Source: Chitinibacter bivalviorum (GTDB taxonomy: Bacteria; Pseudomonadota; Gammaproteobacteria; Burkholderiales; Chitinibacteraceae). From it: a DNA stretch of 64,000 nucleotides. Below the pieces are notes generated by a model that saw only the letters and a list, made by a program, of their open reading frames with translations, did not search any database and was not told the origin of the DNA. Of the stretch, positions 1 to 64,000 are shown one piece after another (the first letter of the stretch is position 1; the number at the start of each line of letters is the position of its first letter). The translations under genes and the position numbers were made by a program. Location: positions 992,001-1,056,000 of the forward strand of contig NZ_CP058627.1 in the NCBI RefSeq assembly GCF_013403565.1. The letters are read 5' to 3'.

Positions 1-1698
1 CTCGATCTATCTAAAATAGAAGCCAATCACTTGCAGCTTGAATGCATCGACTTCCATCTTGGGATGTTGTTTGATCATGTCACATCAATGATGAGTGAAG
101 CCGCCCGAAAAAAGGGGTTGATTTTCCGTTCCACACTGGGCAACACCCCCCTTTGGTTACATGGTGATCCAACTCGACTTCGTCAGTCTTTGATTAATTA
201 TCTAAGCAATGCGATTAAATTCACGCCAAGTGGTCAAATTGAGCTACGGGTTGGGGTTGTAAGTGAAACAGAATCGGGCCTCTTGTTGCGCTTTGAAGTG
301 GAAGACAGTGGAGAAGGGATTTCCGAGGAGCAGCAAGCAAAGCTTTTTCACGCATTCGAACAGGCAGATGTTTCCACCACCCGAAAATATGGGGGCACTG
401 GGCTTGGTTTAGCAATAACACGACGTTTAGCTAGGCTAATGGGCGGCGATGCAGGGGTATTTAGCGTGCAAGGGAAGGGCTCAACCTTCTGGTTTACTGC
501 TTTATTGGCTCGAGCTCAAGAGGGGGCAAGTGACGGTAACAAGCAGGCAAACCCTTTTGCAACTATTGTTGGAGAAACAAGCCTCAATCAATTTTCGGGG
601 ACTCGTATTTTGTTGGCCGATGATGTGGACGTCAATCGAGAGTTAGTTATTTCGCTTCTTGAAGGGACTGGCTTAGTCATCGATACAGCAAAAGATGGGA
701 AAGATGCGGTAAACAAAGCATCTAGTCACTCCTATGCCATTGTCTTGATGGACATGCAAATGCCGGAGATGGATGGCTTAGAAGCAACGCGGATTATTTT
801 GAAACAATTGCAGCCAACAAAACCCATCATTATTGCAATGACGGCAAATGCCTTTGGCGAAGATCGCCGGGCGTGTGAGGAAGCTGGAATGGTTGATTTT
901 TTGTCAAAACCCATTGAACCAGAGCAGTTATTCCAAACCCTGGCATTTTGGCTAGCCAAAATCACGCCTCAACATGCATTACTCAGAGGATTTGAAGAAA
1001 CTAAATCACCCTTGCTGGCCGCCTCTTCAAACGCCGCAACTTTCAATGCGAGTGAAGTGACGACTAGTCCTGTAGTTGATGAGTTTTCTGGACTCGATCT
1101 AAATCAGGGCATAGCGCTCTGGGATGGAAAGGTGGCGTCCTATCAGAAATTTCTCGTCAAATTTGCTCATTCATATTCAGATGCGGCACAAAAACTAAGT
1201 CAAGCCTTGTCGCAGAACGACCTTCAAAGCATTAATGCCTTGGCGCACAAACTAAAAGGTGCTGCTGCGACCCTTGCCTTGACGGATGTTACACGGCTTG
1301 CAAGTGAAATCGAGCTTTTGACAAAAAGAGTTACGGTAGCTGACGAGCCATCAGAAATAACTCAGTTGTTGTTGAAGCTGGATGGCGCGCTAATAACAGC
1401 GATCGATTCGATAACTCGATATGCGCATTCAGACAATCAAGTCAAATCTAGCAACCCCACAATTGCACTAGAGCCAGAGCAGAGAGCCATAGTTTCGTCC
1501 ATGCTCATTGCCTTATTGAAGGCGCTGGATACTGATAATCCAGATGAGGCAGAAACTGAGTTGGCCAAAATGGAGCAATATATTTCACCAGATCGACTAT
1601 TGAATGTGCAAACTGCATTAGAGGATTTTGATTTTAGAGCAGCCGAAAATGCCACACGGCAACTGGCCATGGCGCTCAGCCTCACATTGGAGAGCTAG
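1..1698 (+). CDS. Hybrid sensor histidine kinase, 5' end outside window
   Basis: C-terminal part of a membrane-type hybrid sensor kinase that would pass phosphate from ATP through a receiver to an Hpt domain. The frame is open from base 1 ([13 protein letters not shown] resembles the end of a HisKA helix), so the phosphorylated His, sensor region and true start lie outside. Visible in order: an HATPase domain with N box (LSNAIKF, near residue 70 counted from base 1), G1 box DSGEGIS and G2 box TGLGLAI; a receiver domain with acidic pair ADD and phospho-acceptor in [11 protein letters not shown] (near residue 250); and an Hpt domain with HKLKGAAA (near residue 415). The HD-GYP response regulator starts 5 nt downstream, so the two are probably an operon and signalling pair. 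The signal cannot be guessed. Confidence 0.9.
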
Positions 1699-1703
1699 TT
1701 GCA

Positions 1704-2702
1704 ATGACAACCCAGATATTAATAGTTGATGATGAACCCGCAAACTTAGCAACATTGCGCCAGATACTGTCACCCGAGTATGCACTCGTCTTTGCGCGCA
1801 GCGGTCATGATGCTTTGCATATGGCAACTAAGCACCGCCCCGACTTGATATTGCTTGATATTCAAATGCCTGACATGAGTGGCTATGAAGTTTGTCGTGA
1901 ACTCAAGAAAGATGTGAATACGAATGGAATACCTGTAATTTTTATCACTAGCCTATCTGAGGTGGGAGATGAAGCTGCGGGGTTTGAAGTTGGAGCGGTC
2001 GATTTTATTTTGAAGCCTGTTACCCCTTTATTGGTGCGCGCGCGTGTGCGTGCACACCTTTCCTTAGTGAGCGCGATCCAACTAGAGCGAAGTTATCTTG
2101 AAGCAATATCGATGCTGGGGGTGGCAAGTGAGGTCAAAGATATTGATACCGGGGTGCACATTTGGAGAATGGCGTCTTATAGCCGAGCACTCGCTGCCGC
2201 TATTGGTTATGACGAAATACAGTGTAAACACATAGAGTTGGCTGCCCCCATGCATGATGTCGGAAAATTAGGTATTCCCGATATCATTTTGCGCAAACCA
2301 GGAGCCCTAGATCCTTCAGAACGATCCATCATGCAACGCCATTCGGAAATTGGATTCAAGATTCTAAGCAAAAGCAACGCTCCTATTTTACAAATGGCAG
2401 CGATGATCGCGCTTCACCATCATGAAAAATGGGATGGCAGTGGGTATCCACGCGGCTTAGTGGGTGAGGCCATACCGGAAGTCGCACGAATAGTGGCAAT
2501 TGCGGATGTTTTTGATGCGCTTAGGATGGTGCGACCTTACAAAGCAGCGTGGCCACTTGAACAAGTCATTGAGGCTTTAACTAATGGAGCAGGAAAACAT
2601 TTTGATCCGAACTTAGTGCGCCATTTCATTGGAATATTGCCACAGATATTGGCATTAGAAGCCGATTGGTCTCGTAAAGAACGAGAGGATTTATATTTGT
2701 AA
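1704..2702 (+). CDS. Response regulator with HD-GYP output domain
   Basis: 332 aa two-domain protein. The N-terminal receiver carries the acidic pair VDDE, the phosphorylatable Asp in LLDIQMPD (near residue 51) and the conserved Lys in LKPV. The C-terminal HD-GYP domain has HDVGKLGIPD (near residue 183) and HHHEKWDGSGYP (near residue 237). All metal-binding His/Asp residues and the GYP signature are present, so a cyclic-di-GMP phosphodiesterase activity is expected from family knowledge. It follows the hybrid kinase by 5 nt on the same strand, which suggests that the Hpt domain of that kinase phosphorylates it. A small oddity is ALRMVRPYK where family members usually read ALTSxRPYK; this is outside the catalytic residues. 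An Rho-independent-like hairpin follows the stop. Confidence 0.93.
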   Translation: MTTQILIVDDEPANLATLRQILSPEYALVFARSGHDALHMATKHRPDLILLDIQMPDMSGYEVCRELKKDVNTNGIPVIFITSLSEVGDEAAGFEVGAVDFILKPVTPLLVRARVRAHLSLVSAIQLERSYLEAISMLGVASEVKDIDTGVHIWRMASYSRALAAAIGYDEIQCKHIELAAPMHDVGKLGIPDIILRKPGALDPSERSIMQRHSEIGFKILSKSNAPILQMAAMIALHHHEKWDGSGYPRGLVGEAIPEVARIVAIADVFDALRMVRPYKAAWPLEQVIEALTNGAGKHFDPNLVRHFIGILPQILALEADWSRKEREDLYL

Positions 2703-2707
2703 AATAA

Positions 2708-2735
2708 TAGGCAGCAAGCCAAGGGCTGCTGCCTA
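2708..2735 (+). terminator. Hairpin after the HD-GYP gene
   Basis: Perfect 9 bp inverted repeat (TAGGCAGCA / TGCTGCCTA) with a 10 nt loop, starting 5 nt after the response-regulator stop. The T-run is weak, so it may be a bidirectional hairpin shared with the convergent TonB receptor gene. Confidence 0.6.
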
Positions 2736-2817
2736 TCTGAGTCTCATCATTGTCGATGAGATTCATCATTCGGTTCCGAAAACGCAGATGGAACGTGCGT
2801 CAGTTCAGGAATCTGCC

Positions 2818-4968
2818 TCAATATTTCCAGTTCACTGAAATGCTACCATTGATTGGTGCGCCGTAAAAAGCTTGTGGTGCCCAGTACAAGCTGGAAATGT
2901 ATTTCTGATTGGTCACGTTATTGAGGTTGGCCGTTACGCTTAGCTGTTTGTTAACGTCATAGCGAGCCATCAGGTTGAGGATTGCATACGATGGCTGTGT
3001 AAAGTTGCCGTCGGCAGAATGGTAGCTGGTTTGGCTTTGCCAATTGACACTTGCGCCGATTTTTAATGCTTTCAGTTGTGGCAACTGATAAGTCGTGGAG
3101 ATGCGCACGGTTTGCTTGGGGACATAGGTTTTGACTGTGGCGCCGAGCTCATTTTTAATACTGAGCGCAGTAGCCCCCATGCTTGCTTGCCACCCATCCG
3201 CCAACTCTCCAGCTAGTTGCATTTCAAGCCCTTGAGAGGCAGCATCGATCCCCTTGTAATATGCTTGGCTTCCGATATAGCCTGCCAACTCGGCCGAATT
3301 ATTCTGCTCAACCTTAAAGACTGCAGCCGATGCATTCAGTTTTTGTGCAAAGAAGTCACCCTTAATGCCAAGCTCGTAACTTTTACCCTCAACTGGCTCC
3401 AATACCGTGCCGCTGGCGTCAGTTTTGTACTGTGGGTTAAATATCTCGGTGTAACTGCCATACAGTGAGAGATTCTGGCTGAGGTCATACACTAGGCCAA
3501 TATAGGGTGTCGTGGCGTGGGCGTTGCTTTGGTGATTTACGCCATACGCGGTGCCACTGCTATCTGAATAGGTGTAGTTGGCGCCAAGCAATAGCTTGAG
3601 ATCGTCCGCCAGATGTAGTCGTGTCGCTGCATAAATGCTCTTGCGCACATCTGTGTAATCGCTGCCGTCAGTCGAAGCATCAAAACTAGGCATAGGGTAG
3701 CTACCATCAAACGCACCGCTCGGCGTCAGAGAGGTGCCAATGCCTTGTCCGTAGTGTGAGATATCGCTCAGCGTCGAGCGCGAAGCACTGGCCCCAACGA
3801 TAAATTCATGCTCACGACCGGCTAAAGCAAATTGACCGCTGAGATTGCTATCCATCAAAGCTTGCCGATTATTCGAGTTATATAGGGAAGGGTAGCTAAA
3901 TAGCCCCTCACCGGTGTGTTGATCTGGATTCCCATATACATAAAATAGCGCACCATCAGATTTAAGCTGGTTGTAGCCCAGCGTGGTTTTCCATTGCCAG
4001 TTATTACTGAAGGTGTGATTGAGCTCAGCAAAAACTCGCTGATCCTGAGAATCCCAGTACGACCAATCGGCCGCTGTGTTGGTATTCACCGCGTAATCGG
4101 TCGGCGTGCCATTGCTATGCAGTAGCGGCAAAGCCCCCCACATCGCACCATCTGCATCATTCTTTTGGTAGCTATAACCCATGGTTAATACGGTCTGATA
4201 GCTTAAATAGGCCTCGATCACGCCATAGAACACAGTTTTCGCAGGTTCGTAGCGATCTAAATATGAATCCCCCTCCTGCCGTGCGATCACCACGCGCGCT
4301 GCGATAGTGCCTTCGCTATTGAGTGGGCTTGAAATATCGGCGTCAATGCGACGAGTGTTCCAAGATCCATATAAAACACCTGCTGACGCCTCAAACTCGG
4401 GCGTGGGGCGTTTGCGCACAAAATCGATAGTAGCCGAAGGATTGCCTGTTGAAGACGTCAGACCGTTAGCGCCAAGAACAACATCGATCCGATCGTAGAT
4501 TGCAGTATCCATATCACCCATCTGGTGACCGGAGGTGAAGGGTACGCCTACGCCATCCACTTTAAAATTCGTAATGTCAAAGCCTCGTGCTGTGTAATAC
4601 GTTCGCTCAGTCTCTGCCTTTTCGACGGTGACGCCTGTGGTATTGCCCAATACTTCATCAATATTGTCGAGTTTGAAATCATCCATCTGGGCTCGAGTGA
4701 CGACTGATACTGTTTGCGGTGTTTCGCTTAACGGCAGGTCAAGCAACGTGGCGGAGTTGCTGCTACTGACGCGATAGAGACCCGTTTTTTCGCTGGGCTG
4801 TTGAGTTGCATTGGCGCTAACCTCCACTTGATTGAGCGTAACCTCCGCGGCGTGTGTTAGCACTGGCGTGGTGGCCGACAAAGTCAGCGCAACGGCTAGA
4901 TTCATGGGCTTTATTTTCAAACGAAGTTGCGGTTGGTGTAGAGGTGAGGTGGATCGAGTATTGGGCAT
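2818..4968 (-). CDS. TonB-dependent ferric-siderophore receptor
   Basis: 716 aa outer-membrane receptor of the FpvA/FhuE-like siderophore family (TIGR01783 type). A basic N-terminus and hydrophobic segment (LAVALTLSATTPVLTHAA) form a signal peptide that ends before AEVTLNQVEV. The plug domain contains LSETPQTVSVVTRAQMDD and the VEKAETERTYYTARGFDI region, and DRIDVVLGANGLTSSTGNPSATIDFVRKRP ends the plug. The C-terminal 500 residues are beta-barrel repeats ending in NGSISVNWKY; the terminal aromatic is Tyr rather than Phe. It is transcribed away from a promoter region holding two Fur boxes and divergently from a FhuF-like reductase and an ABC importer, so iron-repressed uptake of a hydroxamate or catecholate siderophore is likely. 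The ligand itself cannot be read from sequence. Confidence 0.93.
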   Translation of the reverse strand: MPNTRSTSPLHQPQLRLKIKPMNLAVALTLSATTPVLTHAAEVTLNQVEVSANATQQPSEKTGLYRVSSSNSATLLDLPLSETPQTVSVVTRAQMDDFKLDNIDEVLGNTTGVTVEKAETERTYYTARGFDITNFKVDGVGVPFTSGHQMGDMDTAIYDRIDVVLGANGLTSSTGNPSATIDFVRKRPTPEFEASAGVLYGSWNTRRIDADISSPLNSEGTIAARVVIARQEGDSYLDRYEPAKTVFYGVIEAYLSYQTVLTMGYSYQKNDADGAMWGALPLLHSNGTPTDYAVNTNTAADWSYWDSQDQRVFAELNHTFSNNWQWKTTLGYNQLKSDGALFYVYGNPDQHTGEGLFSYPSLYNSNNRQALMDSNLSGQFALAGREHEFIVGASASRSTLSDISHYGQGIGTSLTPSGAFDGSYPMPSFDASTDGSDYTDVRKSIYAATRLHLADDLKLLLGANYTYSDSSGTAYGVNHQSNAHATTPYIGLVYDLSQNLSLYGSYTEIFNPQYKTDASGTVLEPVEGKSYELGIKGDFFAQKLNASAAVFKVEQNNSAELAGYIGSQAYYKGIDAASQGLEMQLAGELADGWQASMGATALSIKNELGATVKTYVPKQTVRISTTYQLPQLKALKIGASVNWQSQTSYHSADGNFTQPSYAILNLMARYDVNKQLSVTANLNNVTNQKYISSLYWAPQAFYGAPINGSISVNWKY

Positions 4969-5056
4969 GGCAAATCCGAGGTAAGACGTGTTTTAAATGA
5001 AAAAATTGTGCCCCTTGGAAAGGGTGACGTTTTGCGGGGCACGGACAATATTAAAC

Positions 5057-5073
5057 GATAATGATTATCATTT
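5057..5073. promoter_or_regulatory. Fur box 1 in the divergent siderophore promoter
   Basis: GATAATGATTATCATTT matches the classic Fur operator (GATAATGATTATCATTATC) at nearly every position. It lies about 90 nt upstream of the TonB receptor start and should repress both divergent transcripts when iron is plentiful. Confidence 0.88.
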
Positions 5074-5116
5074 GTGTGTAATAATAACGTAGAATTCTTT
5101 CGATTTACACCGGTAT

Positions 5117-5133
5117 GATAATAATTATCATTT
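5117..5133. promoter_or_regulatory. Fur box 2 in the divergent siderophore promoter
   Basis: GATAATAATTATCATTT is a second near-consensus Fur operator, 60 nt from the first and only about 20 nt upstream of the FhuF-like start codon. It probably governs the rightward transcript. Confidence 0.88.
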
Positions 5134-5151
5134 AATGAGGGCCGATAAACG

Positions 5152-5958
5152 ATGCAACTACCAACTGATGGTGGGCCAGAGTTCAACTCGTTTAAGTCGA
5201 ATGTTAAGCAGCTTGCAGTGAAGGCTGATGACCAGAATATCTCGCCAAACACGCTAACAGTAGCGCTCGATCAGGTGGCGGCAGTGTTGCCTACTTTGCG
5301 TGGGCGAGTCGCGCAGACAAATGCGCAACCCAGATTGGCAGAGGCGTTGTATGCCCATTGGCAGGCCGCGCAGCCCGCTGCTGGCCGGCATTATTGGAGT
5401 GCACGTAGCTGGGGTATGTTGATCTGGCAGCCGGCTTATTTGGCTGTGCTGGCAGTACATCAGGCTCAGTGCGCTTTATCTTTGACAGGATTGCAGCAAA
5501 GTGTGAGTGCTGGAGTGACCTCTGGCTTTACCTTGCCTAATCAGCAATTACAGTGCGGGGGAACGGATGCGTTGATTGCCTACACGGCAAACAGTCTGCG
5601 CATTTATCACCAGCAGCATTATCCGCAGTTAAATGCAGTTCAGCCGTATGCCGAGCGTCTAGCTGCATGCCTTACGGTTGACTGTGTGCTGTCCGCGCTG
5701 TTGCTTGCTAATCAAATACAGCGTTGGCCCGAGCAAAGGCTTGTGCAATTGGCCGAGCGTTGGCTAACGGCGCTGCAGTGGACTCGACACGGTGCACTGA
5801 TGCAGATCGAATTGCCGGCTGGCCGGCGTGTGCCGGCACTGCTCCGGCAAGGCTGCTGCCAGCATTTTCGTTTGCAGGGTGAAGCGCCTTGCAGTAATTG
5901 CCCACGCAGGCCGCTGGATGAGCGCATTGAAATAATGCGGAGCGAAATGGTGATCTAA
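5152..5958 (+). CDS. FhuF-like siderophore ferric-iron reductase
   Basis: 268 aa cytoplasmic protein. The C-terminus carries the cysteine pattern GCCQHFRL...PCSNCPRR (CC-x10-C-x2-C), the [2Fe-2S] ligand set of FhuF-type reductases that release iron from imported ferric siderophores. The rest is alpha-helical and divergent from E. coli FhuF, fitting the siderophore-iron reductase branch (TIGR03950-like). It starts just after Fur box 2 and is followed, after a 181 nt gap, by an ABC importer of the same pathway. The assignment rests on the cysteine motif and context; specificity is unknown. Confidence 0.82.
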   Translation: MQLPTDGGPEFNSFKSNVKQLAVKADDQNISPNTLTVALDQVAAVLPTLRGRVAQTNAQPRLAEALYAHWQAAQPAAGRHYWSARSWGMLIWQPAYLAVLAVHQAQCALSLTGLQQSVSAGVTSGFTLPNQQLQCGGTDALIAYTANSLRIYHQQHYPQLNAVQPYAERLAACLTVDCVLSALLLANQIQRWPEQRLVQLAERWLTALQWTRHGALMQIELPAGRRVPALLRQGCCQHFRLQGEAPCSNCPRRPLDERIEIMRSEMVI

Positions 5959-6139
5959 GCACGGGGTATCAAAGGGGTATGTGAAATTAGTTCGCTTATA
6001 TCGATCGATAGCCCTCAGTTTTACCTATTCAACCCTAAAGCCCGATGTGCTTGTGCTGGGTGTACATACCAAATCACGAAATACCCTGCTTGGTATATTT
6101 ATCTAATCATTATTAAATAAGATCTCTATTCATATACCT

Positions 6140-6919
6140 ATGAAAAATTCGCTTAGTTTTCACCTAGCCAATGTCAACGTTAGTCGGCAAGGGCGCGCTT
6201 TACTCGATATTGCGCAATTGCAGCTGCCCGCAGCGGGGCTCACCGTGATTCTGGGTCACAATGGCTCGGGCAAATCGACTTTACTAAAATTGCTGTCTGG
6301 GCAGATGGCGCCAGATCGAGGAGAGGTATTGCTGCAGGGGAAGTCGGTGACTCATTATATTCCGCGCGAGTTGGCCAAGCGGGTGGCATATATGCCGCAA
6401 CAGATTCCGCAGCCAGCGCTGTTGCTGGTGCGCGAGTTGGTCGAGTTGGGGCGTTTTGCTTGGCGCGGCTGGTTGGCGCGTTGGCAAAGCGATGACCAGA
6501 GTTGGGTTAGTCGTGCGCTGCAGCAGGCCGGCGTGGCTCACCTAGCTGGGCATGCAGTTGATGAAATATCGGGGGGCGAGCGCCAACGAGTATGGCTGGC
6601 AATGTTGCTGGCGCAAAATGCGCCGCTATTACTGCTCGATGAGCCCAGCTCGGCACTGGATTTGGCGCACCAGTATCAGCTTATGCAGCTACTGCGCCAA
6701 CAGGCTGATTTACCTGACTGCGGCGTGATTGCGGTACTACATGACCTGAATTTGGCACTGCAATACGCTGATCGGATTGTGGCGTTGCAGCGTGGGCGCA
6801 TTTGGTTTGATGGCTCACCAAGCCAGTTGCTAGCGCATCCGGAGCTTGCTGCGTTGTATGGCATTGAATTGGAGGTATTGCATCGAGCCGGCAAGCCAGC
6901 GGTGGTGGCGGTGGTATGA
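6140..6919 (+). CDS. Iron-siderophore ABC transporter ATPase, FhuC/FecE type
   Basis: 259 aa nucleotide-binding subunit. Walker A GHNGSGKST (near residue 40), Q-loop MPQQI, ABC signature ISGGERQR, Walker B LLLLDEPSSALD and the switch His in VLHDLNLAL are all present. The last 4 nt overlap the permease start (ATGA), so translational coupling is expected. Together with the fused permease and the binding protein it would drive import of a ferric siderophore from periplasm to cytoplasm. There are 181 nt between this gene and the upstream FhuF-like gene, enough for a separate promoter, but no Fur box was seen there. Confidence 0.93.
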   Translation: MKNSLSFHLANVNVSRQGRALLDIAQLQLPAAGLTVILGHNGSGKSTLLKLLSGQMAPDRGEVLLQGKSVTHYIPRELAKRVAYMPQQIPQPALLLVRELVELGRFAWRGWLARWQSDDQSWVSRALQQAGVAHLAGHAVDEISGGERQRVWLAMLLAQNAPLLLLDEPSSALDLAHQYQLMQLLRQQADLPDCGVIAVLHDLNLALQYADRIVALQRGRIWFDGSPSQLLAHPELAALYGIELEVLHRAGKPAVVAVV

Positions 6920-8862
6920 AATATCTAACTTTGCCCGTCTTGCTAGCGTTCGCCTTGCTGCTGGCTGTTTTTCATTTGCAGATGGCGACACCGCTAGAGC
7001 TAGCGGCGCAATGGCGTGCAATAGGTAGTGATGATCTGGGAATGGATTCGATCGTATTTAAGTACGCCCATTTGCCACGCACTGTATTGGCTATTTTTCT
7101 GGGTGTGGCGATGGCGCTATCGGGCAGTCTATTGCAGCAGCTAACGCAAAACCCGCTAGCTTCGCCGATGACGCTGGGCGCCTCTGCAGGCGCGTGGTGC
7201 GCCATTGTGTTGGGTGGTTTGCTGTTGCCAGCGACATGGCATTTGCCAATCGAATGGTTGGCGATGGGCGGCAGTTTATTCGCGCTGCTGCTCGTGGTTT
7301 CCCTGGCAGGCTGGCGACAACTACACGGACTGGGCGCTTTATTAGCGGGTACTGCGGTTAACCTGCTGTTAGGGAGCGTGGCAGGGATCGCGGTGATGAT
7401 GAATGATCAATACAGTCGCTCGTTACTAGTGTGGGGCGCTGGCGATATGGCGCAGAACGACTGGTATTGGGTTGGCTGGGTACTGCCGCGGCTGTTACCT
7501 GCGCTATTGGTGCTACCTATGCTGTGCCGCCCGCTGCAATTGATCCAGCTGGGTAGTGATGCTGCCACTGCCGCAGGGCTGAATGTTGCACGTTTCGCCA
7601 TACTTACCAGCCTGCTGGCACTGTGGCTGAATGGACTGGCAATTAGCGCGGTAGGGATGATCGGATTTATTAGCTTGCTGGCGCCGGCGCTGGCGCGCTT
7701 GCTTGGCGCGGCCAAACCTGCGCAATGCTTGATGTATTCAGCCGTACTTGGCGTTATCACATTATTGGCAGCCGATACCCTGGCGATGTATGTATCGAGC
7801 CTGCTTCCTGAGCTTTTACCCAGTAGTGCGGCGGCAGGCTTGCTCGGTGCGCCCGTACTGGTCTGGTTATGCTTGAGACAGAAAATGCCTGATCGGGTTG
7901 GTGGGGCGCTGGCGGCGATGAAAGTGCGGCGGCGAGTACCATTGCCTGTGTATTTATTCCTAGGGTTGGCACTGATGGTGCTCTGCGCAGTGCTTGGGCG
8001 TGACGTGCAGGGCGCTTGGACGCTGGAGTGGCCCGATGCCGGCTTGTGGGCGCTACGTTGGCCACGACTACTGGCTGCAAGTGCAGCTGGAGTGGGGCTG
8101 GCAATGGCGGGTTTAGTTTTGCAGCGCTTACTCAACAATCCCTTGGCAAGCCCCGATCTACTGGGGATTTCGTCAGGCGCTAGTCTGGGCATGTTGCTAG
8201 GAATGGCATTGGGAGTGTCGCAGCCTTGGTTAATGACCAGCGCTGGCGCGGCTTTGGTGCTAATGGTTCTGTGTTGGTTGGCGCCGCGCCAATCGCCCGC
8301 ACGCTTGGTATTGCTGGGGGTAGGGCTGTCATCGCTCTTGGAGGCGGTACTGCAATTCGTGCTCGCGCAGGGAAGTAATGATAGTTTCAAGCTGCTCAAC
8401 TGGCTGGCGGGCTCTACTTATCATACCAATGCGGGTGATGCGCTGGCATTGGCCGCTTGGGTGGCACTACTGGGGTTGTTGATTCTGCCCGCTAGCCGAG
8501 TGTTGGCATTGTTGGGGTTGGGTGAAAGCCATGCTCGCGCAACAGGGCTAAATGTCCGCCGTGCCCGCGCACTATTGTTTTTGCTGGCTGGGTTATTGAG
8601 CCTGGCAATTAGCAGTCAATTTGGGCCGCTAGCCTTTATTGGACTGGTGTTGCCACAATTGGCAATTCAGCTTGGCGCACGCAAAGTGAGTACGCAATTA
8701 CTACTCGCCAGCCTGTTGGGCGCGACGCTGTTGGCGCTGGCTGATTTTGCCAGTCGTACATTATTTTTTCCTATGCAATTGCCAGTCGGTGCGCTGGGTT
8801 CGCTCTCGTGCGGCATGTTATTGGTACTGGCCTTGTTGACTACTCGCAGAGGTGCGCCATGA
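6916..8862 (+). CDS. FhuB-type fused iron-siderophore permease
   Basis: 648 aa inner-membrane permease made of two FecCD-family halves joined head to tail, as in FhuB. Each half carries the FecCD signature with N-P-L-A-S-P: QNPLASPMTLGASAGAW in the first and NNPLASPDLLGISSGAS in the second. Each half also has a GxxxxFIGLxxP-like segment (GMIGFISLLAPALAR; FGPLAFIGLVLPQLA). The length matches FhuB (about 660 aa) and not single FecC/FecD subunits (about 330 aa). The gene overlaps the ATPase gene at its start and the binding-protein gene at its stop, forming a three-gene translationally coupled operon. Confidence 0.93.
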   Translation: MKYLTLPVLLAFALLLAVFHLQMATPLELAAQWRAIGSDDLGMDSIVFKYAHLPRTVLAIFLGVAMALSGSLLQQLTQNPLASPMTLGASAGAWCAIVLGGLLLPATWHLPIEWLAMGGSLFALLLVVSLAGWRQLHGLGALLAGTAVNLLLGSVAGIAVMMNDQYSRSLLVWGAGDMAQNDWYWVGWVLPRLLPALLVLPMLCRPLQLIQLGSDAATAAGLNVARFAILTSLLALWLNGLAISAVGMIGFISLLAPALARLLGAAKPAQCLMYSAVLGVITLLAADTLAMYVSSLLPELLPSSAAAGLLGAPVLVWLCLRQKMPDRVGGALAAMKVRRRVPLPVYLFLGLALMVLCAVLGRDVQGAWTLEWPDAGLWALRWPRLLAASAAGVGLAMAGLVLQRLLNNPLASPDLLGISSGASLGMLLGMALGVSQPWLMTSAGAALVLMVLCWLAPRQSPARLVLLGVGLSSLLEAVLQFVLAQGSNDSFKLLNWLAGSTYHTNAGDALALAAWVALLGLLILPASRVLALLGLGESHARATGLNVRRARALLFLLAGLLSLAISSQFGPLAFIGLVLPQLAIQLGARKVSTQLLLASLLGATLLALADFASRTLFFPMQLPVGALGSLSCGMLLVLALLTTRRGAP

Positions 8863-9713
8863 TCAATCGTTTCATTTTAGTCGTGGCATGCCTGCTAGCT
8901 TGTACAGCGCAAGCGGGGCCCAAAGTAATAGCATTAAGCTGGGAGAGTACCGAATACCTGCTCAACATTGGTGTCACCCCGCAAGCCATTGCTGATCGGG
9001 TCGATTACGATAAATGGGTGGTACAACCTGCGCTACCAGCGCACGTACTCGATGTGGGCAGTCGTTTTGAGCCCAACCTTGAGCGCATCTATGCACTCAA
9101 ACCCGATCTGATCCTGATTGGCCCTGCTTTAAGTGGCATGCAATCGAAGTTACTCAAAATTGCGCCAACCATCGTGCTCGATGCCTTTCGCACAGATCAC
9201 GATAATGCGCTTGTGGCCGAGCAACTGCAGCGGCAGTTGGCAATTCGGCTAAATCGGCTGCCGGCACACGAAGCTTTTTTAGAGGCGAGCCGACGTAAAC
9301 AAGCTGAATTGCGTCAATCCATTGCACAACGTTTTGGTAGTCAGCCGCCGGCCGTATGTGTGGTTCGATTTGCTTCACCAACGACGTATTGGGCATATGG
9401 TGAAAATTCAATGCCCGAAGCTGCACTTAACCAGCTGGGACTACGCAATGCTTGCCCGCAAGCGCGTTCGATGTGGGGTTTGCAACTGCACAAAGTGCCT
9501 GATCTCTCCGTAATAGGCGACGGAGTACTGTTAAAAATAATGCCGTTTGAACGCGAGGCTGAGTTAATGCGCAGCCCAATCTGGCAGGCCTTGCCAGTTG
9601 TGAGACGCGACCGAGTTTACACTTTACCGCCGGTGTGGACGCATGGCGGGCTGCATTCCATTGATCTACTGGCGCAATCAATCGCCGATACACTCACTTC
9701 AAGTCGTAACTAA
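8859..9713 (+). CDS. Periplasmic siderophore-binding protein, FhuD/FecB type
   Basis: 284 aa. The start is taken at the ATGA overlap with the permease stop (8859) because the next residues form a clean signal peptide (MINRFILVVACLLACTAQA) followed directly by the mature protein. The fold markers of class III binding proteins are visible: ALSWESTEYLLNIGVTPQAIAD near the N-terminus, LERIYALKPDLILIG, and the long connecting helix. The mature protein should deliver the siderophore to the fused permease. It is the last gene before the dif-integrated element, whose left end is about 120 nt downstream. Confidence 0.9.
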   Translation: MINRFILVVACLLACTAQAGPKVIALSWESTEYLLNIGVTPQAIADRVDYDKWVVQPALPAHVLDVGSRFEPNLERIYALKPDLILIGPALSGMQSKLLKIAPTIVLDAFRTDHDNALVAEQLQRQLAIRLNRLPAHEAFLEASRRKQAELRQSIAQRFGSQPPAVCVVRFASPTTYWAYGENSMPEAALNQLGLRNACPQARSMWGLQLHKVPDLSVIGDGVLLKIMPFEREAELMRSPIWQALPVVRRDRVYTLPPVWTHGGLHSIDLLAQSIADTLTSSRN

Positions 9714-9829
9714 GCCTTGCTGAGCGCAAGGGAATGGGGCAGCTAGGAGTTGGTGGGGTACTGGCATTTTTTAGGGTGGATCGAACAAAAGGAACTATTA
9801 CCCATGACTAATGCAAATGCGACTATTTA

Positions 9830-9857
9830 ACTTTACATAATATACAGAGAGTGAACA
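9830..9857 (+). other. attL: hybrid dif-like site at the left end of the prophage
   Basis: ACTTTACATAA-TATACA-GAGAGTGAACA. The first 11 bp match the XerD arm of dif (reverse of TTATGTTAAAT) and the 6 bp centre TATACA is that of E. coli dif read on the other strand. The last arm has no resemblance to a XerC arm. CTTTACATAATATACA (9831-9846) recurs at 19687-19702. This is what XerC/XerD-dependent integration of an element with a degenerate XerC arm would leave behind. The XerD arm here would be of chromosomal origin and the degenerate arm of phage origin. Confidence 0.82.
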
Positions 9858-9885
9858 AAAAACCCGCCATTCCTGACGGGTTTTT
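9857..9885 (-). terminator. Terminator of the prophage repressor gene
   Basis: Leftward Rho-independent terminator: stem AACCCG/CGGGTT followed, on the minus strand, by a T-run. It sits between the repressor stop and attL, so the leftward transcript ends inside the element. Confidence 0.7.
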
Positions 9886-9897
9886 ATGGGGTATTTT

Positions 9898-10227
9898 CTA
9901 GGCCGCCAGTAGGGGCTTTTTTGCGATTTCTTCCCTTATTTCCTTTTCATAATCAAAGCCTTTGCAGGCCGTATAGGCCGCCAGCCAACCCGCCATTTCT
10001 TCCCGTGTCGGCGCATCTGAATACATTATCGCCGAGTAAATTACTGGCAAGGGTACATTAAGAAATGATGAAATTTTCCGCGCTATATCTGGCCCGACCG
10101 ATCGTCGTTTATTGACGATGTTTGAAATTGAGGTTCTATCGACCCCAATACTGATCGCAACCTGTGTTGCAGAGTCCGTGTTAAGCCTTGATTTCATTGC
10201 TAAAAGTAGCGTCTCAAAATCCAGCAT
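9898..10227 (-). CDS. Prophage Cro/CI-type HTH repressor
   Basis: 109 aa. The N-terminal half is an XRE-like helix-turn-helix (TQVAISIGVDRTSISNIVNKRR, then GPDIARKISSFLNVP, residues 20-55). The second half is a short acidic helical tail resembling small phage regulators of the DUF3693 type. It is transcribed leftward, divergent from all replication and structural genes, the usual place for a lysogeny regulator. The 171 nt gap to the first rightward gene should hold its operators. Function as repressor is inference from domain and position. Confidence 0.78.
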   Translation of the reverse strand: MLDFETLLLAMKSRLNTDSATQVAISIGVDRTSISNIVNKRRSVGPDIARKISSFLNVPLPVIYSAIMYSDAPTREEMAGWLAAYTACKGFDYEKEIREEIAKKPLLAA

Positions 10228-10398
10228 TTCCTAATATCCCAATAGTTTTATTTTGTAATTGCTTACTTATTAGCACTTACTGGCCCGCTTATAAATCCGT
10301 TTCACTCTGAAACCCTGATTTGAGTATTTACATAGAATCCGACTTAACCAACGCAGACCAAACGCGGCGGGAAAAGTTCGATTCATTCAGGGGGTTAT
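10228..10398. promoter_or_regulatory. Divergent repressor / early-gene control region
   Basis: 171 nt AT-rich gap between the leftward repressor and the rightward early genes. It must hold both promoters. TTGCTTACTTATTAGCACTTACT contains a repeated CTTACT half-site (near 10262-10281) that may be an operator. The strong Shine-Dalgarno GGGGG precedes the 10399 start. Site assignments are tentative. Confidence 0.45.
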
Positions 10399-10674
10399 AT
10401 GTCCAGTTACTTCGGCTTCAGTAATGTGAATAACGTCACAGTTTCGGACTGGACGCGCAAACAATACGGTAACGGCCCTGAATCAATGGTGAACTGGGAA
10501 AAAACCATTGAAGTGGAATACAGCGAATTTGATTCTTGCCAGGTAGGCAGCACAGTTGTTATCACCGCTAGCCACCAAAAAGCGAAAGAACTCGAAGCGG
10601 CATACCAGGCCGCCAAGCAGGCCGAGGCCGAGCAAGTCGCATCACTCAAGCAATCAGTAAGCGTTAGCAAATGA
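10399..10674 (+). CDS. Small prophage early protein, unknown function
   Basis: 91 aa, first rightward gene of the element. An aromatic/polar N-terminal half (SSYFGFSNVNNVTVSDWTRK) is followed by an Ala/Gln/Lys-rich helix predicted to be a coiled coil (AKELEAAYQAAKQAEAEQVASLKQ). There is no membrane segment or cysteine. It overlaps the replication protein gene by 4 nt (ATGA), so the two are probably translated together. A role in replication or its control is suggested only by position. I do not recognise the family. Confidence 0.72.
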   Translation: MSSYFGFSNVNNVTVSDWTRKQYGNGPESMVNWEKTIEVEYSEFDSCQVGSTVVITASHQKAKELEAAYQAAKQAEAEQVASLKQSVSVSK

Positions 10675-11462
10675 CGCAAGCCAAGCAGCATCGCGCCTTT
10701 ATTCCTGCCTGTCATGTGCAATATTGCCTTGACGCGGCAGTAAAGCGCATTTGGCCAACTTCGGAAGGTGCGCGAACAATCAGCGCCCAAACGATGGGCC
10801 GCCTCACTTCTACGCTGCTTTGCCTCATTGGCATGAACAACAAAGGGCGCGTTCGCGCCGATCAAGAATTCATTGCGGCCCGCCTGGGCAAGTCTGATCG
10901 CTCATTGCGTACCGATCTGCGCGACCTTGAGGCCCTGGGCCTAATCGAAACGCTCAAGCATTACGACAAGCATTTCAAAAAGGTGCGCAACACCTATGTA
11001 ATCGCGCCTGTGCTCTTGCTTTGGAAGAAGGGCCAAGAGCTGGCCCGCCAGGCTTCGGCCGCGCTAATCGAAACCGTGGGGCAGACAAGCACTGTAGCCC
11101 GTCGCATGAAGAAACTGCATGAAAAATACCAAGAGCTGAACACTAAAAACCTGCGCCAGGGCAAGCAATCGCCCCAGGAGCGTATCGGCGCTTACCTGTC
11201 ACGCGTTGAGTTTTCCACAGACCGGAAGAATCCTGCCGTGTTGACAGATTCTTCTTCGAAGAAAGAATCAAACCAAATAAGTGCGCAGCGAGCTGCGGAT
11301 ATTTGGGGTCTTGTATCCGCGTTCGGATACAAGCAAGCGGCCCGAATGGCCCGCTTGTCCGTGGCCCAGGTGATAGAGCTAGCCCGATCTATCGGGAAGG
11401 GGCCGCCAGGCTTTACGGCTAGCAGGGTTTCTCCGAATGACGGGGCGGGGAACTCAGGATAA
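10671..11462 (+). CDS. Winged-helix replication initiation protein (putative)
   Basis: 263 aa basic protein. Residues about 40-100 form a winged helix (SAQTMGRLTSTLLCLIG, RADQEFIAARLGKSDRSLRTDLRDLEALGLI), the arrangement of phage and plasmid replication initiators and helicase loaders. A second HTH-like stretch lies near the C-terminus (QAARMARLSVAQVIELARSIG). No HUH or YxxxY rolling-circle motif is visible, unlike the P12 initiator known from PM2, so the replication mode may differ. Position directly after the control region supports a replication role. The evidence is fold-level resemblance only. Confidence 0.65.
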   Translation: MTQAKQHRAFIPACHVQYCLDAAVKRIWPTSEGARTISAQTMGRLTSTLLCLIGMNNKGRVRADQEFIAARLGKSDRSLRTDLRDLEALGLIETLKHYDKHFKKVRNTYVIAPVLLLWKKGQELARQASAALIETVGQTSTVARRMKKLHEKYQELNTKNLRQGKQSPQERIGAYLSRVEFSTDRKNPAVLTDSSSKKESNQISAQRAADIWGLVSAFGYKQAARMARLSVAQVIELARSIGKGPPGFTASRVSPNDGAGNSG

Positions 11463-11575
11463 AAAACCGTTCGGCAGTGGTAGCAGTGGTTTTTTGAGGT
11501 GAGGCGGTCTTTTTGGGCCGCATCAGCAGCACAAACAGCGCGGGGGCGCATCTTTTCAACAGGGTAGGGGGCTTT

Positions 11576-11851
11576 ATGCTGAAACAACTAAACGAAGCAC
11601 TGAACGCGCTTAAAAATTCGGGCGTTCTGGAAGCAAAAGCGAAGGCGGCCGCCTTTGCTGATGTAGCAGTCGAAACAATCGACCACTTGCACAAGGCTTT
11701 AGACACGGCCCAGCAATTGGCCGTTGATTCGGTCAATGAATTGGTAATCGTCGCGGCCCGCCTGGAGCGCCTGGAGCGCCTAAGCGGTTTACACGTTGAG
11801 CAGTACGAGGAAGCGCCAGCGGTGGCAAACCATGAAATTCAAGGACAGTGA
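11576..11851 (+). CDS. Small helical prophage protein
   Basis: 91 aa, start at 11576 chosen because GGGGGCTTT precedes it and because the upstream in-frame extension is Arg/Asn-rich without coding character. The protein is almost entirely amphipathic helix (LNEALNALKNSGVLEAKAKAAAF ... LIVAARLERLERLSGLH), giving a likely coiled-coil oligomer. No known family recognised. It overlaps the next small gene by 20 nt. Confidence 0.6.
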   Translation: MLKQLNEALNALKNSGVLEAKAKAAAFADVAVETIDHLHKALDTAQQLAVDSVNELVIVAARLERLERLSGLHVEQYEEAPAVANHEIQGQ

Positions 11852-11957
11852 TTATCTGATTACGGCCGCCATTTTGGCGGTGTGGCCGCGCCCAGAATGG
11901 GAGCCGATCAAATTAATGGGGCCTAGCCCCGTCAAAATCAAAGTTTTGCAGGGATAA
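11832..11957 (+). CDS. 41-residue prophage protein
   Basis: Begins MKFKDSDYLITAAILAVWP and ends VKIKVLQG; ATG at 11832 overlaps the end of the previous gene. One moderately hydrophobic stretch (YLITAAILAVW). Coding is suggested by tight packing and the shared direction, but it is short and unrecognised. Confidence 0.45.
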   Translation: MKFKDSDYLITAAILAVWPRPEWEPIKLMGPSPVKIKVLQG

Positions 11958-11967
11958 GGGGGGGCGT

Positions 11968-12255
11968 ATGGCCGGGGGGCAAAAAGTTACGCGGGAATAC
12001 CTGGGCGAGATGGATTGCCCGCTTTGTCACCGGCCCGCGCCGGTGCGCAAGCAGGCCAACGGCTTTGCAATCCTGAAATGCGGGTTTTGTGGCTGTACGC
12101 TGCAAACCCACGAACACAAATCAAGCTCAATTTTGGCGAGTCGCATCAAGGGCCAGCCGCTACCAGTGGCGGCCAATGAGCCAAAACCAGAAATCAAACC
12201 AAGTGCGCAAGCAGCGCCACAACCAAAGCCAGCGCAAAGCGGCACTTTTTGGTAA
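11968..12255 (+). CDS. Zinc-ribbon prophage protein
   Basis: 95 aa. Two CxxC pairs (CPLCHRPAPVRKQANGFAILKCGFCG shortened: CPLC ... CGFC, residues 17-40) form a zinc ribbon. The remainder is a Pro/Ala/Gln-rich disordered tail. Zinc ribbons of this size in small phages often bind DNA or act as late regulators, but no function can be assigned. A Shine-Dalgarno-like GGGGGG is present upstream. Confidence 0.65.
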   Translation: MAGGQKVTREYLGEMDCPLCHRPAPVRKQANGFAILKCGFCGCTLQTHEHKSSSILASRIKGQPLPVAANEPKPEIKPSAQAAPQPKPAQSGTFW

Positions 12256-12264
12256 GGGGAAAGC

Positions 12265-12750
12265 ATGTACAACGAAGATCAAACACACCAACAAACCGAA
12301 GCCGCGCCAGCGCCAAGTGAGGCCGATCACGAATTAGCCCGCCTGGAACAAATCGCGGCAGGCCATGACCAGGAAACTAACGCTGAATTATTGGCGGCAG
12401 CGGTGGGCGCTGATACGGTTTTGACTTTTCCGCACGATGCAGCGGCCGAGTGCGAAACGGTTTTAGTCATGGCCCGCACATTATTGGCCCCATTGTATCC
12501 CTCGCTGGAGGTCGTTTACTCCGATTCCACTATTCAAAAACTGAGCCAGGCGGCCGCGCCGGTGATGATTAAATACAACTTAACCGGCGGCGGTTTGTTG
12601 TCTAAATTCGGCCCTGAATTGACGCTCGCGGCCGTGGCCGTGCCGGTGGCCCTGGAAACAATCAAAGCCGTTCGCCACGATCACGCGGCCCGCATTGCGG
12701 CCAACGATGAACAAGCAGCAGCGGCGGCCTTAGCCAATGGCAGCAACTAG
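12265..12750 (+). CDS. Prophage membrane-associated protein, unknown
   Basis: 161 aa. An acidic Ala/Glu-rich N-terminus (residues 1-50) is followed by a hydrophobic region at about residues 120-140 (LTLAAVAVPVALETI). It overlaps the packaging ATPase gene by 14 nt, so the two are coupled. In PM2-like phages genes next to the ATPase often encode virion membrane proteins; that role here is inference only. Confidence 0.55.
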   Translation: MYNEDQTHQQTEAAPAPSEADHELARLEQIAAGHDQETNAELLAAAVGADTVLTFPHDAAAECETVLVMARTLLAPLYPSLEVVYSDSTIQKLSQAAAPVMIKYNLTGGGLLSKFGPELTLAAVAVPVALETIKAVRHDHAARIAANDEQAAAAALANGSN

Positions 12751-13429
12751 TAAAAATAGGGGGCCAGTGGGGGGCCGTGGGCCGTGGCCTGACCTGATCG
12801 AATCACGGGCCAATGAAGCCATAATTGAAGTGATTATTGGGGCCACTGGCGCGGGCAAAACCACTCATTTAATGCGCGAACTCAAAGCAGGCAAGCCCAA
12901 ACGCTTGCTTGTTTGGGATGATAAAGGCGAGTTTTGCGATGATGGTTTTGTCAAGCCCGTCAAGACGATCACCGAGTTTGCAAAGCAGGTGAGGGCGGCG
13001 GGGAAGGGGCCGATGAAACTTGGCTTGATTCCCTACGGCAAGCCGAGCGATATGGTGAAACTGTTTGATCTGTTTTGCCAGATTGCGTACCAGGCGGGCC
13101 AGTGCGTGGTAATCACCGAGGAAATGAGCAACGTGTGCGACGGTGGCAAATGTAACGCTGCGGGCTGGCGCACACTCATCACCAAGGGCCGGACGCGGGG
13201 ATTTCGCATTTATGCGCTGACTCAGCGGCCCGCGCTCATTGATAAAACGGTTTTGACTCAGGCCACGACGATTCGTTGCGGTGTTTTGGGTTCGGATAAC
13301 GACGCGAAACCCGTTGCCAGTGTGATGCGCGGCGTACCGCATTCTGATCTGCTCGCATTGCAGCCCTTGGAGTACATCGAATACATCAAGAAAGGGCCGG
13401 TGATTAATCGCGGGAAACTGACTTTTTAG
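12737..13429 (+). CDS. Genome-packaging ATPase (FtsK/HerA superfamily)
   Basis: 230 aa P-loop ATPase. Walker A is GATGAGKTT (near residue 38). A Walker B-like strand with acidic end, CVVITEEMSN, lies near residue 120. A sensor-type Gln follows in IYALTQRPALID, the TQR motif typical of A32-like packaging ATPases of double-jelly-roll viruses and of Zot-like proteins. It lies immediately upstream of the capsid gene cluster, the conserved ATPase-then-capsid order. Zot of filamentous phages is an alternative relative, but Zot has a C-terminal transmembrane segment and extracytoplasmic domain, which are absent here, and the neighbour is a P2-like capsid protein. Confidence 0.83.
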   Translation: MAATSKNRGPVGGRGPWPDLIESRANEAIIEVIIGATGAGKTTHLMRELKAGKPKRLLVWDDKGEFCDDGFVKPVKTITEFAKQVRAAGKGPMKLGLIPYGKPSDMVKLFDLFCQIAYQAGQCVVITEEMSNVCDGGKCNAAGWRTLITKGRTRGFRIYALTQRPALIDKTVLTQATTIRCGVLGSDNDAKPVASVMRGVPHSDLLALQPLEYIEYIKKGPVINRGKLTF

Positions 13430-13438
13430 GGGGTAATT

Positions 13439-13576
13439 ATGTTTGTTCAGAAATTAGCAGTTTGGAGCTTAGGCTTTTTTATGGGTGTATTGGCCGCAAC
13501 ATCAGGGAGCCTGATTGTTGAGAGCCAATTATTTAAGCATGGCTTTTACCCAATTTATTGCGATTCACAACAATAA
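13439..13576 (+). CDS. 45-residue single-pass membrane protein
   Basis: Begins MFVQKLAVWSLGFFMGVLAA and ends YPIYCDSQQ. One transmembrane helix near the N-terminus. It follows the ATPase stop by 9 nt with a GGGGG Shine-Dalgarno sequence. Probably a virion membrane protein, like the many small membrane proteins of PM2. Confidence 0.6.
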   Translation: MFVQKLAVWSLGFFMGVLAATSGSLIVESQLFKHGFYPIYCDSQQ

Positions 13577-13621
13577 ATCGGCATTTATGCAACAAATTTT
13601 CAAATAATTTCAGAAAGTTGA

Positions 13622-13640
13622 TGGGGGCCACTGGCCCCCA
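13622..13640. other. GGGGGCC hairpin after the early module
   Basis: Perfect inverted repeat TGGGGGCCACTGGCCCCCA, 45 nt after the 13439 gene. It lacks an immediate T-run but sits just upstream of a canonical terminator, so it may stabilise the early mRNA 3' end. Confidence 0.5.
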
Positions 13641-13666
13641 TTTTGCCCTCAGTTAGCCCGCCTACG

Positions 13667-13696
13667 GCCCCTTTTGATAAGGGGCTTTTTTATTTT
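13667..13696 (+). terminator. Rho-independent terminator between early and capsid modules
   Basis: Stem GCCCC/GGGGC with 9 nt loop followed by a T-rich run (TTTTTTATTTTTATT). It would separate replication/packaging transcription from the structural operon. Confidence 0.85.
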
Positions 13697-13698
13697 TA

Positions 13699-13764
13699 TT
13701 GTTTGTGTAATTAACGCAAACAAAACGCTTTGTTTGTGTTTTTCCAACTCATTTACACAAACAA
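13699..13764. repeat. Cluster of TTGTTTGTGT repeats upstream of the capsid operon
   Basis: TTGTTTGTGT-like units occur on both strands within 66 nt: TTGTTTGTGT (13699), CGCAAACAA (13715), TTTGTTTGTGT (about 13730) and ACACAAACAA (13755). They lie in the only long gap of the rightward gene array, between a terminator and the structural genes. The cluster could be the late promoter operator or the iterons of a replication origin. Confidence 0.6.
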
Positions 13765-13773
13765 GGTAATGAA

Positions 13774-13878
13774 ATGCCAACTACTAAACAGGCTTTGACA
13801 ATTGTAGTCGTTTCTCTGATTGCAACAGCCATTGCGGCCCGCGTTCCAGCCGTTAAGAAAATCGTTTACGGCGCTTAA
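13774..13878 (+). CDS. 34-residue membrane protein
   Basis: Starts MPTTKQALTIVVVSLIATAI and ends KKIVYGA: a single transmembrane helix with a basic tail. AAGGTAATG precedes the ATG. It opens the structural module, 41 nt before the capsid gene. Probably a virion membrane protein. Confidence 0.55.
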   Translation: MPTTKQALTIVVVSLIATAIAARVPAVKKIVYGA

Positions 13879-13919
13879 CAGCGTCTGAATTGCGTTTCTA
13901 ATTATTCAAGGCTGAGAAA

Positions 13920-14732
13920 ATGACCCAACTTAAAAAAATGCCGCCAGTGCAAAACGTGATTGCCAATAATATGGCAACGCTGACTTTGCCATTGTCGGAA
14001 ACCTTCGAGCGTTTGGTATGTGTCCTGGGCGGCACGTTCACCAAAGCAATGATTTTGAATATTCGCGTTAAATTGAACGGCAAAGTTATTCACGATTGCA
14101 CCGGCGCTGACCTGGATGTAATGAACAACTACAACGGCCTGGCTTCCAATGCCTCAATTTTGTCGATCGACTTTTCCGAGCTGTTCGCTCGCGATGCGGT
14201 TTGGCAATCAGTCGGCGCAATCGGCACGGCTTCGGATAACGTGCAGTCTCTGATGGTTGAATTCGACATCGGCGCGGCGACTAACCCGACGCTGACCGTA
14301 TTTGCCAACGTATCAGGCCCTAAAATTCTTGCGGGCATTAACAAGCTGTCAAAAGCCACAATGAATATTGCGGCGGGCAACGTAAAAACGCCTTTGCCGG
14401 TGGCGTTTGGTGCATCTGGCGGCGCGTTGATTAAGCGCATTTACATCAAGTCGGCAAACATGACCGCGCTTGAAGTGAAGCGAAACGGCGTTGTGATCCA
14501 CGACTCAATCAAGGCCGTGAACGACTTCTACCAGCAAGAAAACAAAAAAGTGCCACAAACAGGCTGGTACATTTTCGACGCGGTAGTTGAAAACAACGGT
14601 AATGACATGATCGACGTTACCAACAACGACCCAAACAACAAAACATTCAGCTTTGAAGTGAATGTCACGTTAAGCGCGTCTGAGTTCATCACTTATTACG
14701 TTGAAACCATCGACGTTTTAGGCAACTGCTAA
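13920..14732 (+). CDS. Major capsid protein, PM2 P2-like double jelly-roll
   Basis: 270 aa, against 269 aa for PM2 P2. The pattern I recall for P2 recurs in order: NV-x-ANN near the start, an LPL..TFE strand, GG..TK..I.NIRVKLNGK (about residues 40-55), a DL..MN loop, GTASDNVQSLMVEFDIGAA (about 100-118). The second half, IKRIYIKSANMTALEVKRNGVVI, repeats the same strand pattern as the first, as expected for two jelly rolls in one chain. The protein is beta-rich and has no signal peptide or membrane segment, fitting a coat protein. This is comparison from memory, not an alignment; an AlphaFold model showing two stacked jelly rolls would settle it. It follows the ATPase module and heads the structural operon. 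Confidence 0.8.
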   Translation: MTQLKKMPPVQNVIANNMATLTLPLSETFERLVCVLGGTFTKAMILNIRVKLNGKVIHDCTGADLDVMNNYNGLASNASILSIDFSELFARDAVWQSVGAIGTASDNVQSLMVEFDIGAATNPTLTVFANVSGPKILAGINKLSKATMNIAAGNVKTPLPVAFGASGGALIKRIYIKSANMTALEVKRNGVVIHDSIKAVNDFYQQENKKVPQTGWYIFDAVVENNGNDMIDVTNNDPNNKTFSFEVNVTLSASEFITYYVETIDVLGNC

Positions 14733-14742
14733 GGGGCCGACG

Positions 14743-14988
14743 ATGGACGACGTTTTAGACCTGAGCTTTATTAAAAACATCATCTCTGATGCGTCCAAGG
14801 GTTACATCTACGAGAAATACGGCGTTGTTAGCGATAGCGGCAAGACGTATTTTCGCGGCCAAAACGGGGGCACGTTCCAGGCGGGTACAACGCCGGAACA
14901 AGCCCAGGCTCAAGCCCAAGCGACCAATTTCACGCCCTGGATTATCGGCGGCGTGGCTATTTTGGCCCTTGTTTTGGTGATGGACTAA
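14743..14988 (+). CDS. Prophage tail-anchored membrane protein 1
   Basis: 81 aa. A polar N-terminal part with Tyr/Gly-rich segments, a Gln/Ala-rich linker (AQAQAQAT) and a C-terminal transmembrane helix (WIIGGVAILALVLVM). Starts 10 nt after the capsid gene and its stop abuts the next start. First of three consecutive proteins with a membrane helix at the very C-terminus, likely components of the internal membrane under the capsid. Confidence 0.68.
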   Translation: MDDVLDLSFIKNIISDASKGYIYEKYGVVSDSGKTYFRGQNGGTFQAGTTPEQAQAQAQATNFTPWIIGGVAILALVLVMD

Positions 14989-15348
14989 ATGGCGATTATT
15001 CCTGGCATTGATGACAGCCCAAACCCAACCGGCTTTGCAAGCTCGCTTTTGTCTGGCTTAGGCCAGCCATTAGCGGCGGGCTTGCAGGCCCTGGCGGGCG
15101 GGCCAACTTCTGCCGAGCAAAAATTCAGCGGCTCAAACAATCCGATCTTCGGGGCGGATTGGGCCGTTAATTTTAGCGGCACTCAAAAAGTAAACACCGG
15201 CCCCAAGGGCAGCACCGGCGCAAGCCAACCAGACGGCAACGGCAATATTACGGGCAGCCAGGGTTTCACCGGATTTAATAGCCCGCTCATTATCGGCGTG
15301 GTGGTTTTGGGTTTTGTGGCTGTGATTTGGCTGAAAAAAAAGCGATAA
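14989..15348 (+). CDS. Prophage tail-anchored membrane protein 2
   Basis: 119 aa. Gly/Ser/Asn-rich low-complexity ectodomain (GPKGSTGASQPDGNGNITGS) and a C-terminal helix LIIGVVVLGFVAVIWL followed by KKKR. The ATG directly abuts the stop of the previous gene. The basic tail predicts the C-terminus on the cytoplasmic or virion-interior side. No family recognised. Confidence 0.66.
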   Translation: MAIIPGIDDSPNPTGFASSLLSGLGQPLAAGLQALAGGPTSAEQKFSGSNNPIFGADWAVNFSGTQKVNTGPKGSTGASQPDGNGNITGSQGFTGFNSPLIIGVVVLGFVAVIWLKKKR

Positions 15349-15352
15349 ACAT

Positions 15353-15907
15353 ATGTTTAATAGCAGCAAGAATTTAACAACTCAAAACATAACGAATAAC
15401 GACAATCGACAGTCGATTCAAGATGGGATGGGTATTTCAGGCGACAATTCCAGTATTTCCACAACGTCTAATGTGTTTACTGATTTATCAAATCGCAGCA
15501 CAAACAATATTGATAATTCTAATCGCAGCGTTACCAATATAACGAACACAACGACCGACCAGGGCGCGTTAAAGCTGGCGGCTGATCAAGTTTTTGCATC
15601 ATTGACTAGCCAGAATTCGACGGTTTCAGCAATGGCCCGCTTGGTTGAGCAAAGCCAAAAAAATGCGGGTGATACCAACATCAAAGTCATTAATTCGGCT
15701 TTTGATGCTTTGGGCACGAAAGACCACATTACGGCCGATCTGGTAAACAAATACGCCGATTTGCAAAATACAGCGACCAATAACATTGCAACCGCTTGGA
15801 AAAATGCAAAGGAATTCGAGGCGGGCAAATCGCTGGGCGATATTAAGTGGGTGATTGGCGGCTTAATTGGCGTCTTTGCATTAATGGCATTAAAGGGCGG
15901 TAAATAA
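15353..15907 (+). CDS. Prophage tail-anchored protein with Asn/Thr/Ser-rich stalk
   Basis: 184 aa. The first 75 residues are an extremely Asn/Thr/Ser-rich repeat-like region (units such as NNDNRQS, RSTNNIDNSNRSVTNITNTT). A helical middle follows, then a C-terminal transmembrane helix (VIGGLIGVFALMALKGGK). The N-terminal composition resembles trimeric beta-helix stalks, so this may be a trimeric membrane-anchored fibre or vertex component. It overlaps the next gene by 1 nt. Confidence 0.66.
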   Translation: MFNSSKNLTTQNITNNDNRQSIQDGMGISGDNSSISTTSNVFTDLSNRSTNNIDNSNRSVTNITNTTTDQGALKLAADQVFASLTSQNSTVSAMARLVEQSQKNAGDTNIKVINSAFDALGTKDHITADLVNKYADLQNTATNNIATAWKNAKEFEAGKSLGDIKWVIGGLIGVFALMALKGGK

Positions 15908-16482
15908 TGCAAACCATCACGAATATTTTTACCGATGCAAATCCGTGGTTTTTGGGCTGCTTCGGCTATTCATTTCAGCTTTTGGATACCAGCGCACCCG
16001 TCGATATTACTTTGACGCGGGGCAATAGCCCGGTCGCTAAAGCGCGCGGCGTTCAGTCTGGTTTCAAATTGCGCCAGCAAAAGCCCTTTGACGGCGTAAT
16101 TATCGAAAACGCGGGCATTGGCTCCAGTGTCACGATCTTTGTCGGCTCCGAAGTCGATGCGGAATACACCCGCATTGCTGGCCTGGTCGATACGCGCATT
16201 AAGAGCGCCAAAACCCTACTCAATAAACCCATGCTCAACGTAGCGCAAAACACAGAAACCTTGCTGTGTGCGGCCAACGATGGGCGGGCACGTCTGATTG
16301 TCTGGAATAACGGCACCGCTGATGTGTATATCGGCGCACCTGGTCTGGCGATTGCCGACGCCGCAATCAAGCTGGCCGCTGGCGATCAATGGATTGAAGA
16401 AACCGCCGCGGCGTGCGCCTGGATTGTGATTCACAACAACGCCGCCGCCCAGGCCATCAAAGTGCAAGAGGCACTGTACTAA
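15907..16482 (+). CDS. Beta-rich prophage structural protein (putative vertex/penton)
   Basis: 191 aa, no membrane segment. Predicted beta-rich throughout: FQLLDTSAPVDITLTRG, VTIFVGSEVDAEYTRIAG, RARLIVWNNGTADVYIG. The C-terminal half (YIGAPGLAIADAAIKLAAGDQWIEETA) looks like a single jelly-roll or fibre-base fold of the kind seen in phage head-fibre and vertex proteins. It lies between the membrane proteins and the collar-domain protein, where a penton or spike base would fit. Not recognised by family; the role is inference. Confidence 0.55.
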   Translation: MQTITNIFTDANPWFLGCFGYSFQLLDTSAPVDITLTRGNSPVAKARGVQSGFKLRQQKPFDGVIIENAGIGSSVTIFVGSEVDAEYTRIAGLVDTRIKSAKTLLNKPMLNVAQNTETLLCAANDGRARLIVWNNGTADVYIGAPGLAIADAAIKLAAGDQWIEETAAACAWIVIHNNAAAQAIKVQEALY

Positions 16483-17021
16483 TGGCCCGCGCAACACGGC
16501 GACGCAATACGCCAGTGATTGGCTCAATCAACACCTACACAGGAAAGCGAAAAGTGGCTGGAGAAATTCTACATTTTGCAGGCTCAACGCCACCAGTTGG
16601 CACGCTGGCGTGTAACGGCCAGCTTGTCAGCCGTACCACCTATTCAAATCTATTTGCCGCCATTGGCGTGACGTATGGCGCTGGCGACGGCTCAACGACC
16701 TTTGCCGTTCCTGATCTGCGTGGGGAATTCATCCGCAGCTTGGACGGTGGGCGCGGCATTGACGCAGGGCGAGCACTGGGATCTGCGCAAGCTGCGACGG
16801 AGATTTCAAACTATGTTCACTCGGACGGTGGAACACCTGGAGCCCTTGCTGCTGAATCTGTGCCAATTACAAACTCTGACGGCGTTGGGGCAAACATTGC
16901 AACGCCAAACGGAAATTATTATTTCAGCGCAGCAAATTCAACTAATGGCGGTTCTGCTTTTTCAACCGCGTCAAAAATTCGCCCCCGCAACATCGCCATG
17001 CTGGCCTGCATCTATTACTAA
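16482..17021 (+). CDS. Tail-collar-domain protein (putative receptor-binding spike)
   Basis: 179 aa, start placed at 16482 in the TAATG overlap with the preceding stop; a longer upstream frame lies inside the previous gene. After a basic N-terminus comes a phage collar domain (Pfam Collar type): AGSTPPVGTLACNGQ, TYSNLFAAIGVTYGAGDGSTTFAVPDLRGEFIR is visible as consecutive motifs, then GRALGSAQA and the end signature RPRNIAMLACIYY. In tailed phages this domain is part of tail fibres. Here no tail genes exist, so it probably forms the receptor-binding tip at a capsid vertex. This placement is inferred. Confidence 0.8.
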   Translation: MARATRRRNTPVIGSINTYTGKRKVAGEILHFAGSTPPVGTLACNGQLVSRTTYSNLFAAIGVTYGAGDGSTTFAVPDLRGEFIRSLDGGRGIDAGRALGSAQAATEISNYVHSDGGTPGALAAESVPITNSDGVGANIATPNGNYYFSAANSTNGGSAFSTASKIRPRNIAMLACIYY

Positions 17022-17040
17022 TTAAAGGACTTGTCACGAA

Positions 17041-17253
17041 ATGCCACAAGTAAAAGCTAAAGTATGTCATGCCTACAACCCAGCAACCGGCGCTTATTTA
17101 CAGCCAACGGTGGCTTATTTAGATCCACTCACGCCAGGGCAATACAACTTGCCCGCGGGTGCGATTTGGGCCGACCCAAACGAGCTGGCCGCTTGGGATG
17201 CCACTAATTGGCCCTATGTGAACGGCAGCGCCTGGGAATTGAAGGCCCTCTAA
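17041..17253 (+). CDS. Small accessory protein after the collar protein
   Basis: 70 aa: MPQVKAKVCHAYNPATGAYL..., Pro/Trp-rich, ending NGSAWELKAL. The composition (aromatic, YLDPLTPGQYNLPAG) resembles fibre-associated or fibre-assembly proteins. Its stop overlaps the next start (TAATG). The function is only suggested by its position between the spike-like protein and the lytic enzyme. Confidence 0.6.
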   Translation: MPQVKAKVCHAYNPATGAYLQPTVAYLDPLTPGQYNLPAGAIWADPNELAAWDATNWPYVNGSAWELKAL

Positions 17254-17906
17254 TGGCGGTGAACGGAAAACGCCTTTTTGTGCTGGCCCTGGCGGGAGTC
17301 GGGGCGTATTGGCTGATCGCATCACGCACTATGCAAAAGGGCGAAGCGGCAACAGAAAACGGGTTTTTTGTGCCTGATGTGTTTGGGTTTTTGAAAGCGT
17401 CATTGAATGATGCGGGTAATTATTTACAGGATGCATTCGACTTGGCTAATTCAGACTTTAGAACAAGTGTCACCAGTGGGCGCGGCAATCAATTTGTCGG
17501 CGTAATCGAAAAAATCGGTGAGGCAAAAGGCTTGCCGCCTTTCTTGCTTTCGCGGATTGCCTATCAGGAATCGCGGTTTAGACCTGATGCAACAAACCCA
17601 AGCGGGGCGCGTGGCATGTTTCAGATTAACAAAATCACGCAGCTAGAAATGTCTCGTCAAATGGCTAAACAGTTTGACCCGTTCAACTGGCAGCAAGCAG
17701 CCGAAGGCGCTGCGGTTTACCTGGCTTATTTGTATGCGAAATTTGGAACTTGGCTTCTTGCTGTGGCTGCCTATAACGCTGGCCCAGGCACTTTGCAAAA
17801 GAATATGGCGGCAAATGGCGGCAAATGGAATCCAGCCACAATGCCGCAAGCCGAACAGCGAGTTTATGCGCTGCAAGTGATGGCTGATATTCCAGCGGAT
17901 TATTAA
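17253..17906 (+). CDS. Membrane-anchored lytic transglycosylase (SLT domain)
   Basis: 217 aa, start at 17253 (TAATG coupling). N-terminal hydrophobic helix (LFVLALAGVGAYWLIAS) then an SLT/lysozyme-like domain from about residue 80. The catalytic Glu is in IAYQESRFRPDA, with conserved NPSGARGMFQI and AVAAYNAGPGTL motifs. It cleaves peptidoglycan glycan strands. In PM2-like phages a virion transglycosylase opens the wall at entry and may assist lysis; either role is possible here. A leftward gene for a small secreted Cys-rich protein overlaps its 3' end by 4 nt. Confidence 0.88.
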   Translation: MAVNGKRLFVLALAGVGAYWLIASRTMQKGEAATENGFFVPDVFGFLKASLNDAGNYLQDAFDLANSDFRTSVTSGRGNQFVGVIEKIGEAKGLPPFLLSRIAYQESRFRPDATNPSGARGMFQINKITQLEMSRQMAKQFDPFNWQQAAEGAAVYLAYLYAKFGTWLLAVAAYNAGPGTLQKNMAANGGKWNPATMPQAEQRVYALQVMADIPADY

Positions 17907-18232
17907 TGTGTGGCGGCGTAAATCTCGCAGAGTTGCAGCTCAATTCCGACCATAGAGCCAGACATCAAATCACGCTCATTTTTGGCCGCTTGTTTTTTGC
18001 ATAGCTTTGCGGATTTTTGGTAGTTGGATTTTTTGCTTTGAGGCATAGCCGCCACTGCAATATCAAGTTGTTTTGAAAGACATTCGTTCTTCTCAAACAT
18101 GATTTGCATTGCGCGGCAGTCTTTTACACCTTGGCTAAATTCATTCGCATATTTATCACATGCGTAGCAATCAGTGTAATCAGCATGGGCAAAGCCAGCG
18201 ACCAGGGCAAGAAGTAGGGCGGCGGTTTTCAT
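17903..18232 (-). CDS. Secreted Cys-rich protein, possibly LprI-like inhibitor
   Basis: 109 aa, the only leftward gene in the middle of the element. A clear signal peptide (MKTAALLLALVAGFAHA) precedes DYTDCYACDKYANEF. The mature part has six cysteines, and NECLSKQLD followed by a C ... GS ... C pattern weakly recalls the LprI/DUF1311 domain of periplasmic lysozyme inhibitors. It sits tail-to-tail with the transglycosylase gene. If it is an inhibitor it could protect a lysogen from superinfecting or premature wall-degrading enzyme. The resemblance is weak and the function hypothetical. Opposite orientation suggests expression in the lysogen. Confidence 0.6.
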   Translation of the reverse strand: MKTAALLLALVAGFAHADYTDCYACDKYANEFSQGVKDCRAMQIMFEKNECLSKQLDIAVAAMPQSKKSNYQKSAKLCKKQAAKNERDLMSGSMVGIELQLCEIYAATH

Positions 18233-18280
18233 GTATGAGAACTCCTTTTTTTAATCATATACAGGGCGCGACTTTATATC

Positions 18281-18712
18281 ATGGCGACTGTGAAATTGAA
18301 CACACCAACGGGCCTTTATGTTGTCGGCGGCCTGATTGCCTTGCTTTGGCTTAAGGCCACATTGAACGGCCGAACGATGGGCGAAGAAGCAGCCAAAACC
18401 GCATGGGATGCAACCGGCGGCGCGGTAACAACCGGCGCGCAAAAGTACGCCAAAGACACATACAAGGCGGCAACCGACAAGGCCGACGAAGAATTCATAA
18501 GCACGGTGCGCGGCCTCACTGGCGTATCACCGGCCAATTTTGCCGAGCAGCAAATCATTATCAGCTATCGGCCAACGGCGAGCGCCTGGATGGATGGCTT
18601 GCCGATCTTGGGCCTAGTACCAGCGGCCCAGGCTTATTTAGCAGCACAAGCAGTAAAAGAATACCGATCAACCAATATCGGAAAATCACTTAAACAATGG
18701 GGTGTTTACTAG
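18281..18712 (+). CDS. Prophage membrane protein with two hydrophobic segments
   Basis: 143 aa. An N-terminal transmembrane helix (GLYVVGGLIALLWLKATL), a helical Ala/Lys-rich middle and a second hydrophobic stretch (MDGLPILGLVPAAQAYLAA). Likely a virion membrane or lysis component. Stop and next GTG start overlap (TAGTG). Confidence 0.6.
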   Translation: MATVKLNTPTGLYVVGGLIALLWLKATLNGRTMGEEAAKTAWDATGGAVTTGAQKYAKDTYKAATDKADEEFISTVRGLTGVSPANFAEQQIIISYRPTASAWMDGLPILGLVPAAQAYLAAQAVKEYRSTNIGKSLKQWGVY

Positions 18713-18840
18713 TGAAAACTATTACATACATAGGTCTTTTAATTGCTGGGGTGGTTTTTCTTGAGTACCTCAGAGAGCAAGGCGCATTTTTAACAACTGA
18801 ACAAAACAATCAAATCGTTCTAAGTAGATTACGGGGGTAA
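18712..18840 (+). CDS. 42-residue single-pass membrane protein
   Basis: GTG start overlapping the previous stop; begins VKTITYIGLLIAGVVFLEYL and ends IVLSRLRG. One membrane helix then a polar tail. Followed within 4 nt by the next gene. Confidence 0.5.
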   Translation: MKTITYIGLLIAGVVFLEYLREQGAFLTTEQNNQIVLSRLRG

Positions 18841-18843
18841 TAA

Positions 18844-19041
18844 ATGGCATTCATCGACAAACTAAAATCATTGGGCCGCTTTGTGGTTCAACGTGCGCAA
18901 GAGCCTAGCACCTGGGCAGCAGTCGCCAGCATTGGCGCATTGGCGCACGCTAACCCTGAAGTCATGAGCAATGTAGGTAATGCTGCGCCGTTGGTCGCGG
19001 CAATCCTGGGCGTATTTCTTCCGGAATCGCAAAAGCAATGA
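18844..19041 (+). CDS. Small hydrophobic prophage protein (holin candidate)
   Basis: 65 aa: amphipathic N-terminus (FIDKLKSLGRFVVQRAQEP) and two hydrophobic stretches (TWAAVASIGALAHA; APLVAAILGVFLPES). Size and arrangement fit a small holin or a virion membrane protein; neither is proven. Its stop overlaps the next start (ATGA). Confidence 0.52.
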   Translation: MAFIDKLKSLGRFVVQRAQEPSTWAAVASIGALAHANPEVMSNVGNAAPLVAAILGVFLPESQKQ

Positions 19042-19253
19042 GCGTAAAAACCACGGTAAAGAATGCGCTTGTGGCGGTGGCCGTGGGCGTGGTGGCGATG
19101 ATGGTTTACGACAAGATCAAAGCCATGAAAGCCCAGGCCGACGCAGACGAAGCGAAAAAGACGATCAATAACACGAGCCGATTCCCTGGTATTCCGTTAC
19201 CAACCGAAGGCCCGATCAATTTATCGACCGACGATACGGTTTTGCGCATTTAG
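19038..19253 (+). CDS. Small single-pass membrane protein
   Basis: 71 aa: transmembrane helix ALVAVAVGVVAMMVY near the N-terminus and a charged then polar tail (KAMKAQADADEAKKT ... LSTDDTVLRI). Last rightward gene of the element, coupled to the upstream holin-like gene. Its stop overlaps the end of the leftward 19250 gene by 4 nt. Confidence 0.55.
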   Translation: MSVKTTVKNALVAVAVGVVAMMVYDKIKAMKAQADADEAKKTINNTSRFPGIPLPTEGPINLSTDDTVLRI

Positions 19254-19567
19254 CCTGGGAAACCATACGCGGCCCGAAACATCGGTAAAAACTGAATATT
19301 CTTTCTCGCTGGAGGCGGCCATTGGCCGCTTTCTTTTTGCCGTTTGATCTTGCCGACCACATCCCAGGCAACAACATAATATTCACGTCGATAAGGCAAA
19401 GCCCCGAATTGATCGACGATAAACAACAGCCAATAATCAATTTCAGCCTGTGAAACGCCTGTGCCCGCATTAAATTGTCGCACCAGGTAGGCGCGTTTTT
19501 GATAGCCCGCGCTCAGTAGTGTCTTAAAAAGTGTGTTTTTTCTGTTTTTATGTGTTGTTTTAGTCAT
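19250..19567 (-). CDS. Leftward prophage-end protein, unknown
   Basis: 105 aa basic protein (MTKTTHKNRKNTLFKTLLSAG...), with aromatic clusters QAEIDYWLLFIVDQFG and REYYVVAWDVVGK. No membrane segment or known motif. It is convergent with the structural operon and its promoter would be in the 119 nt before attR. Genes at this place in small prophages often act in host interaction or regulation, but nothing in the sequence shows its job. Confidence 0.6.
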   Translation of the reverse strand: MTKTTHKNRKNTLFKTLLSAGYQKRAYLVRQFNAGTGVSQAEIDYWLLFIVDQFGALPYRREYYVVAWDVVGKIKRQKESGQWPPPARKNIQFLPMFRAAYGFPG

Positions 19568-19685
19568 ATTTTACAAGTTGATACATATGCGGCAATGTAA
19601 GTTACTGCAACGTAGTAAAACTACGGGAAAAGCCTTATTTTACAGCAAAAAGAAAGGGGCTTTGCTTACAAATTGCGTCACTTCT

Positions 19686-19713
19686 TCTTTACATAATATA
19701 CATTATGCGATGT
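19686..19713 (+). other. dif: attR: complete dif site at the right end of the prophage
   Basis: TCTTTACATAA-TATACA-TTATGCGATGT. Read on the minus strand this is ACATCGCATAA-TGTATA-TTATGTAAAGA. Against E. coli dif, the XerC arm GGTGCGCATAA matches over the inner CGCATAA, the centre TGTATA is identical and the XerD arm TTATGTTAAAT matches over TTATGT and AA. The site is therefore a complete dif and should still serve XerCD chromosome-dimer resolution, marking the replication terminus region. In the uninterrupted chromosome the site would be the attL XerD arm joined to this XerC arm. Confidence 0.85.
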
Positions 19714-19926
19714 TATGTATAAGTTACGTGAAAAACATGAGAAATATCAATTTTCGTATTCCATAGTGATATTAAGATGACGTTCATCGAGCAGGATTGT
19801 TGTTGGCGTTTATTGTTTTCGTTAATACTGCCAACATTCATGACATGTAAATAAAGCACAGACAAGATAAACTGTCAGGCATAACATACAACCACAGATA
19901 CCTTTTTCGCACGTCAGGAGCAAGAA

Positions 19927-22536
19927 ATGACTGTTACAAACGTTCAAGAACTCGATGCACTAGTAGCTCGCGTTAAAAAAGCGCAGCAACTGTTTTCTAC
20001 TTTTTCCCAGCAGCAAGTTGACGAAATTTTCCGCGTAGCGGCATTGGCTGCTGCCGATGCACGTTTGCCATTGTCAAAAATGGCCGTTGCTGAAACAGGC
20101 ATGGGTATTGTTGAAGATAAAGTAATCAAAAATCACTTTGCATCTGAATATATCTATAACGCGTACAAAAATGAAAAAACCTGCGGCATTTTGTCGGTGG
20201 ATGATGCATTTGGCACCATGACCATCGCTGAGCCGATCGGGATTATCTGCGGTATCGTACCAACTACGAACCCAACTTCAACGGCCATTTTCAAAGCGTT
20301 GATTGCTCTGAAAACACGTAACGGCATTATCTTTAGCCCACACCCACGTGCACGCAAATCTACATGTGAAGCTGCGCGCTTGGTATTGGAAGCTGCCGTA
20401 TCTGCGGGTGCGCCACGTGACATTATCGGCTGGATTGATGAGCCAACAGTTGATTTGTCGAATCATTTGATGAAACACCCAGACTTGAACCTGATCTTGG
20501 CAACGGGTGGTCCAGGCATGGTTAAAGCGGCGTATAGCTCTGGCAAGCCTGCTATTGGTGTAGGTGCGGGCAATACCCCTGTAGTTATTGATGAAACTGC
20601 GGATATTAAACGTGCCGTTGCTTCGATCTTGATGTCTAAAACATTCGACAATGGCGTGGTGTGTGCGTCTGAGCAGTCCGTCATTATCGTAGATAGCATT
20701 TACGACCAAGTGAAAGAACGCTTTAACGCCAACGGTGGTTATATTCTGAACAAGAAAGAAACCGAAGCTGTGCGTAAAGTGATTCTGACTAATGGCAATT
20801 TGAACGCGAATATCGTAGGCCAATCAGCACTGAAAATCGCTGACATGGCTGGCATCAAAGTACCTCCTTACACCAAAGTATTGATTGGTGAAGTCACTTC
20901 GGTTGGCGAAGAAGAAGCATTTGCTCACGAGAAGCTCTCCCCTACTCTGGCGATGTACCGCGCGAAAGATTTCTTCGACGCTGTACACAAAGCTGAAGCC
21001 TTGGTGGCGTTGGGTGGTATTGGCCATACTTCATCGCTGTATACCGACCAAGACTTGCAAGGTGAGCGTATCGCTTACTTTGGCGACAAAATGAAAACGG
21101 CCCGTATTTTGATTAATACACCGTCTTCTCAAGGTGGTATCGGTGACTTGTACAACTTCAAACTCGCACCTTCGCTGACTTTGGGTTGTGGTTCTTGGGG
21201 CGGCAACTCGATTTCAGAAAACGTTGGCCCAAAACACTTGATCAACAAGAAAACTGTCGCCAAGCGAGCTGAAAATATGTTGTGGCATAAACTCCCAAAA
21301 AGCATCTATTTCCGTCGTGGTAGCTTGTCTGTAGCGCTGGAAGAATTGTCGACCAAAAAACGCGCGGCCATCGTGACCGACCGTTACTTGTTTAATAACG
21401 GTTATGTGGATGAAACGATCCGCATCTTGAAACAAAACGGCTTGGAAGTTGAAGTGTTCCACGAAGTTGAGGCTGATCCAACGCTTGCCGTAGTACGCAA
21501 AGGCGTTGCGATGCTTAACAGCTTTAAACCTGATGTGATTATTGCGCTGGGTGGTGGTTCACCAATGGATGCGGCGAAAATCATGTGGGTGATGTACGAG
21601 CATCCAGAAGTAGCGTTTGAAGACTTGGCGTTGCGCTTTATGGACATCCGTAAACGCATCTACAAATTCCCAAAAATGGGTATCAAAGCTGAGTTGATCG
21701 CGATTCCAACGACTTCTGGTACTGGCTCGGAAGTAACGCCTTTCGCAGTTGTGACTGATGAAAAAACGGGCATGAAGTACCCAATCGCCGATTACGAATT
21801 AACGCCAAACATGGCCATTGTTGATTCGAACTTGGTCATGAATATGCCAAAATCGTTGACTGCCTTCGGTGGTATCGATGCGGTAACGCACGCACTGGAA
21901 GCCTACGTGTCAGTGTTGGCAAATGAGTTCAGCGATCCACAAGCGCTGCAAGCCTTGAAATTGCTGAAACAACACTTGCCATCTTCATACGCTAACGGCG
22001 CAAATGATCCGAAAGCGCGTGAAGGCGTACACAACGCGGCAACGATCGCTGGCGTGGCTTTTGCCAATGCATTCTTGGGTGTTTGTCACTCAATGGCGCA
22101 CAAAATCGGTGCTGAATTCCACCTCGCACACGGCTTGGCCAATGCTTTGTTGATCAGCAACGTCATTCGCTACAACGCGGTTGATATTCCGACTAAACAA
22201 ACTGCATTTAGTCAGTACGATCGCCCACAAGCGAAATGCCGTTATGCTGATATTGCTGAACATTTGGGCTTGCCAGGCAAAAATGATGACCAGAAAGTGG
22301 CTGCATTGATCGCTTGGGTTGATGAGTTGAAAGGCCAATTGAACATCCCAATGTCAATCAAAGATGCGGGTGTGAATGAAGCTGACTTCTTGGCTAAAGT
22401 AGATCGTATTGCGGAAGAAGCATTCGATGACCAATGTACTGGCGCAAACCCACGCTTCCCATTGATCACTGAACTGAAACAAGTCTTGCTCGATAGCTTC
22501 TACGGTCGTGAATACAAAGAAACTTACGGTCAGTAA
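19927..22536 (+). CDS. adhE: Bifunctional aldehyde-alcohol dehydrogenase
   Basis: 869 aa, full length for AdhE. The N-terminal half is the CoA-acylating acetaldehyde dehydrogenase: catalytic Cys in NGVVCASEQSVI (near residue 245) and the nucleotide-binding GVGAGNTPVVID. The C-terminal half is the iron-containing alcohol dehydrogenase: GGGSPMDAAK, PTTSGTGSEVTP, and the metal ligands in FLGVCHSMAHKIGAEFHLAHGLANA. It converts acetyl-CoA to ethanol, recycling NADH during fermentation. CAGGAG precedes the ATG. It is the first gene to the right of dif. The 213 nt leader is long, but I found no convincing FNR box in it. Confidence 0.97.
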   Translation: MTVTNVQELDALVARVKKAQQLFSTFSQQQVDEIFRVAALAAADARLPLSKMAVAETGMGIVEDKVIKNHFASEYIYNAYKNEKTCGILSVDDAFGTMTIAEPIGIICGIVPTTNPTSTAIFKALIALKTRNGIIFSPHPRARKSTCEAARLVLEAAVSAGAPRDIIGWIDEPTVDLSNHLMKHPDLNLILATGGPGMVKAAYSSGKPAIGVGAGNTPVVIDETADIKRAVASILMSKTFDNGVVCASEQSVIIVDSIYDQVKERFNANGGYILNKKETEAVRKVILTNGNLNANIVGQSALKIADMAGIKVPPYTKVLIGEVTSVGEEEAFAHEKLSPTLAMYRAKDFFDAVHKAEALVALGGIGHTSSLYTDQDLQGERIAYFGDKMKTARILINTPSSQGGIGDLYNFKLAPSLTLGCGSWGGNSISENVGPKHLINKKTVAKRAENMLWHKLPKSIYFRRGSLSVALEELSTKKRAAIVTDRYLFNNGYVDETIRILKQNGLEVEVFHEVEADPTLAVVRKGVAMLNSFKPDVIIALGGGSPMDAAKIMWVMYEHPEVAFEDLALRFMDIRKRIYKFPKMGIKAELIAIPTTSGTGSEVTPFAVVTDEKTGMKYPIADYELTPNMAIVDSNLVMNMPKSLTAFGGIDAVTHALEAYVSVLANEFSDPQALQALKLLKQHLPSSYANGANDPKAREGVHNAATIAGVAFANAFLGVCHSMAHKIGAEFHLAHGLANALLISNVIRYNAVDIPTKQTAFSQYDRPQAKCRYADIAEHLGLPGKNDDQKVAALIAWVDELKGQLNIPMSIKDAGVNEADFLAKVDRIAEEAFDDQCTGANPRFPLITELKQVLLDSFYGREYKETYGQ

Positions 22537-22557
22537 TCTGTCCCGCTAGTTAAAGCA

Positions 22558-22584
22558 AAAAGCCCCAGTAATGGGGCTTTTTTA
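22558..22584 (+). terminator. adhE terminator
   Basis: AAAAGCCCC-AGTAAT-GGGGCTTTTTT, a canonical Rho-independent terminator 22 nt after the adhE stop. Confidence 0.93.
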
Positions 22585-22697
22585 TATGCTGATATTATAA
22601 CGGCGCTTTTTGGCAGTTAAAACTACAGCAAAATATTCAAGATTTCGTGGGGAATGCCGATAACATAATCAAGCGTTTTAAATGTGTGAGTAGTAAT

Positions 22698-22844
22698 ATG
22701 CCTATCCGCCCTTCTGATTATTGTGACGATTTAAGCACTGCAATTGCCCAGTATTTATTGACGGCTGGTGAAGTTTTGAAACGTGTAGATCATTTATTAG
22801 GCGCCGAATTTCAATTGCACGGCACTGATTTATTTCAAGATTGA
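22698..22844 (+). CDS. Small hypothetical protein
   Basis: 48 aa (MPIRPSDYCDDLSTAIAQYL ... GTDLFQD). ATG at 22698 with weak upstream signal; the stop overlaps the 3' end of the convergent retropepsin gene by 15 nt. Helical, acidic, no motif. Could be a real small gene or chance. Confidence 0.35.
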   Translation: MPIRPSDYCDDLSTAIAQYLLTAGEVLKRVDHLLGAEFQLHGTDLFQD

Positions 22845-23324
22845 AAGTGAACGAATCGTCATTTGATCGCCCTGAATCTGCACCGCAAAATTCTTCAGTA
22901 CATTCATCCCCAGTAAGCCCTCATCACCTAATTTGGGTATCACGCCAATGGGTACATTGCGCAATTGAAAAGTGCCTAAATCAAGCGTCTCGATCATCGA
23001 TGCATAACCCATCACGCTACCATTGGCTGTTTGGGTCATAAATGTATCGCCGCGACTTAAGTTAAGTCTTTGCGCTTGAGCGTCATCCAGGGTTAGATTG
23101 CTAGCTCCGGTATCCACCATCAACACAATGGGCTCGCCATTGATCAGTACACTGAGGCGAAAGTGGCCGTCACGAGAACGTTTGAGCACCAAATCACCTG
23201 ATTGTTGCGAGGTGATTTGAATGCTATTCGGATTGTGTTGGCGCAAAATCATGGCGTCGAACGCCCAGTAGATCAACGCCGCCACAAGCAGCCAAACTAT
23301 CACAATGGATGCGGTTGACTTCAA
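22830..23324 (-). CDS. Membrane-anchored retropepsin-like aspartic protease
   Basis: 164 aa with a TTG start chosen because GGAGG lies 4 nt before it; ATG codons 24 and 33 nt further upstream are alternatives. An N-terminal membrane helix (IVIVWLLVAALIYWAF) is followed by a periplasmic retropepsin-like domain with catalytic VDTGASNLTL, the flap region and the ending GLLGMNVLKNF. This is the TIGR02281-type clan AA protease found in many proteobacteria. It lies downstream of the ABC-F gene on the same strand, with a 15 bp inverted repeat between them. Confidence 0.82.
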   Translation of the reverse strand: MKSTASIVIVWLLVAALIYWAFDAMILRQHNPNSIQITSQQSGDLVLKRSRDGHFRLSVLINGEPIVLMVDTGASNLTLDDAQAQRLNLSRGDTFMTQTANGSVMGYASMIETLDLGTFQLRNVPIGVIPKLGDEGLLGMNVLKNFAVQIQGDQMTIRSLSILK

Positions 23325-23339
23325 TATACCTCCATATCG

Positions 23340-23382
23340 TATTGCCATGTAAATCATATGAATAAATATTTACATGGCAATA
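23340..23382. repeat. Extragenic palindrome, GGGTATTGCC family (copy A)
   Basis: Perfect 15 bp inverted repeat TATTGCCATGTAAAT / ATTTACATGGCAATA around a 13 nt AT-rich loop, 4 nt after the ABC-F stop. The right arm continues as CCC, so on the minus strand the arm reads GGGTATTGCCATGTAAAT. The core GGGTATTRCCNTG recurs at 43973-44021 and at 41854-41871. Confidence 0.7.
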
Positions 23383-23386
23383 CCCT

Positions 23387-25303
23387 CTAGATCGCTTCGA
23401 TTTGCTCCGTCAGCTCTAGCCACTCAAGCTCAAGCACTTCAACTTTTGCTTTCAAGTCCACTTCCTGTTTTAACACCTGCTGCAGCTCTTCTTTACGCTC
23501 GGCGGCATAAAGAGATTCGTCAGCAAGTTGTTCCGTAACAAGCGCCTGTTGAGCGTGCACCTTGGCCATCTCTTTTTCGTTCTTTTCGCGTTTCTTTTCT
23601 AGCGGTTTGCGCAAATCAGCTAGCTTTTGCCGCTCTTGTGCCTCTTGGCGCTTTTGCTCTTTGCGATTTACACCCTCGCTAGAGGCGGCCAATACAGCAG
23701 GCTTGCCTTGCTTATCTTGCGCGCTGCGTTGTTCCTGGCTGTAGCGGGTGTAATCGTCCAGATCACCATCAAATGGGCGCACTGTGCCATTTTCAATCAA
23801 CCAAAAATCATCGACTGTAGCGCGCAGCAGGTGTCGATCATGCGATACAACAATCAATGCACCATCGAAATCTTGCAAAGCAAACGTCAATGCCTCGCGC
23901 ATTTCAATATCCAAGTGATTCGTTGGCTCATCCAATAGCAAGAGATTCGGTTTTTGCCAGATTAAAAGCGCCAGTGCTAAGCGTGCTTTTTCACCACCAG
24001 AGAATGGCGCAACCGGGCAGGTTGCCATGTCACCATGAAAATTAAATCCGCCCAGAAAGTTTCGGTGCTCTTGCTCCCGAGTTTTGGGGTCAAGATTTTG
24101 CATATGCCACAAAGCGGACTCTTCAAGGCGCAGATATTCAAGTTGGTGCTGAGCAAAGTACCCTACTTTCAGCCCCTTGCCTTCGGTGCGAATGCCTTTC
24201 AATAGTGGCTGTTCACCAGCCAGCGAGCGAATAAAGGTGGATTTACCCGCGCCATTGACCCCGAGCAGGCCAAGGCGAGCTTTATTTTCCAGACTTAATT
24301 CGAGATCACGCAGAATTGGTTTGTCAGCGCTATAGCCGGCTTGTGCGTCTTCAAGCCGTACTAGCGGGCTTGGAGAAGAATCGGGCTCGCGAAATGCAAA
24401 TGAAAACGGTGAGTCGACATGCGCAGCAGCGATTTTCTCCATCTTTTCCAACGCTTTAACACGGCTTTGCGCTTGCTTGGCCTTGCTGGCCTTGGCTTTG
24501 AAGCGAGTAATAAAGCTTTCCAGATGGGCAATCTGCCGCTGTTGCTTTTCATACGATTGCGATTGCAGCGCTAGTTTTTCTGCGCGTTGGTTTTCAAAGT
24601 CAGCGTAATTACCGGTATAAAGTGCTAATTCAGCATTTTCTACGTGCAAAATCTGGCCGACCGTCGAATCGAGAAAATCGCGGTCATGGGAAATAATCAG
24701 CAACATCCCGCGATAAGATTTCAACCAGTTTTCAAGCCAAACAACAGTTTCCAAATCCAAGTGATTGGTCGGCTCATCAAGTAGCAATAAGTCTGAGCGA
24801 CACATCAAAGCCTGCGCCAAATTGAGGCGCATACGCCAGCCACCGGAAAAACTCGATACGGGGCGATTCACTTCGTCGATACTAAAACCCAAACCTGCAA
24901 GTAATTTCCCTGCCCGAGCCGGCGCAGAATAGCCATCGATCGCTTCGAGCTGAGCCAATAATTCGCCATGACGCAGGCCGTCATGGTCTTCTGCTGCATC
25001 CGCTTCTTGCAGTTGCGCCTCTATACGACGCAATTCAACGTCGCCATCGAGTACGTAATCTAGCGCGGAGCATGGTAAAGCGGGGGTTTCCTGCGCAACG
25101 TGGGCAATGGCGGCGCGTGGCGGCATTTCCAGATTGCCTTCGTCGGCGTGAATTTCATCGCGCAACAAGGCATAAAAGCTCGATTTTCCGGCACCGTTGG
25201 CACCGACGACGCCTGTTTTTGAGCCGGGATTGAGGGTTAAGTCAACGCGGTTCAATAAAACTTTGACGCCGCGACGGAGAGTGAGGGATTTTAGTCTGAT
25301 CAT
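23387..25303 (-). CDS. ABC-F family ATPase (YheS-like)
   Basis: 638 aa cytoplasmic protein with two ABC domains and no membrane segments. First domain: Walker A GANGAGKSS, signature FSGGWRMR, Walker B LLLLDEPTNHLD. The ABC-F linker has LESFITRFKAKASKAKQAQSR. Second domain: GVNGAGKST, FSGGEKARL, LLLLDEPTNHLD. A charged coiled-coil C-terminus (KRQEAQERQKLADLRKPLEKK) follows. ABC-F proteins act on ribosomes, relieving stalls or tuning translation; the start RLKSLTLRRGVKVLL is like E. coli YheS. Neighbours give no further clue. Confidence 0.93.
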   Translation of the reverse strand: MIRLKSLTLRRGVKVLLNRVDLTLNPGSKTGVVGANGAGKSSFYALLRDEIHADEGNLEMPPRAAIAHVAQETPALPCSALDYVLDGDVELRRIEAQLQEADAAEDHDGLRHGELLAQLEAIDGYSAPARAGKLLAGLGFSIDEVNRPVSSFSGGWRMRLNLAQALMCRSDLLLLDEPTNHLDLETVVWLENWLKSYRGMLLIISHDRDFLDSTVGQILHVENAELALYTGNYADFENQRAEKLALQSQSYEKQQRQIAHLESFITRFKAKASKAKQAQSRVKALEKMEKIAAAHVDSPFSFAFREPDSSPSPLVRLEDAQAGYSADKPILRDLELSLENKARLGLLGVNGAGKSTFIRSLAGEQPLLKGIRTEGKGLKVGYFAQHQLEYLRLEESALWHMQNLDPKTREQEHRNFLGGFNFHGDMATCPVAPFSGGEKARLALALLIWQKPNLLLLDEPTNHLDIEMREALTFALQDFDGALIVVSHDRHLLRATVDDFWLIENGTVRPFDGDLDDYTRYSQEQRSAQDKQGKPAVLAASSEGVNRKEQKRQEAQERQKLADLRKPLEKKREKNEKEMAKVHAQQALVTEQLADESLYAAERKEELQQVLKQEVDLKAKVEVLELEWLELTEQIEAI

Positions 25304-25442
25304 CCCTCGATTTTAACAGAGCTGGCTCATTCAGCGCGGGAAAGATGATTACTATTAGTGGAGGAAATACAGCATTTCATTAGGTATTGACACGAAATCA
25401 AAGCTGGATATGGCTCATAAGCACATACCCGTGCCTCGCAAG

Positions 25443-25952
25443 TTAAATAAAACAACTTAAGCCTATAATGCCTGCAATAGCAAACAGCGCTGCGATCAGG
25501 TCGTCCAGCATCACACCCAAGCCGCCTTTGACGCGCCGATCAAACCAACTAATCGGCCAAGGTTTAATAATGTCGAACAGGCGAAAGAGTGCAAACGCCA
25601 GCAACCACGCTAGCGGCGTATTCGGCGTAAAACAAAGCACCATCATCATGGCGACAATTTCGTCAATCACGATGCCGCCATAATCACTCACGCCTAAGGC
25701 CCGCCCTGTGAGTTCAGCAGCATATACGCCGAGAGCAAATAGTGGTACGCAGAAAACGAAAATAATCGGATTCGGCAAAACGATTTGTAATGCGGCAAAA
25801 ATGGGTAAAGCGACCAATGTCCCCCACGTCCCGGGGGCTTTTTGGGCTAGGCCGCTGCCAAATCCAAATGACAACATATGGGCGGGGTGACTGCGCAGAA
25901 AAGCCCAGCTTGGCATAATCTGCGGCGGCGTTTTTTTATTTGTGCTAGCCAT
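25443..25952 (-). CDS. pgpA: Phosphatidylglycerophosphatase A
   Basis: 169 aa inner-membrane enzyme dephosphorylating phosphatidylglycerophosphate to phosphatidylglycerol. Typical PgpA landmarks: GFGSGLAQKAPGTWGTLVA near the N-terminus, DYGGIVIDEIVAM with the catalytic acidic residues, and FRLFDIIKPWPISWFDRRVKGGLGVMLDD. There are several membrane helices. It sits 5 nt after thiL, the conserved nusB-thiL-pgpA arrangement of proteobacteria. Confidence 0.95.
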   Translation of the reverse strand: MASTNKKTPPQIMPSWAFLRSHPAHMLSFGFGSGLAQKAPGTWGTLVALPIFAALQIVLPNPIIFVFCVPLFALGVYAAELTGRALGVSDYGGIVIDEIVAMMMVLCFTPNTPLAWLLAFALFRLFDIIKPWPISWFDRRVKGGLGVMLDDLIAALFAIAGIIGLSCFI

Positions 25953-25957
25953 GATAT

Positions 25958-26914
25958 TTAGGAAGTTTTGAAATGATCGAAGCCACCAAAAGGCAGTACG
26001 ACGGCCTGTTGATGTTGATCGACAAAGTGTAAGCCTTTGGTGGCGACGATTTCGCCGATGCGGCTAATGTTTAATTGGCATTGCGTCGCGATGTGTTGCA
26101 GTGCGCTTCGCGCACTGTGGGGCGCAGTAAAGCACAATTCATAATCATCCCCGCCTGCCAATTTCGCCTCCAACGCCAAAGCAGGTGCAAGCGGCTGTAG
26201 CTGCGGGGCCATCGGCACGGCATCGATATGAATCACTGCGCCACAATGTGATCGATTGCAGATATGACGCAAATCACCGGCCAAGCCATCCGAAATATCC
26301 AGTGCAGCATGTGCTAAATGTGCAATGGCTTGACCGAATATAACCCGCGGCTGTGGCAAATCGAGGCGTAAATCGCATTCGAGTGCAGTCGGCTCAGGTA
26401 GTTTTGCCCTTCCCGTTCGGTGCATGACTGCGGCGGCAGCCGCGCCGAGCGGGCCGCTGACCCAAATATCGTCACCAATTTGAGCGCCACTGCGTAACAT
26501 GGCCTGCCCAGTAGGGACTTCGCCAGCAACCTGAATGGCAATCGTTAAAGGGCCGCGCGTGGTATCGCCGCCTACCAATTCAATTTGGTGCTCATCCGCC
26601 AGCGCAAACATACCTTGGCTAAATCGGGCTAGCCAATCGGGTTTTATTTCAGGCAAAGCCAAGGAGAGCGTAAACCACGTCGGTTTAGCGCCCATCGCCG
26701 CCAAATCTGATAAATTCACGGCCAGGCACTTATGCCCCAAACGATATGGATCTGCATCCGCAAAGAAATGACGACCTTCGACCAACATATCAGCGGAAAC
26801 TGCAAGCTGATGGTTGGGGCTAATCGTCATCAGTGCGGCATCGTCCCCCACGCCCAAATCGGCATATCGCACTGGGCGGGTAAAATACTGGGCGATCAGA
26901 TCAAATTCGTTCAT
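25958..26914 (-). CDS. thiL: Thiamine-monophosphate kinase
   Basis: 318 aa. Makes thiamine diphosphate from thiamine monophosphate with ATP. Diagnostic stretches: the N-terminal FDLIAQYF, GVGDDAAL, DMLVEGRHFF, GHKCLAVNLSDLAAMGA, GGDTTRGPL, ISDGLAGDL and GGDDYELCF. The length is normal. It lies between nusB (12 nt upstream) and pgpA on the same strand. Confidence 0.96.
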   Translation of the reverse strand: MNEFDLIAQYFTRPVRYADLGVGDDAALMTISPNHQLAVSADMLVEGRHFFADADPYRLGHKCLAVNLSDLAAMGAKPTWFTLSLALPEIKPDWLARFSQGMFALADEHQIELVGGDTTRGPLTIAIQVAGEVPTGQAMLRSGAQIGDDIWVSGPLGAAAAAVMHRTGRAKLPEPTALECDLRLDLPQPRVIFGQAIAHLAHAALDISDGLAGDLRHICNRSHCGAVIHIDAVPMAPQLQPLAPALALEAKLAGGDDYELCFTAPHSARSALQHIATQCQLNISRIGEIVATKGLHFVDQHQQAVVLPFGGFDHFKTS

Positions 26915-26926
26915 AGGGCAAATAAT

Positions 26927-27415
26927 TTATGCTTGGCGTTTGGCGCGAATCGAAGCAAATTCTTCAGCGCGAACCAATTCAGCCAATTTATCCAATACAC
27001 CATTTACAAATCGATGTCCGTCCGAGCCGCCATAGGTTTTGGTCAACTCAATCGCTTCATTGATAATCACTGGGTATGGTGTTTCTGGCATTGAAATGAT
27101 TTCAAATGCACCGGTGTACAGCACGGATAATTCAACCGTGCTCACTTCTTCAAGCGGGCGGTCTACGTGTGGCTCGATGGCCTTAGTTAGCGCTGCGGCA
27201 TCTTTAATCACGCCAAATAAAATGGCGCGATACAGATTGGCATCCGCCTTGGTGAAATAGGTGCTGCTGCCGCGCAGATAAAGATCGATATTATTGACCG
27301 TATCATGGCTCATTAAGTACTGATAGACACCCTGAACCGCAAATTCACGTGCGCGACGACGCGCGGATTTCATTGGTGGTTTTTTTGCAGCGGGTGCTTT
27401 TTGTTCTTCGGTCAT
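26927..27415 (-). CDS. nusB: Transcription antitermination factor NusB
   Basis: 162 aa all-helical RNA-binding protein that with NusE (S10) binds boxA of rRNA leader RNAs. The signature [18 protein letters not shown] is near residue 20, [19 protein letters not shown] segments ([22 protein letters not shown]) follow and the end shows [28 protein letters not shown] motifs. The N-terminal 16 residues are a Lys-rich extension. The start overlaps the ribH stop by 4 nt, so ribH and nusB are translationally coupled, as in many bacteria. Confidence 0.96.
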
Positions 27416-27882
27416 GCTTGTAATGCCTTTACTAAATTAGCGGTTTCAACCGCAACACGCGCAGCTTCACGCGCTTTTTCTACTACACGAACTTCAGCCT
27501 GTTCATCGGTTTCGGTCGTCAAAATGCAATTGGCAATGGGCAAGCCAGAATCTAAAGTAACGCGAGTAACGCCTGCGCCGGATTCGTTCGCCACCAATTC
27601 AAAGTGATAAGTTTCACCGCGAATAATTGCGCCAAGGGCAATTAAGGCGTCAAAACGATGGCTGTTGGCCATTGATTGCAAGACAACAGGAATCTCTAAG
27701 GCGCCAGCTACACTGCTGAGCAAGATGTCTTGTGGCGCTACGCCGAGCTTGACCAATTCATCGAGGCAGTTGTCACGCAAGCCTTCGCAAATCGGGGTGT
27801 TAAACCGGCTCATCACAACGCCGATGCGCATACCCTGCCCGGCTAAATTGGGCTTAATCAATGCAATACCTTCTACAGACAT
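27412..27882 (-). CDS. ribH: 6,7-dimethyl-8-ribityllumazine synthase
   Basis: 156 aa. Condenses 5-amino-6-ribitylaminouracil with dihydroxybutanone phosphate in the penultimate step of riboflavin synthesis. Visible: SRFN near residue 24, [30 protein letters not shown] and [17 protein letters not shown], including the catalytic His of the TYHFE loop. Full length for the 60-mer or pentamer-forming family. Part of a ribD-ribE-ribBA-ribH-nusB-thiL-pgpA cluster on one strand. Confidence 0.96.
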
Positions 27883-27924
27883 GTTTAATCCTTTTTATGA
27901 CTCTTCAATTCGTTGTGACTTGGC

Positions 27925-29016
27925 TTAAGGCTGTGCAAAGCCTGTGATTTCCAAACCAAAGCCCATCATGCTTGGTATTTTCCGCTCGGGCGACATGAGT
28001 CGCATGCGGCCTACTCCCAGATCTTTGAGCATTTGCGCGCCAATGCCATAGGTGCGCATATCCCATTTTTGTGGCTTATTGAGCTTCAGCTCGGGTAGTG
28101 CCCTTGCCAGTAAGTCTTCACCGTCTTCGGCACGGTGCAGTAAGACAACCACCCCTTTGCCTGCTTTTTCAATCGCCAATAAAGCAGACTCAATACTCCA
28201 CGAATGGCTGCGAGTATCAAGGTCAAGCCAATCCATAACGGAGAGCGGCTCATGGACACGAACCAAGGTCTCGTCATCAGTGGTTGGCTGGCCTTTGATC
28301 AAGGCCAAATGCGTAGCAGAGGTAAGCTTGTCGCGATAGACCGCCAGATCAAATTCGCCAGCGAAGGTGCGCACTTTCCGACGCCCCGCACACTCCACCA
28401 AAGACTCGGTGCGACTACGGTAATTAATTAAATCGGCAATCGTGCCAATTTTTAGTTTGTGTTCTTCAGCGAAAACGAGCAATTCAGGCAGGCGCGCCAT
28501 CGTGCCATCGTCATTCATGATTTCGCAGATGACTGAAGCCGGGGTGAGGCCAGCCATCATGGCGAGATCACAACCCGCTTCGGTATGACCTGCCCGCACC
28601 AGTACCCCACCTGGTTGTGCCATGACGGGGAAAATATGCCCTGGTGACACGATGTCGCTGGCTTTGGCATCAAACGCCACTGCTTTACGAATCGTCAGTG
28701 CGCGGTCATGTGCGGAAATACCGGTACTCACTCCCTCGGCGGCCTCAATAGAAGCGGTGAAGTTGGTACCGAAAGACGAGCCATTGCTCGAGACCATTGT
28801 CGAGAGATTGAGTGTTTTGCAGCGCTCAGGGGTGAGTGTCAGGCAAACCAAACCACGACCATATTTGGCCATAAAATTGATGGCTTCTGGCGTGACAAAG
28901 TCAGCAGCTAAAACCAAATCGCCCTCATTTTCACGATCTTCCTCATCGACCAATACGACCATGCGTCCGGCTTTTAATTCGGCAACGATTTCATGAACTG
29001 GTGAGATTTGACTCAT
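27925..29016 (-). CDS. ribB: DHBP synthase fused to degenerate GTP cyclohydrolase II (RibBX type)
   Basis: 363 aa. Residues 1-200 are dihydroxybutanone-phosphate synthase with [12 protein letters not shown] (metal-binding acids), ARYGRGL-like KYGRGLVC, and the AHDRALTI and [14 protein letters not shown] motifs. The C-terminal 160 residues align with GTP cyclohydrolase II ([34 protein letters not shown]). However, the zinc ligands (the C..GD..GS..CDC pattern) and the RQEGRGIGL loop are absent. The domain is therefore not expected to open GTP, as described for RibBX hybrids of proteobacteria. A separate ribA should exist elsewhere. Annotators will often call it ribBA. Confidence 0.9.
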
Positions 29017-29642
29017 GCTTGGGCTCCGCCTTGGTTGGTTTCCAATGAAACCATGCGTTCAACATAGCGTGCAATCAGGTCTATCTCTAGATTGACCATT
29101 GCCCCCGCAGTAATTTGGCCTAGCGTCGTAACGCTTAAAGTGTGCGGAATCAGGTTGATGGAGAAAATACATCCTTCTGCCGTATCTTTGACTGTATTTG
29201 TGGTGAGTGAAACGCCATTCACCACGACCGAACCTTTGGCGGCTAAATATTTTGCCAGATGCTGTGGCGCGCAAATCCGCAGCTCGCGATTCTCGCCTAT
29301 CGGGTCGAAGCTCAGCACTTTGCCAACGCCATCGACGTGGCCTGATACCATGTGCCCGCCCAGCATATCCCCTAGACGCAGCGCTTTTTCAAGATTGACA
29401 TGAGAGCCGGGCTTATCTAAGCCTACCGTGCAACGTAGTGATTCATTCGATACGTCAATCTTGTAGCAATTGGGGGGTATAAGTTCAATCACAGTCATGC
29501 AAGCGCCATTGTGGGCAATACTATCCCCAAGTATGACGTTACCCATATCAAGATTGGCGGCATCCACCGTCAGTTGCACGCCACCATCAAAAGCTTTTAC
29601 ATCAGTAATCTGACCTACAGCCTGAATAATGCCTGTGAACAT
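29013..29642 (-). CDS. ribE: Riboflavin synthase, alpha subunit
   Basis: 209 aa, start at 29642 giving the canonical MFTGIIQAVGQI; a 16-residue upstream extension is outside family consensus. Two tandem lumazine-binding barrels, the second entered at HMVSGHVDGVG. Catalyses dismutation of two ribityllumazines to riboflavin. It overlaps ribBX by 4 nt (ATGA) and begins 1 nt after the zinc-ribbon gene. Also named ribC in some species. Confidence 0.95.
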   Translation of the reverse strand: MFTGIIQAVGQITDVKAFDGGVQLTVDAANLDMGNVILGDSIAHNGACMTVIELIPPNCYKIDVSNESLRCTVGLDKPGSHVNLEKALRLGDMLGGHMVSGHVDGVGKVLSFDPIGENRELRICAPQHLAKYLAAKGSVVVNGVSLTTNTVKDTAEGCIFSINLIPHTLSVTTLGQITAGAMVNLEIDLIARYVERMVSLETNQGGAQA

Positions 29643-29643
29643 A

Positions 29644-29808
29644 TCAGTCCTTTTGTTCAGGAAATAATGCGGGATTAGCTGCACGCACACGTGCGGAAGA
29701 TTTCAATTCATTGCAGTGATTGCAGAAATAACTTTTTGCGCCACAGGCGGCTAAAACTTCAATATCTTTGCCGCAGTCTGGGCAAACGAGTGTTTTTTCA
29801 TCGGCCAT
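29644..29808 (-). CDS. Small zinc-ribbon protein (YfgJ-like)
   Basis: 54 aa, too short for usual gene calling. Starts MADEKTLVCPDCGKDIEVLA and has a second pair in YFCNHCNEL, together a CxxC...CxxC zinc ribbon. It ends ALFPEQKD and the stop is 1 nt before the ribE start. It fills the gap between ribD and ribE, and AGGAG (within TCAGGAGAATAACT on the minus strand) precedes the ATG. Resembles the DUF1407-type zinc ribbon of E. coli YfgJ; the function is unknown. Confidence 0.8.
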   Translation of the reverse strand: MADEKTLVCPDCGKDIEVLAACGAKSYFCNHCNELKSSARVRAANPALFPEQKD

Positions 29809-29810
29809 AG

Positions 29811-30950
29811 TTATTCTCCTGAAGTGCTATGAGCAAAACTCAGATCGGTAAAACGTAGCGTTGTTCGCTGATCATTGCCAATCATGCGACGATCAATGAC
29901 GGTCGGACGATACTGCTGGCTTAAATCGGCCAAGCAAAAATCAGCCAATGCCTGACCTTGACCAATAAAGCTCATGGCTTGGTACAGCACTATCTCGTCC
30001 ACTAAGCCCGCCTCTAGCAGGCTTCCCACTAGCTGACCGCCGGCCTCTACAGTCACGAGATTAAATCCCTGTTCTCCCAAATATAAGCATGCAGCCTGCA
30101 AATCGACACGACCATTTTGCGCAGGCAAAGTCGCAAGGACCGCATTTTCACCAAGAGCATCTGCTTGTTGTGGGGCTTGAGTCGTTAAAATATGCGTCTT
30201 GCCAGCCAGCTCTGGCGAGGCTGCGCTTAGTATTTTGGCATTGGCATTAATGCGCAAATGACTGTCGAGCACAATCCGCTGTGGTTGGCGTGTAACAGCA
30301 AAGCCTCGTGCATTCAATTGCGGATCATCGGCAAGAATAGTCCCGATGCCAGTTAGCATTGCGCAGGATTGCGCGCGTAAACGCTGCACATCAGCGCGTG
30401 CTGCGGCGCCGGTGATCCATTGAGACTCACCATTATTTAGCGCAATTCGCCCATCAAGACTGGCGGCCAATTTCACGCGCAACCAAGGGCGCTTACGGAT
30501 CATGCGCGACAAGAAGCCTTTGTGATGTTCACGCGCTTGCTCGGCCAAGAGGCCATAAGAAACATCAACCCCATGCGCAGCCAAGCGGGCTAGGCCTTGC
30601 CCTGCAACCAGCGGGTTCGGGTCGCGTAAGGCGGCAACTACGCGCGTAACCCCCGCACCAATCAAAGTGTTGGCGCACGGTGGGGTACGGCCGAAATGAC
30701 TGCAAGGCTCAAGCGTGACATAAGCTGTCGCACCGCGTGCGGCGGCACTCGAATGGTTTTTTGCCATTTTGAGCGCCATAATTTCAGCGTGTGCACCGCC
30801 GGCTGCTTGGCTGTGGCCATAGCCGATCAATTGTTGATCACGTACCAAAACGCAACCGACACTAGGGTTGGGCGATGTCATATTGGCGCCCAACGCTGCA
30901 TATTGCAGCGCTTTTGCCATCATTTCGTAATCAAATGCAGAAAAGATCAC
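29811..30950 (-). CDS. ribD: Bifunctional riboflavin deaminase/reductase
   Basis: 379 aa. The N-terminal deaminase has the zinc site HAEIMAL and PCSHFGRTPPC. The C-terminal reductase has RPWLRVKLAASLDGRIA, TGIGTILADDPQLNAR and EAGGQLVGSLLEAGLVDEI motifs. It performs the two steps after GTP cyclohydrolase II. It starts 5 nt after nrdR; the nrdR-ribD order is conserved in many proteobacteria. Confidence 0.96.
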   Translation of the reverse strand: MIFSAFDYEMMAKALQYAALGANMTSPNPSVGCVLVRDQQLIGYGHSQAAGGAHAEIMALKMAKNHSSAAARGATAYVTLEPCSHFGRTPPCANTLIGAGVTRVVAALRDPNPLVAGQGLARLAAHGVDVSYGLLAEQAREHHKGFLSRMIRKRPWLRVKLAASLDGRIALNNGESQWITGAAARADVQRLRAQSCAMLTGIGTILADDPQLNARGFAVTRQPQRIVLDSHLRINANAKILSAASPELAGKTHILTTQAPQQADALGENAVLATLPAQNGRVDLQAACLYLGEQGFNLVTVEAGGQLVGSLLEAGLVDEIVLYQAMSFIGQGQALADFCLADLSQQYRPTVIDRRMIGNDQRTTLRFTDLSFAHSTSGE

Positions 30951-30955
30951 CGTGA

Positions 30956-31408
30956 TTATTCCTTGGTGACTTCGCGAATCACGTCACGAAAATCTTCTAC
31001 GTCTTGGAAAGAGCGATAAACCGAGGCAAAACGGATATAGGCTACTTTGTCGAGCTTGGCGAGTTCAGCGATTACCATTTCGCCAATTTGGCGGGACATG
31101 ATTTCGCGCTCACCCACGGTGAGCACTTTTTGAATAATGCGGGAAATGGCCTCATCGACCAATGGTGTTGGTACGGGCCGCTTGTGGAGCGCACGCAAGA
31201 AGCTAGTGCGAACTTTTTCGCGATCAAACTCAGCCCGCTGGCCGTTTTGTTTGACGACTTGCGGCATTCGAACTTCTGCGGTCTCGAAGGTGGTAAAGCG
31301 CTTATCACAAATCGTGCAGCGACGCCGACGGCGAACCACATCGCCCTCGTCGGAAACGCGCGAGTCAACGACTTGCGTATCGGGTGAACCACAGAATGGG
31401 CACTTCAT
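30956..31408 (-). CDS. nrdR: Ribonucleotide reductase repressor NrdR
   Basis: 150 aa. The start is set at 31408 ([17 protein letters not shown]), the invariant family start; a 7-residue extension exists upstream. A zinc ribbon (CPFC ... CTIC) and an ATP-cone domain ([20 protein letters not shown]) are followed by [17 protein letters not shown]. Represses nrd operons in response to dATP. Head of the nrdR-ribD-ribE cluster. Confidence 0.96.
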
Positions 31409-31568
31409 GAACGACCCCGCAAAGAACAAAAGATCAATTAGAGATAGATAAGGCCAAAGTAATCACTTTCAATCGTGAACTTTGGCTTTTCATACTCTAC
31501 TCAGGTATTGCTCTATAGACAATGCTACAAATCAAACCCAGACGTATACATAAAGAACAAAAAGTAAA

Positions 31569-31598
31569 AGGTGGAGCGCCGAGCGCCCCACCCTTTAT
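31569..31598 (-). terminator. glyA terminator
   Basis: GC-rich hairpin GGTGG.GCGC/GCGC.CCACC between glyA and nrdR, followed on the minus strand by TTTTACTTTTTG. Located 20-45 nt after the glyA stop. Confidence 0.75.
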
Positions 31599-31616
31599 TC
31601 AGTCATTGGCGTTTTC

Positions 31617-32864
31617 TTAAGCGCCGTAAACTGGGAACTGCGCCGTCAAAGCTTTTACTTTGGCTGACACAGCTGCGATATTTGCGTCATCTTCCGGATT
31701 ATCCAGTACGTCAGCAATCAAGTTGGCCACTTGAATAGCTTCAGCTTCTTTAAAGCCGCGCGTCGTAATTGCAGGCGCGCCAATGCGGATGCCTGAAGTT
31801 ACAAATGGGCTTTCTGGATCATTCGGGATCGAGTTCTTGTTTACAGTGATGTGTGCTTTACCTAAGAAGGCATCAGCCGCTTTACCCGTCAAACCTTTAG
31901 GACGCAGGTCAACCAAGAATACATGAGACTCAGTACGGCCAGAAATAATGCGCAGGCCGCGTTCAGTCAGTGTTTTTGCCATGGCTTGAGCATTGAGCAA
32001 CACTTGTTTCTGATACTCTTTGAATTCTTCAGTGGCAGCTTCTTTGAATGCAACCGCTTTACCCGCGATCACGTGCATCAGCGGGCCGCCTTGCAGTGTT
32101 GGGAATACGTTTGAATTCAATGATTTTTCAAACTCAGCCTTAGCCAAGATGATACCGCCGCGTGGGCCGCGCAATGTTTTGTGCGTAGTTGACGTCACAA
32201 AGTGAGCGTGTGGCACTGGATTTGGATATACACCCGCGGCGATCAAGCCTGCGTAGTGAGCCATATCCACCATGAAGTACGCGCCAACTTTGTCTGCGAT
32301 TTCGCGCATACGAGCCCAGTCAAAACGCAAAGCGTAAGCCGAAGCGCCACCGATCAGTAGTTTTGGCTTGGTTTCCATTGCGACGCGTTCCATATCGTCG
32401 TAATCGATTTCTTCGTTTTCGTTCAAACCGTAAGCTACGATATTGAACAATTTACCTGACAAATTAGCTGGCGAGCCATGAGTCAAGTGACCACCATGAC
32501 CCAGATTCATACCCATTACGGTGTCACCTGGTTTCAGGATAGAGAAGTACACCGCTTGGTTGGCTTGTGAGCCTGAGTGAGGCTGAACATTCGCGTACTC
32601 AGCGCCAAACAATGCTTTTACGCGATCAATCGCCAATTGCTCGATGACATCAACGTGCTCGCAGCCGCCGTAAAAGCGTTTACCAGGATAGCCTTCAGCA
32701 TATTTATTGGTCAGCTGTGAGCCTTGGGCTTCCATGACCGCTGGGCTAGTGTAGTTTTCAGAAGCGATCAATTCGATGTGTTCGTGCTGACGAACAACTT
32801 CTGCAGCCATAGCGGCAGCGAGATCGGGATCGTATGAGGCAATAGTTTGGGACTTCGAGAACAT
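31617..32864 (-). CDS. glyA: Serine hydroxymethyltransferase
   Basis: 415 aa. PLP enzyme interconverting serine and glycine with tetrahydrofolate. [20 protein letters not shown] near the N-terminus, the PLP Lys in [15 protein letters not shown] (near residue 229) and the C-terminal [15 protein letters not shown] motif. The length is normal. Monocistronic, with a hairpin terminator downstream and a 96 nt gap to the CorA-like gene upstream. No riboswitch recognised in its short leader. Confidence 0.97.
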
Positions 32865-32960
32865 GAGCGTGAAGCATCCGTAGCCGTTAAAAGATGCGCA
32901 ATTCTAACACGACTTAGATCAAATCGAGATGCGCAGTTATCAGCTAAGCATGCAAGATTT

Positions 32961-34622
32961 TCATGATTTCTTTTTTCGCCAGACATTTGCAAGGGTTTTA
33001 AGTGTGCGCCTTAAGGAAACTCGTTCATCAGACATCGCATCCAAAAACTCAGCCAAAGCTTTTGATTTTGCGACGGTATAGAATATGAGCCAAGTAATTG
33101 GGGCGCTCACCGCAATAAAATACCAAATCTTCGTGCTAAGCGATTCATCCGCTAAGCTAAATAAATTCATCCCCAGAAAGCCAGTAATCGTCGTACCCAA
33201 CAGACCAAACACGGTCACCACCGTTAGTCGAACTACGGTGTCAGCTTGACGACGAAGATCTTCGTTTTCAAGATATTGATTCATGCTTTGCACCGATTCT
33301 TTGACGTCGCTATGTAAGCGATTGGTCTCCAGGTGGCGTGACATCATCTGAAACAGCTGATCCGAAACAATTTGATTTGACACTTCTCGAAACCAATATC
33401 TTTGGTTAAAGCGCAAGAAACCTTCCAGCAGCAAACGAATTTCTCGTTTAAAGGTACGAATAGAGCGTACGTTTTGTAAATTAAGCTCAGAAAGTGCTAC
33501 CGCTAGGCGATCGGAAAACATCAGCAAGGCCGCCTTATGAAAATGTGCGATCAAGGCCATTAAAAAGTGTTGATGCCTAAACTGACCGAGCACGCCAGTA
33601 TAAGGGTCGGAGTAAAACTGATTGGAATGCATACCCACCATCACGAACGCATGTCCATTACACATCATCCGAGTAGAGGCAGAAGAATGTTTGCGCTCTG
33701 GCACCCAAAATCGATCAAAACAGCATTGACGCTCGAACTCTTCAAACGTTTTCTGTGTATACGCGGCCGCATCATTGTTTCCTGGTCGAGTCACCATGCC
33801 AAGGCGATAGAAATCTTCATCGCTGAGCTTAAACGGATCGTCCACCGCCAAATAGGCAAGGATGGGCATACGGTGGTATTCAATCTGCCGATAGCGCAAA
33901 TTACCCTTGGCCGCAGAATGATGCAGTACGAGTGGATTAAGCAGAAACTCCCAGTGACTCGCCATTCTTGGCGCTCGATGCCGGCCCAAATGACTTAAAT
34001 AATTAGCCCTATCTTCATAATCAGATTCAGAGATAACATCCCCAACCCCATCTAGCCAGGCGACTTTACGCAAACAATTTGCCGCAGTTTTGTCTTCATC
34101 CCACTGAGCAGGAAAGGCGCGACCAAAACGAAACAAGGCATCCTGCACCCGCTTTAGCGGCAAATTTTCCCCCGCAATTTCAAACGCAAGAATGACTACA
34201 TCAACGTCATAGAAAAAATACAGATCGATGTGCGCAACCGTAAAATGATGAACGGTGCCATCTTTAAACATCATTAGTACGGTGCGGATGTCTTGGCGTC
34301 GAAAGACGTGAAGTGGAGAAAGCCCGTAACCGGCAACATTGCTAGACTGACTTGCATTTTCGCCATACAAGAAGCGCTGAACGTAAGGAAGGAAGGTGAC
34401 AAACTCGCGATAATGCCGCTCCTCGAAATTCTCAGGAGCCGCATCAAATTCAGTCGCCCGTGGCTGCCAAGGGGATCCCTCAGCAGCCTCTTGCTGCATG
34501 ATTTTCCATTGCTGCCCCATGGCGCTACTCTCGCCGGGTTTGTGCGGCATAGGCATCAGTTGCAGCGGCCAAATAAGAATTTGGCGGAAATGCTTTACAA
34601 TAACATCAGTACTTGTCGCCAT
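32961..34622 (-). CDS. CorA-family divalent-cation channel-like protein, large variant
   Basis: 553 aa, longer than CorA (about 320 aa). The C-terminal third shows the CorA layout: long helices, then TVFGLLGTTITGFLGMNLF containing the GMN signature of the first membrane helix, and a second helix (IWYFIAVSAPITWLIFYTV). The 350-residue N-terminal cytoplasmic domain differs from CorA and includes HHFTVAHIDLYFFYDVDVVIL. Likely a magnesium or other divalent-cation transporter of a proteobacterial subfamily; ion specificity is unknown. Monocistronic between glyA and hpt. Confidence 0.78.
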   Translation of the reverse strand: MATSTDVIVKHFRQILIWPLQLMPMPHKPGESSAMGQQWKIMQQEAAEGSPWQPRATEFDAAPENFEERHYREFVTFLPYVQRFLYGENASQSSNVAGYGLSPLHVFRRQDIRTVLMMFKDGTVHHFTVAHIDLYFFYDVDVVILAFEIAGENLPLKRVQDALFRFGRAFPAQWDEDKTAANCLRKVAWLDGVGDVISESDYEDRANYLSHLGRHRAPRMASHWEFLLNPLVLHHSAAKGNLRYRQIEYHRMPILAYLAVDDPFKLSDEDFYRLGMVTRPGNNDAAAYTQKTFEEFERQCCFDRFWVPERKHSSASTRMMCNGHAFVMVGMHSNQFYSDPYTGVLGQFRHQHFLMALIAHFHKAALLMFSDRLAVALSELNLQNVRSIRTFKREIRLLLEGFLRFNQRYWFREVSNQIVSDQLFQMMSRHLETNRLHSDVKESVQSMNQYLENEDLRRQADTVVRLTVVTVFGLLGTTITGFLGMNLFSLADESLSTKIWYFIAVSAPITWLIFYTVAKSKALAEFLDAMSDERVSLRRTLKTLANVWRKKKS

Positions 34623-34669
34623 CTTAGCGCCCTTTAGCGGACGGATGCTGGCGTCAAGCTCTGCGTTAA

Positions 34670-35224
34670 CTAGAGCCCTTTGACTGCATAGACAGCCAAT
34701 GTGTTACGCCAGTACCCTTGGTAGTCCATCCCGCAACCGAATAGGAAGCGATCCTCTACTTCCATACCAACAAAGTCAGCTTTAATGCCTACAGCTTTGC
34801 GATCATGTTTTTTATCAATCAATACCGCCACATGAACCGCACTCGCACCTTGTTGTTTGCAATACTCGACAATAGCGGCCAATGTGTGACCCTCATCGAG
34901 AATATCGTCAACAATCACAACCGTACGTCCACGCATATCTTCACGCGGCTTAACTTTCCAATCCAATTCGCCGCCCGAGGTTTCATTGCGATATCGAGTG
35001 GCGTGCAAGTAGGCCATTTCCAGCGGAAACTTCAATCTGGGCAACAAATGCCCCGCCACAATCAAGCCGCCATTTAATACGGTATACACCACAGGATTGG
35101 TGTGTGCTAAGGCTTTGCACATTGCTTCACCCATTTGATCGAGCGCAGCTAAAACTTCAGCCTCGGGGTGCAAACAATCGGCGTTGTCCAAAATCGTACG
35201 GGCTTCTGGCAGTTCCATAGTCAC
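34670..35224 (-). CDS. hpt: Hypoxanthine-guanine phosphoribosyltransferase
   Basis: 184 aa. The PRPP-binding motif VVIVDDILDEGHTL (near residue 105) and downstream VEDRFLFGCGMDYQGYWRN define hypoxanthine/guanine phosphoribosyltransferases of the betaproteobacterial type. It salvages hypoxanthine and guanine to IMP and GMP. It follows apt and an AzgA-like purine permease on the same strand (21 nt after apt), forming a purine-salvage unit. MELPEA (second Met) is an alternative start. Confidence 0.9.
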   Translation of the reverse strand: MTMELPEARTILDNADCLHPEAEVLAALDQMGEAMCKALAHTNPVVYTVLNGGLIVAGHLLPRLKFPLEMAYLHATRYRNETSGGELDWKVKPREDMRGRTVVIVDDILDEGHTLAAIVEYCKQQGASAVHVAVLIDKKHDRKAVGIKADFVGMEVEDRFLFGCGMDYQGYWRNTLAVYAVKGL

Positions 35225-35245
35225 AATCGCATCCTCAATCCAGGC

Positions 35246-35809
35246 TCAATGCCCAGAAAAATCACAAACAGTAAATAATTCGATACCTTGCTGCCGCACT
35301 AATTGCGAACCACCAAGTTCAGGTAAATCGACAATCGCCGCGGCCTCAACGACATTTGCGCCAATGCGTTTTAACAGATTGGCTGCTGCAATCATCGTGC
35401 CGCCAGTTGCAACTAAGTCATCAATTAATAGCACGCGATCACCTTCTTTGCAGGCATCGGCATGCAATTCAACAGTAGCTGAGCCATATTCAAGCTCATA
35501 TTCTTCTGCGATCGTATCAAATGGCAGCTTCCCTTTTTTACGAACAGGAACAAAGCCGAGATTTAGTTCATAGGCAACAACAGCTCCCAAGATAAAGCCT
35601 CGAGCATCAACACCAGCGATGATGTCCAGCTTTTGATCCATGTAGCGATGAACAAATATATCCACCAATACACGAAAGGTTTTTGGGTCTTGCAGTAGCG
35701 GTGTAATGTCGCGAAACATCACCCCTTGCTGAGGCCAATTAGGTACCGTACGAATACGAGAGCGAATGTACTCGGCATAAGGGGGCTCAGCAAGTTGGGC
35801 GATGGTCAT
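35246..35809 (-). CDS. apt: Adenine phosphoribosyltransferase
   Basis: 187 aa. [21 protein letters not shown] near the N-terminus, the [10 protein letters not shown] loop, RKKGKLP, and the PRPP motif [14 protein letters not shown]. Converts adenine and PRPP to AMP. Lies 8 nt after the permease gene and 21 nt before hpt. Confidence 0.96.
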
Positions 35810-35817
35810 TTTCTATC

Positions 35818-37110
35818 TCAATGAAAGAAGGCAAATTTAACAACCCACAGGCCTGCAATAATAAGCACTGCAGGGCTAAGATCTTTGTGGCGGCCAGCCA
35901 AAAGCTTGATCACAGCATAGCTGATAAAACCAAATGCAATACCATCCGCAATCGAGAAGGTAAATGGCATTGCCAGTGCAGTCATAACAGCCGGCGCAGA
36001 TTCAGTGAGGTCATTCCATTCGATTTCCGCCAAGCCGCGAGTCATCAATACAGCAACGTAACACAATGCTGGAGCTGTCGCATACGCAGGGACCGTCGCC
36101 GCCAAAGGTGAGAACCAAAGTGCCAGCAAGAAAAGAATTGCAACAACCAAAGAGGTTAGACCAGTACGGCCGCCAACCGCCGTGCCAGCTGCAGATTCAA
36201 TATAGGCAGTTGTCGATGAAGTACCCATTGCTGCACCCGCAGTAATCGCGACCGAATCTGCGAGTAGCGCTTTTTTGAGGCGTGGCAATTTTCCGTCTTT
36301 ATCAAGTAAGCCCGCACGGTGAGATACGCCGATCAAGGTGCCCGTTGTGTCAAACAAATCAACAAAGAAGAATACAAACACCACGCCCAGCAAGCCGACG
36401 TTGAGTGCGCCAGCGATGTCCATTTGCATGAAAGTCGGTGCCATTGAAGGCGGTGCTGAAAACACCCCCTTGAACTCCGAAAGTCCTAAGGCAATCGAAA
36501 CACCTGTTACAGCCAGAATAGAAATGATGATTGAGCCATGAATCTTGCGATACTCAAGAGCAATAATTAGGAAAAAACCGAAAATTGCTAACAGCGTCGT
36601 TGGAGAGTGAATATCACCCAAGGTAACCAATGTGGCTGGAGAGCCCACGACCACGCCGGCATTTTTAAGGGCGATAATCGCCAAAAACATACCAACACCA
36701 GCAGAAATTGCCAATTTCAAAGAGTGAGGGATGGCATTAACTATCGCCTCACGCACTTTAAACAGGGAAACTGCGAGGAAAATGATCCCTGAGATAAATA
36801 CCGCACCCAGTGCGACTTGCCACGATACGCCCATCCCTTTTACAACGGTAAAGGTAAAGTACGCGTTCAAACCCATGCCAGGTGCGAGTGCGATTGGGTA
36901 GTTGGCTACCAAGGCCATAATGCCAGTACCCAAAGCAGCAGCCAGACACGTTGCCACAAAGACCGCATTAAAATCCATCCCAGTCAGCGCTAAAATAGAA
37001 GGATTTACAAAGACGATATACGCCATGGTCAAAAATGTTGTAAAACCGGCGATTACCTCGGTTCTAACATCTGTACCATGCTCTTTAAGCTTGAAAAAAG
37101 CGTCCAGCAT
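35818..37110 (-). CDS. Purine permease of the AzgA-like NCS2 family
   Basis: 430 aa inner-membrane transporter with about 12-14 helices. The N-terminus FFKLKEHGTDVRTEVIAGFTTFLTMAYI is typical of AzgA-like adenine/guanine/hypoxanthine permeases, as are NPSILALTGMD, PGMGLNAYF, TGTLIGVSHRAGLLDKDG and the GTSSTTAYIESAAGTAVGGRTGLT segment. With apt and hpt directly downstream it supplies bases for salvage. Proton symport is known for relatives. Confidence 0.92.
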   Translation of the reverse strand: MLDAFFKLKEHGTDVRTEVIAGFTTFLTMAYIVFVNPSILALTGMDFNAVFVATCLAAALGTGIMALVANYPIALAPGMGLNAYFTFTVVKGMGVSWQVALGAVFISGIIFLAVSLFKVREAIVNAIPHSLKLAISAGVGMFLAIIALKNAGVVVGSPATLVTLGDIHSPTTLLAIFGFFLIIALEYRKIHGSIIISILAVTGVSIALGLSEFKGVFSAPPSMAPTFMQMDIAGALNVGLLGVVFVFFFVDLFDTTGTLIGVSHRAGLLDKDGKLPRLKKALLADSVAITAGAAMGTSSTTAYIESAAGTAVGGRTGLTSLVVAILFLLALWFSPLAATVPAYATAPALCYVAVLMTRGLAEIEWNDLTESAPAVMTALAMPFTFSIADGIAFGFISYAVIKLLAGRHKDLSPAVLIIAGLWVVKFAFFH

Positions 37111-37212
37111 GACTCTACCCCGATTGATTTATAAAAATAATAGTTAGTAAAAAGCGAGGCATACACCCATTGCGCAGGTGATTATGCTCTCGCTCGTTCC
37201 ATTACTACAGGT

Positions 37213-37782
37213 TTAGTAACCTACACCCATGATGGCAAGGACGCCAATTATTGCAAAGATTGCAGCAGCTACAAATCGCACCATTCGTAACAAGTGCATA
37301 CGGCTTGAAATCCACTCGCCCAAGTAAACTGCGGGCACATTAGCCAGCATCATTCCAACCGTGGTTCCCATAACAACCTGCCACAGAGGGTTATACTTTA
37401 ATGCAAGTGCAACTGTAGCAACTTGCGTTTTATCACCCATTTCGGCAAAAAAGAAAGCAATACAGGTTGCTAAAAATGCCCCATACGGCTTAACGGTGGC
37501 TTCGTCTTCATCCATTTCATCGGGTTTGAGCGCCCAAGCTGCAATGACCAAAAACCCTAAGCCAACAACCCAGCGCAATATCTCAGGTGAAATAAGTCCT
37601 GCCATTTGCTGCCCCAGCCAACCAGCGGCAAAATGGTTAAAAACTGTAGCAACAAAAATGCCCGCAACAATAGGTAGCGGGCGACGAAAGCGAGCAGCTA
37701 GAATCAAAGATAACAACTGAGTTTTGTCGCCCATTTCAGCTATAGCAACAACGCCAGTCGAAACCAAAAACGCATCAAACAT
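37213..37782 (-). CDS. GDT1/UPF0016 family manganese exporter
   Basis: 189 aa, six membrane helices in two halves, each with the signature E-x-G-D-K-T-Q: VAIAEMGDKTQLLSL and FFFAEMGDKTQVATV. This is the TMEM165/GDT1 cation exporter family; bacterial MneA members export Mn2+. A yybP-ykoY type manganese riboswitch lies directly upstream (37852-37985), which supports manganese efflux induced by manganese. Confidence 0.92.
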   Translation of the reverse strand: MFDAFLVSTGVVAIAEMGDKTQLLSLILAARFRRPLPIVAGIFVATVFNHFAAGWLGQQMAGLISPEILRWVVGLGFLVIAAWALKPDEMDEDEATVKPYGAFLATCIAFFFAEMGDKTQVATVALALKYNPLWQVVMGTTVGMMLANVPAVYLGEWISSRMHLLRMVRFVAAAIFAIIGVLAIMGVGY

Positions 37783-37851
37783 TGCAATACTCCAGGGCGG
37801 GCGAAGGACACGAGGCTAGCCGTGCATGCCCACCCATGAGCGCACAGATAA

Positions 37852-37985
37852 CCTCGGGTCTCATCAGGCAGGGATACCCTGCTGCGTACACCATAAAATT
37901 CAGTCTTTGACGACTAATTTTAAGTTTGTTGATGCACGCCTAGCTCAAAAAAGGCTAGCGATTACTCCCCCGAAGGAAGAGTCAA
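37852..37985 (-). promoter_or_regulatory. yybP-ykoY manganese riboswitch aptamer
   Basis: On the minus strand the leader reads CUUCGGG-GGAGUA at the 5' side (37985-37973) and GAGA-CCCGAGG at the 3' side (37862-37852). CUUCGGG and CCCGAGG form a 7 bp P1 stem that closes the GGGGAGUA and GAUGAGACC motifs characteristic of this class. A P2 hairpin (CGCTAGCC/GAGCTAGGCG) follows the first motif. About 70 nt of expression platform separates P1 from the exporter start codon. The neighbour is a Mn exporter, matching the class's known gene partners. Confidence 0.87.
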
Positions 37986-38030
37986 TTCTAAACAGAGAAA
38001 GAAAGACTTACAAGTAGGGGAAAATAGCGA

Positions 38031-38513
38031 TTAATTATTCAGTTGATCTATCGTAAACGATAACAACCCTTCGCAACCATCTTCAACCAAGTCCAACACA
38101 TGCTCAAACCCATCCGCACCACCGTAGTACGGATCTGGCACTTCGTCCTCGGGGTGTTTATTTGCAAAATCCAGAAAAAGTTGGATTTTATGTTGCATAC
38201 CAGGGGGGCATTGATGCTGCAAGCTTCGTAAATGGCTTTTATCCATCGCCAAAATGAGATCGAACTGGCTAAAATCGCTGATTTTGACTTCTCTCGCTCG
38301 CAAGAAACCTAAATCGTAGCCTCGTTTTTTTGCATGTAACTGCGCGCGGCGATCCGGAGCCTCACCCACATGATAATCAGTGGTGCCTGCCGAATCAATT
38401 CTGACGCGGTGAGCCAATCCAGCCTGCCCCACAATTTTGCGCATAACCCCATCTGCCGTTGGACTGCGGCAAATGTTACCAGTGCAAACCATCAAAATTG
38501 AAAACTGCTTCAC
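38031..38513 (-). CDS. Low-molecular-weight protein-tyrosine phosphatase
   Basis: 160 aa cytoplasmic phosphatase. The catalytic P-loop VCTGNICRSPTADG (Cys and Arg of C-x5-R-S) is at residues 10-17, and the general-acid Asp is in VPDPYYGG near residue 122. Middle region DYHVGEAPDRRA and DLILAMDKSH are typical. Physiological substrate unknown; it is not next to exopolysaccharide or tyrosine-kinase genes, so a general role is as likely as a capsule role. Confidence 0.93.
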   Translation of the reverse strand: MKQFSILMVCTGNICRSPTADGVMRKIVGQAGLAHRVRIDSAGTTDYHVGEAPDRRAQLHAKKRGYDLGFLRAREVKISDFSQFDLILAMDKSHLRSLQHQCPPGMQHKIQLFLDFANKHPEDEVPDPYYGGADGFEHVLDLVEDGCEGLLSFTIDQLNN

Positions 38514-38638
38514 GAACCTTCCCCTGCAATGTAGCGAGATAAATTAAAACCCAGCTTAGAGAAACAAACACCGAAGACCATCCTCGTCGCACTTTAAGAA
38601 AAGGCCCCGGCCCGACTGTGATTTAATACGTTAAAATT

Positions 38639-38839
38639 TTAATAGCTAGACTGATAATCATGAACCAATGCTAGTGCAGCATTTTTCATGCTAACACATG
38701 CTTGGCATTGATTTTTCAACGCATCGTTTTCGATCGAGAGTCTGCGCAACTCAGTTAAAATCGCTTGCCGTAACTCCAAATCCGTCACTTCATCAAACTG
38801 AATGGATTCAAGTTTTTTTAAGAGTTCAACAGTTGTCAT
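38639..38839 (-). CDS. Small helical hypothetical protein
   Basis: 66 aa. Two amphipathic helices with heptad pattern (VELLKKLESIQFDEVTDLELRQAI; ILTELRRLSIENDALKNQ) then CQACVSMKN. AAGGAG precedes the start. No family recognised. It lies alone between the type VI remnant and the phosphatase gene. Confidence 0.55.
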   Translation of the reverse strand: MTTVELLKKLESIQFDEVTDLELRQAILTELRRLSIENDALKNQCQACVSMKNAALALVHDYQSSY

Positions 38840-38971
38840 ACGAATTTCTCCTTGTCTAAACAGTCAAACCTTTTGAATTAATGCGATTTAACCAAATTTT
38901 GCACTGCACAATATAGACAAAGATCAATAAGCCCTTACCCAACAAACACTTAAAGCCTGCCGTAAATGAGC

Positions 38972-39991
38972 TTAACGTAATAAACAGTATTTCAGATCAG
39001 ACGGATTATCACTAGGCCAGCCCAACCAGCAACTACCGCCGAGCCGCAAAACATTATCGTTCGATAGCTTTGCTTTAGGCACATCATCACGCTTAAGGAT
39101 TAAAGTAACATCGCATGCCAAGCTATGGCCGAGTGAAAACTTAAGCAGCGCCTGCAAGGCTTTAGCCCCAGATGAATCAGGCTGTAGATTATCAAATTGC
39201 TGCCAGCTTAATGGCCCCAACTGTAATTGCACCTTAGTTTGCCGATCCCAAGCGCGATCACCCACAAAGGCAGAAGCACCGAGCTCACAAGCATTGACAC
39301 CTAGTGCAGTCTGCTCATCCTGGGGTAATTGCATCCACTGACCTGCAAATTGAACAAGCTTTGCGGGGAAACCAAAAAAACCCTCGATCAAAGTAATTAG
39401 TGCCTGAGCAGACATTGGCTTTTGACTTAGGAGGCCAGCGTAATAGATGAATAGGTTTTCACTTTGCAAAAAATCACTTCCCATTTGCGACTTCAATGCC
39501 CCTAAACCCATACCTCCCAGATCTAATAAGTTACGAGCAAAACCGTCCTGCTCACCCTGCTCCGCCTGTAGCCAGAAACGATATTTATGCCATGCCGCAT
39601 AAAATAGTGCGATAGAGCGATGGCTAAAGATATCCAAAAAAGAATGGAGTGTTGGATCTCTATATTGCTGGCGACGCTCTATTAATTGCTCCGTATAGCT
39701 CGTCGGCAACACGCCACTCGGGCCAGTCAACCCCATAAATGACACTTCAAGTTCATCTAAAGCGTCTGTTTGCGTTTTTACAGGGCGGTAACTAGTCAAT
39801 TCACTAGCTGGAAACGACAAATCCACTCTCGTACGAAACCGCAATTTAGCAGGCAGTGGACTTCGACGCTCTCCGCGCTTGCCTGCGGAAAGCCCCAGTA
39901 TTCTTACTGCCTGAAAAAATCCAAAAGATGTTGGGTTTTCGAGCAACTCCTGCTCTAGATGACGAGGGCTTCCCCGGCGCGAGCTGGCCAT
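38972..39991 (-). CDS. tssG: Type VI secretion baseplate protein TssG (orphan)
   Basis: 339 aa from the Met at 39991 (MASSRRGSPRHLEQELLENP); an upstream in-frame start at 40030 adds 13 residues. NPTSFGFFQAVRIL, RFRTRVDLSFPASELTSY, VSFMGLTGPSGVLPTSYTEQLIER, FLDIFSHRSIALFYAAWHKYRF and LGPLSWQQFDNLQP are TssG/ImpH landmarks. It is part of the baseplate wedge with TssF, TssE and TssK. It overlaps the tssF-derived end of the chimeric frame by 37 nt, the usual tssF-tssG coupling. No other type VI genes exist in the window, so it is probably a non-functional remnant. Confidence 0.9.
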   Translation of the reverse strand: MASSRRGSPRHLEQELLENPTSFGFFQAVRILGLSAGKRGERRSPLPAKLRFRTRVDLSFPASELTSYRPVKTQTDALDELEVSFMGLTGPSGVLPTSYTEQLIERRQQYRDPTLHSFLDIFSHRSIALFYAAWHKYRFWLQAEQGEQDGFARNLLDLGGMGLGALKSQMGSDFLQSENLFIYYAGLLSQKPMSAQALITLIEGFFGFPAKLVQFAGQWMQLPQDEQTALGVNACELGASAFVGDRAWDRQTKVQLQLGPLSWQQFDNLQPDSSGAKALQALLKFSLGHSLACDVTLILKRDDVPKAKLSNDNVLRLGGSCWLGWPSDNPSDLKYCLLR

Positions 39992-42519
39992 GATGCTACC
40001 ACTCCATTTTGTTGTTTGGTTTTTATGCACAAGCGGGTAAAACTATTTGGCGAGCAATAAAGCGCAAAAAAGCGCTCTAAGGCGCTGGCAAATAGATAAA
40101 TGCTCCCACCAACGTAATACTCCCCATCCATTGTTAGTGTGATGTCGGTGCCACGAACAAAACCAGAAAAATTACGGCCAGAAACTCTCGTTACGGCAGG
40201 AGCACTTTCAATGGCGTAAAGCCCCTGAATTTGGCGAGCATTAACAGGTGAGTCCGTCTGATTGTATAGAGAGAGCATTTCTTGCAAAGCTGATCGACCA
40301 GACTCAATGAGGGATAAATAATTGAGCGAAAGGTGTGACACTAGTCGCCATTGCAAACCACGTTTATTGGGTGTTCGCAAACTACCCGTTGGCTTGCGAA
40401 GCAACTTAACCCGCTTAACAACCGAATGGCCAGGAAGTGTAAAGTCGGTATTACTTCCCGCTTGACTACCGCCAAATGGAATCAACTCAGGTAAGTCGCG
40501 GTTAGAGCAGAGCAACTCCAGACTGAGTACCTCTGCACTCGGTCGTACTGGATTAAAATTCAGATCAACCAAATGCAACTCTAAATCGGTACCTTTGTCA
40601 TCCTGCCGCGGCGAAGCTTCACGACTAGCGTGCCAGTAAAAATCCGGCCCGTCATTTTCGGCGCCATGCCTGAGCGCATAAAAAGGCAGGACCTCTTCAC
40701 TGCGTTCTTGGCTCCCCGTTTTTTCGATGCGAATTACTTTGCGAATCTGCATCACCTCAAACGCTTGTTGCTTACGTGCATCAGCAACAACCGGATAGCT
40801 CGCTTTATGGTGCGTAACTCGGATTGGCTCACCCTGCTGCACACTCACCATTTGATTGGCCCAATGACACGGTACTGAATAGCGATTGCGCTGGAAGGTA
40901 ATCAGACACGTACTTGATACCCGCGCCAAGACTTCGGTGTAACCATCAAATGCACCTGGAAATGGCATCATGTGAAGCTGCTCATCTTGGCGTAATTCGG
41001 CTAATGTGAGCTCAGGATACTCTGGGTGACGCAATTGCTGCCAAGCCAACTGACATTGTTGCTCAAGCCAAGCATTGAGCTCGTCAAAGCTCGCGAATTT
41101 GAGCGCCAATGCGGCTTGCCAGATGTGTCGGCGCCGGTCTTGTACATTCTTCTCGACAATACCTTTCTCCCAGCCGGAGGCGACATTGCAAAACTCAGTA
41201 TCAAACAGATAATGGGCAGTCATCGCATGAAAGCGGGCGTTGATGATGCGTTCCTTGCCGGGCAGCACCTTGTCGACTGCCGTCTTCATGTTGTCGTAAA
41301 TCCCTCGCAGCGGCACGCCCCCTAACATCTGAAAGGCGCGAGTATGCGCATCAAACAGCATTTCATGGCTTTGGCTAGGATACGCCATCAATGCAAAAGC
41401 GCGACTCGCGCACAGCTTCATGTGGGCCAGCAAGACTTTGCGATGAATACCACCAATGAATGCATGCTCTTCGCTCCAATCGAACTGAAATGCCTCGCCC
41501 AAGGCAAAGCGCAGTGGCACAAATGCAGACTTCAAGTGATGCCCCATCGTTTGCGTGCGCCAGTGACGAATAAACGCAGTGACTCGGGAGTAATCGCCGC
41601 CAAAGCCCGCAGTCACTAGCTCCTGGAACAATACCTTGGCAGTACGCCGGTCTCGTTTGGGGCGATGTAGATCGGTTTGTAATGCTTTAACGAGTTGAGG
41701 AATAAAGGGAGACAGCTTGGTTTGGCTAGACTTGCGTCGATAGCGCGGCTCGGTAGCTGAGTCGGTACGTAGCCATTTCTTGATGGTATTGCGCGTTAAG
41801 CTGGTGCGCCGTGCAATCTCGTTGTAGGGTGATGTTTGGCTTAACTGGCCTGCATGGGTATTACCTTGCAGCTCTTTATCATCATTACCTGCATGACCAT
41901 GCCCTTGCTGCTCGCGCCAGTCGGCGGTGAGTTGGCCGCTAGTGGCGGCGGCTAGCACCGATTGGCGGAAGCGTTTGAGGATGGGTTGGACGCGTTCGAG
42001 GCGTGCGCGGCAGGCATCGACCCGCGCCAGCGTCGCGTCGAGCTTGTCGGCGATGCGTTTTTGTTCGGGGAGTGGCGGCACAGCAATTTCTGTACTCTCG
42101 AATTTTCCCTTTGTCACATGGCGAAGCCCAACTCCCCCATGAGCAATGTCAATCAATGTATCCAAAGTTTGGTTGATTGCATGCCGGAAAAATCTTTTAT
42201 CCAAAAAAAATTCGTCAAAGTCAATTTTAAAAATGTGCTGATTTAAGACCGCCTCACCCCCACTCCAGACATGCGCCCCGAATGAAGTTCCTGGAGTCCC
42301 AGACCATGCAAATAAAAGTTCACCGCCTTTGAGGTGATATTTCTCATCAAAATCGCCTTTGAAGTAATTAAAAGGCGCGTTTGCTTTATTTAGATTTTGA
42401 ATCCTAACAATTGGTAGCCCCGTCTCCGACCACTCAGTTGGCTTAAATGCTCGTCCGTTGTTCAGAGTGCAAATACTGCCAATTGGGGAGTTGGCCCAAT
42501 TCTGTGGCAATTTACTCAT
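39955..42519 (-). CDS. Three-part chimera: HsdS N-half / IS21 IstA / TssF C-half
   Basis: A single open frame of 854 aa made of unrelated pieces. Residues 1-215: type I restriction specificity subunit, one target-recognition domain (LPQNWANSPIGSICTLNNGR...) and the conserved PPLPEQKRIADKLDATLARVD helix, ending GQLTADWREQQ. Residues about 222-572: IS21-family transposase IstA, with an HTH (NEIARRTSLTRNTIKKWLR), catalytic D, D, E in FQFDWSEEH, GIYDNMKTAV and GIVEKNVQDRRRH, truncated before its C-terminus. Residues about 573-854: the C-terminal part of TssF (YPVVADARKQQAFEV onward, IQGLYAIESAPAVTRVSGRNFSGFVRG as separate motifs). Both joins are in frame. IstB is missing. Probably produced by insertion followed by IS-mediated deletion; function unlikely, but expression is possible from the hsd promoter. 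Confidence 0.88.
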   Translation of the reverse strand: MSKLPQNWANSPIGSICTLNNGRAFKPTEWSETGLPIVRIQNLNKANAPFNYFKGDFDEKYHLKGGELLFAWSGTPGTSFGAHVWSGGEAVLNQHIFKIDFDEFFLDKRFFRHAINQTLDTLIDIAHGGVGLRHVTKGKFESTEIAVPPLPEQKRIADKLDATLARVDACRARLERVQPILKRFRQSVLAAATSGQLTADWREQQGHGHAGNDDKELQGNTHAGQLSQTSPYNEIARRTSLTRNTIKKWLRTDSATEPRYRRKSSQTKLSPFIPQLVKALQTDLHRPKRDRRTAKVLFQELVTAGFGGDYSRVTAFIRHWRTQTMGHHLKSAFVPLRFALGEAFQFDWSEEHAFIGGIHRKVLLAHMKLCASRAFALMAYPSQSHEMLFDAHTRAFQMLGGVPLRGIYDNMKTAVDKVLPGKERIINARFHAMTAHYLFDTEFCNVASGWEKGIVEKNVQDRRRHIWQAALALKFASFDELNAWLEQQCQLAWQQLRHPEYPELTLAELRQDEQLHMMPFPGAFDGYTEVLARVSSTCLITFQRNRYSVPCHWANQMVSVQQGEPIRVTHHKASYPVVADARKQQAFEVMQIRKVIRIEKTGSQERSEEVLPFYALRHGAENDGPDFYWHASREASPRQDDKGTDLELHLVDLNFNPVRPSAEVLSLELLCSNRDLPELIPFGGSQAGSNTDFTLPGHSVVKRVKLLRKPTGSLRTPNKRGLQWRLVSHLSLNYLSLIESGRSALQEMLSLYNQTDSPVNARQIQGLYAIESAPAVTRVSGRNFSGFVRGTDITLTMDGEYYVGGSIYLFASALERFFALYCSPNSFTRLCIKTKQQNGVVASWPARAGEALVI
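41854..41871 (+). repeat. GGGTATTACC repeat at the hsdS/istA junction (copy C)
   Basis: ATGGGTATTACCTTGCAG differs by one base from ATGGGTATTACCTTGTAG at 43971-43988. It falls exactly where the HsdS-like protein ends and IstA-like protein begins in the chimeric frame, which suggests that it marks a recombination point or the end of the inserted element. Confidence 0.6.
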
Positions 42520-43972
42520 TCCGCCACCTCTTCACCCAGTTCAGCCAGTATCGCTTCCAGCTCGGCGAGTGCGCCGTTCAGCTCGTCCATCGCTTCACGC
42601 GCCAGCACACTCGGCTCGGGTAAATCGGCTGCGTCTTCGGCGTTGTCGTCTTTCAGCCAGCTAATGTCAAGACTGTCGCCGCGTTCGCGTATCCAGTCGC
42701 GACTAAACACGCGGAAGCGCCCTGCTTCGCCTTGGTCGCTGCGCGCGCTCGCGCCATGTGGGTCGGCACCGTAGGCGGCTTCAAAATCAGCAAAGTGGGC
42801 GCGGGTAAACGGGGTACGCTTGCCGAATTTGGGCATATTGGCGCGCAGGTCGTACACCCAGACGTTTTGCGTGCTGCCGGTGGCGTTGTTGCTGACCTTG
42901 CTAAAGAACAACACATTGGTTTTAACGCCCTGCGCGTAGAAGATGCCGGTGGGCAGGCGCAGGATGGTGTGCAGGTTGCACTTGTCCATCAGGTCGCGGC
43001 GGATGTCGGCACCGATGCCGGCCTCGAACAGCACGTTATCAGGCAGCACCACGGCGGCGCGGCCACCGTCTTTGAGGTGGCGATAGATGTGCTGCAGGAA
43101 GGCGAGCTGCTTGTTGCTGGTGTCAAAAGTGAGGTCGTCGCGCGTTGGCCCGCCGCCGCCTTTGGCAGTGCCGAATGGCGGGTTGCTGAGCATGATGTCG
43201 GCTTTGGACAACTGGTTTCCGGCGCTGCCGAGCGTATTGCCCAGATGCACCACGCCTTCGTCATCGCCTTCCATGCCGTGCAGCAGGCAGTTCATCAGCG
43301 CGAGGCGGCGGGTGTCGGGCACCAGCTCCATGCCCAGATAAGCCTTGGTGCGCTGGAAGCTGCGGGCGCGTTCGTCGAGGTCATATAAATCGTCGGTTTT
43401 GGCTTTGATGTAGGCGTCCGCCGCAATCAAAAAGCCTGCTGTACCGGCGGCGGGGTCCTGGATGGTTTCGCCAGCCTTGGGTTGCACCAGCGCGATGATG
43501 CTGTCAATCAGCGGGCGCGGTTGAAGTATTGGCCTGCGCCAGATTTGGTCTCAGAGGCGTTTTTCTCCAGCAAGCCTTCGTACAGGTCGCCCAGGCCGTC
43601 TTTTTGCGCCGAAAACCAGTCGAGACCGTCGAGCGATTTAATCAGGTGCTCCAGATGGCGTGGTTCTCTTAATCTGGTCTGCGCGTCGCGATAGATGGCA
43701 GAGATGAGCGGGTCTGGATGCGCGCTGAGCTTGAGCAGCATGGCGCGGTATTCGTTAAGCAGATTCAGGCCAGAGAGTGAAGCCAGATAATTCCAGCGCG
43801 CGTATTCGGGCAGCTTGTGCGCGGCCATCACGCCGCTTTGGGTGTTCTCGTATTCCATCTTGATGAACAGCAGCAGCACCAGCTCGGTGACGTAGTCGCT
43901 GTAGTTGATGCCGTCGTCGCGCAGCACGTCGCAGAGGTTCCAGAGCTTTTGGACGATGTCGTTATTGACCAT
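42516..43972 (-). pseudogene. hsdM: Type I methyltransferase subunit HsdM, frameshifted
   Basis: Two frames make one HsdM. 43508-43972 (154 aa) is the N-terminal domain: NDIVQKLWNLCDVLRDDGINY ... KNASETKSGAGQYF. 42516-43487 continues with QDPAAGTAGFLIAADAY (SAM-binding) and the catalytic NPPF motif in IMLSNPPFGTA. Family members read GQYFTPRPLID at the join; here AACCGCGCCCGCTGATTGAC needs one extra C (AACCCGCGC) to restore it. So a single-base deletion near 43525 breaks the gene, unless it is a sequencing error. The downstream chimera overlaps by 4 nt, the normal hsdM-hsdS coupling. Confidence 0.87.
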
Positions 43973-44021
43973 GGGTATTACCTTGTAGATTTTATTAGTA
44001 ATTGACTACAGGGCAATACCC
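43973..44021. repeat. Extragenic palindrome, GGGTATTRCC family (copy B)
   Basis: Inverted repeat GGGTATTACCTTGTAG / CTACAGGGCAATACCC (14 of 16 pairs) around a 17 nt AT-rich loop, immediately upstream of the hsdM start codon. Shares its arm with copy A (23340-23382) and copy C (41854-41871). Confidence 0.68.
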
Positions 44022-44057
44022 TATAGATGTATTTTGAATCAATATGAAAAAAGCGGT

Positions 44058-45305
44058 TTAGCCACCCCGTAAGCGCGCGGCGTTGGCGGCAATGAGGTTG
44101 GCGAGGTTTTGTACGGTGGCGCTGCGGATAGCGTAATCCTTGGCTTTCTGGGTAAACGTCTCGGCCACGGTGAGTTGCTGCTCAATTACTTGCGCCGCCC
44201 AAAATTCAGCGAGCGAATTTTGCTGCGCCAGTTGCAGCAAGTGGGCGCGGTTGATATTGAGTGCTTCGCCGCAAACATCCATCTGGTGATAACCCGCTGG
44301 ACCCGCGCAATAGGTGAGGTCGTAGGCCGGCGAGAGCTGCCAGCGGCGGTCTTGCCCCAAGAGGTAGCTGAAGTTTTTGGGGTGGTCGTCGCGGTTGTTG
44401 AATAGCACATTAAATACGGTGCGCTGGTAGGCTTTTTGCACTTCGCGCTCGTCGCGGGTGAGAAAGCGCGTGGCGCGCAGGAAGGTGCTGTAATCCACGC
44501 TGCCAGGCAGACGAAAATCTGCGTGCAAGAGGCCAGCTAGCGTGTGCGTGGGTATGCGAATCGGTGCATTGCCAGCACCTGCAACATCAAAGCGCGCAAT
44601 GCCGAAAGCGGCCAGCGTTGGGCTAAGGTCGAAATACTGCGTGGCGGGGATGTCGAGGGCACAAGCACGCGCCAACTGGGCGTACAGGTATTCGATGGCG
44701 CAGACTTCTTTATGCTCGTTTTGTGCTTGGAATTTAACCAGCCAAGGCGTGCTGCCTGCAAAGCATTGTGTGCTGAGTTGCCCATTGGCGGGGTCGTAAT
44801 GCACCAGCACTTTGGGCCGCGCACCGTGCGGCGAGCCGCCCATTAAGGCGAGTTGCTTCAGAATGGCGCTGTCTTCACCACTCAGCAGCGTTTGCGCTTG
44901 CTGGGCCAGATTGAGCAATTGCACATCAGTTGTGGGTATATCGCTGATGCTGGCGGGCTGAAAGCTGAGTGCGCCCATGGCACGATGGCCAATGAACGAT
45001 AATCTATCGAGCACCGAGGCGCGCGCTGGGTCGATGCCATTTTGGCGAAACAGCCGGTCCATCAACAGTAAGCCCCAGCCATCGGGCAAGGCATCGGCAA
45101 TCAACCCCGGCAGGCGCAGCTGGTAAGCAGGGAAATCGCTGTAGGCGGCGGCCTGTAGCTTGAGGTGGCGCGGCGAGAGCTCTAGCCCTTGCGCCAGTGC
45201 TTCTGGGCTGTATTCAAATAGCAGCTTGCGGCCATCATCGGCCAAGGTGGCCAAATGCCAGCGCTCGCCCCACCCCTCGTAAAACACATCGACTTTTTTA
45301 ATCAT
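44058..45305 (-). CDS. hipA: HipA-family kinase toxin
   Basis: 415 aa Ser/Thr kinase-fold toxin. HipA landmarks: RLPGLIADALPDGWGLLLMDRLF, the Gly-rich ATP loop GGSPHGARPKVLV, WLVKFQAQ, the catalytic loop NVLFNNRDDHPKNFSYLL (N-x2-DDH-x2-N) and the metal-binding LSPAYDL. All catalytic residues are present. In E. coli, HipA phosphorylates GltX and induces dormancy. It overlaps hipB by 4 nt and lies inside the type I restriction locus between hsdM and hsdR. Confidence 0.92.
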   Translation of the reverse strand: MIKKVDVFYEGWGERWHLATLADDGRKLLFEYSPEALAQGLELSPRHLKLQAAAYSDFPAYQLRLPGLIADALPDGWGLLLMDRLFRQNGIDPARASVLDRLSFIGHRAMGALSFQPASISDIPTTDVQLLNLAQQAQTLLSGEDSAILKQLALMGGSPHGARPKVLVHYDPANGQLSTQCFAGSTPWLVKFQAQNEHKEVCAIEYLYAQLARACALDIPATQYFDLSPTLAAFGIARFDVAGAGNAPIRIPTHTLAGLLHADFRLPGSVDYSTFLRATRFLTRDEREVQKAYQRTVFNVLFNNRDDHPKNFSYLLGQDRRWQLSPAYDLTYCAGPAGYHQMDVCGEALNINRAHLLQLAQQNSLAEFWAAQVIEQQLTVAETFTQKAKDYAIRSATVQNLANLIAANAARLRGG

Positions 45306-45619
45306 GCTTTACTACCACTGCGGGGCGCACGCTTGCGCTCGGCGAGCTGAGCGCGTTCCATTTGGGCGATGGATTGCGCGGTTTTCAGCTCGAACAGCGT
45401 GGCCAATTCATCGACTAGCCCTAAGGCCACGACGACGCGAATAAAAGATTCCAACGATGAAATACCCTTGCCTTCTAGGTTTTTGACTGTCCCCAAAGCA
45501 AGGCCAGCACGCTCGGCAAGGTCTTTTTGCGTCAGCGACTGCGCCAAACGCTGCCGCTTGAGGCGCGTGGCGAGCTCGGTACAGATTTCTTGTTGCGTGG
45601 CAAAGGTAAAATCTAACAT
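45302..45619 (-). CDS. hipB: HipB-like XRE antitoxin
   Basis: 105 aa. An XRE helix-turn-helix: LATRLKRQRLAQSLTQKDLAERAGLALGTVKNLEGKG as successive segments (residues 13-50). The C-terminal tail KRAPRSGSKA is basic. As the first gene of the pair it should neutralise HipA and repress the pair from the 153 nt gap upstream. Confidence 0.88.
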   Translation of the reverse strand: MLDFTFATQQEICTELATRLKRQRLAQSLTQKDLAERAGLALGTVKNLEGKGISSLESFIRVVVALGLVDELATLFELKTAQSIAQMERAQLAERKRAPRSGSKA

Positions 45620-45772
45620 ATTGGCTTTTATGAAAAATTTAATGGCGATATGGTCAATATATTAGCTCTAATACTCAAAATATACCAGAAAAAACAATGG
45701 CCAATCTATTGAACCTTAAGCAAATCAAACCCACGTAAAAGCCATCAAAATAGCCACTAACAGCATAAATCC

Positions 45773-48700
45773 CTATGCTGCCTGTGGCTCGCTAGCTTGC
45801 CAGAGTTCATCCGCCAAGGTCTCCAGCACGATAGGCAGTTGATTATCAAGAATCTTTTCTAGCTGCTGCGCACCACCATCTTTGCCAAAGGCATGATTCA
45901 CAAAATCACGGTCGATGACGACTTCATGCGTCAACTGCTTGGCGATGCGGTCAAGCCATTTACGCTGGATGGGATTCCAATTGTGCAGCGCGTAAATTTT
46001 TTGCATCGCATTGGCAACGCGTTGCTCAAACGGCAGCAAGGCCTCACCAATGGCAGCACGGCGGATATAGCCGATGATGCTGGCGGCGATTTCCTGATTG
46101 GTCGCGTTGCGCCATGCGGTTTTCAATGTGGACTCAGTAAAGCCGTTTTCATCGAGCAGCATGCGGATTTCTTTGAGCTGAGCGCGGGTTAAATCTTTGG
46201 GGCGATTCACCACCAAGCTGAGCGCTGCGGACTGATTGAGCGAGCGCTGGATAAAGTCGGCAAAGCTCTCTAAATAATCGGCGGGCTTGTCGTACTTGCC
46301 GTAGATTTGTTCGCGCAGTAATAACTCGTCTTTGTGATGGGCAATCAATGGGCGGTATTCAGTGCCGATGAGTACGCCCACTTCACTGAGCTGGTCTAAC
46401 AGGCGAGTATGGTGATGAATGAAATCAGCCGCAGCTTTGGGGCCTAGCTTGCGCAAGTGTTCGTGCATTTTTGCGGGCTCAACGCCCCACTGCTGCTCTA
46501 GCTCGGAGAGCTTTTCTTTCAACGCAGGGTTTTTCTCGGCTTTTTTCTCGGCCTTGCGTAGCACACGCATCACCTTTTGACTCACCGCAGCGAGCACATC
46601 GTCTGCGTGGGTTTTGCTTGCTGGGCTGGGCTCGGCCCCTTCGGTAGTAGGCTGCTGCTCGGCTGGCGTAGTGTAGCTATCTGGGTTATCCAATTCATCG
46701 AGCAATTGAGCCAAAGTGATGTCAGGATTTTTCACCAAAGGCTTCATCGTATTGACGTCTTCAAGTGCGGCGTAAATATCGACGGGGTCGTAGATTTTGA
46801 ATTCCGTTTTGCCGATGTCATCACAACGACGCGTAGCACGGCCTATCATTTGCTCGTACAAAATCCGCGAACGGACACGGCGCATAAACACCAGATGGCA
46901 AATCTTTGGTACGTCGATGCCTGTGGTGAGCAAATCAACGGTAATCGCGATGCTGGGGTAACGCTCGTTTTTGTATTGCTTAATCATCTGGCTGACTTTG
47001 TCGGTCTTGCCGGTGATTTTCTGTACCGCTGCGGCGTTGTATTCGTCACCGTACAGGTTTTTGAAAGCCGTATCGAGCAGACGTTTAACCATATCGGCAT
47101 GCGCGTCGGTGGCGCAGAAAATCATGGTTTTTTCATCACCAAGCGGGTCGATTTCTTTGGCCAACTCTTCGCAAATCACGCGGTTAAAGTCTTCGGTGAT
47201 GACGCGACGATTGAAGCTTTCTACTTCAAAACTGACCTCATCGTTGAGTTCCGCCACATCAATCACACCAGTACGAGTATCAACCACAGAAACGGCTTCA
47301 CCCTTGGCAAAACTTATCCCCGCTTTGCTCAGTTTGGTTTCGTAACGTATCGGTGGCTCGTGGTCAATTAACCAATCATCCGCCACGGCCTCGCGGTAGC
47401 TATAGGTGTAAACGGGTTTGCCAAAAATATCACTGGTGTGTTTTGCGGGCGTGGCAGTCAGACCAATTTTGACTGCATCAAAATAATCGAGCACTTGGCG
47501 GTAGCGCGATAAGTATTGAGCCTGGTCACGAACTGCTTGCTCGCCCTCGGTCATTTCTTGGTCGAGGGTATAACCACGGTGGGCGTCGTCAACAATGATG
47601 CAGTCGTATTCGCCCACCAGTGGCGGCGAATCGGCGTCAAAAATGCGGCGCACCATGGCTTGCACTGTTGCGACCTGTACACGGGTTTCGGCCTCGGCGG
47701 CCATATCACCTAAGTCGGCGATATTGTAGGCTTTAGAAAGCGGCAAGCCCTGCTCTAGCGGCGCTTCATTGAAGGCATCAAGGGCTTGGTCGCCCAGCGC
47801 GGTGCGGTCTACCAGAAACAAGATACGACGGAAGCGTTCGGCCTTGAGAAACCGATAAATCAATCCAATGATGGTGCGTGTTTTGCCAGTGCCAGTGGCC
47901 ATTGCGAGCAAGATATTGCGCTGATTATTCGCCAGTGCGATTTCTACACATTCAATGGCTTTCTGCTGGTAATCACGTACTTTCAGATAAGCAAAGCCCT
48001 CAGCTTTTAACTTGGCTTCAGCATCTTCTCGACTGCGCTTGAGGAAATCAAGCAACTGGTCTGGCGCATGAAAATGCATCAAGGCCCGTGCCAAATTAGC
48101 GGGATGTCGGACATCTCGAAACCAAGTGCCGCTTTGCTCTTGTAGTTGTTTGAAATATGGACGGCCATTGCTGGAGTAAACAAACGGTATGTGAAATAGC
48201 CCTTTTTGGCCTTCATGGCTACCGTCTACCCAAGCAGCGCTGTGCCCCGCTAATTCCCACGCGGGTTTGTGCTGAGCATCAATTCGGAAATTATGTGAAT
48301 ATCGCTCGGCCTGCCCGATTTTGCCTGCGACGTTTTCATTTTCGCGTTTCGCTTCCACTACTGCGATAGGGGTTAAGCCCGCGAATAACACATAATCGGC
48401 AGATTGCTTACCCGCGCAAGGCCATTCAGCAATGGCTTTGTTTTTATTGCGCTCGGGTCGGGCACCTGCGGCATAGGTCAGCGTTTGACTATCAGCCTCC
48501 CAACCTGCTTCATTAAGCTGCTGGTCGATAATGATGCGGGTGAGCTCTTCGCTGAGCACGATTTGCTTAGTGGCCGCGCTGGTTTTCTTGCGTGTCTGAT
48601 TGGCGGTGTCTTTGTTGATTTGCTGCTGCAAGGTCTCGATTTGCGCGGCGAATTCTTTTTGTGCGGAGGCAAGCTTGGCTTCATGTTCGGCGGCCATTGC

Positions 48701-49291
48701 CTCAAAGGTACGCGCCTCGATGTCCATTTGCGATGCGAGCACAGCGTACTGCTCTTTCTCTTGGGCAATCAGGTCGGCTAATTGCTGATTGGTATCGAGT
48801 GCTTGCTGGGTATCAGTTAGCTGGCCACGCAATTGCTCAATTTGCTTTTGCAATTCACGCAGTTCACCGCTTGGGTCAGCAGGCGCAACAAAAGGCCCGG
48901 CCTTAAACGCAGCGCCCTGCTTACCAAATGATTGGTGATACCAAATCGCTAAAACACGTGCGACTTTCAACCCTTCCATGGCCTCTTTGTGTTGAGTCTG
49001 GAATTCATGCGTCGCCCGGTTGCCTTCGATGCGTAGCGTGTGAAACAGCGTGCGGATTTCTGGCTCTAGCTCGCGGTTGAGCTTATAGAGCAAATCGCTT
49101 TGCGTGGTTTTGTCGTCGAACTCGACACCATAGCGCACGGCCAAATCCTGCGCTAAGGCTTCGCCGAACTGGCGCAGCTTAATCAACGTGGTATTGGGGT
49201 CACTGGCAAAGACTTGTTCGGCAGTCGAAACTAGTTGCACCAGTAGGGACGAATGCTCGGCTAGAAAACCAAAATTGCTTGTTGAACTCAC
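45773..49291 (-). CDS. hsdR: Type I restriction endonuclease subunit HsdR
   Basis: 1172 aa. N-terminal DUF4145-like helical region and a long coiled coil (residues about 140-230). A PD-(D/E)XK nuclease site follows: DYVLFAGLTPIAVVEAKRE (E-x-K near residue 315). Then the SF2 translocase: Walker A ATGTGKT (near 467), DEAD-like motif VDDAHRGY, motif III GLTATPAK, motif VI QMIGRATRR. The C-terminal helical domain is complete. The gene seems intact, but its partners hsdM (frameshift) and hsdS (half, fused) are damaged, so restriction is probably off. Confidence 0.94.
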   Translation of the reverse strand: MSSTSNFGFLAEHSSLLVQLVSTAEQVFASDPNTTLIKLRQFGEALAQDLAVRYGVEFDDKTTQSDLLYKLNRELEPEIRTLFHTLRIEGNRATHEFQTQHKEAMEGLKVARVLAIWYHQSFGKQGAAFKAGPFVAPADPSGELRELQKQIEQLRGQLTDTQQALDTNQQLADLIAQEKEQYAVLASQMDIEARTFEAMAAEHEAKLASAQKEFAAQIETLQQQINKDTANQTRKKTSAATKQIVLSEELTRIIIDQQLNEAGWEADSQTLTYAAGARPERNKNKAIAEWPCAGKQSADYVLFAGLTPIAVVEAKRENENVAGKIGQAERYSHNFRIDAQHKPAWELAGHSAAWVDGSHEGQKGLFHIPFVYSSNGRPYFKQLQEQSGTWFRDVRHPANLARALMHFHAPDQLLDFLKRSREDAEAKLKAEGFAYLKVRDYQQKAIECVEIALANNQRNILLAMATGTGKTRTIIGLIYRFLKAERFRRILFLVDRTALGDQALDAFNEAPLEQGLPLSKAYNIADLGDMAAEAETRVQVATVQAMVRRIFDADSPPLVGEYDCIIVDDAHRGYTLDQEMTEGEQAVRDQAQYLSRYRQVLDYFDAVKIGLTATPAKHTSDIFGKPVYTYSYREAVADDWLIDHEPPIRYETKLSKAGISFAKGEAVSVVDTRTGVIDVAELNDEVSFEVESFNRRVITEDFNRVICEELAKEIDPLGDEKTMIFCATDAHADMVKRLLDTAFKNLYGDEYNAAAVQKITGKTDKVSQMIKQYKNERYPSIAITVDLLTTGIDVPKICHLVFMRRVRSRILYEQMIGRATRRCDDIGKTEFKIYDPVDIYAALEDVNTMKPLVKNPDITLAQLLDELDNPDSYTTPAEQQPTTEGAEPSPASKTHADDVLAAVSQKVMRVLRKAEKKAEKNPALKEKLSELEQQWGVEPAKMHEHLRKLGPKAAADFIHHHTRLLDQLSEVGVLIGTEYRPLIAHHKDELLLREQIYGKYDKPADYLESFADFIQRSLNQSAALSLVVNRPKDLTRAQLKEIRMLLDENGFTESTLKTAWRNATNQEIAASIIGYIRRAAIGEALLPFEQRVANAMQKIYALHNWNPIQRKWLDRIAKQLTHEVVIDRDFVNHAFGKDGGAQQLEKILDNQLPIVLETLADELWQASEPQAA

Positions 49292-49423
49292 TATTTCGCA
49301 TCCAGTAGGCGATACGGAGTCTACTTTACTCGAAATTCAAGGCTACCTGAAAGAATCACAACAGAATTGGTAAATAACCAGAACAAAGACGACATTCTTA
49401 ACCATCGATTTCTCGCATAGAAT

Positions 49424-49663
49424 CTAACAGCGACGTGATTTACCACTGGAATTCATAACACGTTTCAGCGCTTTCATTTTGCGCATCACCTCACGAAGGC
49501 GGCCACGAAAGCGAGCACCGCAGTAGCCATGAATAGTGGCATTTTGACTTGATACAGCCTTGCCATCTACCGATACAGGGCCGGTCGATTTGAGCCAAGG
49601 TTTAGTACGTTGAATCGTCTCGCGCTGAGCTTGGCGCTGTTCTTCAGTCCAAATACGTGGCAT
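49424..49663 (-). CDS. Small basic hypothetical protein
   Basis: 79 aa: WTEEQRQAQRETIQ then KPWLKSTGPVSVDGKAVSSQNATIHG, a motif found in a family of small proteins of mobile elements (KPWxxSTGPxTxxGKxxSxxNAxxHG). The basic tail RKMKALKRVMNSSGKSRRC suggests nucleic-acid binding. It overlaps the end of the rep gene by 97 nt in another frame. Confidence 0.6.
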   Translation of the reverse strand: MPRIWTEEQRQAQRETIQRTKPWLKSTGPVSVDGKAVSSQNATIHGYCGARFRGRLREVMRKMKALKRVMNSSGKSRRC

Positions 49664-50709
49664 TTTTCATCTCCAATTAAGTGCGCAACAGTGCACAAAT
49701 TTTGCATAGTTCGTTCGCGAAAATAGGGGTTAGTGTTGCGCACGGATGCAAAATACCGAGCCCAAACAGCGCCATATGGTAATTTTGATAAAGGTTTAGG
49801 CGTAAAAAAACCGCCATCTTGGCGGTTGTAGTTAATTGCATTTTCGTTGTTTGCTGGGCTTGAAACGATGGTAAGTGCCAGAATAAAACTACGGCAGTTG
49901 AATGCCCATTTATTGCCCAGAATTTGAGTAAAGTGCGATATATTTCGGCAAATACGCTTGGTATTTTTTTCAACGAGTTGTGCAAAATGGGCTAGTTTTT
50001 TACGCCACTGCGCTGAACCAGCCGATACAAATGAAAACTTTGTAGACGCCATTCGAGCATTGCTGCTGTACTCCACAAGTCGTGCGCCCTTATCTTCAGG
50101 GCTACGTGCGGCAACTGCTTTTTCGATGTATTTGCTAACATACTTTGCAACGGCTTCAGTCGATGACTTAATAGGCATTAACTCTACGCGTCCAAATCCA
50201 TACTTTTTCGCACGGCCTCGCCAAAATCGCCATTCACTCTTCAACGCAGTGCATGCAGATTGATAATTTTTACGCACCACTTCATCAAAGTTAAACCCAC
50301 TTTGAATATCTGCCCGTAACACTACAAGCACATGGTAATGGATTCGTCCTGACTTGCAGCGTTCTAATACCCGTATGCGTGCTTGGTAGCGTTCACCAAG
50401 CACATGCGTGACCAGTGAATTAAACCTGCGCTGAGCTTCCTTGAAACACTTAACGTCATCTGGAAACGTTAAAGTTAAAAAGCCAATATGCTTGATACCG
50501 TGTTCCTTGATGAGCGCTTCTACATTCCACCCGAGCGCCGCTGCCGCTTTCTTGTGTGCTGTGCTGAGTTGATTATGCCCCTCCAGCTCTGCAATTGAGA
50601 TGTCATTTAAATGGGGGGCATCCGCCATTCCGGTTGAGTTGTTTCTATTTAGACAAGGAAGCGCCCCGTCAATGGGCGCCGACTTGTTTTCAGCTACAAT
50701 GAAAGTCAT
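49567..50709 (-). CDS. HUH-type rolling-circle replication initiator
   Basis: 380 aa. Three Rep motifs in order: GFLTLTF (motif 1, near residue 76), GRIHYHVLV with the metal-binding H-x-H (motif 2, near 121) and AVAKYVSKYIEKA with the catalytic Tyr and Lys (motif 3, near 188). Further KFSFVSAGSAQWRKKLAHFA resembles the C-terminal part of phage/plasmid replication proteins of the Gp2/Rep type. The last 80 residues look less conserved. With the AlpA-like gene upstream this is the core of a small replicative element (filamentous prophage, satellite or plasmid). No integrase or capsid genes remain around it. Confidence 0.8.
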   Translation of the reverse strand: MTFIVAENKSAPIDGALPCLNRNNSTGMADAPHLNDISIAELEGHNQLSTAHKKAAAALGWNVEALIKEHGIKHIGFLTLTFPDDVKCFKEAQRRFNSLVTHVLGERYQARIRVLERCKSGRIHYHVLVVLRADIQSGFNFDEVVRKNYQSACTALKSEWRFWRGRAKKYGFGRVELMPIKSSTEAVAKYVSKYIEKAVAARSPEDKGARLVEYSSNARMASTKFSFVSAGSAQWRKKLAHFAQLVEKNTKRICRNISHFTQILGNKWAFNCRSFILALTIVSSPANNENAINYNRQDGGFFTPKPLSKLPYGAVWARYFASVRNTNPYFRERTMQNLCTVAHLIGDEKCHVFGLKNSAKLSARRFNVLNLGSNRPALYR

Positions 50710-50727
50710 GTTGTTAGTTCCATTGAA

Positions 50728-50775
50728 AATGAAAAAAGCCCCGTACTGCGTCGAACAGTCGGGGCTTATTTTTTG
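50728..50775. terminator. Terminator between the AlpA-like and rep genes
   Basis: AAGCCCCG...CGGGGCTT stem with T-runs on both sides (TTTTTT near 50770 and, on the minus strand, near 50728), so it can stop transcription either way. Confidence 0.75.
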
Positions 50776-50793
50776 GGTAGATGGCTGCGTTGC

Positions 50794-50970
50794 TTATGCG
50801 GAACGTTGCGACTCAAGCCATTTATCTAGTGCGGCTTTACTAAACATTGTTGCGCGCCCTCGCTTGAGACGAGGGGGGAAGCTACTGTCATTGCTGGCAT
50901 GCCGATGCACTCCTCGAACGCTAATCTTTAAGTAGGCCGCAGCCTGTTGCACGTCGAAATTTACAACCAT
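50794..50970 (-). CDS. AlpA/excisionase-like HTH protein
   Basis: 58 aa from ATG 50970 (MVVNFDVQQAAAYLKISVRG). A winged MerR/AlpA-type helix-turn-helix (QQAAAYLKISVRGVHRHASN), then FPPRLKRGRATMFSKAALDKWLESQ, the usual helix-turn-helix domain 17 layout of excisionases and prophage regulators. Located upstream of the HUH rep gene, where it may regulate or help excise the element. A second, truncated tail of the same type (ELLEWLETKRAK) lies at about 51076-51110. Confidence 0.75.
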   Translation of the reverse strand: MVVNFDVQQAAAYLKISVRGVHRHASNDSSFPPRLKRGRATMFSKAALDKWLESQRSA

Positions 50971-51449
50971 GTGAATATTTTCCGTAGTTGATGTCGTAAA
51001 TTGCAGGCACAAAAAAACCCGCACGAGGCGGGCCGAATATAAATTTGAAATACTGATGTTTCAGTATCGCTTCATTTAGCACGTTTGGTTTCAAGCCATT
51101 CCAGCAACTCTGAATCGCACCGGGTTTCGCGGAGGCTGTTTGGTTTGAGTCAGACCAACATGGTCTGCTCACTTTGCTGACGATAATAGTTAGCTTCTGC
51201 TTCCGCAGGTGGGATATGGCCAATCGACCCCAGCAAACGATGATGATTGAACCACGAAACCCATTTCAATGTCGCTAGCTCCACAGATTCTAGGCTTTTC
51301 CATGGACCTAAACGATGAATTACTTCCGCTTTGTAGAGCCCGTTAATCGTTTCGGCTAGCGCATTGTCGTAGCTATCGCCGGTCGTACCCACGGATGGCT
51401 CAATCCCTGCTTCCGCCAATCGTTCGGTATAGCGAATCGACACATATTG

Positions 51450-52903
51450 GGCAGATTCAACCGGTCGTCGCAACACCGTATTATTATGGAGGTGTATAAT
51501 GGGACGACCTGCAGGGTGGATGCTGAAGTTGACGGGGCGTGGTGCGATGCGCTCGCCAGGCGCGCCATCACTTCGCCGAGAAACGGAGCGGTTATTTTGG
51601 GAACAGATTGCTACCGGAATCACAAGCGAAAAGGCAGCGGAGGCCGTTGGCGTATCGCAAGCAGTAGGAACACGCTGGTTCCGTTATCGCGGCGGGATGC
51701 CATTGTTTATGTCTAACCACATATCAGGAAGATACTTATCATTCGCTGAGCGAGAAGAAATTGGACTGCTCCAAGCGCAAAGTGTTGGTGTGCGTGAGAT
51801 TGCTCGCCGCCTTGGGCGAAGTCCGTCGACAGTGTCTCGGGAGTTAACTCGTAACGCAGCAACTCGTAGTGGCCGACTCGAATATCGTGCTTCAGTCGCG
51901 CAGTGGAAGGCGGAACTGGCGGCTAAAAGACCGAAGCCAGCGAAACTGGTGACTAATCTGCCATTGCGCCACTACGTGCAAGAGCGCTTGGAGGGCAAGG
52001 TTCATAATGCTGATGGCCTTGAGATTGCAGGGCCTAGACAGGCGCCGTTCAAGGGACGAAATAAACCGCATCGCGGTGACCGTAAATGGGTCAATGGTTG
52101 GTCGCCTGAGCAGATTGCCAACCGGCTTCAAATCGACTTCCCGGGTGACGAATCTATGAGAATCTCCCACGAAGCCATATATCAGGCGCTCTACATACAG
52201 GGTCGAGGAGCTCTCAAGCGTGATCTGGTGAGTTGCCTGCGTACAGGGCGGGCGTTGCGTATACCGAGAGCCAGAGCGCAGGCCAAAGCGTGGGCACATG
52301 TTAGCGAAGACGTTATGATCTCTAATCGCCCTGCTGAGGTGGAGGGTCGTGCGCTACCAGGGCACTGGGAGGGAGACTTGATCATTGGTTTGAACCGATC
52401 CGCGATAGGGACGTTGGTCGAGCGATCAACTCGATACACCATGCTCGTACATCTGCCTCGCGAGGAGGGCTATGGGCTGACTCCGCGAGTGAAGAACGGC
52501 CCCGCACTTGCCGGCTATGGAGCCGTCACCATGGCCAATGCACTGAAGAAGACAGTGACTAGCCTACCTGCACAATTGTGGCGATCATTAACTTGGGATC
52601 GAGGGAAAGAGTTATCAGATCACGCCCGCTTTACTATTGAGTCAGGAGTAAAGGTCTTCTTTGCCGACCCTCACAGTCCATGGCAGCGCGGCACAAACGA
52701 GAATACGAATGGTCTTTTGCGACAATATTTCCCGAAAGGCACTGACTTATCGCGATGGAGTGCCCAAGAGATTCAAGCTGTAGCCAATACACTAAACACC
52801 CGGCCCCGAAAAACACTCGGTTGGAAAACACCTATCGAAGCACTGAATGAGTATCTGAAATCTGTTCAACAAACGCGTGTTGCGACGACCGGTTGAATCT
52901 GCC
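51450..52903 (+). mobile_element. IS30-family insertion sequence
   Basis: 1454 bp element with a 27 bp perfect terminal inverted repeat starting GGCAGATTCAACCGGTCGTC, flanked by a 3 bp target duplication TTG (51447-51449 and 52904-52906), as expected for IS30. It holds one intact transposase gene and interrupts the orfB of the IS3 element. Perfect ends, perfect duplication and an intact gene suggest a recent insertion. Confidence 0.93.
51499..52896 (+). CDS. IS30-family transposase
   Basis: 465 aa. N-terminal HTH region, then the IS30 motif YLSFAEREEIGLLQAQSVGVREIARRLGRSPSTVSRELTRN seen as consecutive segments (residues 75-115). The catalytic DDE core is LPGHWEGDLIIG (D), SLTWDRGKEL (D) and RGTNENTNGLLRQYFP (E). 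The end NTRPRKTLGWKTPIEAL is the family hallmark. Full length and intact. Translated from inside the element on the strand opposite to the host IS3 genes. Confidence 0.95.
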   Translation: MGRPAGWMLKLTGRGAMRSPGAPSLRRETERLFWEQIATGITSEKAAEAVGVSQAVGTRWFRYRGGMPLFMSNHISGRYLSFAEREEIGLLQAQSVGVREIARRLGRSPSTVSRELTRNAATRSGRLEYRASVAQWKAELAAKRPKPAKLVTNLPLRHYVQERLEGKVHNADGLEIAGPRQAPFKGRNKPHRGDRKWVNGWSPEQIANRLQIDFPGDESMRISHEAIYQALYIQGRGALKRDLVSCLRTGRALRIPRARAQAKAWAHVSEDVMISNRPAEVEGRALPGHWEGDLIIGLNRSAIGTLVERSTRYTMLVHLPREEGYGLTPRVKNGPALAGYGAVTMANALKKTVTSLPAQLWRSLTWDRGKELSDHARFTIESGVKVFFADPHSPWQRGTNENTNGLLRQYFPKGTDLSRWSAQEIQAVANTLNTRPRKTLGWKTPIEALNEYLKSVQQTRVATTG

Positions 52904-53508
52904 TTGTGAACCACGGTCGCTGTGATGAATCAGCACCTCACGCTCAGGCTGTCGCGCCCACAGCGCTTGCTCCAATGCATCAAGTACAAACTCGGTGTGC
53001 ATGCTGTGACTGACTCGCCAGCCCACGATATACCGAGCGAATACATCAATGACAAACGCCACATACACGAAGCCTTGCCACGTCGACACGTAGGTAAAGT
53101 CCGACACCCACAGCTGATTCGGTCGTTCGGCGACGAATTGACGGTTTACATGGTCGCGAGGGCAAACGGCAGCAGAATCTGAATAGGTCGTTCGCACCGC
53201 TTTGCCGCGCGTGACGCCGCGCAAACCAAGGCTGCGCATCAAGCGTTCAACAGTACAACGCGCCACCGTATGTCCATCACGCTTGAGCGCGCGCCAAACT
53301 TTGGCTGCGCCGTAGACCTGATAATTCGCTTTCCAGACCTGCGCAATTTCACTGCTCAATTGCTCATCACGAATGGCCCGTTGGCAGCGCAACGCAGGAT
53401 TGCGCTGCCGAGCGGCATACCGTCGATAAGCAGACGGAGCGACCTGTAAAAGTTTGCAGATCGGCTCGACCCCGTGCTGCTCACGATGGGTATCGATGAA
53501 TCCCCTGA

Positions 53509-53826
53509 CTACTTCAATCGGCGGTCGAGCTCCGCCTGCGCGAAATACGCGCTGGCCAGGCGCAGAATTTCATTGGCCTTTTTAAGCTCGCGCACCTCAC
53601 GCTCCAAGGCTTTGATGCGTTCACTCTCAGCGGCATTTTTATTGGCAGGAACAGCATCGCCACCTTGCCTACGACACCAGTTACGCAACGTTTCGGGCGT
53701 GCAGCCAATTTTGCTGGAGATGGAAACGAGGGTGGCCCACTCGGACGGATATTCCGCGCGGTGTTCAATCACCATGCGCACAGCACGTTCGCGGACTTCA
53801 GGGGAAAACTGAGTTGATTTCTTCAT
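53509..53826 (-). CDS. IS3-family orfA (HTH protein)
   Basis: 105 aa: [24 protein letters not shown], then [19 protein letters not shown] (helix-turn-helix) and a leucine-zipper region [32 protein letters not shown]. Typical IS3 OrfA; fusion with OrfB by ribosomal frameshift makes the transposase. Intact, though OrfB is disrupted. Confidence 0.92.
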
Positions 53827-54584
53827 GACACCATTCTCTCAAGAATTGGAGCCTCCGCGAAACCCGGTGCGATTCAATATACCTTTGCCCCTTGCGACCG
53901 GTAAGCACAGAATTAGTCTGTAGACAGGTAAACCTTAGTTAGCCAAGCAATTTCTCAAAATCGAAGAACGCATTCTATTTGCTGTACCCCATACACAATC
54001 GCAAATCAATTACGACGAAATTATGAAAAACTCACTCTCAAATTTAGCAGAAAGAATCAAATCGGCAGCAGCGAACACCACAGAAGTTACTACAGCAAAA
54101 GTAAAGGAAGCGACCGAATACACTGCGGGGATAGGTAACAAACTCACAGAGTTGAGCGCAGATGCAACAAACGCCATAAGTGAATCTATTGGTGAAACGG
54201 CATCGGCAGCAAACACTTTAGCCAAAACCACTTACTCATCATTATCAGAGACCGCTGCTAAAGTTGGTAGCGCGGCAACAGATGTCGCCGCTGTGGCTGG
54301 TTCCGCAATCGCTTCAGGCGTAGATACCCTTGGTAAGGGTGCAGCAACTGTAGCTACGACAGTATTCGACCAAAATGGTGATGGCAGCTTTGACCAAGAA
54401 GACCTGAAAATTTTGACCCAAAAAGGTATGGTTGCAGCAAAGGCTGCTACCGCTGAGATGGCTACCATTGCAAAGACTGTTGCGCAGGATGTAGCCAAAT
54501 CTGAATTGGTTAAAGATACGGCATCTGCGGCAGCGGTAGGGTATGCGTCCGGCGTAACCACCTAGTCGGACGCTCAGGTTTGAA

Positions 54585-56114
54585 TTAGCCGCGCAGCGGC
54601 AGTAATTCATCAATCCGGCTGTTGGGCCAAGTGGGGAGTTTTTCCAGCGTATCCTTCAGCCACTCTGATGGCTCAATGCCATTCAGTTTGGCAGTCGCCA
54701 ACAAACTTTGGATGGCGGCTGCGCGTTTACCGGCGCGTTCGCTGCCCGCGAATAGCCAATTCTTTTTGCCAATCGCAATCGGCCGGATGGCATTCTCAAT
54801 CGGATTGTTGTCGATCGGGAGATCACCCGTTTCGGCGTAATGAAGAAGTGCTGGCCAGCGCCTCAACGTGTAGTCGATGGCTTTTGCTAAGCCGCCACCA
54901 TTAGCGATATTCGGGCGCAGTTTCAACAGCCAGTCGTGCAGCGATTGTAGTTCGGGTTGGCTGTGCAAGGCGCGGCTTTGCGCGCGTTGCTCTGCGGTTT
55001 GGCCTTTGGCTTGTTCTTCGATGGCGTAGAGTCGCGCAATTCTTTGCAACGCTTCCGCTGCCACCGGATGACCACCCGCTGCGTGTAGCTCAAAGAATTT
55101 ACGTCGAGCGTGTGCCCAGCAGCCGATTTCTCGCACGCCATTGGCAAACAAGGCTTTGTAGCCACTGTAGTCATCGACCATCAGTGTGCCGCGCCAATCC
55201 TGTAAATAGTTGGCGGCATGCTGACCACTGCGGCTGATTTGATAATCGAACACCACCATCGGTGGGCTACCACTCAGATCATTGCTGCGATACGCCCATA
55301 AATACGCGCGTTTGGTTTTACCTTTGCCTGGATCCAGTTGCTGTACTGGGGTTTCATCGGCATGCAGGCTGGTTTGTTGTCGTAACTTCTCGCTCAGTCG
55401 ATCCGCCAGCGGTTGCAGTGCTACGCCAATTCGGCCGATCCATTCACTTAAGGTACTGCGCGCCAGAATGACTTGCTGGCGGGCCGCAATTTGTTCAACG
55501 CGATACAACGGTAAGTGATCGAGGTATTTGCTGATCGCCACCCAAGCCAATAAGCCCGGCGTCGCCATTCCGCCGTCAATCACCGCGGGTGGAACTGGCG
55601 CTGCAGTGATGGTTTCGCACAGGCGGCAGGCATACTGCGGCCGGATGTGGCGCACCACAAAGAAACGGGCCGGCTCGATCTCCAAGTGTTCGCTAACGTC
55701 TTCGCCGATCTTGACCAATTGGGCTTGGCATTGCCCGCAAGTGCATTGCTCGGGTTCGTGCCGAACTTCAACGCGCTCCAGATGCTCGGGCAATGGCTGA
55801 CGCCCAGCACGCGGACGGGCTTTGAGGCGGGAAACGGGCGCATCGTCGCAGGTAGGCACTTCATCCAGCTCGGCGGCAATCGCCGCCAAATCCTGTTCGG
55901 CATCATCGTCGAACAATTGTTTTTGCTCGACCGTGAGCGCTTCGCTTTTAACGCCGAATTTGATGCGTTTCAAATGCGCCAGCTCTAGGATGAGTTTCTG
56001 GTTCTTCAACTCTAGAGATTGAATTTGAGCCTGCAACTGTGCGACCAATACCTGAGCTTCCGCCTGAGAAGGCGGATTGGTAGCAACCGTAGGAAGGCTT
56101 GGTACGAGCGTCAT
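54585..56114 (-). CDS. tnpC: IS66 transposase TnpC
   Basis: 509 aa. An N-terminal leucine-zipper region (LVAQLQAQIQSLELKNQKLILELAHLKR), the zinc-finger segment CTCGQCQAQL ... CRLCE, and the DDE transposase core: LHADETPVQ (D), LMVDDYSGYKAL (D), and the C-terminal DNNPIENAIRPIAIGKKNWLFAGS with the catalytic Glu. The end has the IS66 C-terminal domain (WLKDTLEKLPTWPNSRIDELLP). Confidence 0.95.
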   Translation of the reverse strand: MTLVPSLPTVATNPPSQAEAQVLVAQLQAQIQSLELKNQKLILELAHLKRIKFGVKSEALTVEQKQLFDDDAEQDLAAIAAELDEVPTCDDAPVSRLKARPRAGRQPLPEHLERVEVRHEPEQCTCGQCQAQLVKIGEDVSEHLEIEPARFFVVRHIRPQYACRLCETITAAPVPPAVIDGGMATPGLLAWVAISKYLDHLPLYRVEQIAARQQVILARSTLSEWIGRIGVALQPLADRLSEKLRQQTSLHADETPVQQLDPGKGKTKRAYLWAYRSNDLSGSPPMVVFDYQISRSGQHAANYLQDWRGTLMVDDYSGYKALFANGVREIGCWAHARRKFFELHAAGGHPVAAEALQRIARLYAIEEQAKGQTAEQRAQSRALHSQPELQSLHDWLLKLRPNIANGGGLAKAIDYTLRRWPALLHYAETGDLPIDNNPIENAIRPIAIGKKNWLFAGSERAGKRAAAIQSLLATAKLNGIEPSEWLKDTLEKLPTWPNSRIDELLPLRG

Positions 56115-56146
56115 GCCGCTATTTTACTGGGCTCGAGCGATACCAG

Positions 56147-56485
56147 CTAGACCTGCCAATGACTTGGCGGCGTAGCGCACAATCGTTGCCAATCCACACC
56201 ATTAACAAGCCAATGCCATTGTTCTCTGGGCATTGTAAAAGTAGCCTCACCCAAAGTCGGCCAGTGGAAACGCCCAGAGTGTAAACGGCGCTGGCAGAGC
56301 CAGACGCCATTGCCATCCCAGATTAATAACTTCAGTCGCGAATACGTTCGATTGGTAAACCCATAGGCAGTGCCATCGCACGGTGAACGGCCGAGGGTTT
56401 GTTGTACCAGCAATGACAGACGTTCGATACTCCAGCGCATATCGACGGGGGTGACCAGCAAGAAGACCTGTTCGGGTTGAATCAT
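56147..56485 (-). CDS. tnpB: IS66 accessory protein TnpB
   Basis: About 112 aa from the Met in MIQPEQVFLLVTPVDMRWSI; the frame extends 18 codons further upstream but MIQ is the family-like start. Contains the IS66 Orf2 features VDMRWSIERLSLLVQQTLGRSP and LKLLIWDGNGVWLCQRRLHSGRF. Required with TnpA for IS66 transposition in studied members. Overlaps the end of tnpA. Confidence 0.92.
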   Translation of the reverse strand: MIQPEQVFLLVTPVDMRWSIERLSLLVQQTLGRSPCDGTAYGFTNRTYSRLKLLIWDGNGVWLCQRRLHSGRFHWPTLGEATFTMPREQWHWLVNGVDWQRLCATPPSHWQV

Positions 56486-56913
56486 CGCAACAAAGCCTGA
56501 ATTAAAGCCAGACAGGCCTGCGCCTGATCGGCGGGCCATTCAATGCTTAAATCGCGTTGACCTTGGAGAAATTTCAAACGAATGGGTGCAGATGCTGGAG
56601 TTGGCGTATCAGCGATTTGGATCGGCATGAAGGTCAATGCTGGTGAGGCTGGAGATACGTCACGAGAATTCGTTAACGACGAAGACTCTGGATCTGTACT
56701 GCGGCGCGCATCGGCCAACCATTTATGCACGATGTTATCGTTGAGGTCATATTGGCGCGCGATGGCTGCGACTGAAACACCGGGTTGGTGACAAGCAGCC
56801 AGCACAGCAGCCTTAAATTCGGGGCTGTGCTTGCGACGAGATCTACGGGGTGTTGATTGAAGTGGGAGTATAGCGTCCATGTGTCCACCTAAGTTTATCG
56901 TGGACACGATCAT
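56482..56913 (-). CDS. tnpA: IS66 accessory protein TnpA
   Basis: 143 aa, probable start at 56880 (MDAILPLQSTPRRSRRKHSPEFK); a longer frame begins at 56913. Helix-turn-helix of the IS3/IS911 OrfA type: FKAAVLAACHQPGVSVAAIARQYDLNDNIVHKWLADAR read as successive segments. The C-terminal half ends in QACLALIQALLR. Its 3' end overlaps tnpB by 4 nt. Confidence 0.9.
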   Translation of the reverse strand: MIVSTINLGGHMDAILPLQSTPRRSRRKHSPEFKAAVLAACHQPGVSVAAIARQYDLNDNIVHKWLADARRSTDPESSSLTNSRDVSPASPALTFMPIQIADTPTPASAPIRLKFLQGQRDLSIEWPADQAQACLALIQALLR

Positions 56914-57207
56914 CCCAAGGAACGATAACGCTATTCAACGTGGGTCGGCTGGATGCTTACGCGGTAGGGGCTGTCATAGCAATTCCTGTTCCGCTAATCG
57001 GCCCAGCGGCCGGAGCGTTCATTGGTGGCACGCTGGGGGCTTATAAAAGCTTCAAGAAGAAATAAAATCACCTGCAAAGCTGACAAATTTGAATTCTTTG
57101 CTCATATTGAATTCTTTGCTCATAACTAAATGTTAATCTGGGCAAAGATGCCGCACACATTAATATCAATTTTAATAATAATTTCGAAAATAAGAAGAAA
57201 TAAAACA

Positions 57208-57945
57208 ATGACAACAGCAAACATCTTGAAAACTGCGCCTATTATTGCATTAGCAATATTCTGTACCAGCGCAAATGCGGCTTTCGTGAATTTTCAATTC
57301 TCAGGATTTATCACGGAAAGCTATGACCCAACAAACCTGCTCAATGGTACTTATCGTGCTGGGGATACATTTTCAGGGTTAATTAGCTACAACACGGAAG
57401 CCACTCAGGATGGCTGGAAGGGGCTCTACAATTTTAGAACTGACGGTTCCATTTCAATTACTTCTTCAAAAAACACATTTTTTGGGACAAGTACTTGGCC
57501 GAACTGCAGTACATCCCCAAACGGAAATACTCCAACGGGGCGCTGCACTGATACTTTTAATATTAGTGTATCCGACAATGGAGCGGCTGAAGGTGACCGT
57601 CTTGCTTATTCTAGTAGCGCTGTAACCTACAATGGAAAAGCAATGCCTGGAGCACCGAGTGGTGCAGGTGTTCAGTTGCGTTTACAGGATACCATATCCC
57701 AAACTGCCATTTCGAACTTGGAATTGCCATTATCTCCACCAAAAATAGAAACATTTAACCAACACCTAATTTATATTGGTGCAAGTGGCAATGCAATTCC
57801 AACAAATACACTTTACAGCATTACCGGGACTGTAACAAACATCTCCCCAGTTCCGGAACCCGAACAATACTCATTAATTGGAATTGGGCTCATGGGGCTA
57901 ATATTCAGGCGCAGACATATTTTAAAAGGAAAATCTGCAAAATAA
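57208..57945 (+). CDS. PEP-CTERM sorted secreted protein
   Basis: 245 aa from ATG 57208 (preceded by AAGAAG); an upstream start at 57130 would add 26 residues ahead of the signal peptide. Signal peptide TAPIIALAIFCTSANA, then a beta-rich domain (VNFQFSGFITESYDPTNLLNG ... GDTFSGLISYNTEA). The C-terminus is a PEP-CTERM sorting signal: VPEPEQYSLIGIGLMGLIFRRR. Such proteins are processed by exosortase and linked to exopolysaccharide; no exosortase is in the window. Isolated among mobile elements. Confidence 0.85.
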   Translation: MTTANILKTAPIIALAIFCTSANAAFVNFQFSGFITESYDPTNLLNGTYRAGDTFSGLISYNTEATQDGWKGLYNFRTDGSISITSSKNTFFGTSTWPNCSTSPNGNTPTGRCTDTFNISVSDNGAAEGDRLAYSSSAVTYNGKAMPGAPSGAGVQLRLQDTISQTAISNLELPLSPPKIETFNQHLIYIGASGNAIPTNTLYSITGTVTNISPVPEPEQYSLIGIGLMGLIFRRRHILKGKSAK

Positions 57946-58076
57946 ATAGATTTGCATTGCAGACTAAAGGTTGCACATCACTGAAACCAAGCACTTAGCC
58001 AAACATTCCTGCTTGGTTAAGCGCTAAATATTGTTTCAAGTTTCCCCCCAGTGCAACATCACACCTATAAGCTCGT

Positions 58077-58703
58077 CTAATTTTGAATATTCACTCGTAC
58101 CGCTTCATCTTTAACACGCTTGATAGTCGCCCTTCCACATCCAAGCAAATCTTGAATGGCATTCCACGATTTGCCCTCTGCAAGTAGGCTTGTGATTTTT
58201 CTATGCAAGTCGATGTCTTTCGGTCGGCCTTTGTATAAGCCTTGCACTTTGGCCTTGGCAACACCTTCTGCTTGGCGACGGCGGCGGTCATCGTAGTCTT
58301 TGCGGGCAATCGCTGCGAGCATATCGAGCAGCATATTGTTGATGGCAGCCAGCATCAATGCGGTAAAACCATCGCCATCTTTCAGCATCGTATGGCTGGT
58401 CGGTAAATCCAGCGCCACGATGCGCACGCCTTTTTCAGCTATCAGTCGCCGTAGTTTCAGCCAATCATCATTCTTTAGTCGGCTGAGGCGGTCTACTTGC
58501 TCGACGAGTAGTACATCACTGTGGCTCGCATCACTCAGAAGCCGCATTAGCTCTGGTCGGTCGAGTTTTGTGCCGCTTTCATTTTCAACGTAATAACTCG
58601 CGATACGTAAATCATGGTTTGCGGCGAAAGCATCGAGTTGCCGCTTGGCACGGCTGGCGTCTTGCTCTTTGGTGCTGGCGCGTAGGTAAGCTCGGACGAA
58701 CAT
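58077..58703 (-). CDS. Serine recombinase (resolvase/invertase family)
   Basis: 208 aa. The catalytic Ser is at residue 10 in YLRASTKEQDASRAKRQLD. Conserved ENESGTKLDRPELMRLL, DVLLVEQVDRLSRL and the long E-helix with KDYDDRRRRQAEGVAKAKVQGLYKGRPKDI lead to a C-terminal HTH (GKSWNAIQDLLGCGRATIKRV). Size and layout fit a transposon resolvase or DNA invertase (Hin/Tn3 type). No transposase or invertible segment is obviously attached. May resolve a plasmid or transposon now lost. Confidence 0.92.
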   Translation of the reverse strand: MFVRAYLRASTKEQDASRAKRQLDAFAANHDLRIASYYVENESGTKLDRPELMRLLSDASHSDVLLVEQVDRLSRLKNDDWLKLRRLIAEKGVRIVALDLPTSHTMLKDGDGFTALMLAAINNMLLDMLAAIARKDYDDRRRRQAEGVAKAKVQGLYKGRPKDIDLHRKITSLLAEGKSWNAIQDLLGCGRATIKRVKDEAVRVNIQN

Positions 58704-58963
58704 AGTAAAACCCCACTCAAAAGTTCCGTTTACATGGTTTCAATGCAGGCGGTTTCGTTTGAGTGGTTTTAACTATTTATTGAACCAAATGATGAGCGGT
58801 TTGGGCTTGGTTTCGTATAGGTATAGTCAAAAAGACAAAAAATCTTGAAGTACAGAAAAAGTGGCTTAGCTGTAGTTAAGCTGCAGCACACACACCTTCG
58901 AAGCGCGATACTAGCTTTAAAGCCCAAACCACTCGAAACAGTTAAAGGCATACCCTTTAAATT

Positions 58964-58983
58964 TAGTTCCAAATTTGGAACTA
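58964..58983. promoter_or_regulatory. Operator-like palindrome, copy 1
   Basis: TAGTTCCAAATTTGGAACTA, a perfect 20 bp palindrome (24 bp with its flanking TT/AA). Identical to copy 2, with centres 37 bp apart, as for a dimeric HTH regulator with two operators. Confidence 0.65.
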
Positions 58984-59000
58984 AATAAAATATTCAAATA

Positions 59001-59020
59001 TAGTTCCAAATTTGGAACTA
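59001..59020. promoter_or_regulatory. Operator-like palindrome, copy 2
   Basis: Second exact copy of TAGTTCCAAATTTGGAACTA, immediately followed by AATATAATAT, a possible -10 region, just upstream of the damaged small frame at 59028-59277. Confidence 0.65.
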
Positions 59021-59508
59021 AATATAATATCAGGCATACGCCCCGACAAACGGTTGCAAGTCAAGCTTGAATCAAGAAAATTCTTGGCTACATTGAAAAA
59101 GATGAGTCGATTAGTCAATGGAAAGCGGGTAAAACGCCCCAGCGTAAATCACGCCAGTCACACTCATTGGAAAAGTTAGATGCTAGAAAACTACAGGAGA
59201 AAATTGCTCTTGTGCATGATGACATTGCAGCTATAGCAGTGGCAATCCGTCTTCACCATAGACATTATGAAAACTAGGAGAAAGAAGAGCCTGAGGATGT
59301 GGTGATACTTTTTCATGACGCATTTACCTCAGTATTTTTTGCTTCGGACAAATACCTCGTTCAAGTTTAACCATCTCAAAATCAAAGACCTTATTAATCA
59401 AGATTTGTTAGCGATTTACAAAACAACCGAACATAACAGCACCATCAGAACGCCCTAGCTTACCTTTGAATCACAGCGACGCATTAGACCCACAAGGAAC
59501 TCAATATT

Positions 59509-60771
59509 ATGAGCAAAATAAACAAATCGTCAGATTACATTAATAACTGCACGATATATGCACTCATGGCAAATGACGATAACGAGATTCGATATATTGG
59601 TCAAACAACTAACCCTCTTCGAAAAAGACTAACGGAGCACATTTACGAGGCAAAAAATAAAACAACCTACAAGCACCATTGGATTAATTCGGTTTTAATG
59701 CGCGGTGCCAAGCTATTGATTGTGCCCATAGAAGAAAACACCAATATTGCTAGAGAAATTTATTATATTGCGAAATATAAGGAGGAAGGTCACCGATTGG
59801 TCAATCTTACCATCGGCGGGGAAGGCTCTCCTGGTGTTAAATTATCGCTGGAGCAACGAGCTCAAATATCACAGCGGATGCTTGGTAATCAATTTGGGAA
59901 AAGCAATTTGGGACGCCAATTTTCAGTCGAACATCGTGCAAAGCTCTCTTCGAGGTTAATTGGCAACACGCGCTCCGCAGGCAAAACCCCAGTGAACAAA
60001 GGGAAGCCCCAGTCTGCGGAGACCAAAGCCAAGATTGGTGCGAGGTTACGAGGTCGCACTACAAAACCCATGCCTGTCGCATTGAAAAACTATCTAACAG
60101 CCCTAAGTACAGGTAGAAAAGCAAATGAGGTAACTCGCCAAATATGGCGCACACAACGTAAGGGGTGTTTGAACAATGCTTCCAAATTGACGGATGAGCA
60201 AGTTTTGCACATTGTCGGTTTACTTCAGGTGGGGGTTGTTCAAGTTGAAATTGCAGAGCAGTACCATATTAGCCAAACACTTGTCAGTCGCATCCGGCGA
60301 GGAGAAGCGTGGACTCACCTAACTAAGCCTGAAGAAAACCCATTATGTCCACTACGTATTCCTGGAGTTGACTCACGCACCGGCATAGCTAAGACACCAG
60401 AGCATCGCGCTAAAATTAGCGCAGCTCTTCGTGGTCGAAGTTCTCCTTGGACCGCCGAGCGTAATCGAGCAAACAAAGGAAAGCCTGGGCATTCTATTTC
60501 AGTTGAAGTACGCCAGAAAATTTCAGAAGCCAATACGGGTCGGAAGAAGGAATGGTTAGCCCAAGCCAACCAAAATCGTAATTGGTCACAGGAAAGCCGC
60601 GATAAAATAAGTGAAGCTAATCGAGTTTTAACGAATAGCGATATTCGAGAAATTAAGCGCTTACTGGCGGAAGGATTCATGAATGGAACAGCTATCGCCC
60701 GTCAATTCAAGGTTAGTCCCTCGCTGATTAGTCAAATCAAACTAGGTAAGAAATATCTCGGTATAAAGTGA
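59509..60771 (+). CDS. GIY-YIG endonuclease with NUMOD3 repeats and two C-terminal HTHs
   Basis: 420 aa, AAGGAA before the ATG. Residues 14-95 are a GIY-YIG nuclease domain: CTIYALMANDDNEIRYIGQTT-type start (YAL and YIG motifs), then LRKRLTEH with the catalytic Arg and REIYYIAKY with the acidic residue. At least five NUMOD3-like DNA-binding motifs follow (for example FSVEHRAKLSSRLIG, SAETKAKIGARLRGR, TPEHRAKISAALRGR, SVEVRQKISEANTGR). Two HTH segments lie at about 225-265 (EQVLHIVGLLQVGVVQVEIA) and at the C-terminus (IREIKRLLAEGFMNGTAIA). This is a free-standing homing-type endonuclease not inside an intron. The site it cleaves may be the adjacent tRNA-Ser/prophage junction or another locus; unknown. 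Confidence 0.85.
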   Translation: MSKINKSSDYINNCTIYALMANDDNEIRYIGQTTNPLRKRLTEHIYEAKNKTTYKHHWINSVLMRGAKLLIVPIEENTNIAREIYYIAKYKEEGHRLVNLTIGGEGSPGVKLSLEQRAQISQRMLGNQFGKSNLGRQFSVEHRAKLSSRLIGNTRSAGKTPVNKGKPQSAETKAKIGARLRGRTTKPMPVALKNYLTALSTGRKANEVTRQIWRTQRKGCLNNASKLTDEQVLHIVGLLQVGVVQVEIAEQYHISQTLVSRIRRGEAWTHLTKPEENPLCPLRIPGVDSRTGIAKTPEHRAKISAALRGRSSPWTAERNRANKGKPGHSISVEVRQKISEANTGRKKEWLAQANQNRNWSQESRDKISEANRVLTNSDIREIKRLLAEGFMNGTAIARQFKVSPSLISQIKLGKKYLGIK

Positions 60772-60854
60772 GTGCCCTTCAAATGACCCCATAATAGCCC
60801 ACAACAGCGCGAGAAAAATGTGGGGCTAGATGTGGGGCTTCCAATCAATGGACG

Positions 60855-60882
60855 CAAAAAAACCCTGAATAATCAGGGCTTT
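60855..60882 (-). terminator. Terminator after the tRNA-Ser fragment
   Basis: Minus-strand hairpin CCCTGA-TTAT-TCAGGG followed by TTTTTTT, 13 nt downstream of the tRNA 3' end. It is probably the original terminator of the chromosomal tRNA-Ser gene, left beside the fragment after prophage integration. Confidence 0.85.
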
Positions 60883-60894
60883 AACGTTTAATTC

Positions 60895-60922
60895 TGGCGG
60901 AGAGAGGGGGATTCGAACCCCT
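60895..60922 (-). tRNA. tRNA-Ser 3' fragment (attachment core of second prophage)
   Basis: On the minus strand GGGGTTCGAATCCCCC, then TCTCTCCGCCA: the T-arm and 3' acceptor half (acceptor TCTCTCC, discriminator G, encoded CCA) of a tRNA-Ser. Upstream of the T-stem the sequence (ACGTTTA...) has no variable arm, anticodon or D-arm, so the gene is only a 28 nt remnant. Such a remnant is what remains at the distal end when a phage integrates into a tRNA 3' end. The intact tRNA should lie at the other end, beyond 64 kb. Confidence 0.85.
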
Positions 60923-60954
60923 AAACGTAGAAATCAGCCGTATGCCAACCGTTT

Positions 60955-60983
60955 AACAGCCTCAATACGAGGCTGTTTTTTTA
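60955..60983 (+). terminator. Rightward hairpin terminator
   Basis: AACAGCCTC-AATAC-GAGGCTGTTTTTTT: a 9 bp stem and T-run on the plus strand. It could stop transcripts coming from the GIY-YIG gene before they reach the prophage. Confidence 0.78.
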
Positions 60984-61045
60984 TCGTTGATATACGGGTG
61001 ATTACTGCAATGTGTGCCAATAAATGTGCCAAGCATCTTGAACAA

Positions 61046-61609
61046 TTATTGCATGTTCAGTGTCTGCCGCAACTTATTCGTGTAGTCGAAGCAAATCCGG
61101 TAGTCGGCAGCTAATTTGTTGGCGTCTCGGGTGAGATCGAGAAGATTTGCAGTAATCGAGTCTGGAAGTCGAATGCTGGCGGTTCCGGAAGCGTTGGTGG
61201 CGGTGGAACTTTGATTGCTGGTGTTTGTACTACTGCACCTGGTGCTTCCTGCGTCGGGTTTGAAGCGCAAGCCACCAGCAGCAGCGATGCGGCGCACATT
61301 ATCAGCATTGATTTTATTGATTTGGATTTCATACAACGCCCTTTGTTGGTTGAGCTGCCCAATAATATCAGCCAGCAGTGATTGAAGATCGGCGACTTTC
61401 TTTGTTGCCAGAGCCAATTGGTTGGAGGCCTGAGCCTTTTGCTCATTCAGTGCTGCGTTATGGTTGGATATCACTGTATTCAGCTCCGCATCTGCAAAAT
61501 GCTTTTCGACAGCAAAGCCTGTTCCAAAACTAATGGCGCCAATAAGTAGCGCACAAATAAGCAGTGCAGCCATTCGGTATTCGGCAGGAATTAGATTGAA
61601 CATATTCAC
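61046..61609 (-). CDS. Rz-like inner-membrane spanin
   Basis: 187 aa. N-terminal membrane helix (MAALLICALLIGAISFGTGFA), a coiled-coil periplasmic part (NAALNEQKAQASNQLALATKKVADLQSLL), Ser/Thr-rich linker and a C-terminal helical part. This is the i-spanin layout (DUF2514/Rz type): it joins the outer-membrane lipoprotein Rz1 to disrupt the outer membrane at lysis. An Rz1-like frame is embedded inside it. Overlaps the endolysin stop by 4 nt. Confidence 0.82.
   Translation of the reverse strand: MNMFNLIPAEYRMAALLICALLIGAISFGTGFAVEKHFADAELNTVISNHNAALNEQKAQASNQLALATKKVADLQSLLADIIGQLNQQRALYEIQINKINADNVRRIAAAGGLRFKPDAGSTRCSSTNTSNQSSTATNASGTASIRLPDSITANLLDLTRDANKLAADYRICFDYTNKLRQTLNMQ
61111..61332 (-). 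CDS. Rz1-like outer-membrane lipoprotein spanin, embedded in Rz
   Basis: 73 aa in a different frame wholly inside the Rz gene. MKSKSIKSMLIMCAASLLLVACASN is a lipoprotein signal with lipobox LVAC, and the mature part is proline-rich (KVPPPPTLPEPPAF). Nested Rz/Rz1 genes are a known phage architecture, which makes this otherwise shadow-like frame credible. Start at 61332 is chosen for the lipoprotein signal. Confidence 0.82.
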   Translation of the reverse strand: MKSKSIKSMLIMCAASLLLVACASNPTQEAPGAVVQTPAIKVPPPPTLPEPPAFDFQTRLLQIFSISPETPTN

Positions 61610-62589
61610 CCCCGATCCAAGAACGCATAGCGTGGCTGACGCACAATTAATATGTTGTGTGGATATTCTCGAGCGATATCGGCGGCAGTCCGCGAATAGC
61701 CTGGTAAGTTCTTGGCAGACTTTCCATCCGCCAGCTCAGCATGCCCAAACCATCGCGCAGGATCACAACCCGATTTGGTACTGCAAAGCGCTCGTCGTTT
61801 CGCTAATGTGCCGGGCCCAGCGTTATACCCTACCAGCATCATTGCCAGTTGCTCGCGCCGATCATCAACCCCACGAATTGACGAATAGAGACCTTTGTCT
61901 TGAAGAACCAATGCCCGAGATTGATACATTGGGTTGTAGGGCTTATCCCATGACCACCCCGCCAACAAAGCCCCATAACGTCGCTTTGCCTCGGCCATGC
62001 AATCAAACTTATCCGTTCGCGTGCACTGCCCTAGCCCGACGCCTCGCTCGTTATTGTTCTTGGCGTTTCGATTTTCAGCCCGTTCCGACCAACAATGCTT
62101 TGATTTCAGCGTGATGCAGGTTTCCTGCTCGACCTGTGCCGCAAGTGCTGACGGCATTGGATGATCAGGCCAGAACTGCATTTTTGCATCCATCACGATT
62201 GGCAGATTCTGATAGGCATTTGCTGGCAGACCTCGTGGTAGGTCAGATTCAGCATTGGCCGGACGAACAAACAGCGTCACCCCTGCCCATAACAAAGCAG
62301 CCATAAAACCAACAGTGGCAGCAAAAACGATGGCTGCGCCGATTGGATCATCAGCTGCTCGTCGCGCCGTAGAGATAAGCTGCACGCCGCCAAGCGCAAT
62401 ACGGCGCAGTAAATGCACCAGCAACACCAGTAACACCAACACAAACCCCACCACCGACAGCAGATCACCAGGTAAACCGCCCCAAGGTATAAAGTGCAAT
62501 GAGGCGGCTAACACCAAAGCCAGGATTAGCCACTGGCCCACCCGATGAAAATCACCTCGCAATTCATTCCATACTTGATTCCACTTCAT
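61606..62589 (-). CDS. Membrane-anchored transglycosylase endolysin
   Basis: 327 aa. Two or three N-terminal membrane segments (VGQWLILALVLAASLHFIPW; LLSVVGFVLVLLVLLVHLL; AAIVFAATVGFMAALLWAGVTLFV), then a lytic transglycosylase domain from about residue 140 with catalytic Glu in AAQVEQETCI, GVGLGQ and MMLVGYNAGPGTL. Disulphide-forming Cys pairs occur in the enzyme domain. It looks like a phage endolysin carrying its own membrane segments. Stop and start overlaps with Rz and the holin-like gene show a lysis cassette. Confidence 0.83.
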   Translation of the reverse strand: MKWNQVWNELRGDFHRVGQWLILALVLAASLHFIPWGGLPGDLLSVVGFVLVLLVLLVHLLRRIALGGVQLISTARRAADDPIGAAIVFAATVGFMAALLWAGVTLFVRPANAESDLPRGLPANAYQNLPIVMDAKMQFWPDHPMPSALAAQVEQETCITLKSKHCWSERAENRNAKNNNERGVGLGQCTRTDKFDCMAEAKRRYGALLAGWSWDKPYNPMYQSRALVLQDKGLYSSIRGVDDRREQLAMMLVGYNAGPGTLAKRRALCSTKSGCDPARWFGHAELADGKSAKNLPGYSRTAADIAREYPHNILIVRQPRYAFLDRG

Positions 62590-63032
62590 GATTTAATCCC
62601 CGTTTTAAGCCACAGCCAAACCAGTGCAATTGCCCCGCCGATGCCCGTTGCCCATTTCAGAAAGCCACCCAAAGCGCTCAAAACAGCCACCGTACCGCGC
62701 GCGCTGTCATAGACTTCAAGCAGTGATTTAATGTCTTCCAGAAGCTGCTTGACCTCCGTGACGTGCTGGCTGTGCGTATCCACCAGCAAGTCAATCCGTC
62801 GGATATCTGCACAACTCTGATCGTTTTTGCGCTCGATTTCGTTGAAACGCTCTGCGCCTAATTCCAATCGTCGATCAAATCCCTCTGCCCGGCTTTCTAA
62901 CTGTCGCAACGCCTCGCGTAACTGGCTCACCAACTCAGCCAATTGAAAATACTGCGCCCACGTTGGTAACGGCATGCCGTGCATCGTGCGACCTAATTCT
63001 TCGAAGTCAATTTCGTTTTTCTGTTCGCCCAT
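62586..63032 (-). CDS. Coiled-coil single-pass membrane protein (holin-like)
   Basis: 148 aa. A long coiled-coil (residues 30-115, SQLREALRQLESRAEGFDRRLE) and one C-terminal membrane helix (ATGIGGAIALVWLWLKTG). The architecture resembles XhlA-type haemolysin/holin partners and DUF phage proteins upstream of endolysins. Directly coupled to the endolysin gene (4 nt overlap). A holin or holin-partner role is inferred. Confidence 0.68.
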   Translation of the reverse strand: MGEQKNEIDFEELGRTMHGMPLPTWAQYFQLAELVSQLREALRQLESRAEGFDRRLELGAERFNEIERKNDQSCADIRRIDLLVDTHSQHVTEVKQLLEDIKSLLEVYDSARGTVAVLSALGGFLKWATGIGGAIALVWLWLKTGIKS

Positions 63033-63069
63033 ATCGCCCCCTAGGCAAAAAAATCCCGCACTTGGCGGG

Positions 63070-63579
63070 TTATTGTTTTTTGATCTGCTGAAGGGCTAAA
63101 TTACGCCCAGAGAATGGATTACATCGATGTACGATCGGTATTCGCTCACGTGGGTCGCGATATAAATTGCCAAGCTTCCAGCCGATACGCAGATTCCACG
63201 GCGAATGGCTAATTTCAAAAGCACGGAGGCCAGTTCCGTCCCGAGCGAGTAGCAGATAGCCGCCGACCCAATCATGCTTTATGAGCTTTAGTGTTAAAGG
63301 GTCAAAGCCGATGCCGAGCCATTCTGAAAACCCAGCGGCCGGATTGCGCCACTGCCACAACACATACGTCCACCAGCCCGCTTTGTGCGTTGCGCAGAAG
63401 TTCGCATCACCGTCGCAGCCATCCATGCGCGAATCTGGCGTTTGAAACCACCACAAACAGCGAGGCAGATAGCCGTCAGAATGCACAAAGAGCGCAATCA
63501 GCGGGGCCAGCAGCATGGCCAGCACCGTAAACCCGAAATCCAGCAAGGCCAGCAATGGCCAAAGCAGCACCACCCACAT
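63070..63579 (-). CDS. Phage membrane protein, DUF7338-like
   Basis: 169 aa. N-terminal membrane hairpin (WVVLLWPLLALLDFGFTVLAMLLAPLIALFV), then a soluble Trp/Cys-rich part (CLWWFQTPDSRMDGCDGD, GWWTYVLWQWRNPAAGFSEWLG, SPWNLRIGWKLGNLYRDP). Resembles proteins found in lysis regions of tailed phages; the function is unknown. Lies 37 nt before the holin-like gene. Confidence 0.65.
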   Translation of the reverse strand: MWVVLLWPLLALLDFGFTVLAMLLAPLIALFVHSDGYLPRCLWWFQTPDSRMDGCDGDANFCATHKAGWWTYVLWQWRNPAAGFSEWLGIGFDPLTLKLIKHDWVGGYLLLARDGTGLRAFEISHSPWNLRIGWKLGNLYRDPRERIPIVHRCNPFSGRNLALQQIKKQ

Positions 63580-63580
63580 A

Positions 63581-64000
63581 TCAAACCCCGCTTAACAATG
63601 GCAATTCGCCCAGCAATTGATCAACACTTGGTTTATCGCGCTTACCAGAATTGACCAAATCAAGCTGAGCATAGGCGTACTCCCACACCTTTGAGCGCCA
63701 TGCGCGGAACGCTTTTCCGTCGTTTTGAAATTTCGGAACGCTTGGCTCCTCGGCGTACGTCACAGCTGTTTTTATGTCGTCGTAGCCATGCGCAACAGCA
63801 GCGGCGTCAAGATGCGCTTGGATCGCGGCTGCGTAGATTTTCGCCTCTTGCTCCGATGTTGGCGGCGGGGGATCCGCAAGAATAGGATCGCCGTTTTTAT
63901 CGGCAATCATTACTTTATCGGCCGGCCGATTGGTCACAACTTCGTCATAGACTTCGCGCGGGTATTCCTTCGCGTCATCTGGCCATGTGCCTGCGGCTTC
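63581..64000 (-). CDS. Phage tail-fibre-assembly-type protein, 5' end outside window
   Basis: The frame is open to the window edge (EAAGTWPDDAKEYPREVYDEV before a possible GTG at 63937), so only the last 139 residues are visible. PPPTSEQEAKIYAAAIQAHLDAAAVAHGYDDIKTAVTYAEEP and KAFRAWRSKVWEYAYAQL, read as segments, match the C-terminal domain common to tail-fibre-associated proteins (AAxxxGYDxIxTAxTYADEP...AWRdavWayayaql). Its position ahead of the lysis cassette is usual for tail genes. Confidence 0.75.
   Translation of the reverse strand, partial: EAAGTWPDDAKEYPREVYDEVVTNRPADKVMIADKNGDPILADPPPPTSEQEAKIYAAAIQAHLDAAAVAHGYDDIKTAVTYAEEPSVPKFQNDGKAFRAWRSKVWEYAYAQLDLVNSGKRDKPSVDQLLGELPLLSGV

Follow-up and report, generated by a model that had tools for sequence, protein, structure and literature searches.

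The window, a 64,000-nucleotide stretch of Chitinibacter bivalviorum DNA, contains a prophage region at positions 9831-19702 that measures 9,856 bp from repeat to repeat. The original prediction had described a block of about 9.86 kb between two repeat copies, and both copies of CTTTACATAATATACA are indeed exact, at 9831 and 19687. They are the only exact matches to this repeat in the whole genome; within the window no further match appears at up to two mismatches, and two copies occurred in none of 100 shuffles. The host genome is assigned to the same Neisseriales family as Chitinilyticum, alongside Chitinilyticum aquatile (G010), which bears out the guess of a Neisseriales-like host.

The right-hand attachment site, attR (19686-19713, plus strand), is a complete dif, the chromosomal site for resolving joined chromosomes (dimers); its XerD arm is phage-derived and its XerC arm chromosomal. 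In attL (9830-9857, plus strand) the XerD arm and the TATACA centre are intact, and a degenerate, phage-derived XerC arm lies on the prophage side. The attR dif is consistent with that published for Bordetella (PMC2731167). Exactly one such site was found in 42 of the 43 family genomes at up to one mismatch, and in all 43 at up to two, and the polarity of KOPS-like motifs switches at attR (6/0 versus 0/4). Thus, the predicted location at the chromosomal dif holds. The right flank aligned from base 19687 in all five same-genus genomes in a genome search (in two of them in two pieces) and in four of the five by local BLAST. The left flank adjoins dif in none of the five; it lies away from dif there, so that none of them shows a clean empty site with both flanks.

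The genes between the repeats include those of a tailless virion, all on the plus strand. The predicted packaging ATPase is recognised by profile phrog_2666 (12737-13429; 2.9e-25; PM2 P9-like), and the 270-aa protein likened to PM2 P2 (13920-14732) is a double-jelly-roll major capsid protein with matches to Pfam P2_N (1.8e-32) and P2_C (4.4e-41). Its structural model (pLDDT 93) has PM2 P2 itself as top Foldseek match (2vvf_A; TM 0.89, rmsd 1.9 Å), so the predicted structure has the two jelly rolls of that fold. A small, weakly zinc-ribbon-like protein (11968-12255) and a protein whose gene overlaps the ATPase gene from its upstream side (12265-12750) are conserved among relatives. A 34-aa hydrophobic peptide (13774-13878; hydropathy 2.05) holds the position of P7 in the PM2 gene order, and two small membrane proteins (14743-14988 and 14989-15348), assigned by hydropathy and PM2 order and matched in some relatives, hold that of P3/P4/P8. 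They are followed by two virion-region proteins conserved among relatives (15353-15907 and 15907-16482) and by a protein with a phage tail-collar domain (16482-17021; PF07484, 5e-24), which is probably part of a spike; the claim that tail genes are absent stands with this caveat. The predicted lytic enzyme proves to be an SLT transglycosylase, probably acting in lysis or entry (17253-17906; PF01464, 2.8e-23). Four small proteins with hydrophobic segments, some of them conserved, complete the series (18281-18712, 18697-18840, 18844-19041 and 19038-19253). The count of a dozen small membrane proteins was too high: with the hydropathy cut set at 1.6, 8 of the 23 ORFs pass, and another two fall at 1.5-1.6.

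The P2 capsid, the packaging ATPase near the capsid gene and the PM2 gene order place this prophage among the PM2-like viruses (Vinavirales). With Pseudoalteromonas phage PM2 (Corticoviridae, Vinavirales) it shares capsid fold, ATPase-P7-P2 order and genome size, although the capsid proteins are about 28% identical and no PM2-type replication protein was found here. The 20 window ORFs scanned contain neither the P12 replication protein or GPA match expected of a corticovirus nor the type B DNA polymerase expected of the Autolykiviridae, which is listed in the 1.249.A record. Whereas the three PM2-like relatives checked (G010, G030 and G156) encode a GPA-type Rep (PF05840), the window has a 263-aa protein with a winged HTH and weak similarity to O-type replication initiators (10671-11462, plus strand; phrog_345, 7.3e-4). 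Zot-like and filamentous coat families were absent from 20 ORFs (Pfam) and 10 ORFs (PHROGs), and the matching phage records come from Vibrio and Pseudoalteromonas tailless phages rather than from filamentous phages or plasmids.

No recombinase was recognised by Pfam in 20 of the 23 ORFs (all but those of 34, 45 and 47 aa), the set to which the serine and DDE recombinase check applies, and none of the 13 PF00589 matches in the genome lies between the repeats, as the prediction of an integrase-less element had it. We conclude that a tailless, presumably membrane-type virus without a recognised recombinase gene occupies the host's single dif. With a dif-type site on either flank and dif as its place of residence, it is probably one of the IMEXs (elements exploiting Xer).

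Residence at dif recurs among relatives. In 32 genomes with PM2-like capsid genes, dif-type sites flank the element on both sides in 19, one site or remnant is present in 10, and three have none. The sites of Paraburkholderia, Burkholderia and L100 escaped a search with a fixed dif consensus and were recovered by an unbiased direct-repeat search; L100 has a recognisable XerC arm at neither end. Part of the half-site search imposed the same centre on the partner site, and centre agreement there is no evidence. In G156, G068 and G215, where equality was not imposed, the paired sites share a centre hexamer that differs from that of the window (TATATA, TAAACA and TACAAA, respectively). All 18 uninterrupted two-ended elements, three of them with qualifications, share one arrangement, in which the small gene is followed by the kept arm, the centre, the degenerate arm and the HTH gene. 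The HTH gene lies beside the degenerate arm in 16 of 17 elements tabulated, and was confirmed separately in L089 (the 17th) and G737 (the 18th). In the window this is a repressor-like gene (9898-10227, minus strand; HTH_3, 5.8e-7). Outside the window, integrases were sought with PF00589 and with a profile built ad hoc from 16 tyrosine recombinases; no tyrosine integrase was recognised in any of the 18 elements, and elements without a recognised integrase occur in at least ten betaproteobacterial genera. In a Zhongshania relative (L104) we found two tyrosine recombinases but no dif site, and the scan detected no dif-type site in the circular viral contigs L128 and L129.

The small gene beside the site is of two kinds. 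In the window it is g22 (19250-19567, minus strand), which lies 120 bp from dif, is transcribed away from it and encodes a 105-aa protein of an unnamed family, modelled as helical. It has no Pfam match, DUF3653 included, up to E 10, is absent among the XafT-like profile matches, and gave no match in the PDB, NCBIfam or phage records; no characterised relative was found. A profile search of the order retrieved g22 from 3 of 399 genomes (G000, G010 and, weakly, G199), a list that omits the short form in G215. Among the 18 elements, g22 occupies this place in seven and a XafT/DUF3653-linked gene in 11, in the same orientation and with no case of both on the phage side, a pattern suggestive of two alternative providers of a single function. 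A rule that g22 accompanies XerD-type sites was tried (7/7 versus 4/10, p 0.03 in the 17-element table) and is not claimed, as p rises to 0.17 with G042 and G003 included.

XafT of TLCphi we take to contain DUF3653. Without iteration, the XafT-like profile matched four of the 11 XafT-linked small genes at E 0.001-0.006, two others no better than E 3.5 and 6.5, and five not at all; the iterated profile drifted finally to other HTH proteins. Outside the seeds, the matches at E < 0.01 among 4,604 ORFs all lie beside dif-type sites (12 of 12 bacterial-locus rows and the PG21 HTH gene). We found no literature joining DUF3653 with Xer.

These features are very probably those of a temperate PM2-like phage whose circular dsDNA genome integrates at dif by means of host XerC and XerD, with XerCD as the presumed agents of integration. 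Its attP, between g22 and the HTH gene, would combine a good XerD arm and the host's central hexamer with a degenerate XerC arm. After crossover, the g22 end would carry a complete dif, with which the host could go on resolving chromosome dimers, and the HTH end a crippled site that would keep routine FtsK-driven XerCD action from excising the prophage. The HTH protein may act as repressor of an inducible prophage, and g22, a candidate Xer activator, would switch on XerCD exchange.

There is close to an even chance that g22 is no activator, with FtsK-activated or spontaneous XerCD sufficing and g22 serving as an excision factor, immunity gene or antirepressor that is site-adjacent for regulatory reasons. 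Its lack of a recognisable fold or family is consistent with this, as is the weak XafT link of the other small gene, which reaches E < 0.01 with the uniterated profile in only the four cases above and the Pfam DUF3653 cut-off in none of the 11; the shared place and orientation and the mutual exclusion of the two kinds argue for an activator. It is unlikely that the prophage is a defective remnant and mere passenger at the terminus. Decayed copies do occur at dif (G040, G041 and G042) and the GPA-type Rep is missing, but the reading frames of the recognised virion genes are uninterrupted, the prophage has an att site at each end, and a replication-like gene takes the place of Rep; in addition, Vibrio phage NO16 is temperate and inducible (PMC9966536) and Cr39582 is induced by mitomycin C (PMC5968719). 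An unrecognised element-encoded recombinase using dif, as left open for the Vibrio tailless prophages that are reported to carry integrase genes regularly there (PMC11630473), is very improbable here, given 18 elements without a recognised tyrosine integrase and sites that follow the arm-centre-arm anatomy of XerCD.

The claim of an undescribed combination was too strong, since use of dif and XerCD by integrase-less tailless phages has been proposed for NO16 (PMC9966536), Jorvik (PMC10589892) and PhiCjT23 (PMC9719478). Jorvik-like phages (Vinavirales) are described as having no predicted integrase, a dif-like attP and an HTH gene near attP (PMC10589892), but their host is alphaproteobacterial and they integrate in the RuBisCO operon. 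PhiCjT23 and other FLiP-like phages have double-jelly-roll capsids and dif sites at the prophage ends (PMC9719478); they are ssDNA phages of Flavobacterium with prophages of about 6-8 kb. Host XerCD also acts on the degenerate dif-like attP of IMEXs such as TLCphi and GGI, and the activator XafT is encoded by TLCphi itself (PMC9765430). In both TLCphi and GGI it is the XerC arm that has been kept and the XerD arm that has been lost (PMC4246890, PMC5357621), the reverse of the window element, and TLCphi lacks virion genes. New here are the recurrent residence at dif in Betaproteobacteria, an attP that keeps the XerD arm, and g22 as a candidate Xer activator. They bear on whether the recombinases used by tailless phages at dif are those of the host, a question called inconclusive for Vibrio and left open (PMC11630473), which the elements without a recognised integrase in betaproteobacterial genera make directly testable, and they suggest how a 10-kb virus could lysogenise without an integrase.

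A broader reading, which we offer tentatively and at somewhat less than even chance, is that PM2-like phages as a group exploit Xer, with an Xer activator of their own encoded next to attP, the XafT/DUF3653 type having been replaced in one branch by the unrelated helical g22, a second activator class mostly on XerD-arm attP. PM2, although regarded as lytic, would be included: its XerD-type dif-like site, at 747, has on one side Orf a, annotated as DUF3653 (21.6 bits, just below the cut-off of 22.4), whose place in the window is taken by g22, and on the other the HTH gene Orf c. NO16 ('Asemoviridae'), which has a dif-like site and for which XerCD use has been proposed (PMC9966536), keeps the XerC arm (site at 3280), unlike the window element. 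In both phages the dif-like site is flanked by a DUF3653-type gene on one side and a gene for a DNA-binding protein on the other, which suggests a role for the DUF3653-type genes, and g22 may offer a second handle on XerC/XerD activation outside cell division. Taken alone, the isolates' sites are weak: that of PM2 beats 20 of 20 shuffles by one step, which the sites of Cr39582, NO16 and PG21 fail to do. The gene adjoining the site in NO16, named SAH hydrolase, encodes a DUF3653 protein.

The site of integration is dif. The sequence ACATAATATACATTATG is found in 43/43 genomes of the host's family at <=2 mismatches and, at <=1 mismatch, is single-copy in 42 of them, bearing out the location given in the original prediction; the exception, G030, has three copies within 27 kb. 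A reversed control pattern gave 6 matches over the 43 genomes. The inner arms and centre of attR are those of the Bordetella dif printed in PMC2731167. The right flank of the prophage can be aligned in five same-genus genomes that lack the prophage capsid gene, and in a genome search the alignment begins at 19687 in 5/5 (two in two pieces). By local BLAST against the same five (identities ~82-86%), this start is a single long alignment in L070, L071 and L016 and a short block followed by a gap in G005; the corresponding short block of G006 falls below the threshold. The left flank adjoins dif in none of the five, matching elsewhere in four and showing no match in one. Strand counts of KOPS-like motifs (GGGNAGGG, the E. 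coli form) are 6/0 to the left of attR, where the prophage is counted in, and 0/4 right of it (p 0.005).

The paired repeats described in the original prediction are exact, with copies at 9831 and 19687 that are unique in the window and in the genome. We took the 23 ORFs between them as genes, and the recognised set comprises the PM2 P2 capsid, an ATPase, an SLT enzyme and a collar-domain protein. The 270-aa protein matched earlier by motif order is PM2 P2: Pfam P2_N and P2_C both match, a profile search of PDB recovers 2vvf/2w0c (1.2e-18), and its structure model (pLDDT 93) resembles 2vvf_A with a TM of 0.89 (Foldseek). The expected lack of an integrase also held, with no recombinase among the 20 of these 23 ORFs that were scanned and none of the 13 PF00589 matches of the whole genome inside the prophage. 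The replication module differs from that of three PM2-like relatives checked, an O-like protein (10671-11462) replacing their GPA-type Rep.

The right end, attR (19686-19713), is a complete dif, adjoined by g22, a gene for a 105-aa protein (19250-19567, minus strand). The left end, attL (9830-9857), next to an HTH gene (9898-10227, minus strand), has the XerD arm and centre, with GAGAGTG where the XerC arm would be. Given this anatomy, the arm of attP towards g22 would have been a good XerD arm, and the one towards the HTH gene a degenerate XerC arm. The best supported mechanism in our analysis is one in which circular phage DNA would be inserted at dif by XerCD, after which one end would hold an intact dif and the other end a crippled site. 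The same arrangement is described for GGI and LME-1. In TLCphi and GGI the arm retained is that of XerC (PMC4246890, PMC5357621), whereas the present element retains that of XerD. The site of PM2 is likewise XerD-type, and that of NO16, unlike the window's, is XerC-type. In PM2 a dif-like site lies at 747-774 of L082, the phage record, flanked by the DUF3653-type Orf a on one side and the HTH gene Orf c on the other; PMC9966536 had earlier noted a presumptive dif in PM2.

The use of dif/XerCD has already been proposed or discussed for NO16 (PMC9966536), Jorvik (PMC10589892) and PhiCjT23 (PMC9719478) and in a Vibrio survey (PMC11630473), and in 2007 Krupovic and Bamford (PMC1950889) had described PM2-like prophages, of which some carry integrases, citing XerC/D for CTXphi. 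In two surveys of Vinavirales, PMC9502842 and PMC5894146, no Xer term was found. The literature searched, whose coverage mostly excludes subscription papers, gave no list of PM2-like prophages located at dif in Betaproteobacteria.

PM2-like capsid genes occur in 32 genomes in total, from searches of the family (7/43 genomes, 9 matches), the order (9/399, 6 new), the class (3/370, 2 new) and named genomes (19 loci, 17 new). The named hosts include Cupriavidus, Burkholderia, Paraburkholderia, Noviherbaspirillum, Lacisediminimonas, Herbaspirillum, Rhodocyclus, Hydrogenophaga and the gammaproteobacterium Spongiibacter. Dif-type sites, defined by one arm plus centre shared, flank both ends in 19 of the 32 (the window, G010, G030, G042, G068, G140, G145, G156, G215, G737, L087, L088, L089, L093, L096, L098, L100, L101 and L103), with a consensus dif at one end in 15/19. 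The XerC arm of L087-L089 has the form printed for Burkholderia or is close to it, and L100 has a recognisable XerC arm at neither end. Ten of the 32 retain a single site or remnant: G003 (split across two contigs), G040, G041, G073, G741, L086, L091, L094 (a weak site), L095 and L102. In the remaining three of the 32, L097 and L099 (short or cut contigs) and L104, no dif-type site was found. A second G010 copy, on contig C14, also gave no such site and adjoins an ORF that we read as an IS30-type transposase.

Because the G042 capsid gene is split by a ~22 kb insertion holding an integrase, this element stands outside our layout count of 18. The XerD arm is kept in 12/18 (the window, G010, G030, G145, G215, G737, L087-L089, L096, L098, L100) and the XerC arm in 6/18 (G068, G140, G156, L093, L101, L103), as also in G042. 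A profile built from 16 tyrosine recombinases matched nothing within the 17 uninterrupted elements scanned, nor in G737; its matches were two ORFs in L104, two in L103 that lie beyond the element's ends, and the insertion in G042 (L062).

XafT is described as an Xer activator encoded by TLCphi (PMC9765430). An iterated XafT-like profile, built from the DUF3653-type proteins of PM2, Cr39582, NO16 and PG21, and a separate g22 profile were run on ORFs of the same loci. Just inside the kept-arm end of 17 two-ended elements we found an XafT-like gene in 9 and g22 in 7, and in 0/17 both together; an HTH gene lies just inside the opposite end in 16/17. The two misses are ORFs whose predicted start falls past the site (XafT-like in L101, HTH in L089). 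With these and G737, found later with both genes in place, the tally is 11 XafT-like plus 7 g22 of 18.

The predicted link of the 11 small genes to XafT/DUF3653 is uneven. Without iteration the profile matches 4/11 at E < 0.01 (G156, G068, L103, G737). Pfam finds DUF3653 only in G145, below cut-off (0.0015), HTH domains in six others, with L103 matching weakly, and nothing up to E 0.1 in L096, L098 and L100. In the one-ended element L086, DUF3653 scores 35 bits, which exceeds the cut-off. At L079 (4941-5285), L093 (15484-15828), L077 (4314-4583) and L078 (4862-5326) an additional XafT-like or g22 gene lies outside the full dif, which suggests a neighbouring IMEX, an element exploiting Xer, or its remnant.

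The g22 profile gave 15 matches at 12 distinct loci, with a gap between E 1.8e-15 and 3; the loci were preselected for capsid or dif and give no genome-wide rate. Eleven of the 12 lie <= ~160 bp from a full or Burkholderia-type dif, and the twelfth is in the decayed G041 element. The structure model has five helices (pLDDT 82) and no PDB match at E 0.001. Position and the lack of co-occurrence with XafT-like genes make g22 a candidate Xer activator. That the same prophage carries a g22 that is not an activator is almost as likely as not, and the uneven link of the 11 genes strengthens this explanation. The same unevenness weakens the case for PM2-like phages as an Xer-exploiting group in which g22, in one branch, would be a second activator class replacing the XafT/DUF3653 type, a reading that is somewhat less likely than not. 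A dif element in G028 (L073, 877-9787) encodes a g22-family protein, a GPA-type Rep and a lysozyme, with no PM2-type capsid match, and is perhaps another mobile element using g22.

Among related viral contigs, the iterated XafT profile matches an ORF in 9/9 (weakest 4.6e-7). A dif-type half-site lies between this ORF and an HTH gene in L133; the site scan found no dif-type site in the circular contigs L128 and L129. NO16 gp7 (L076, 3558-3989), annotated as S-adenosylhomocysteine hydrolase and under that name a marker gene in PMC9966536, scores 57 bits against DUF3653, for which the cut-off is 22.4. A PG21 gene of the same name reaches 32 bits. Across the NO16 site, gp6 is a DNA-binding protein by record annotation only. 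Several V. cyclitrophicus records have relatives of gp7 at their extreme end; the records are presumably prophages from the Vibrio tailless-prophage study.

In the G041 dif region (L064-L066), 7.9 kb elements with an XafT-like gene lie in tandem beside the decayed PM2-like element; two units show a single difference in 7,892 bases, and a third is identical over the 7,700 bases compared. The dif regions of G030 (L060-L061) and G028 (L072-L073) hold several dif-type half-sites on both strands, and in G030 two oppositely oriented dif-type sites with a common outer flank suggest stacked or inverted elements.
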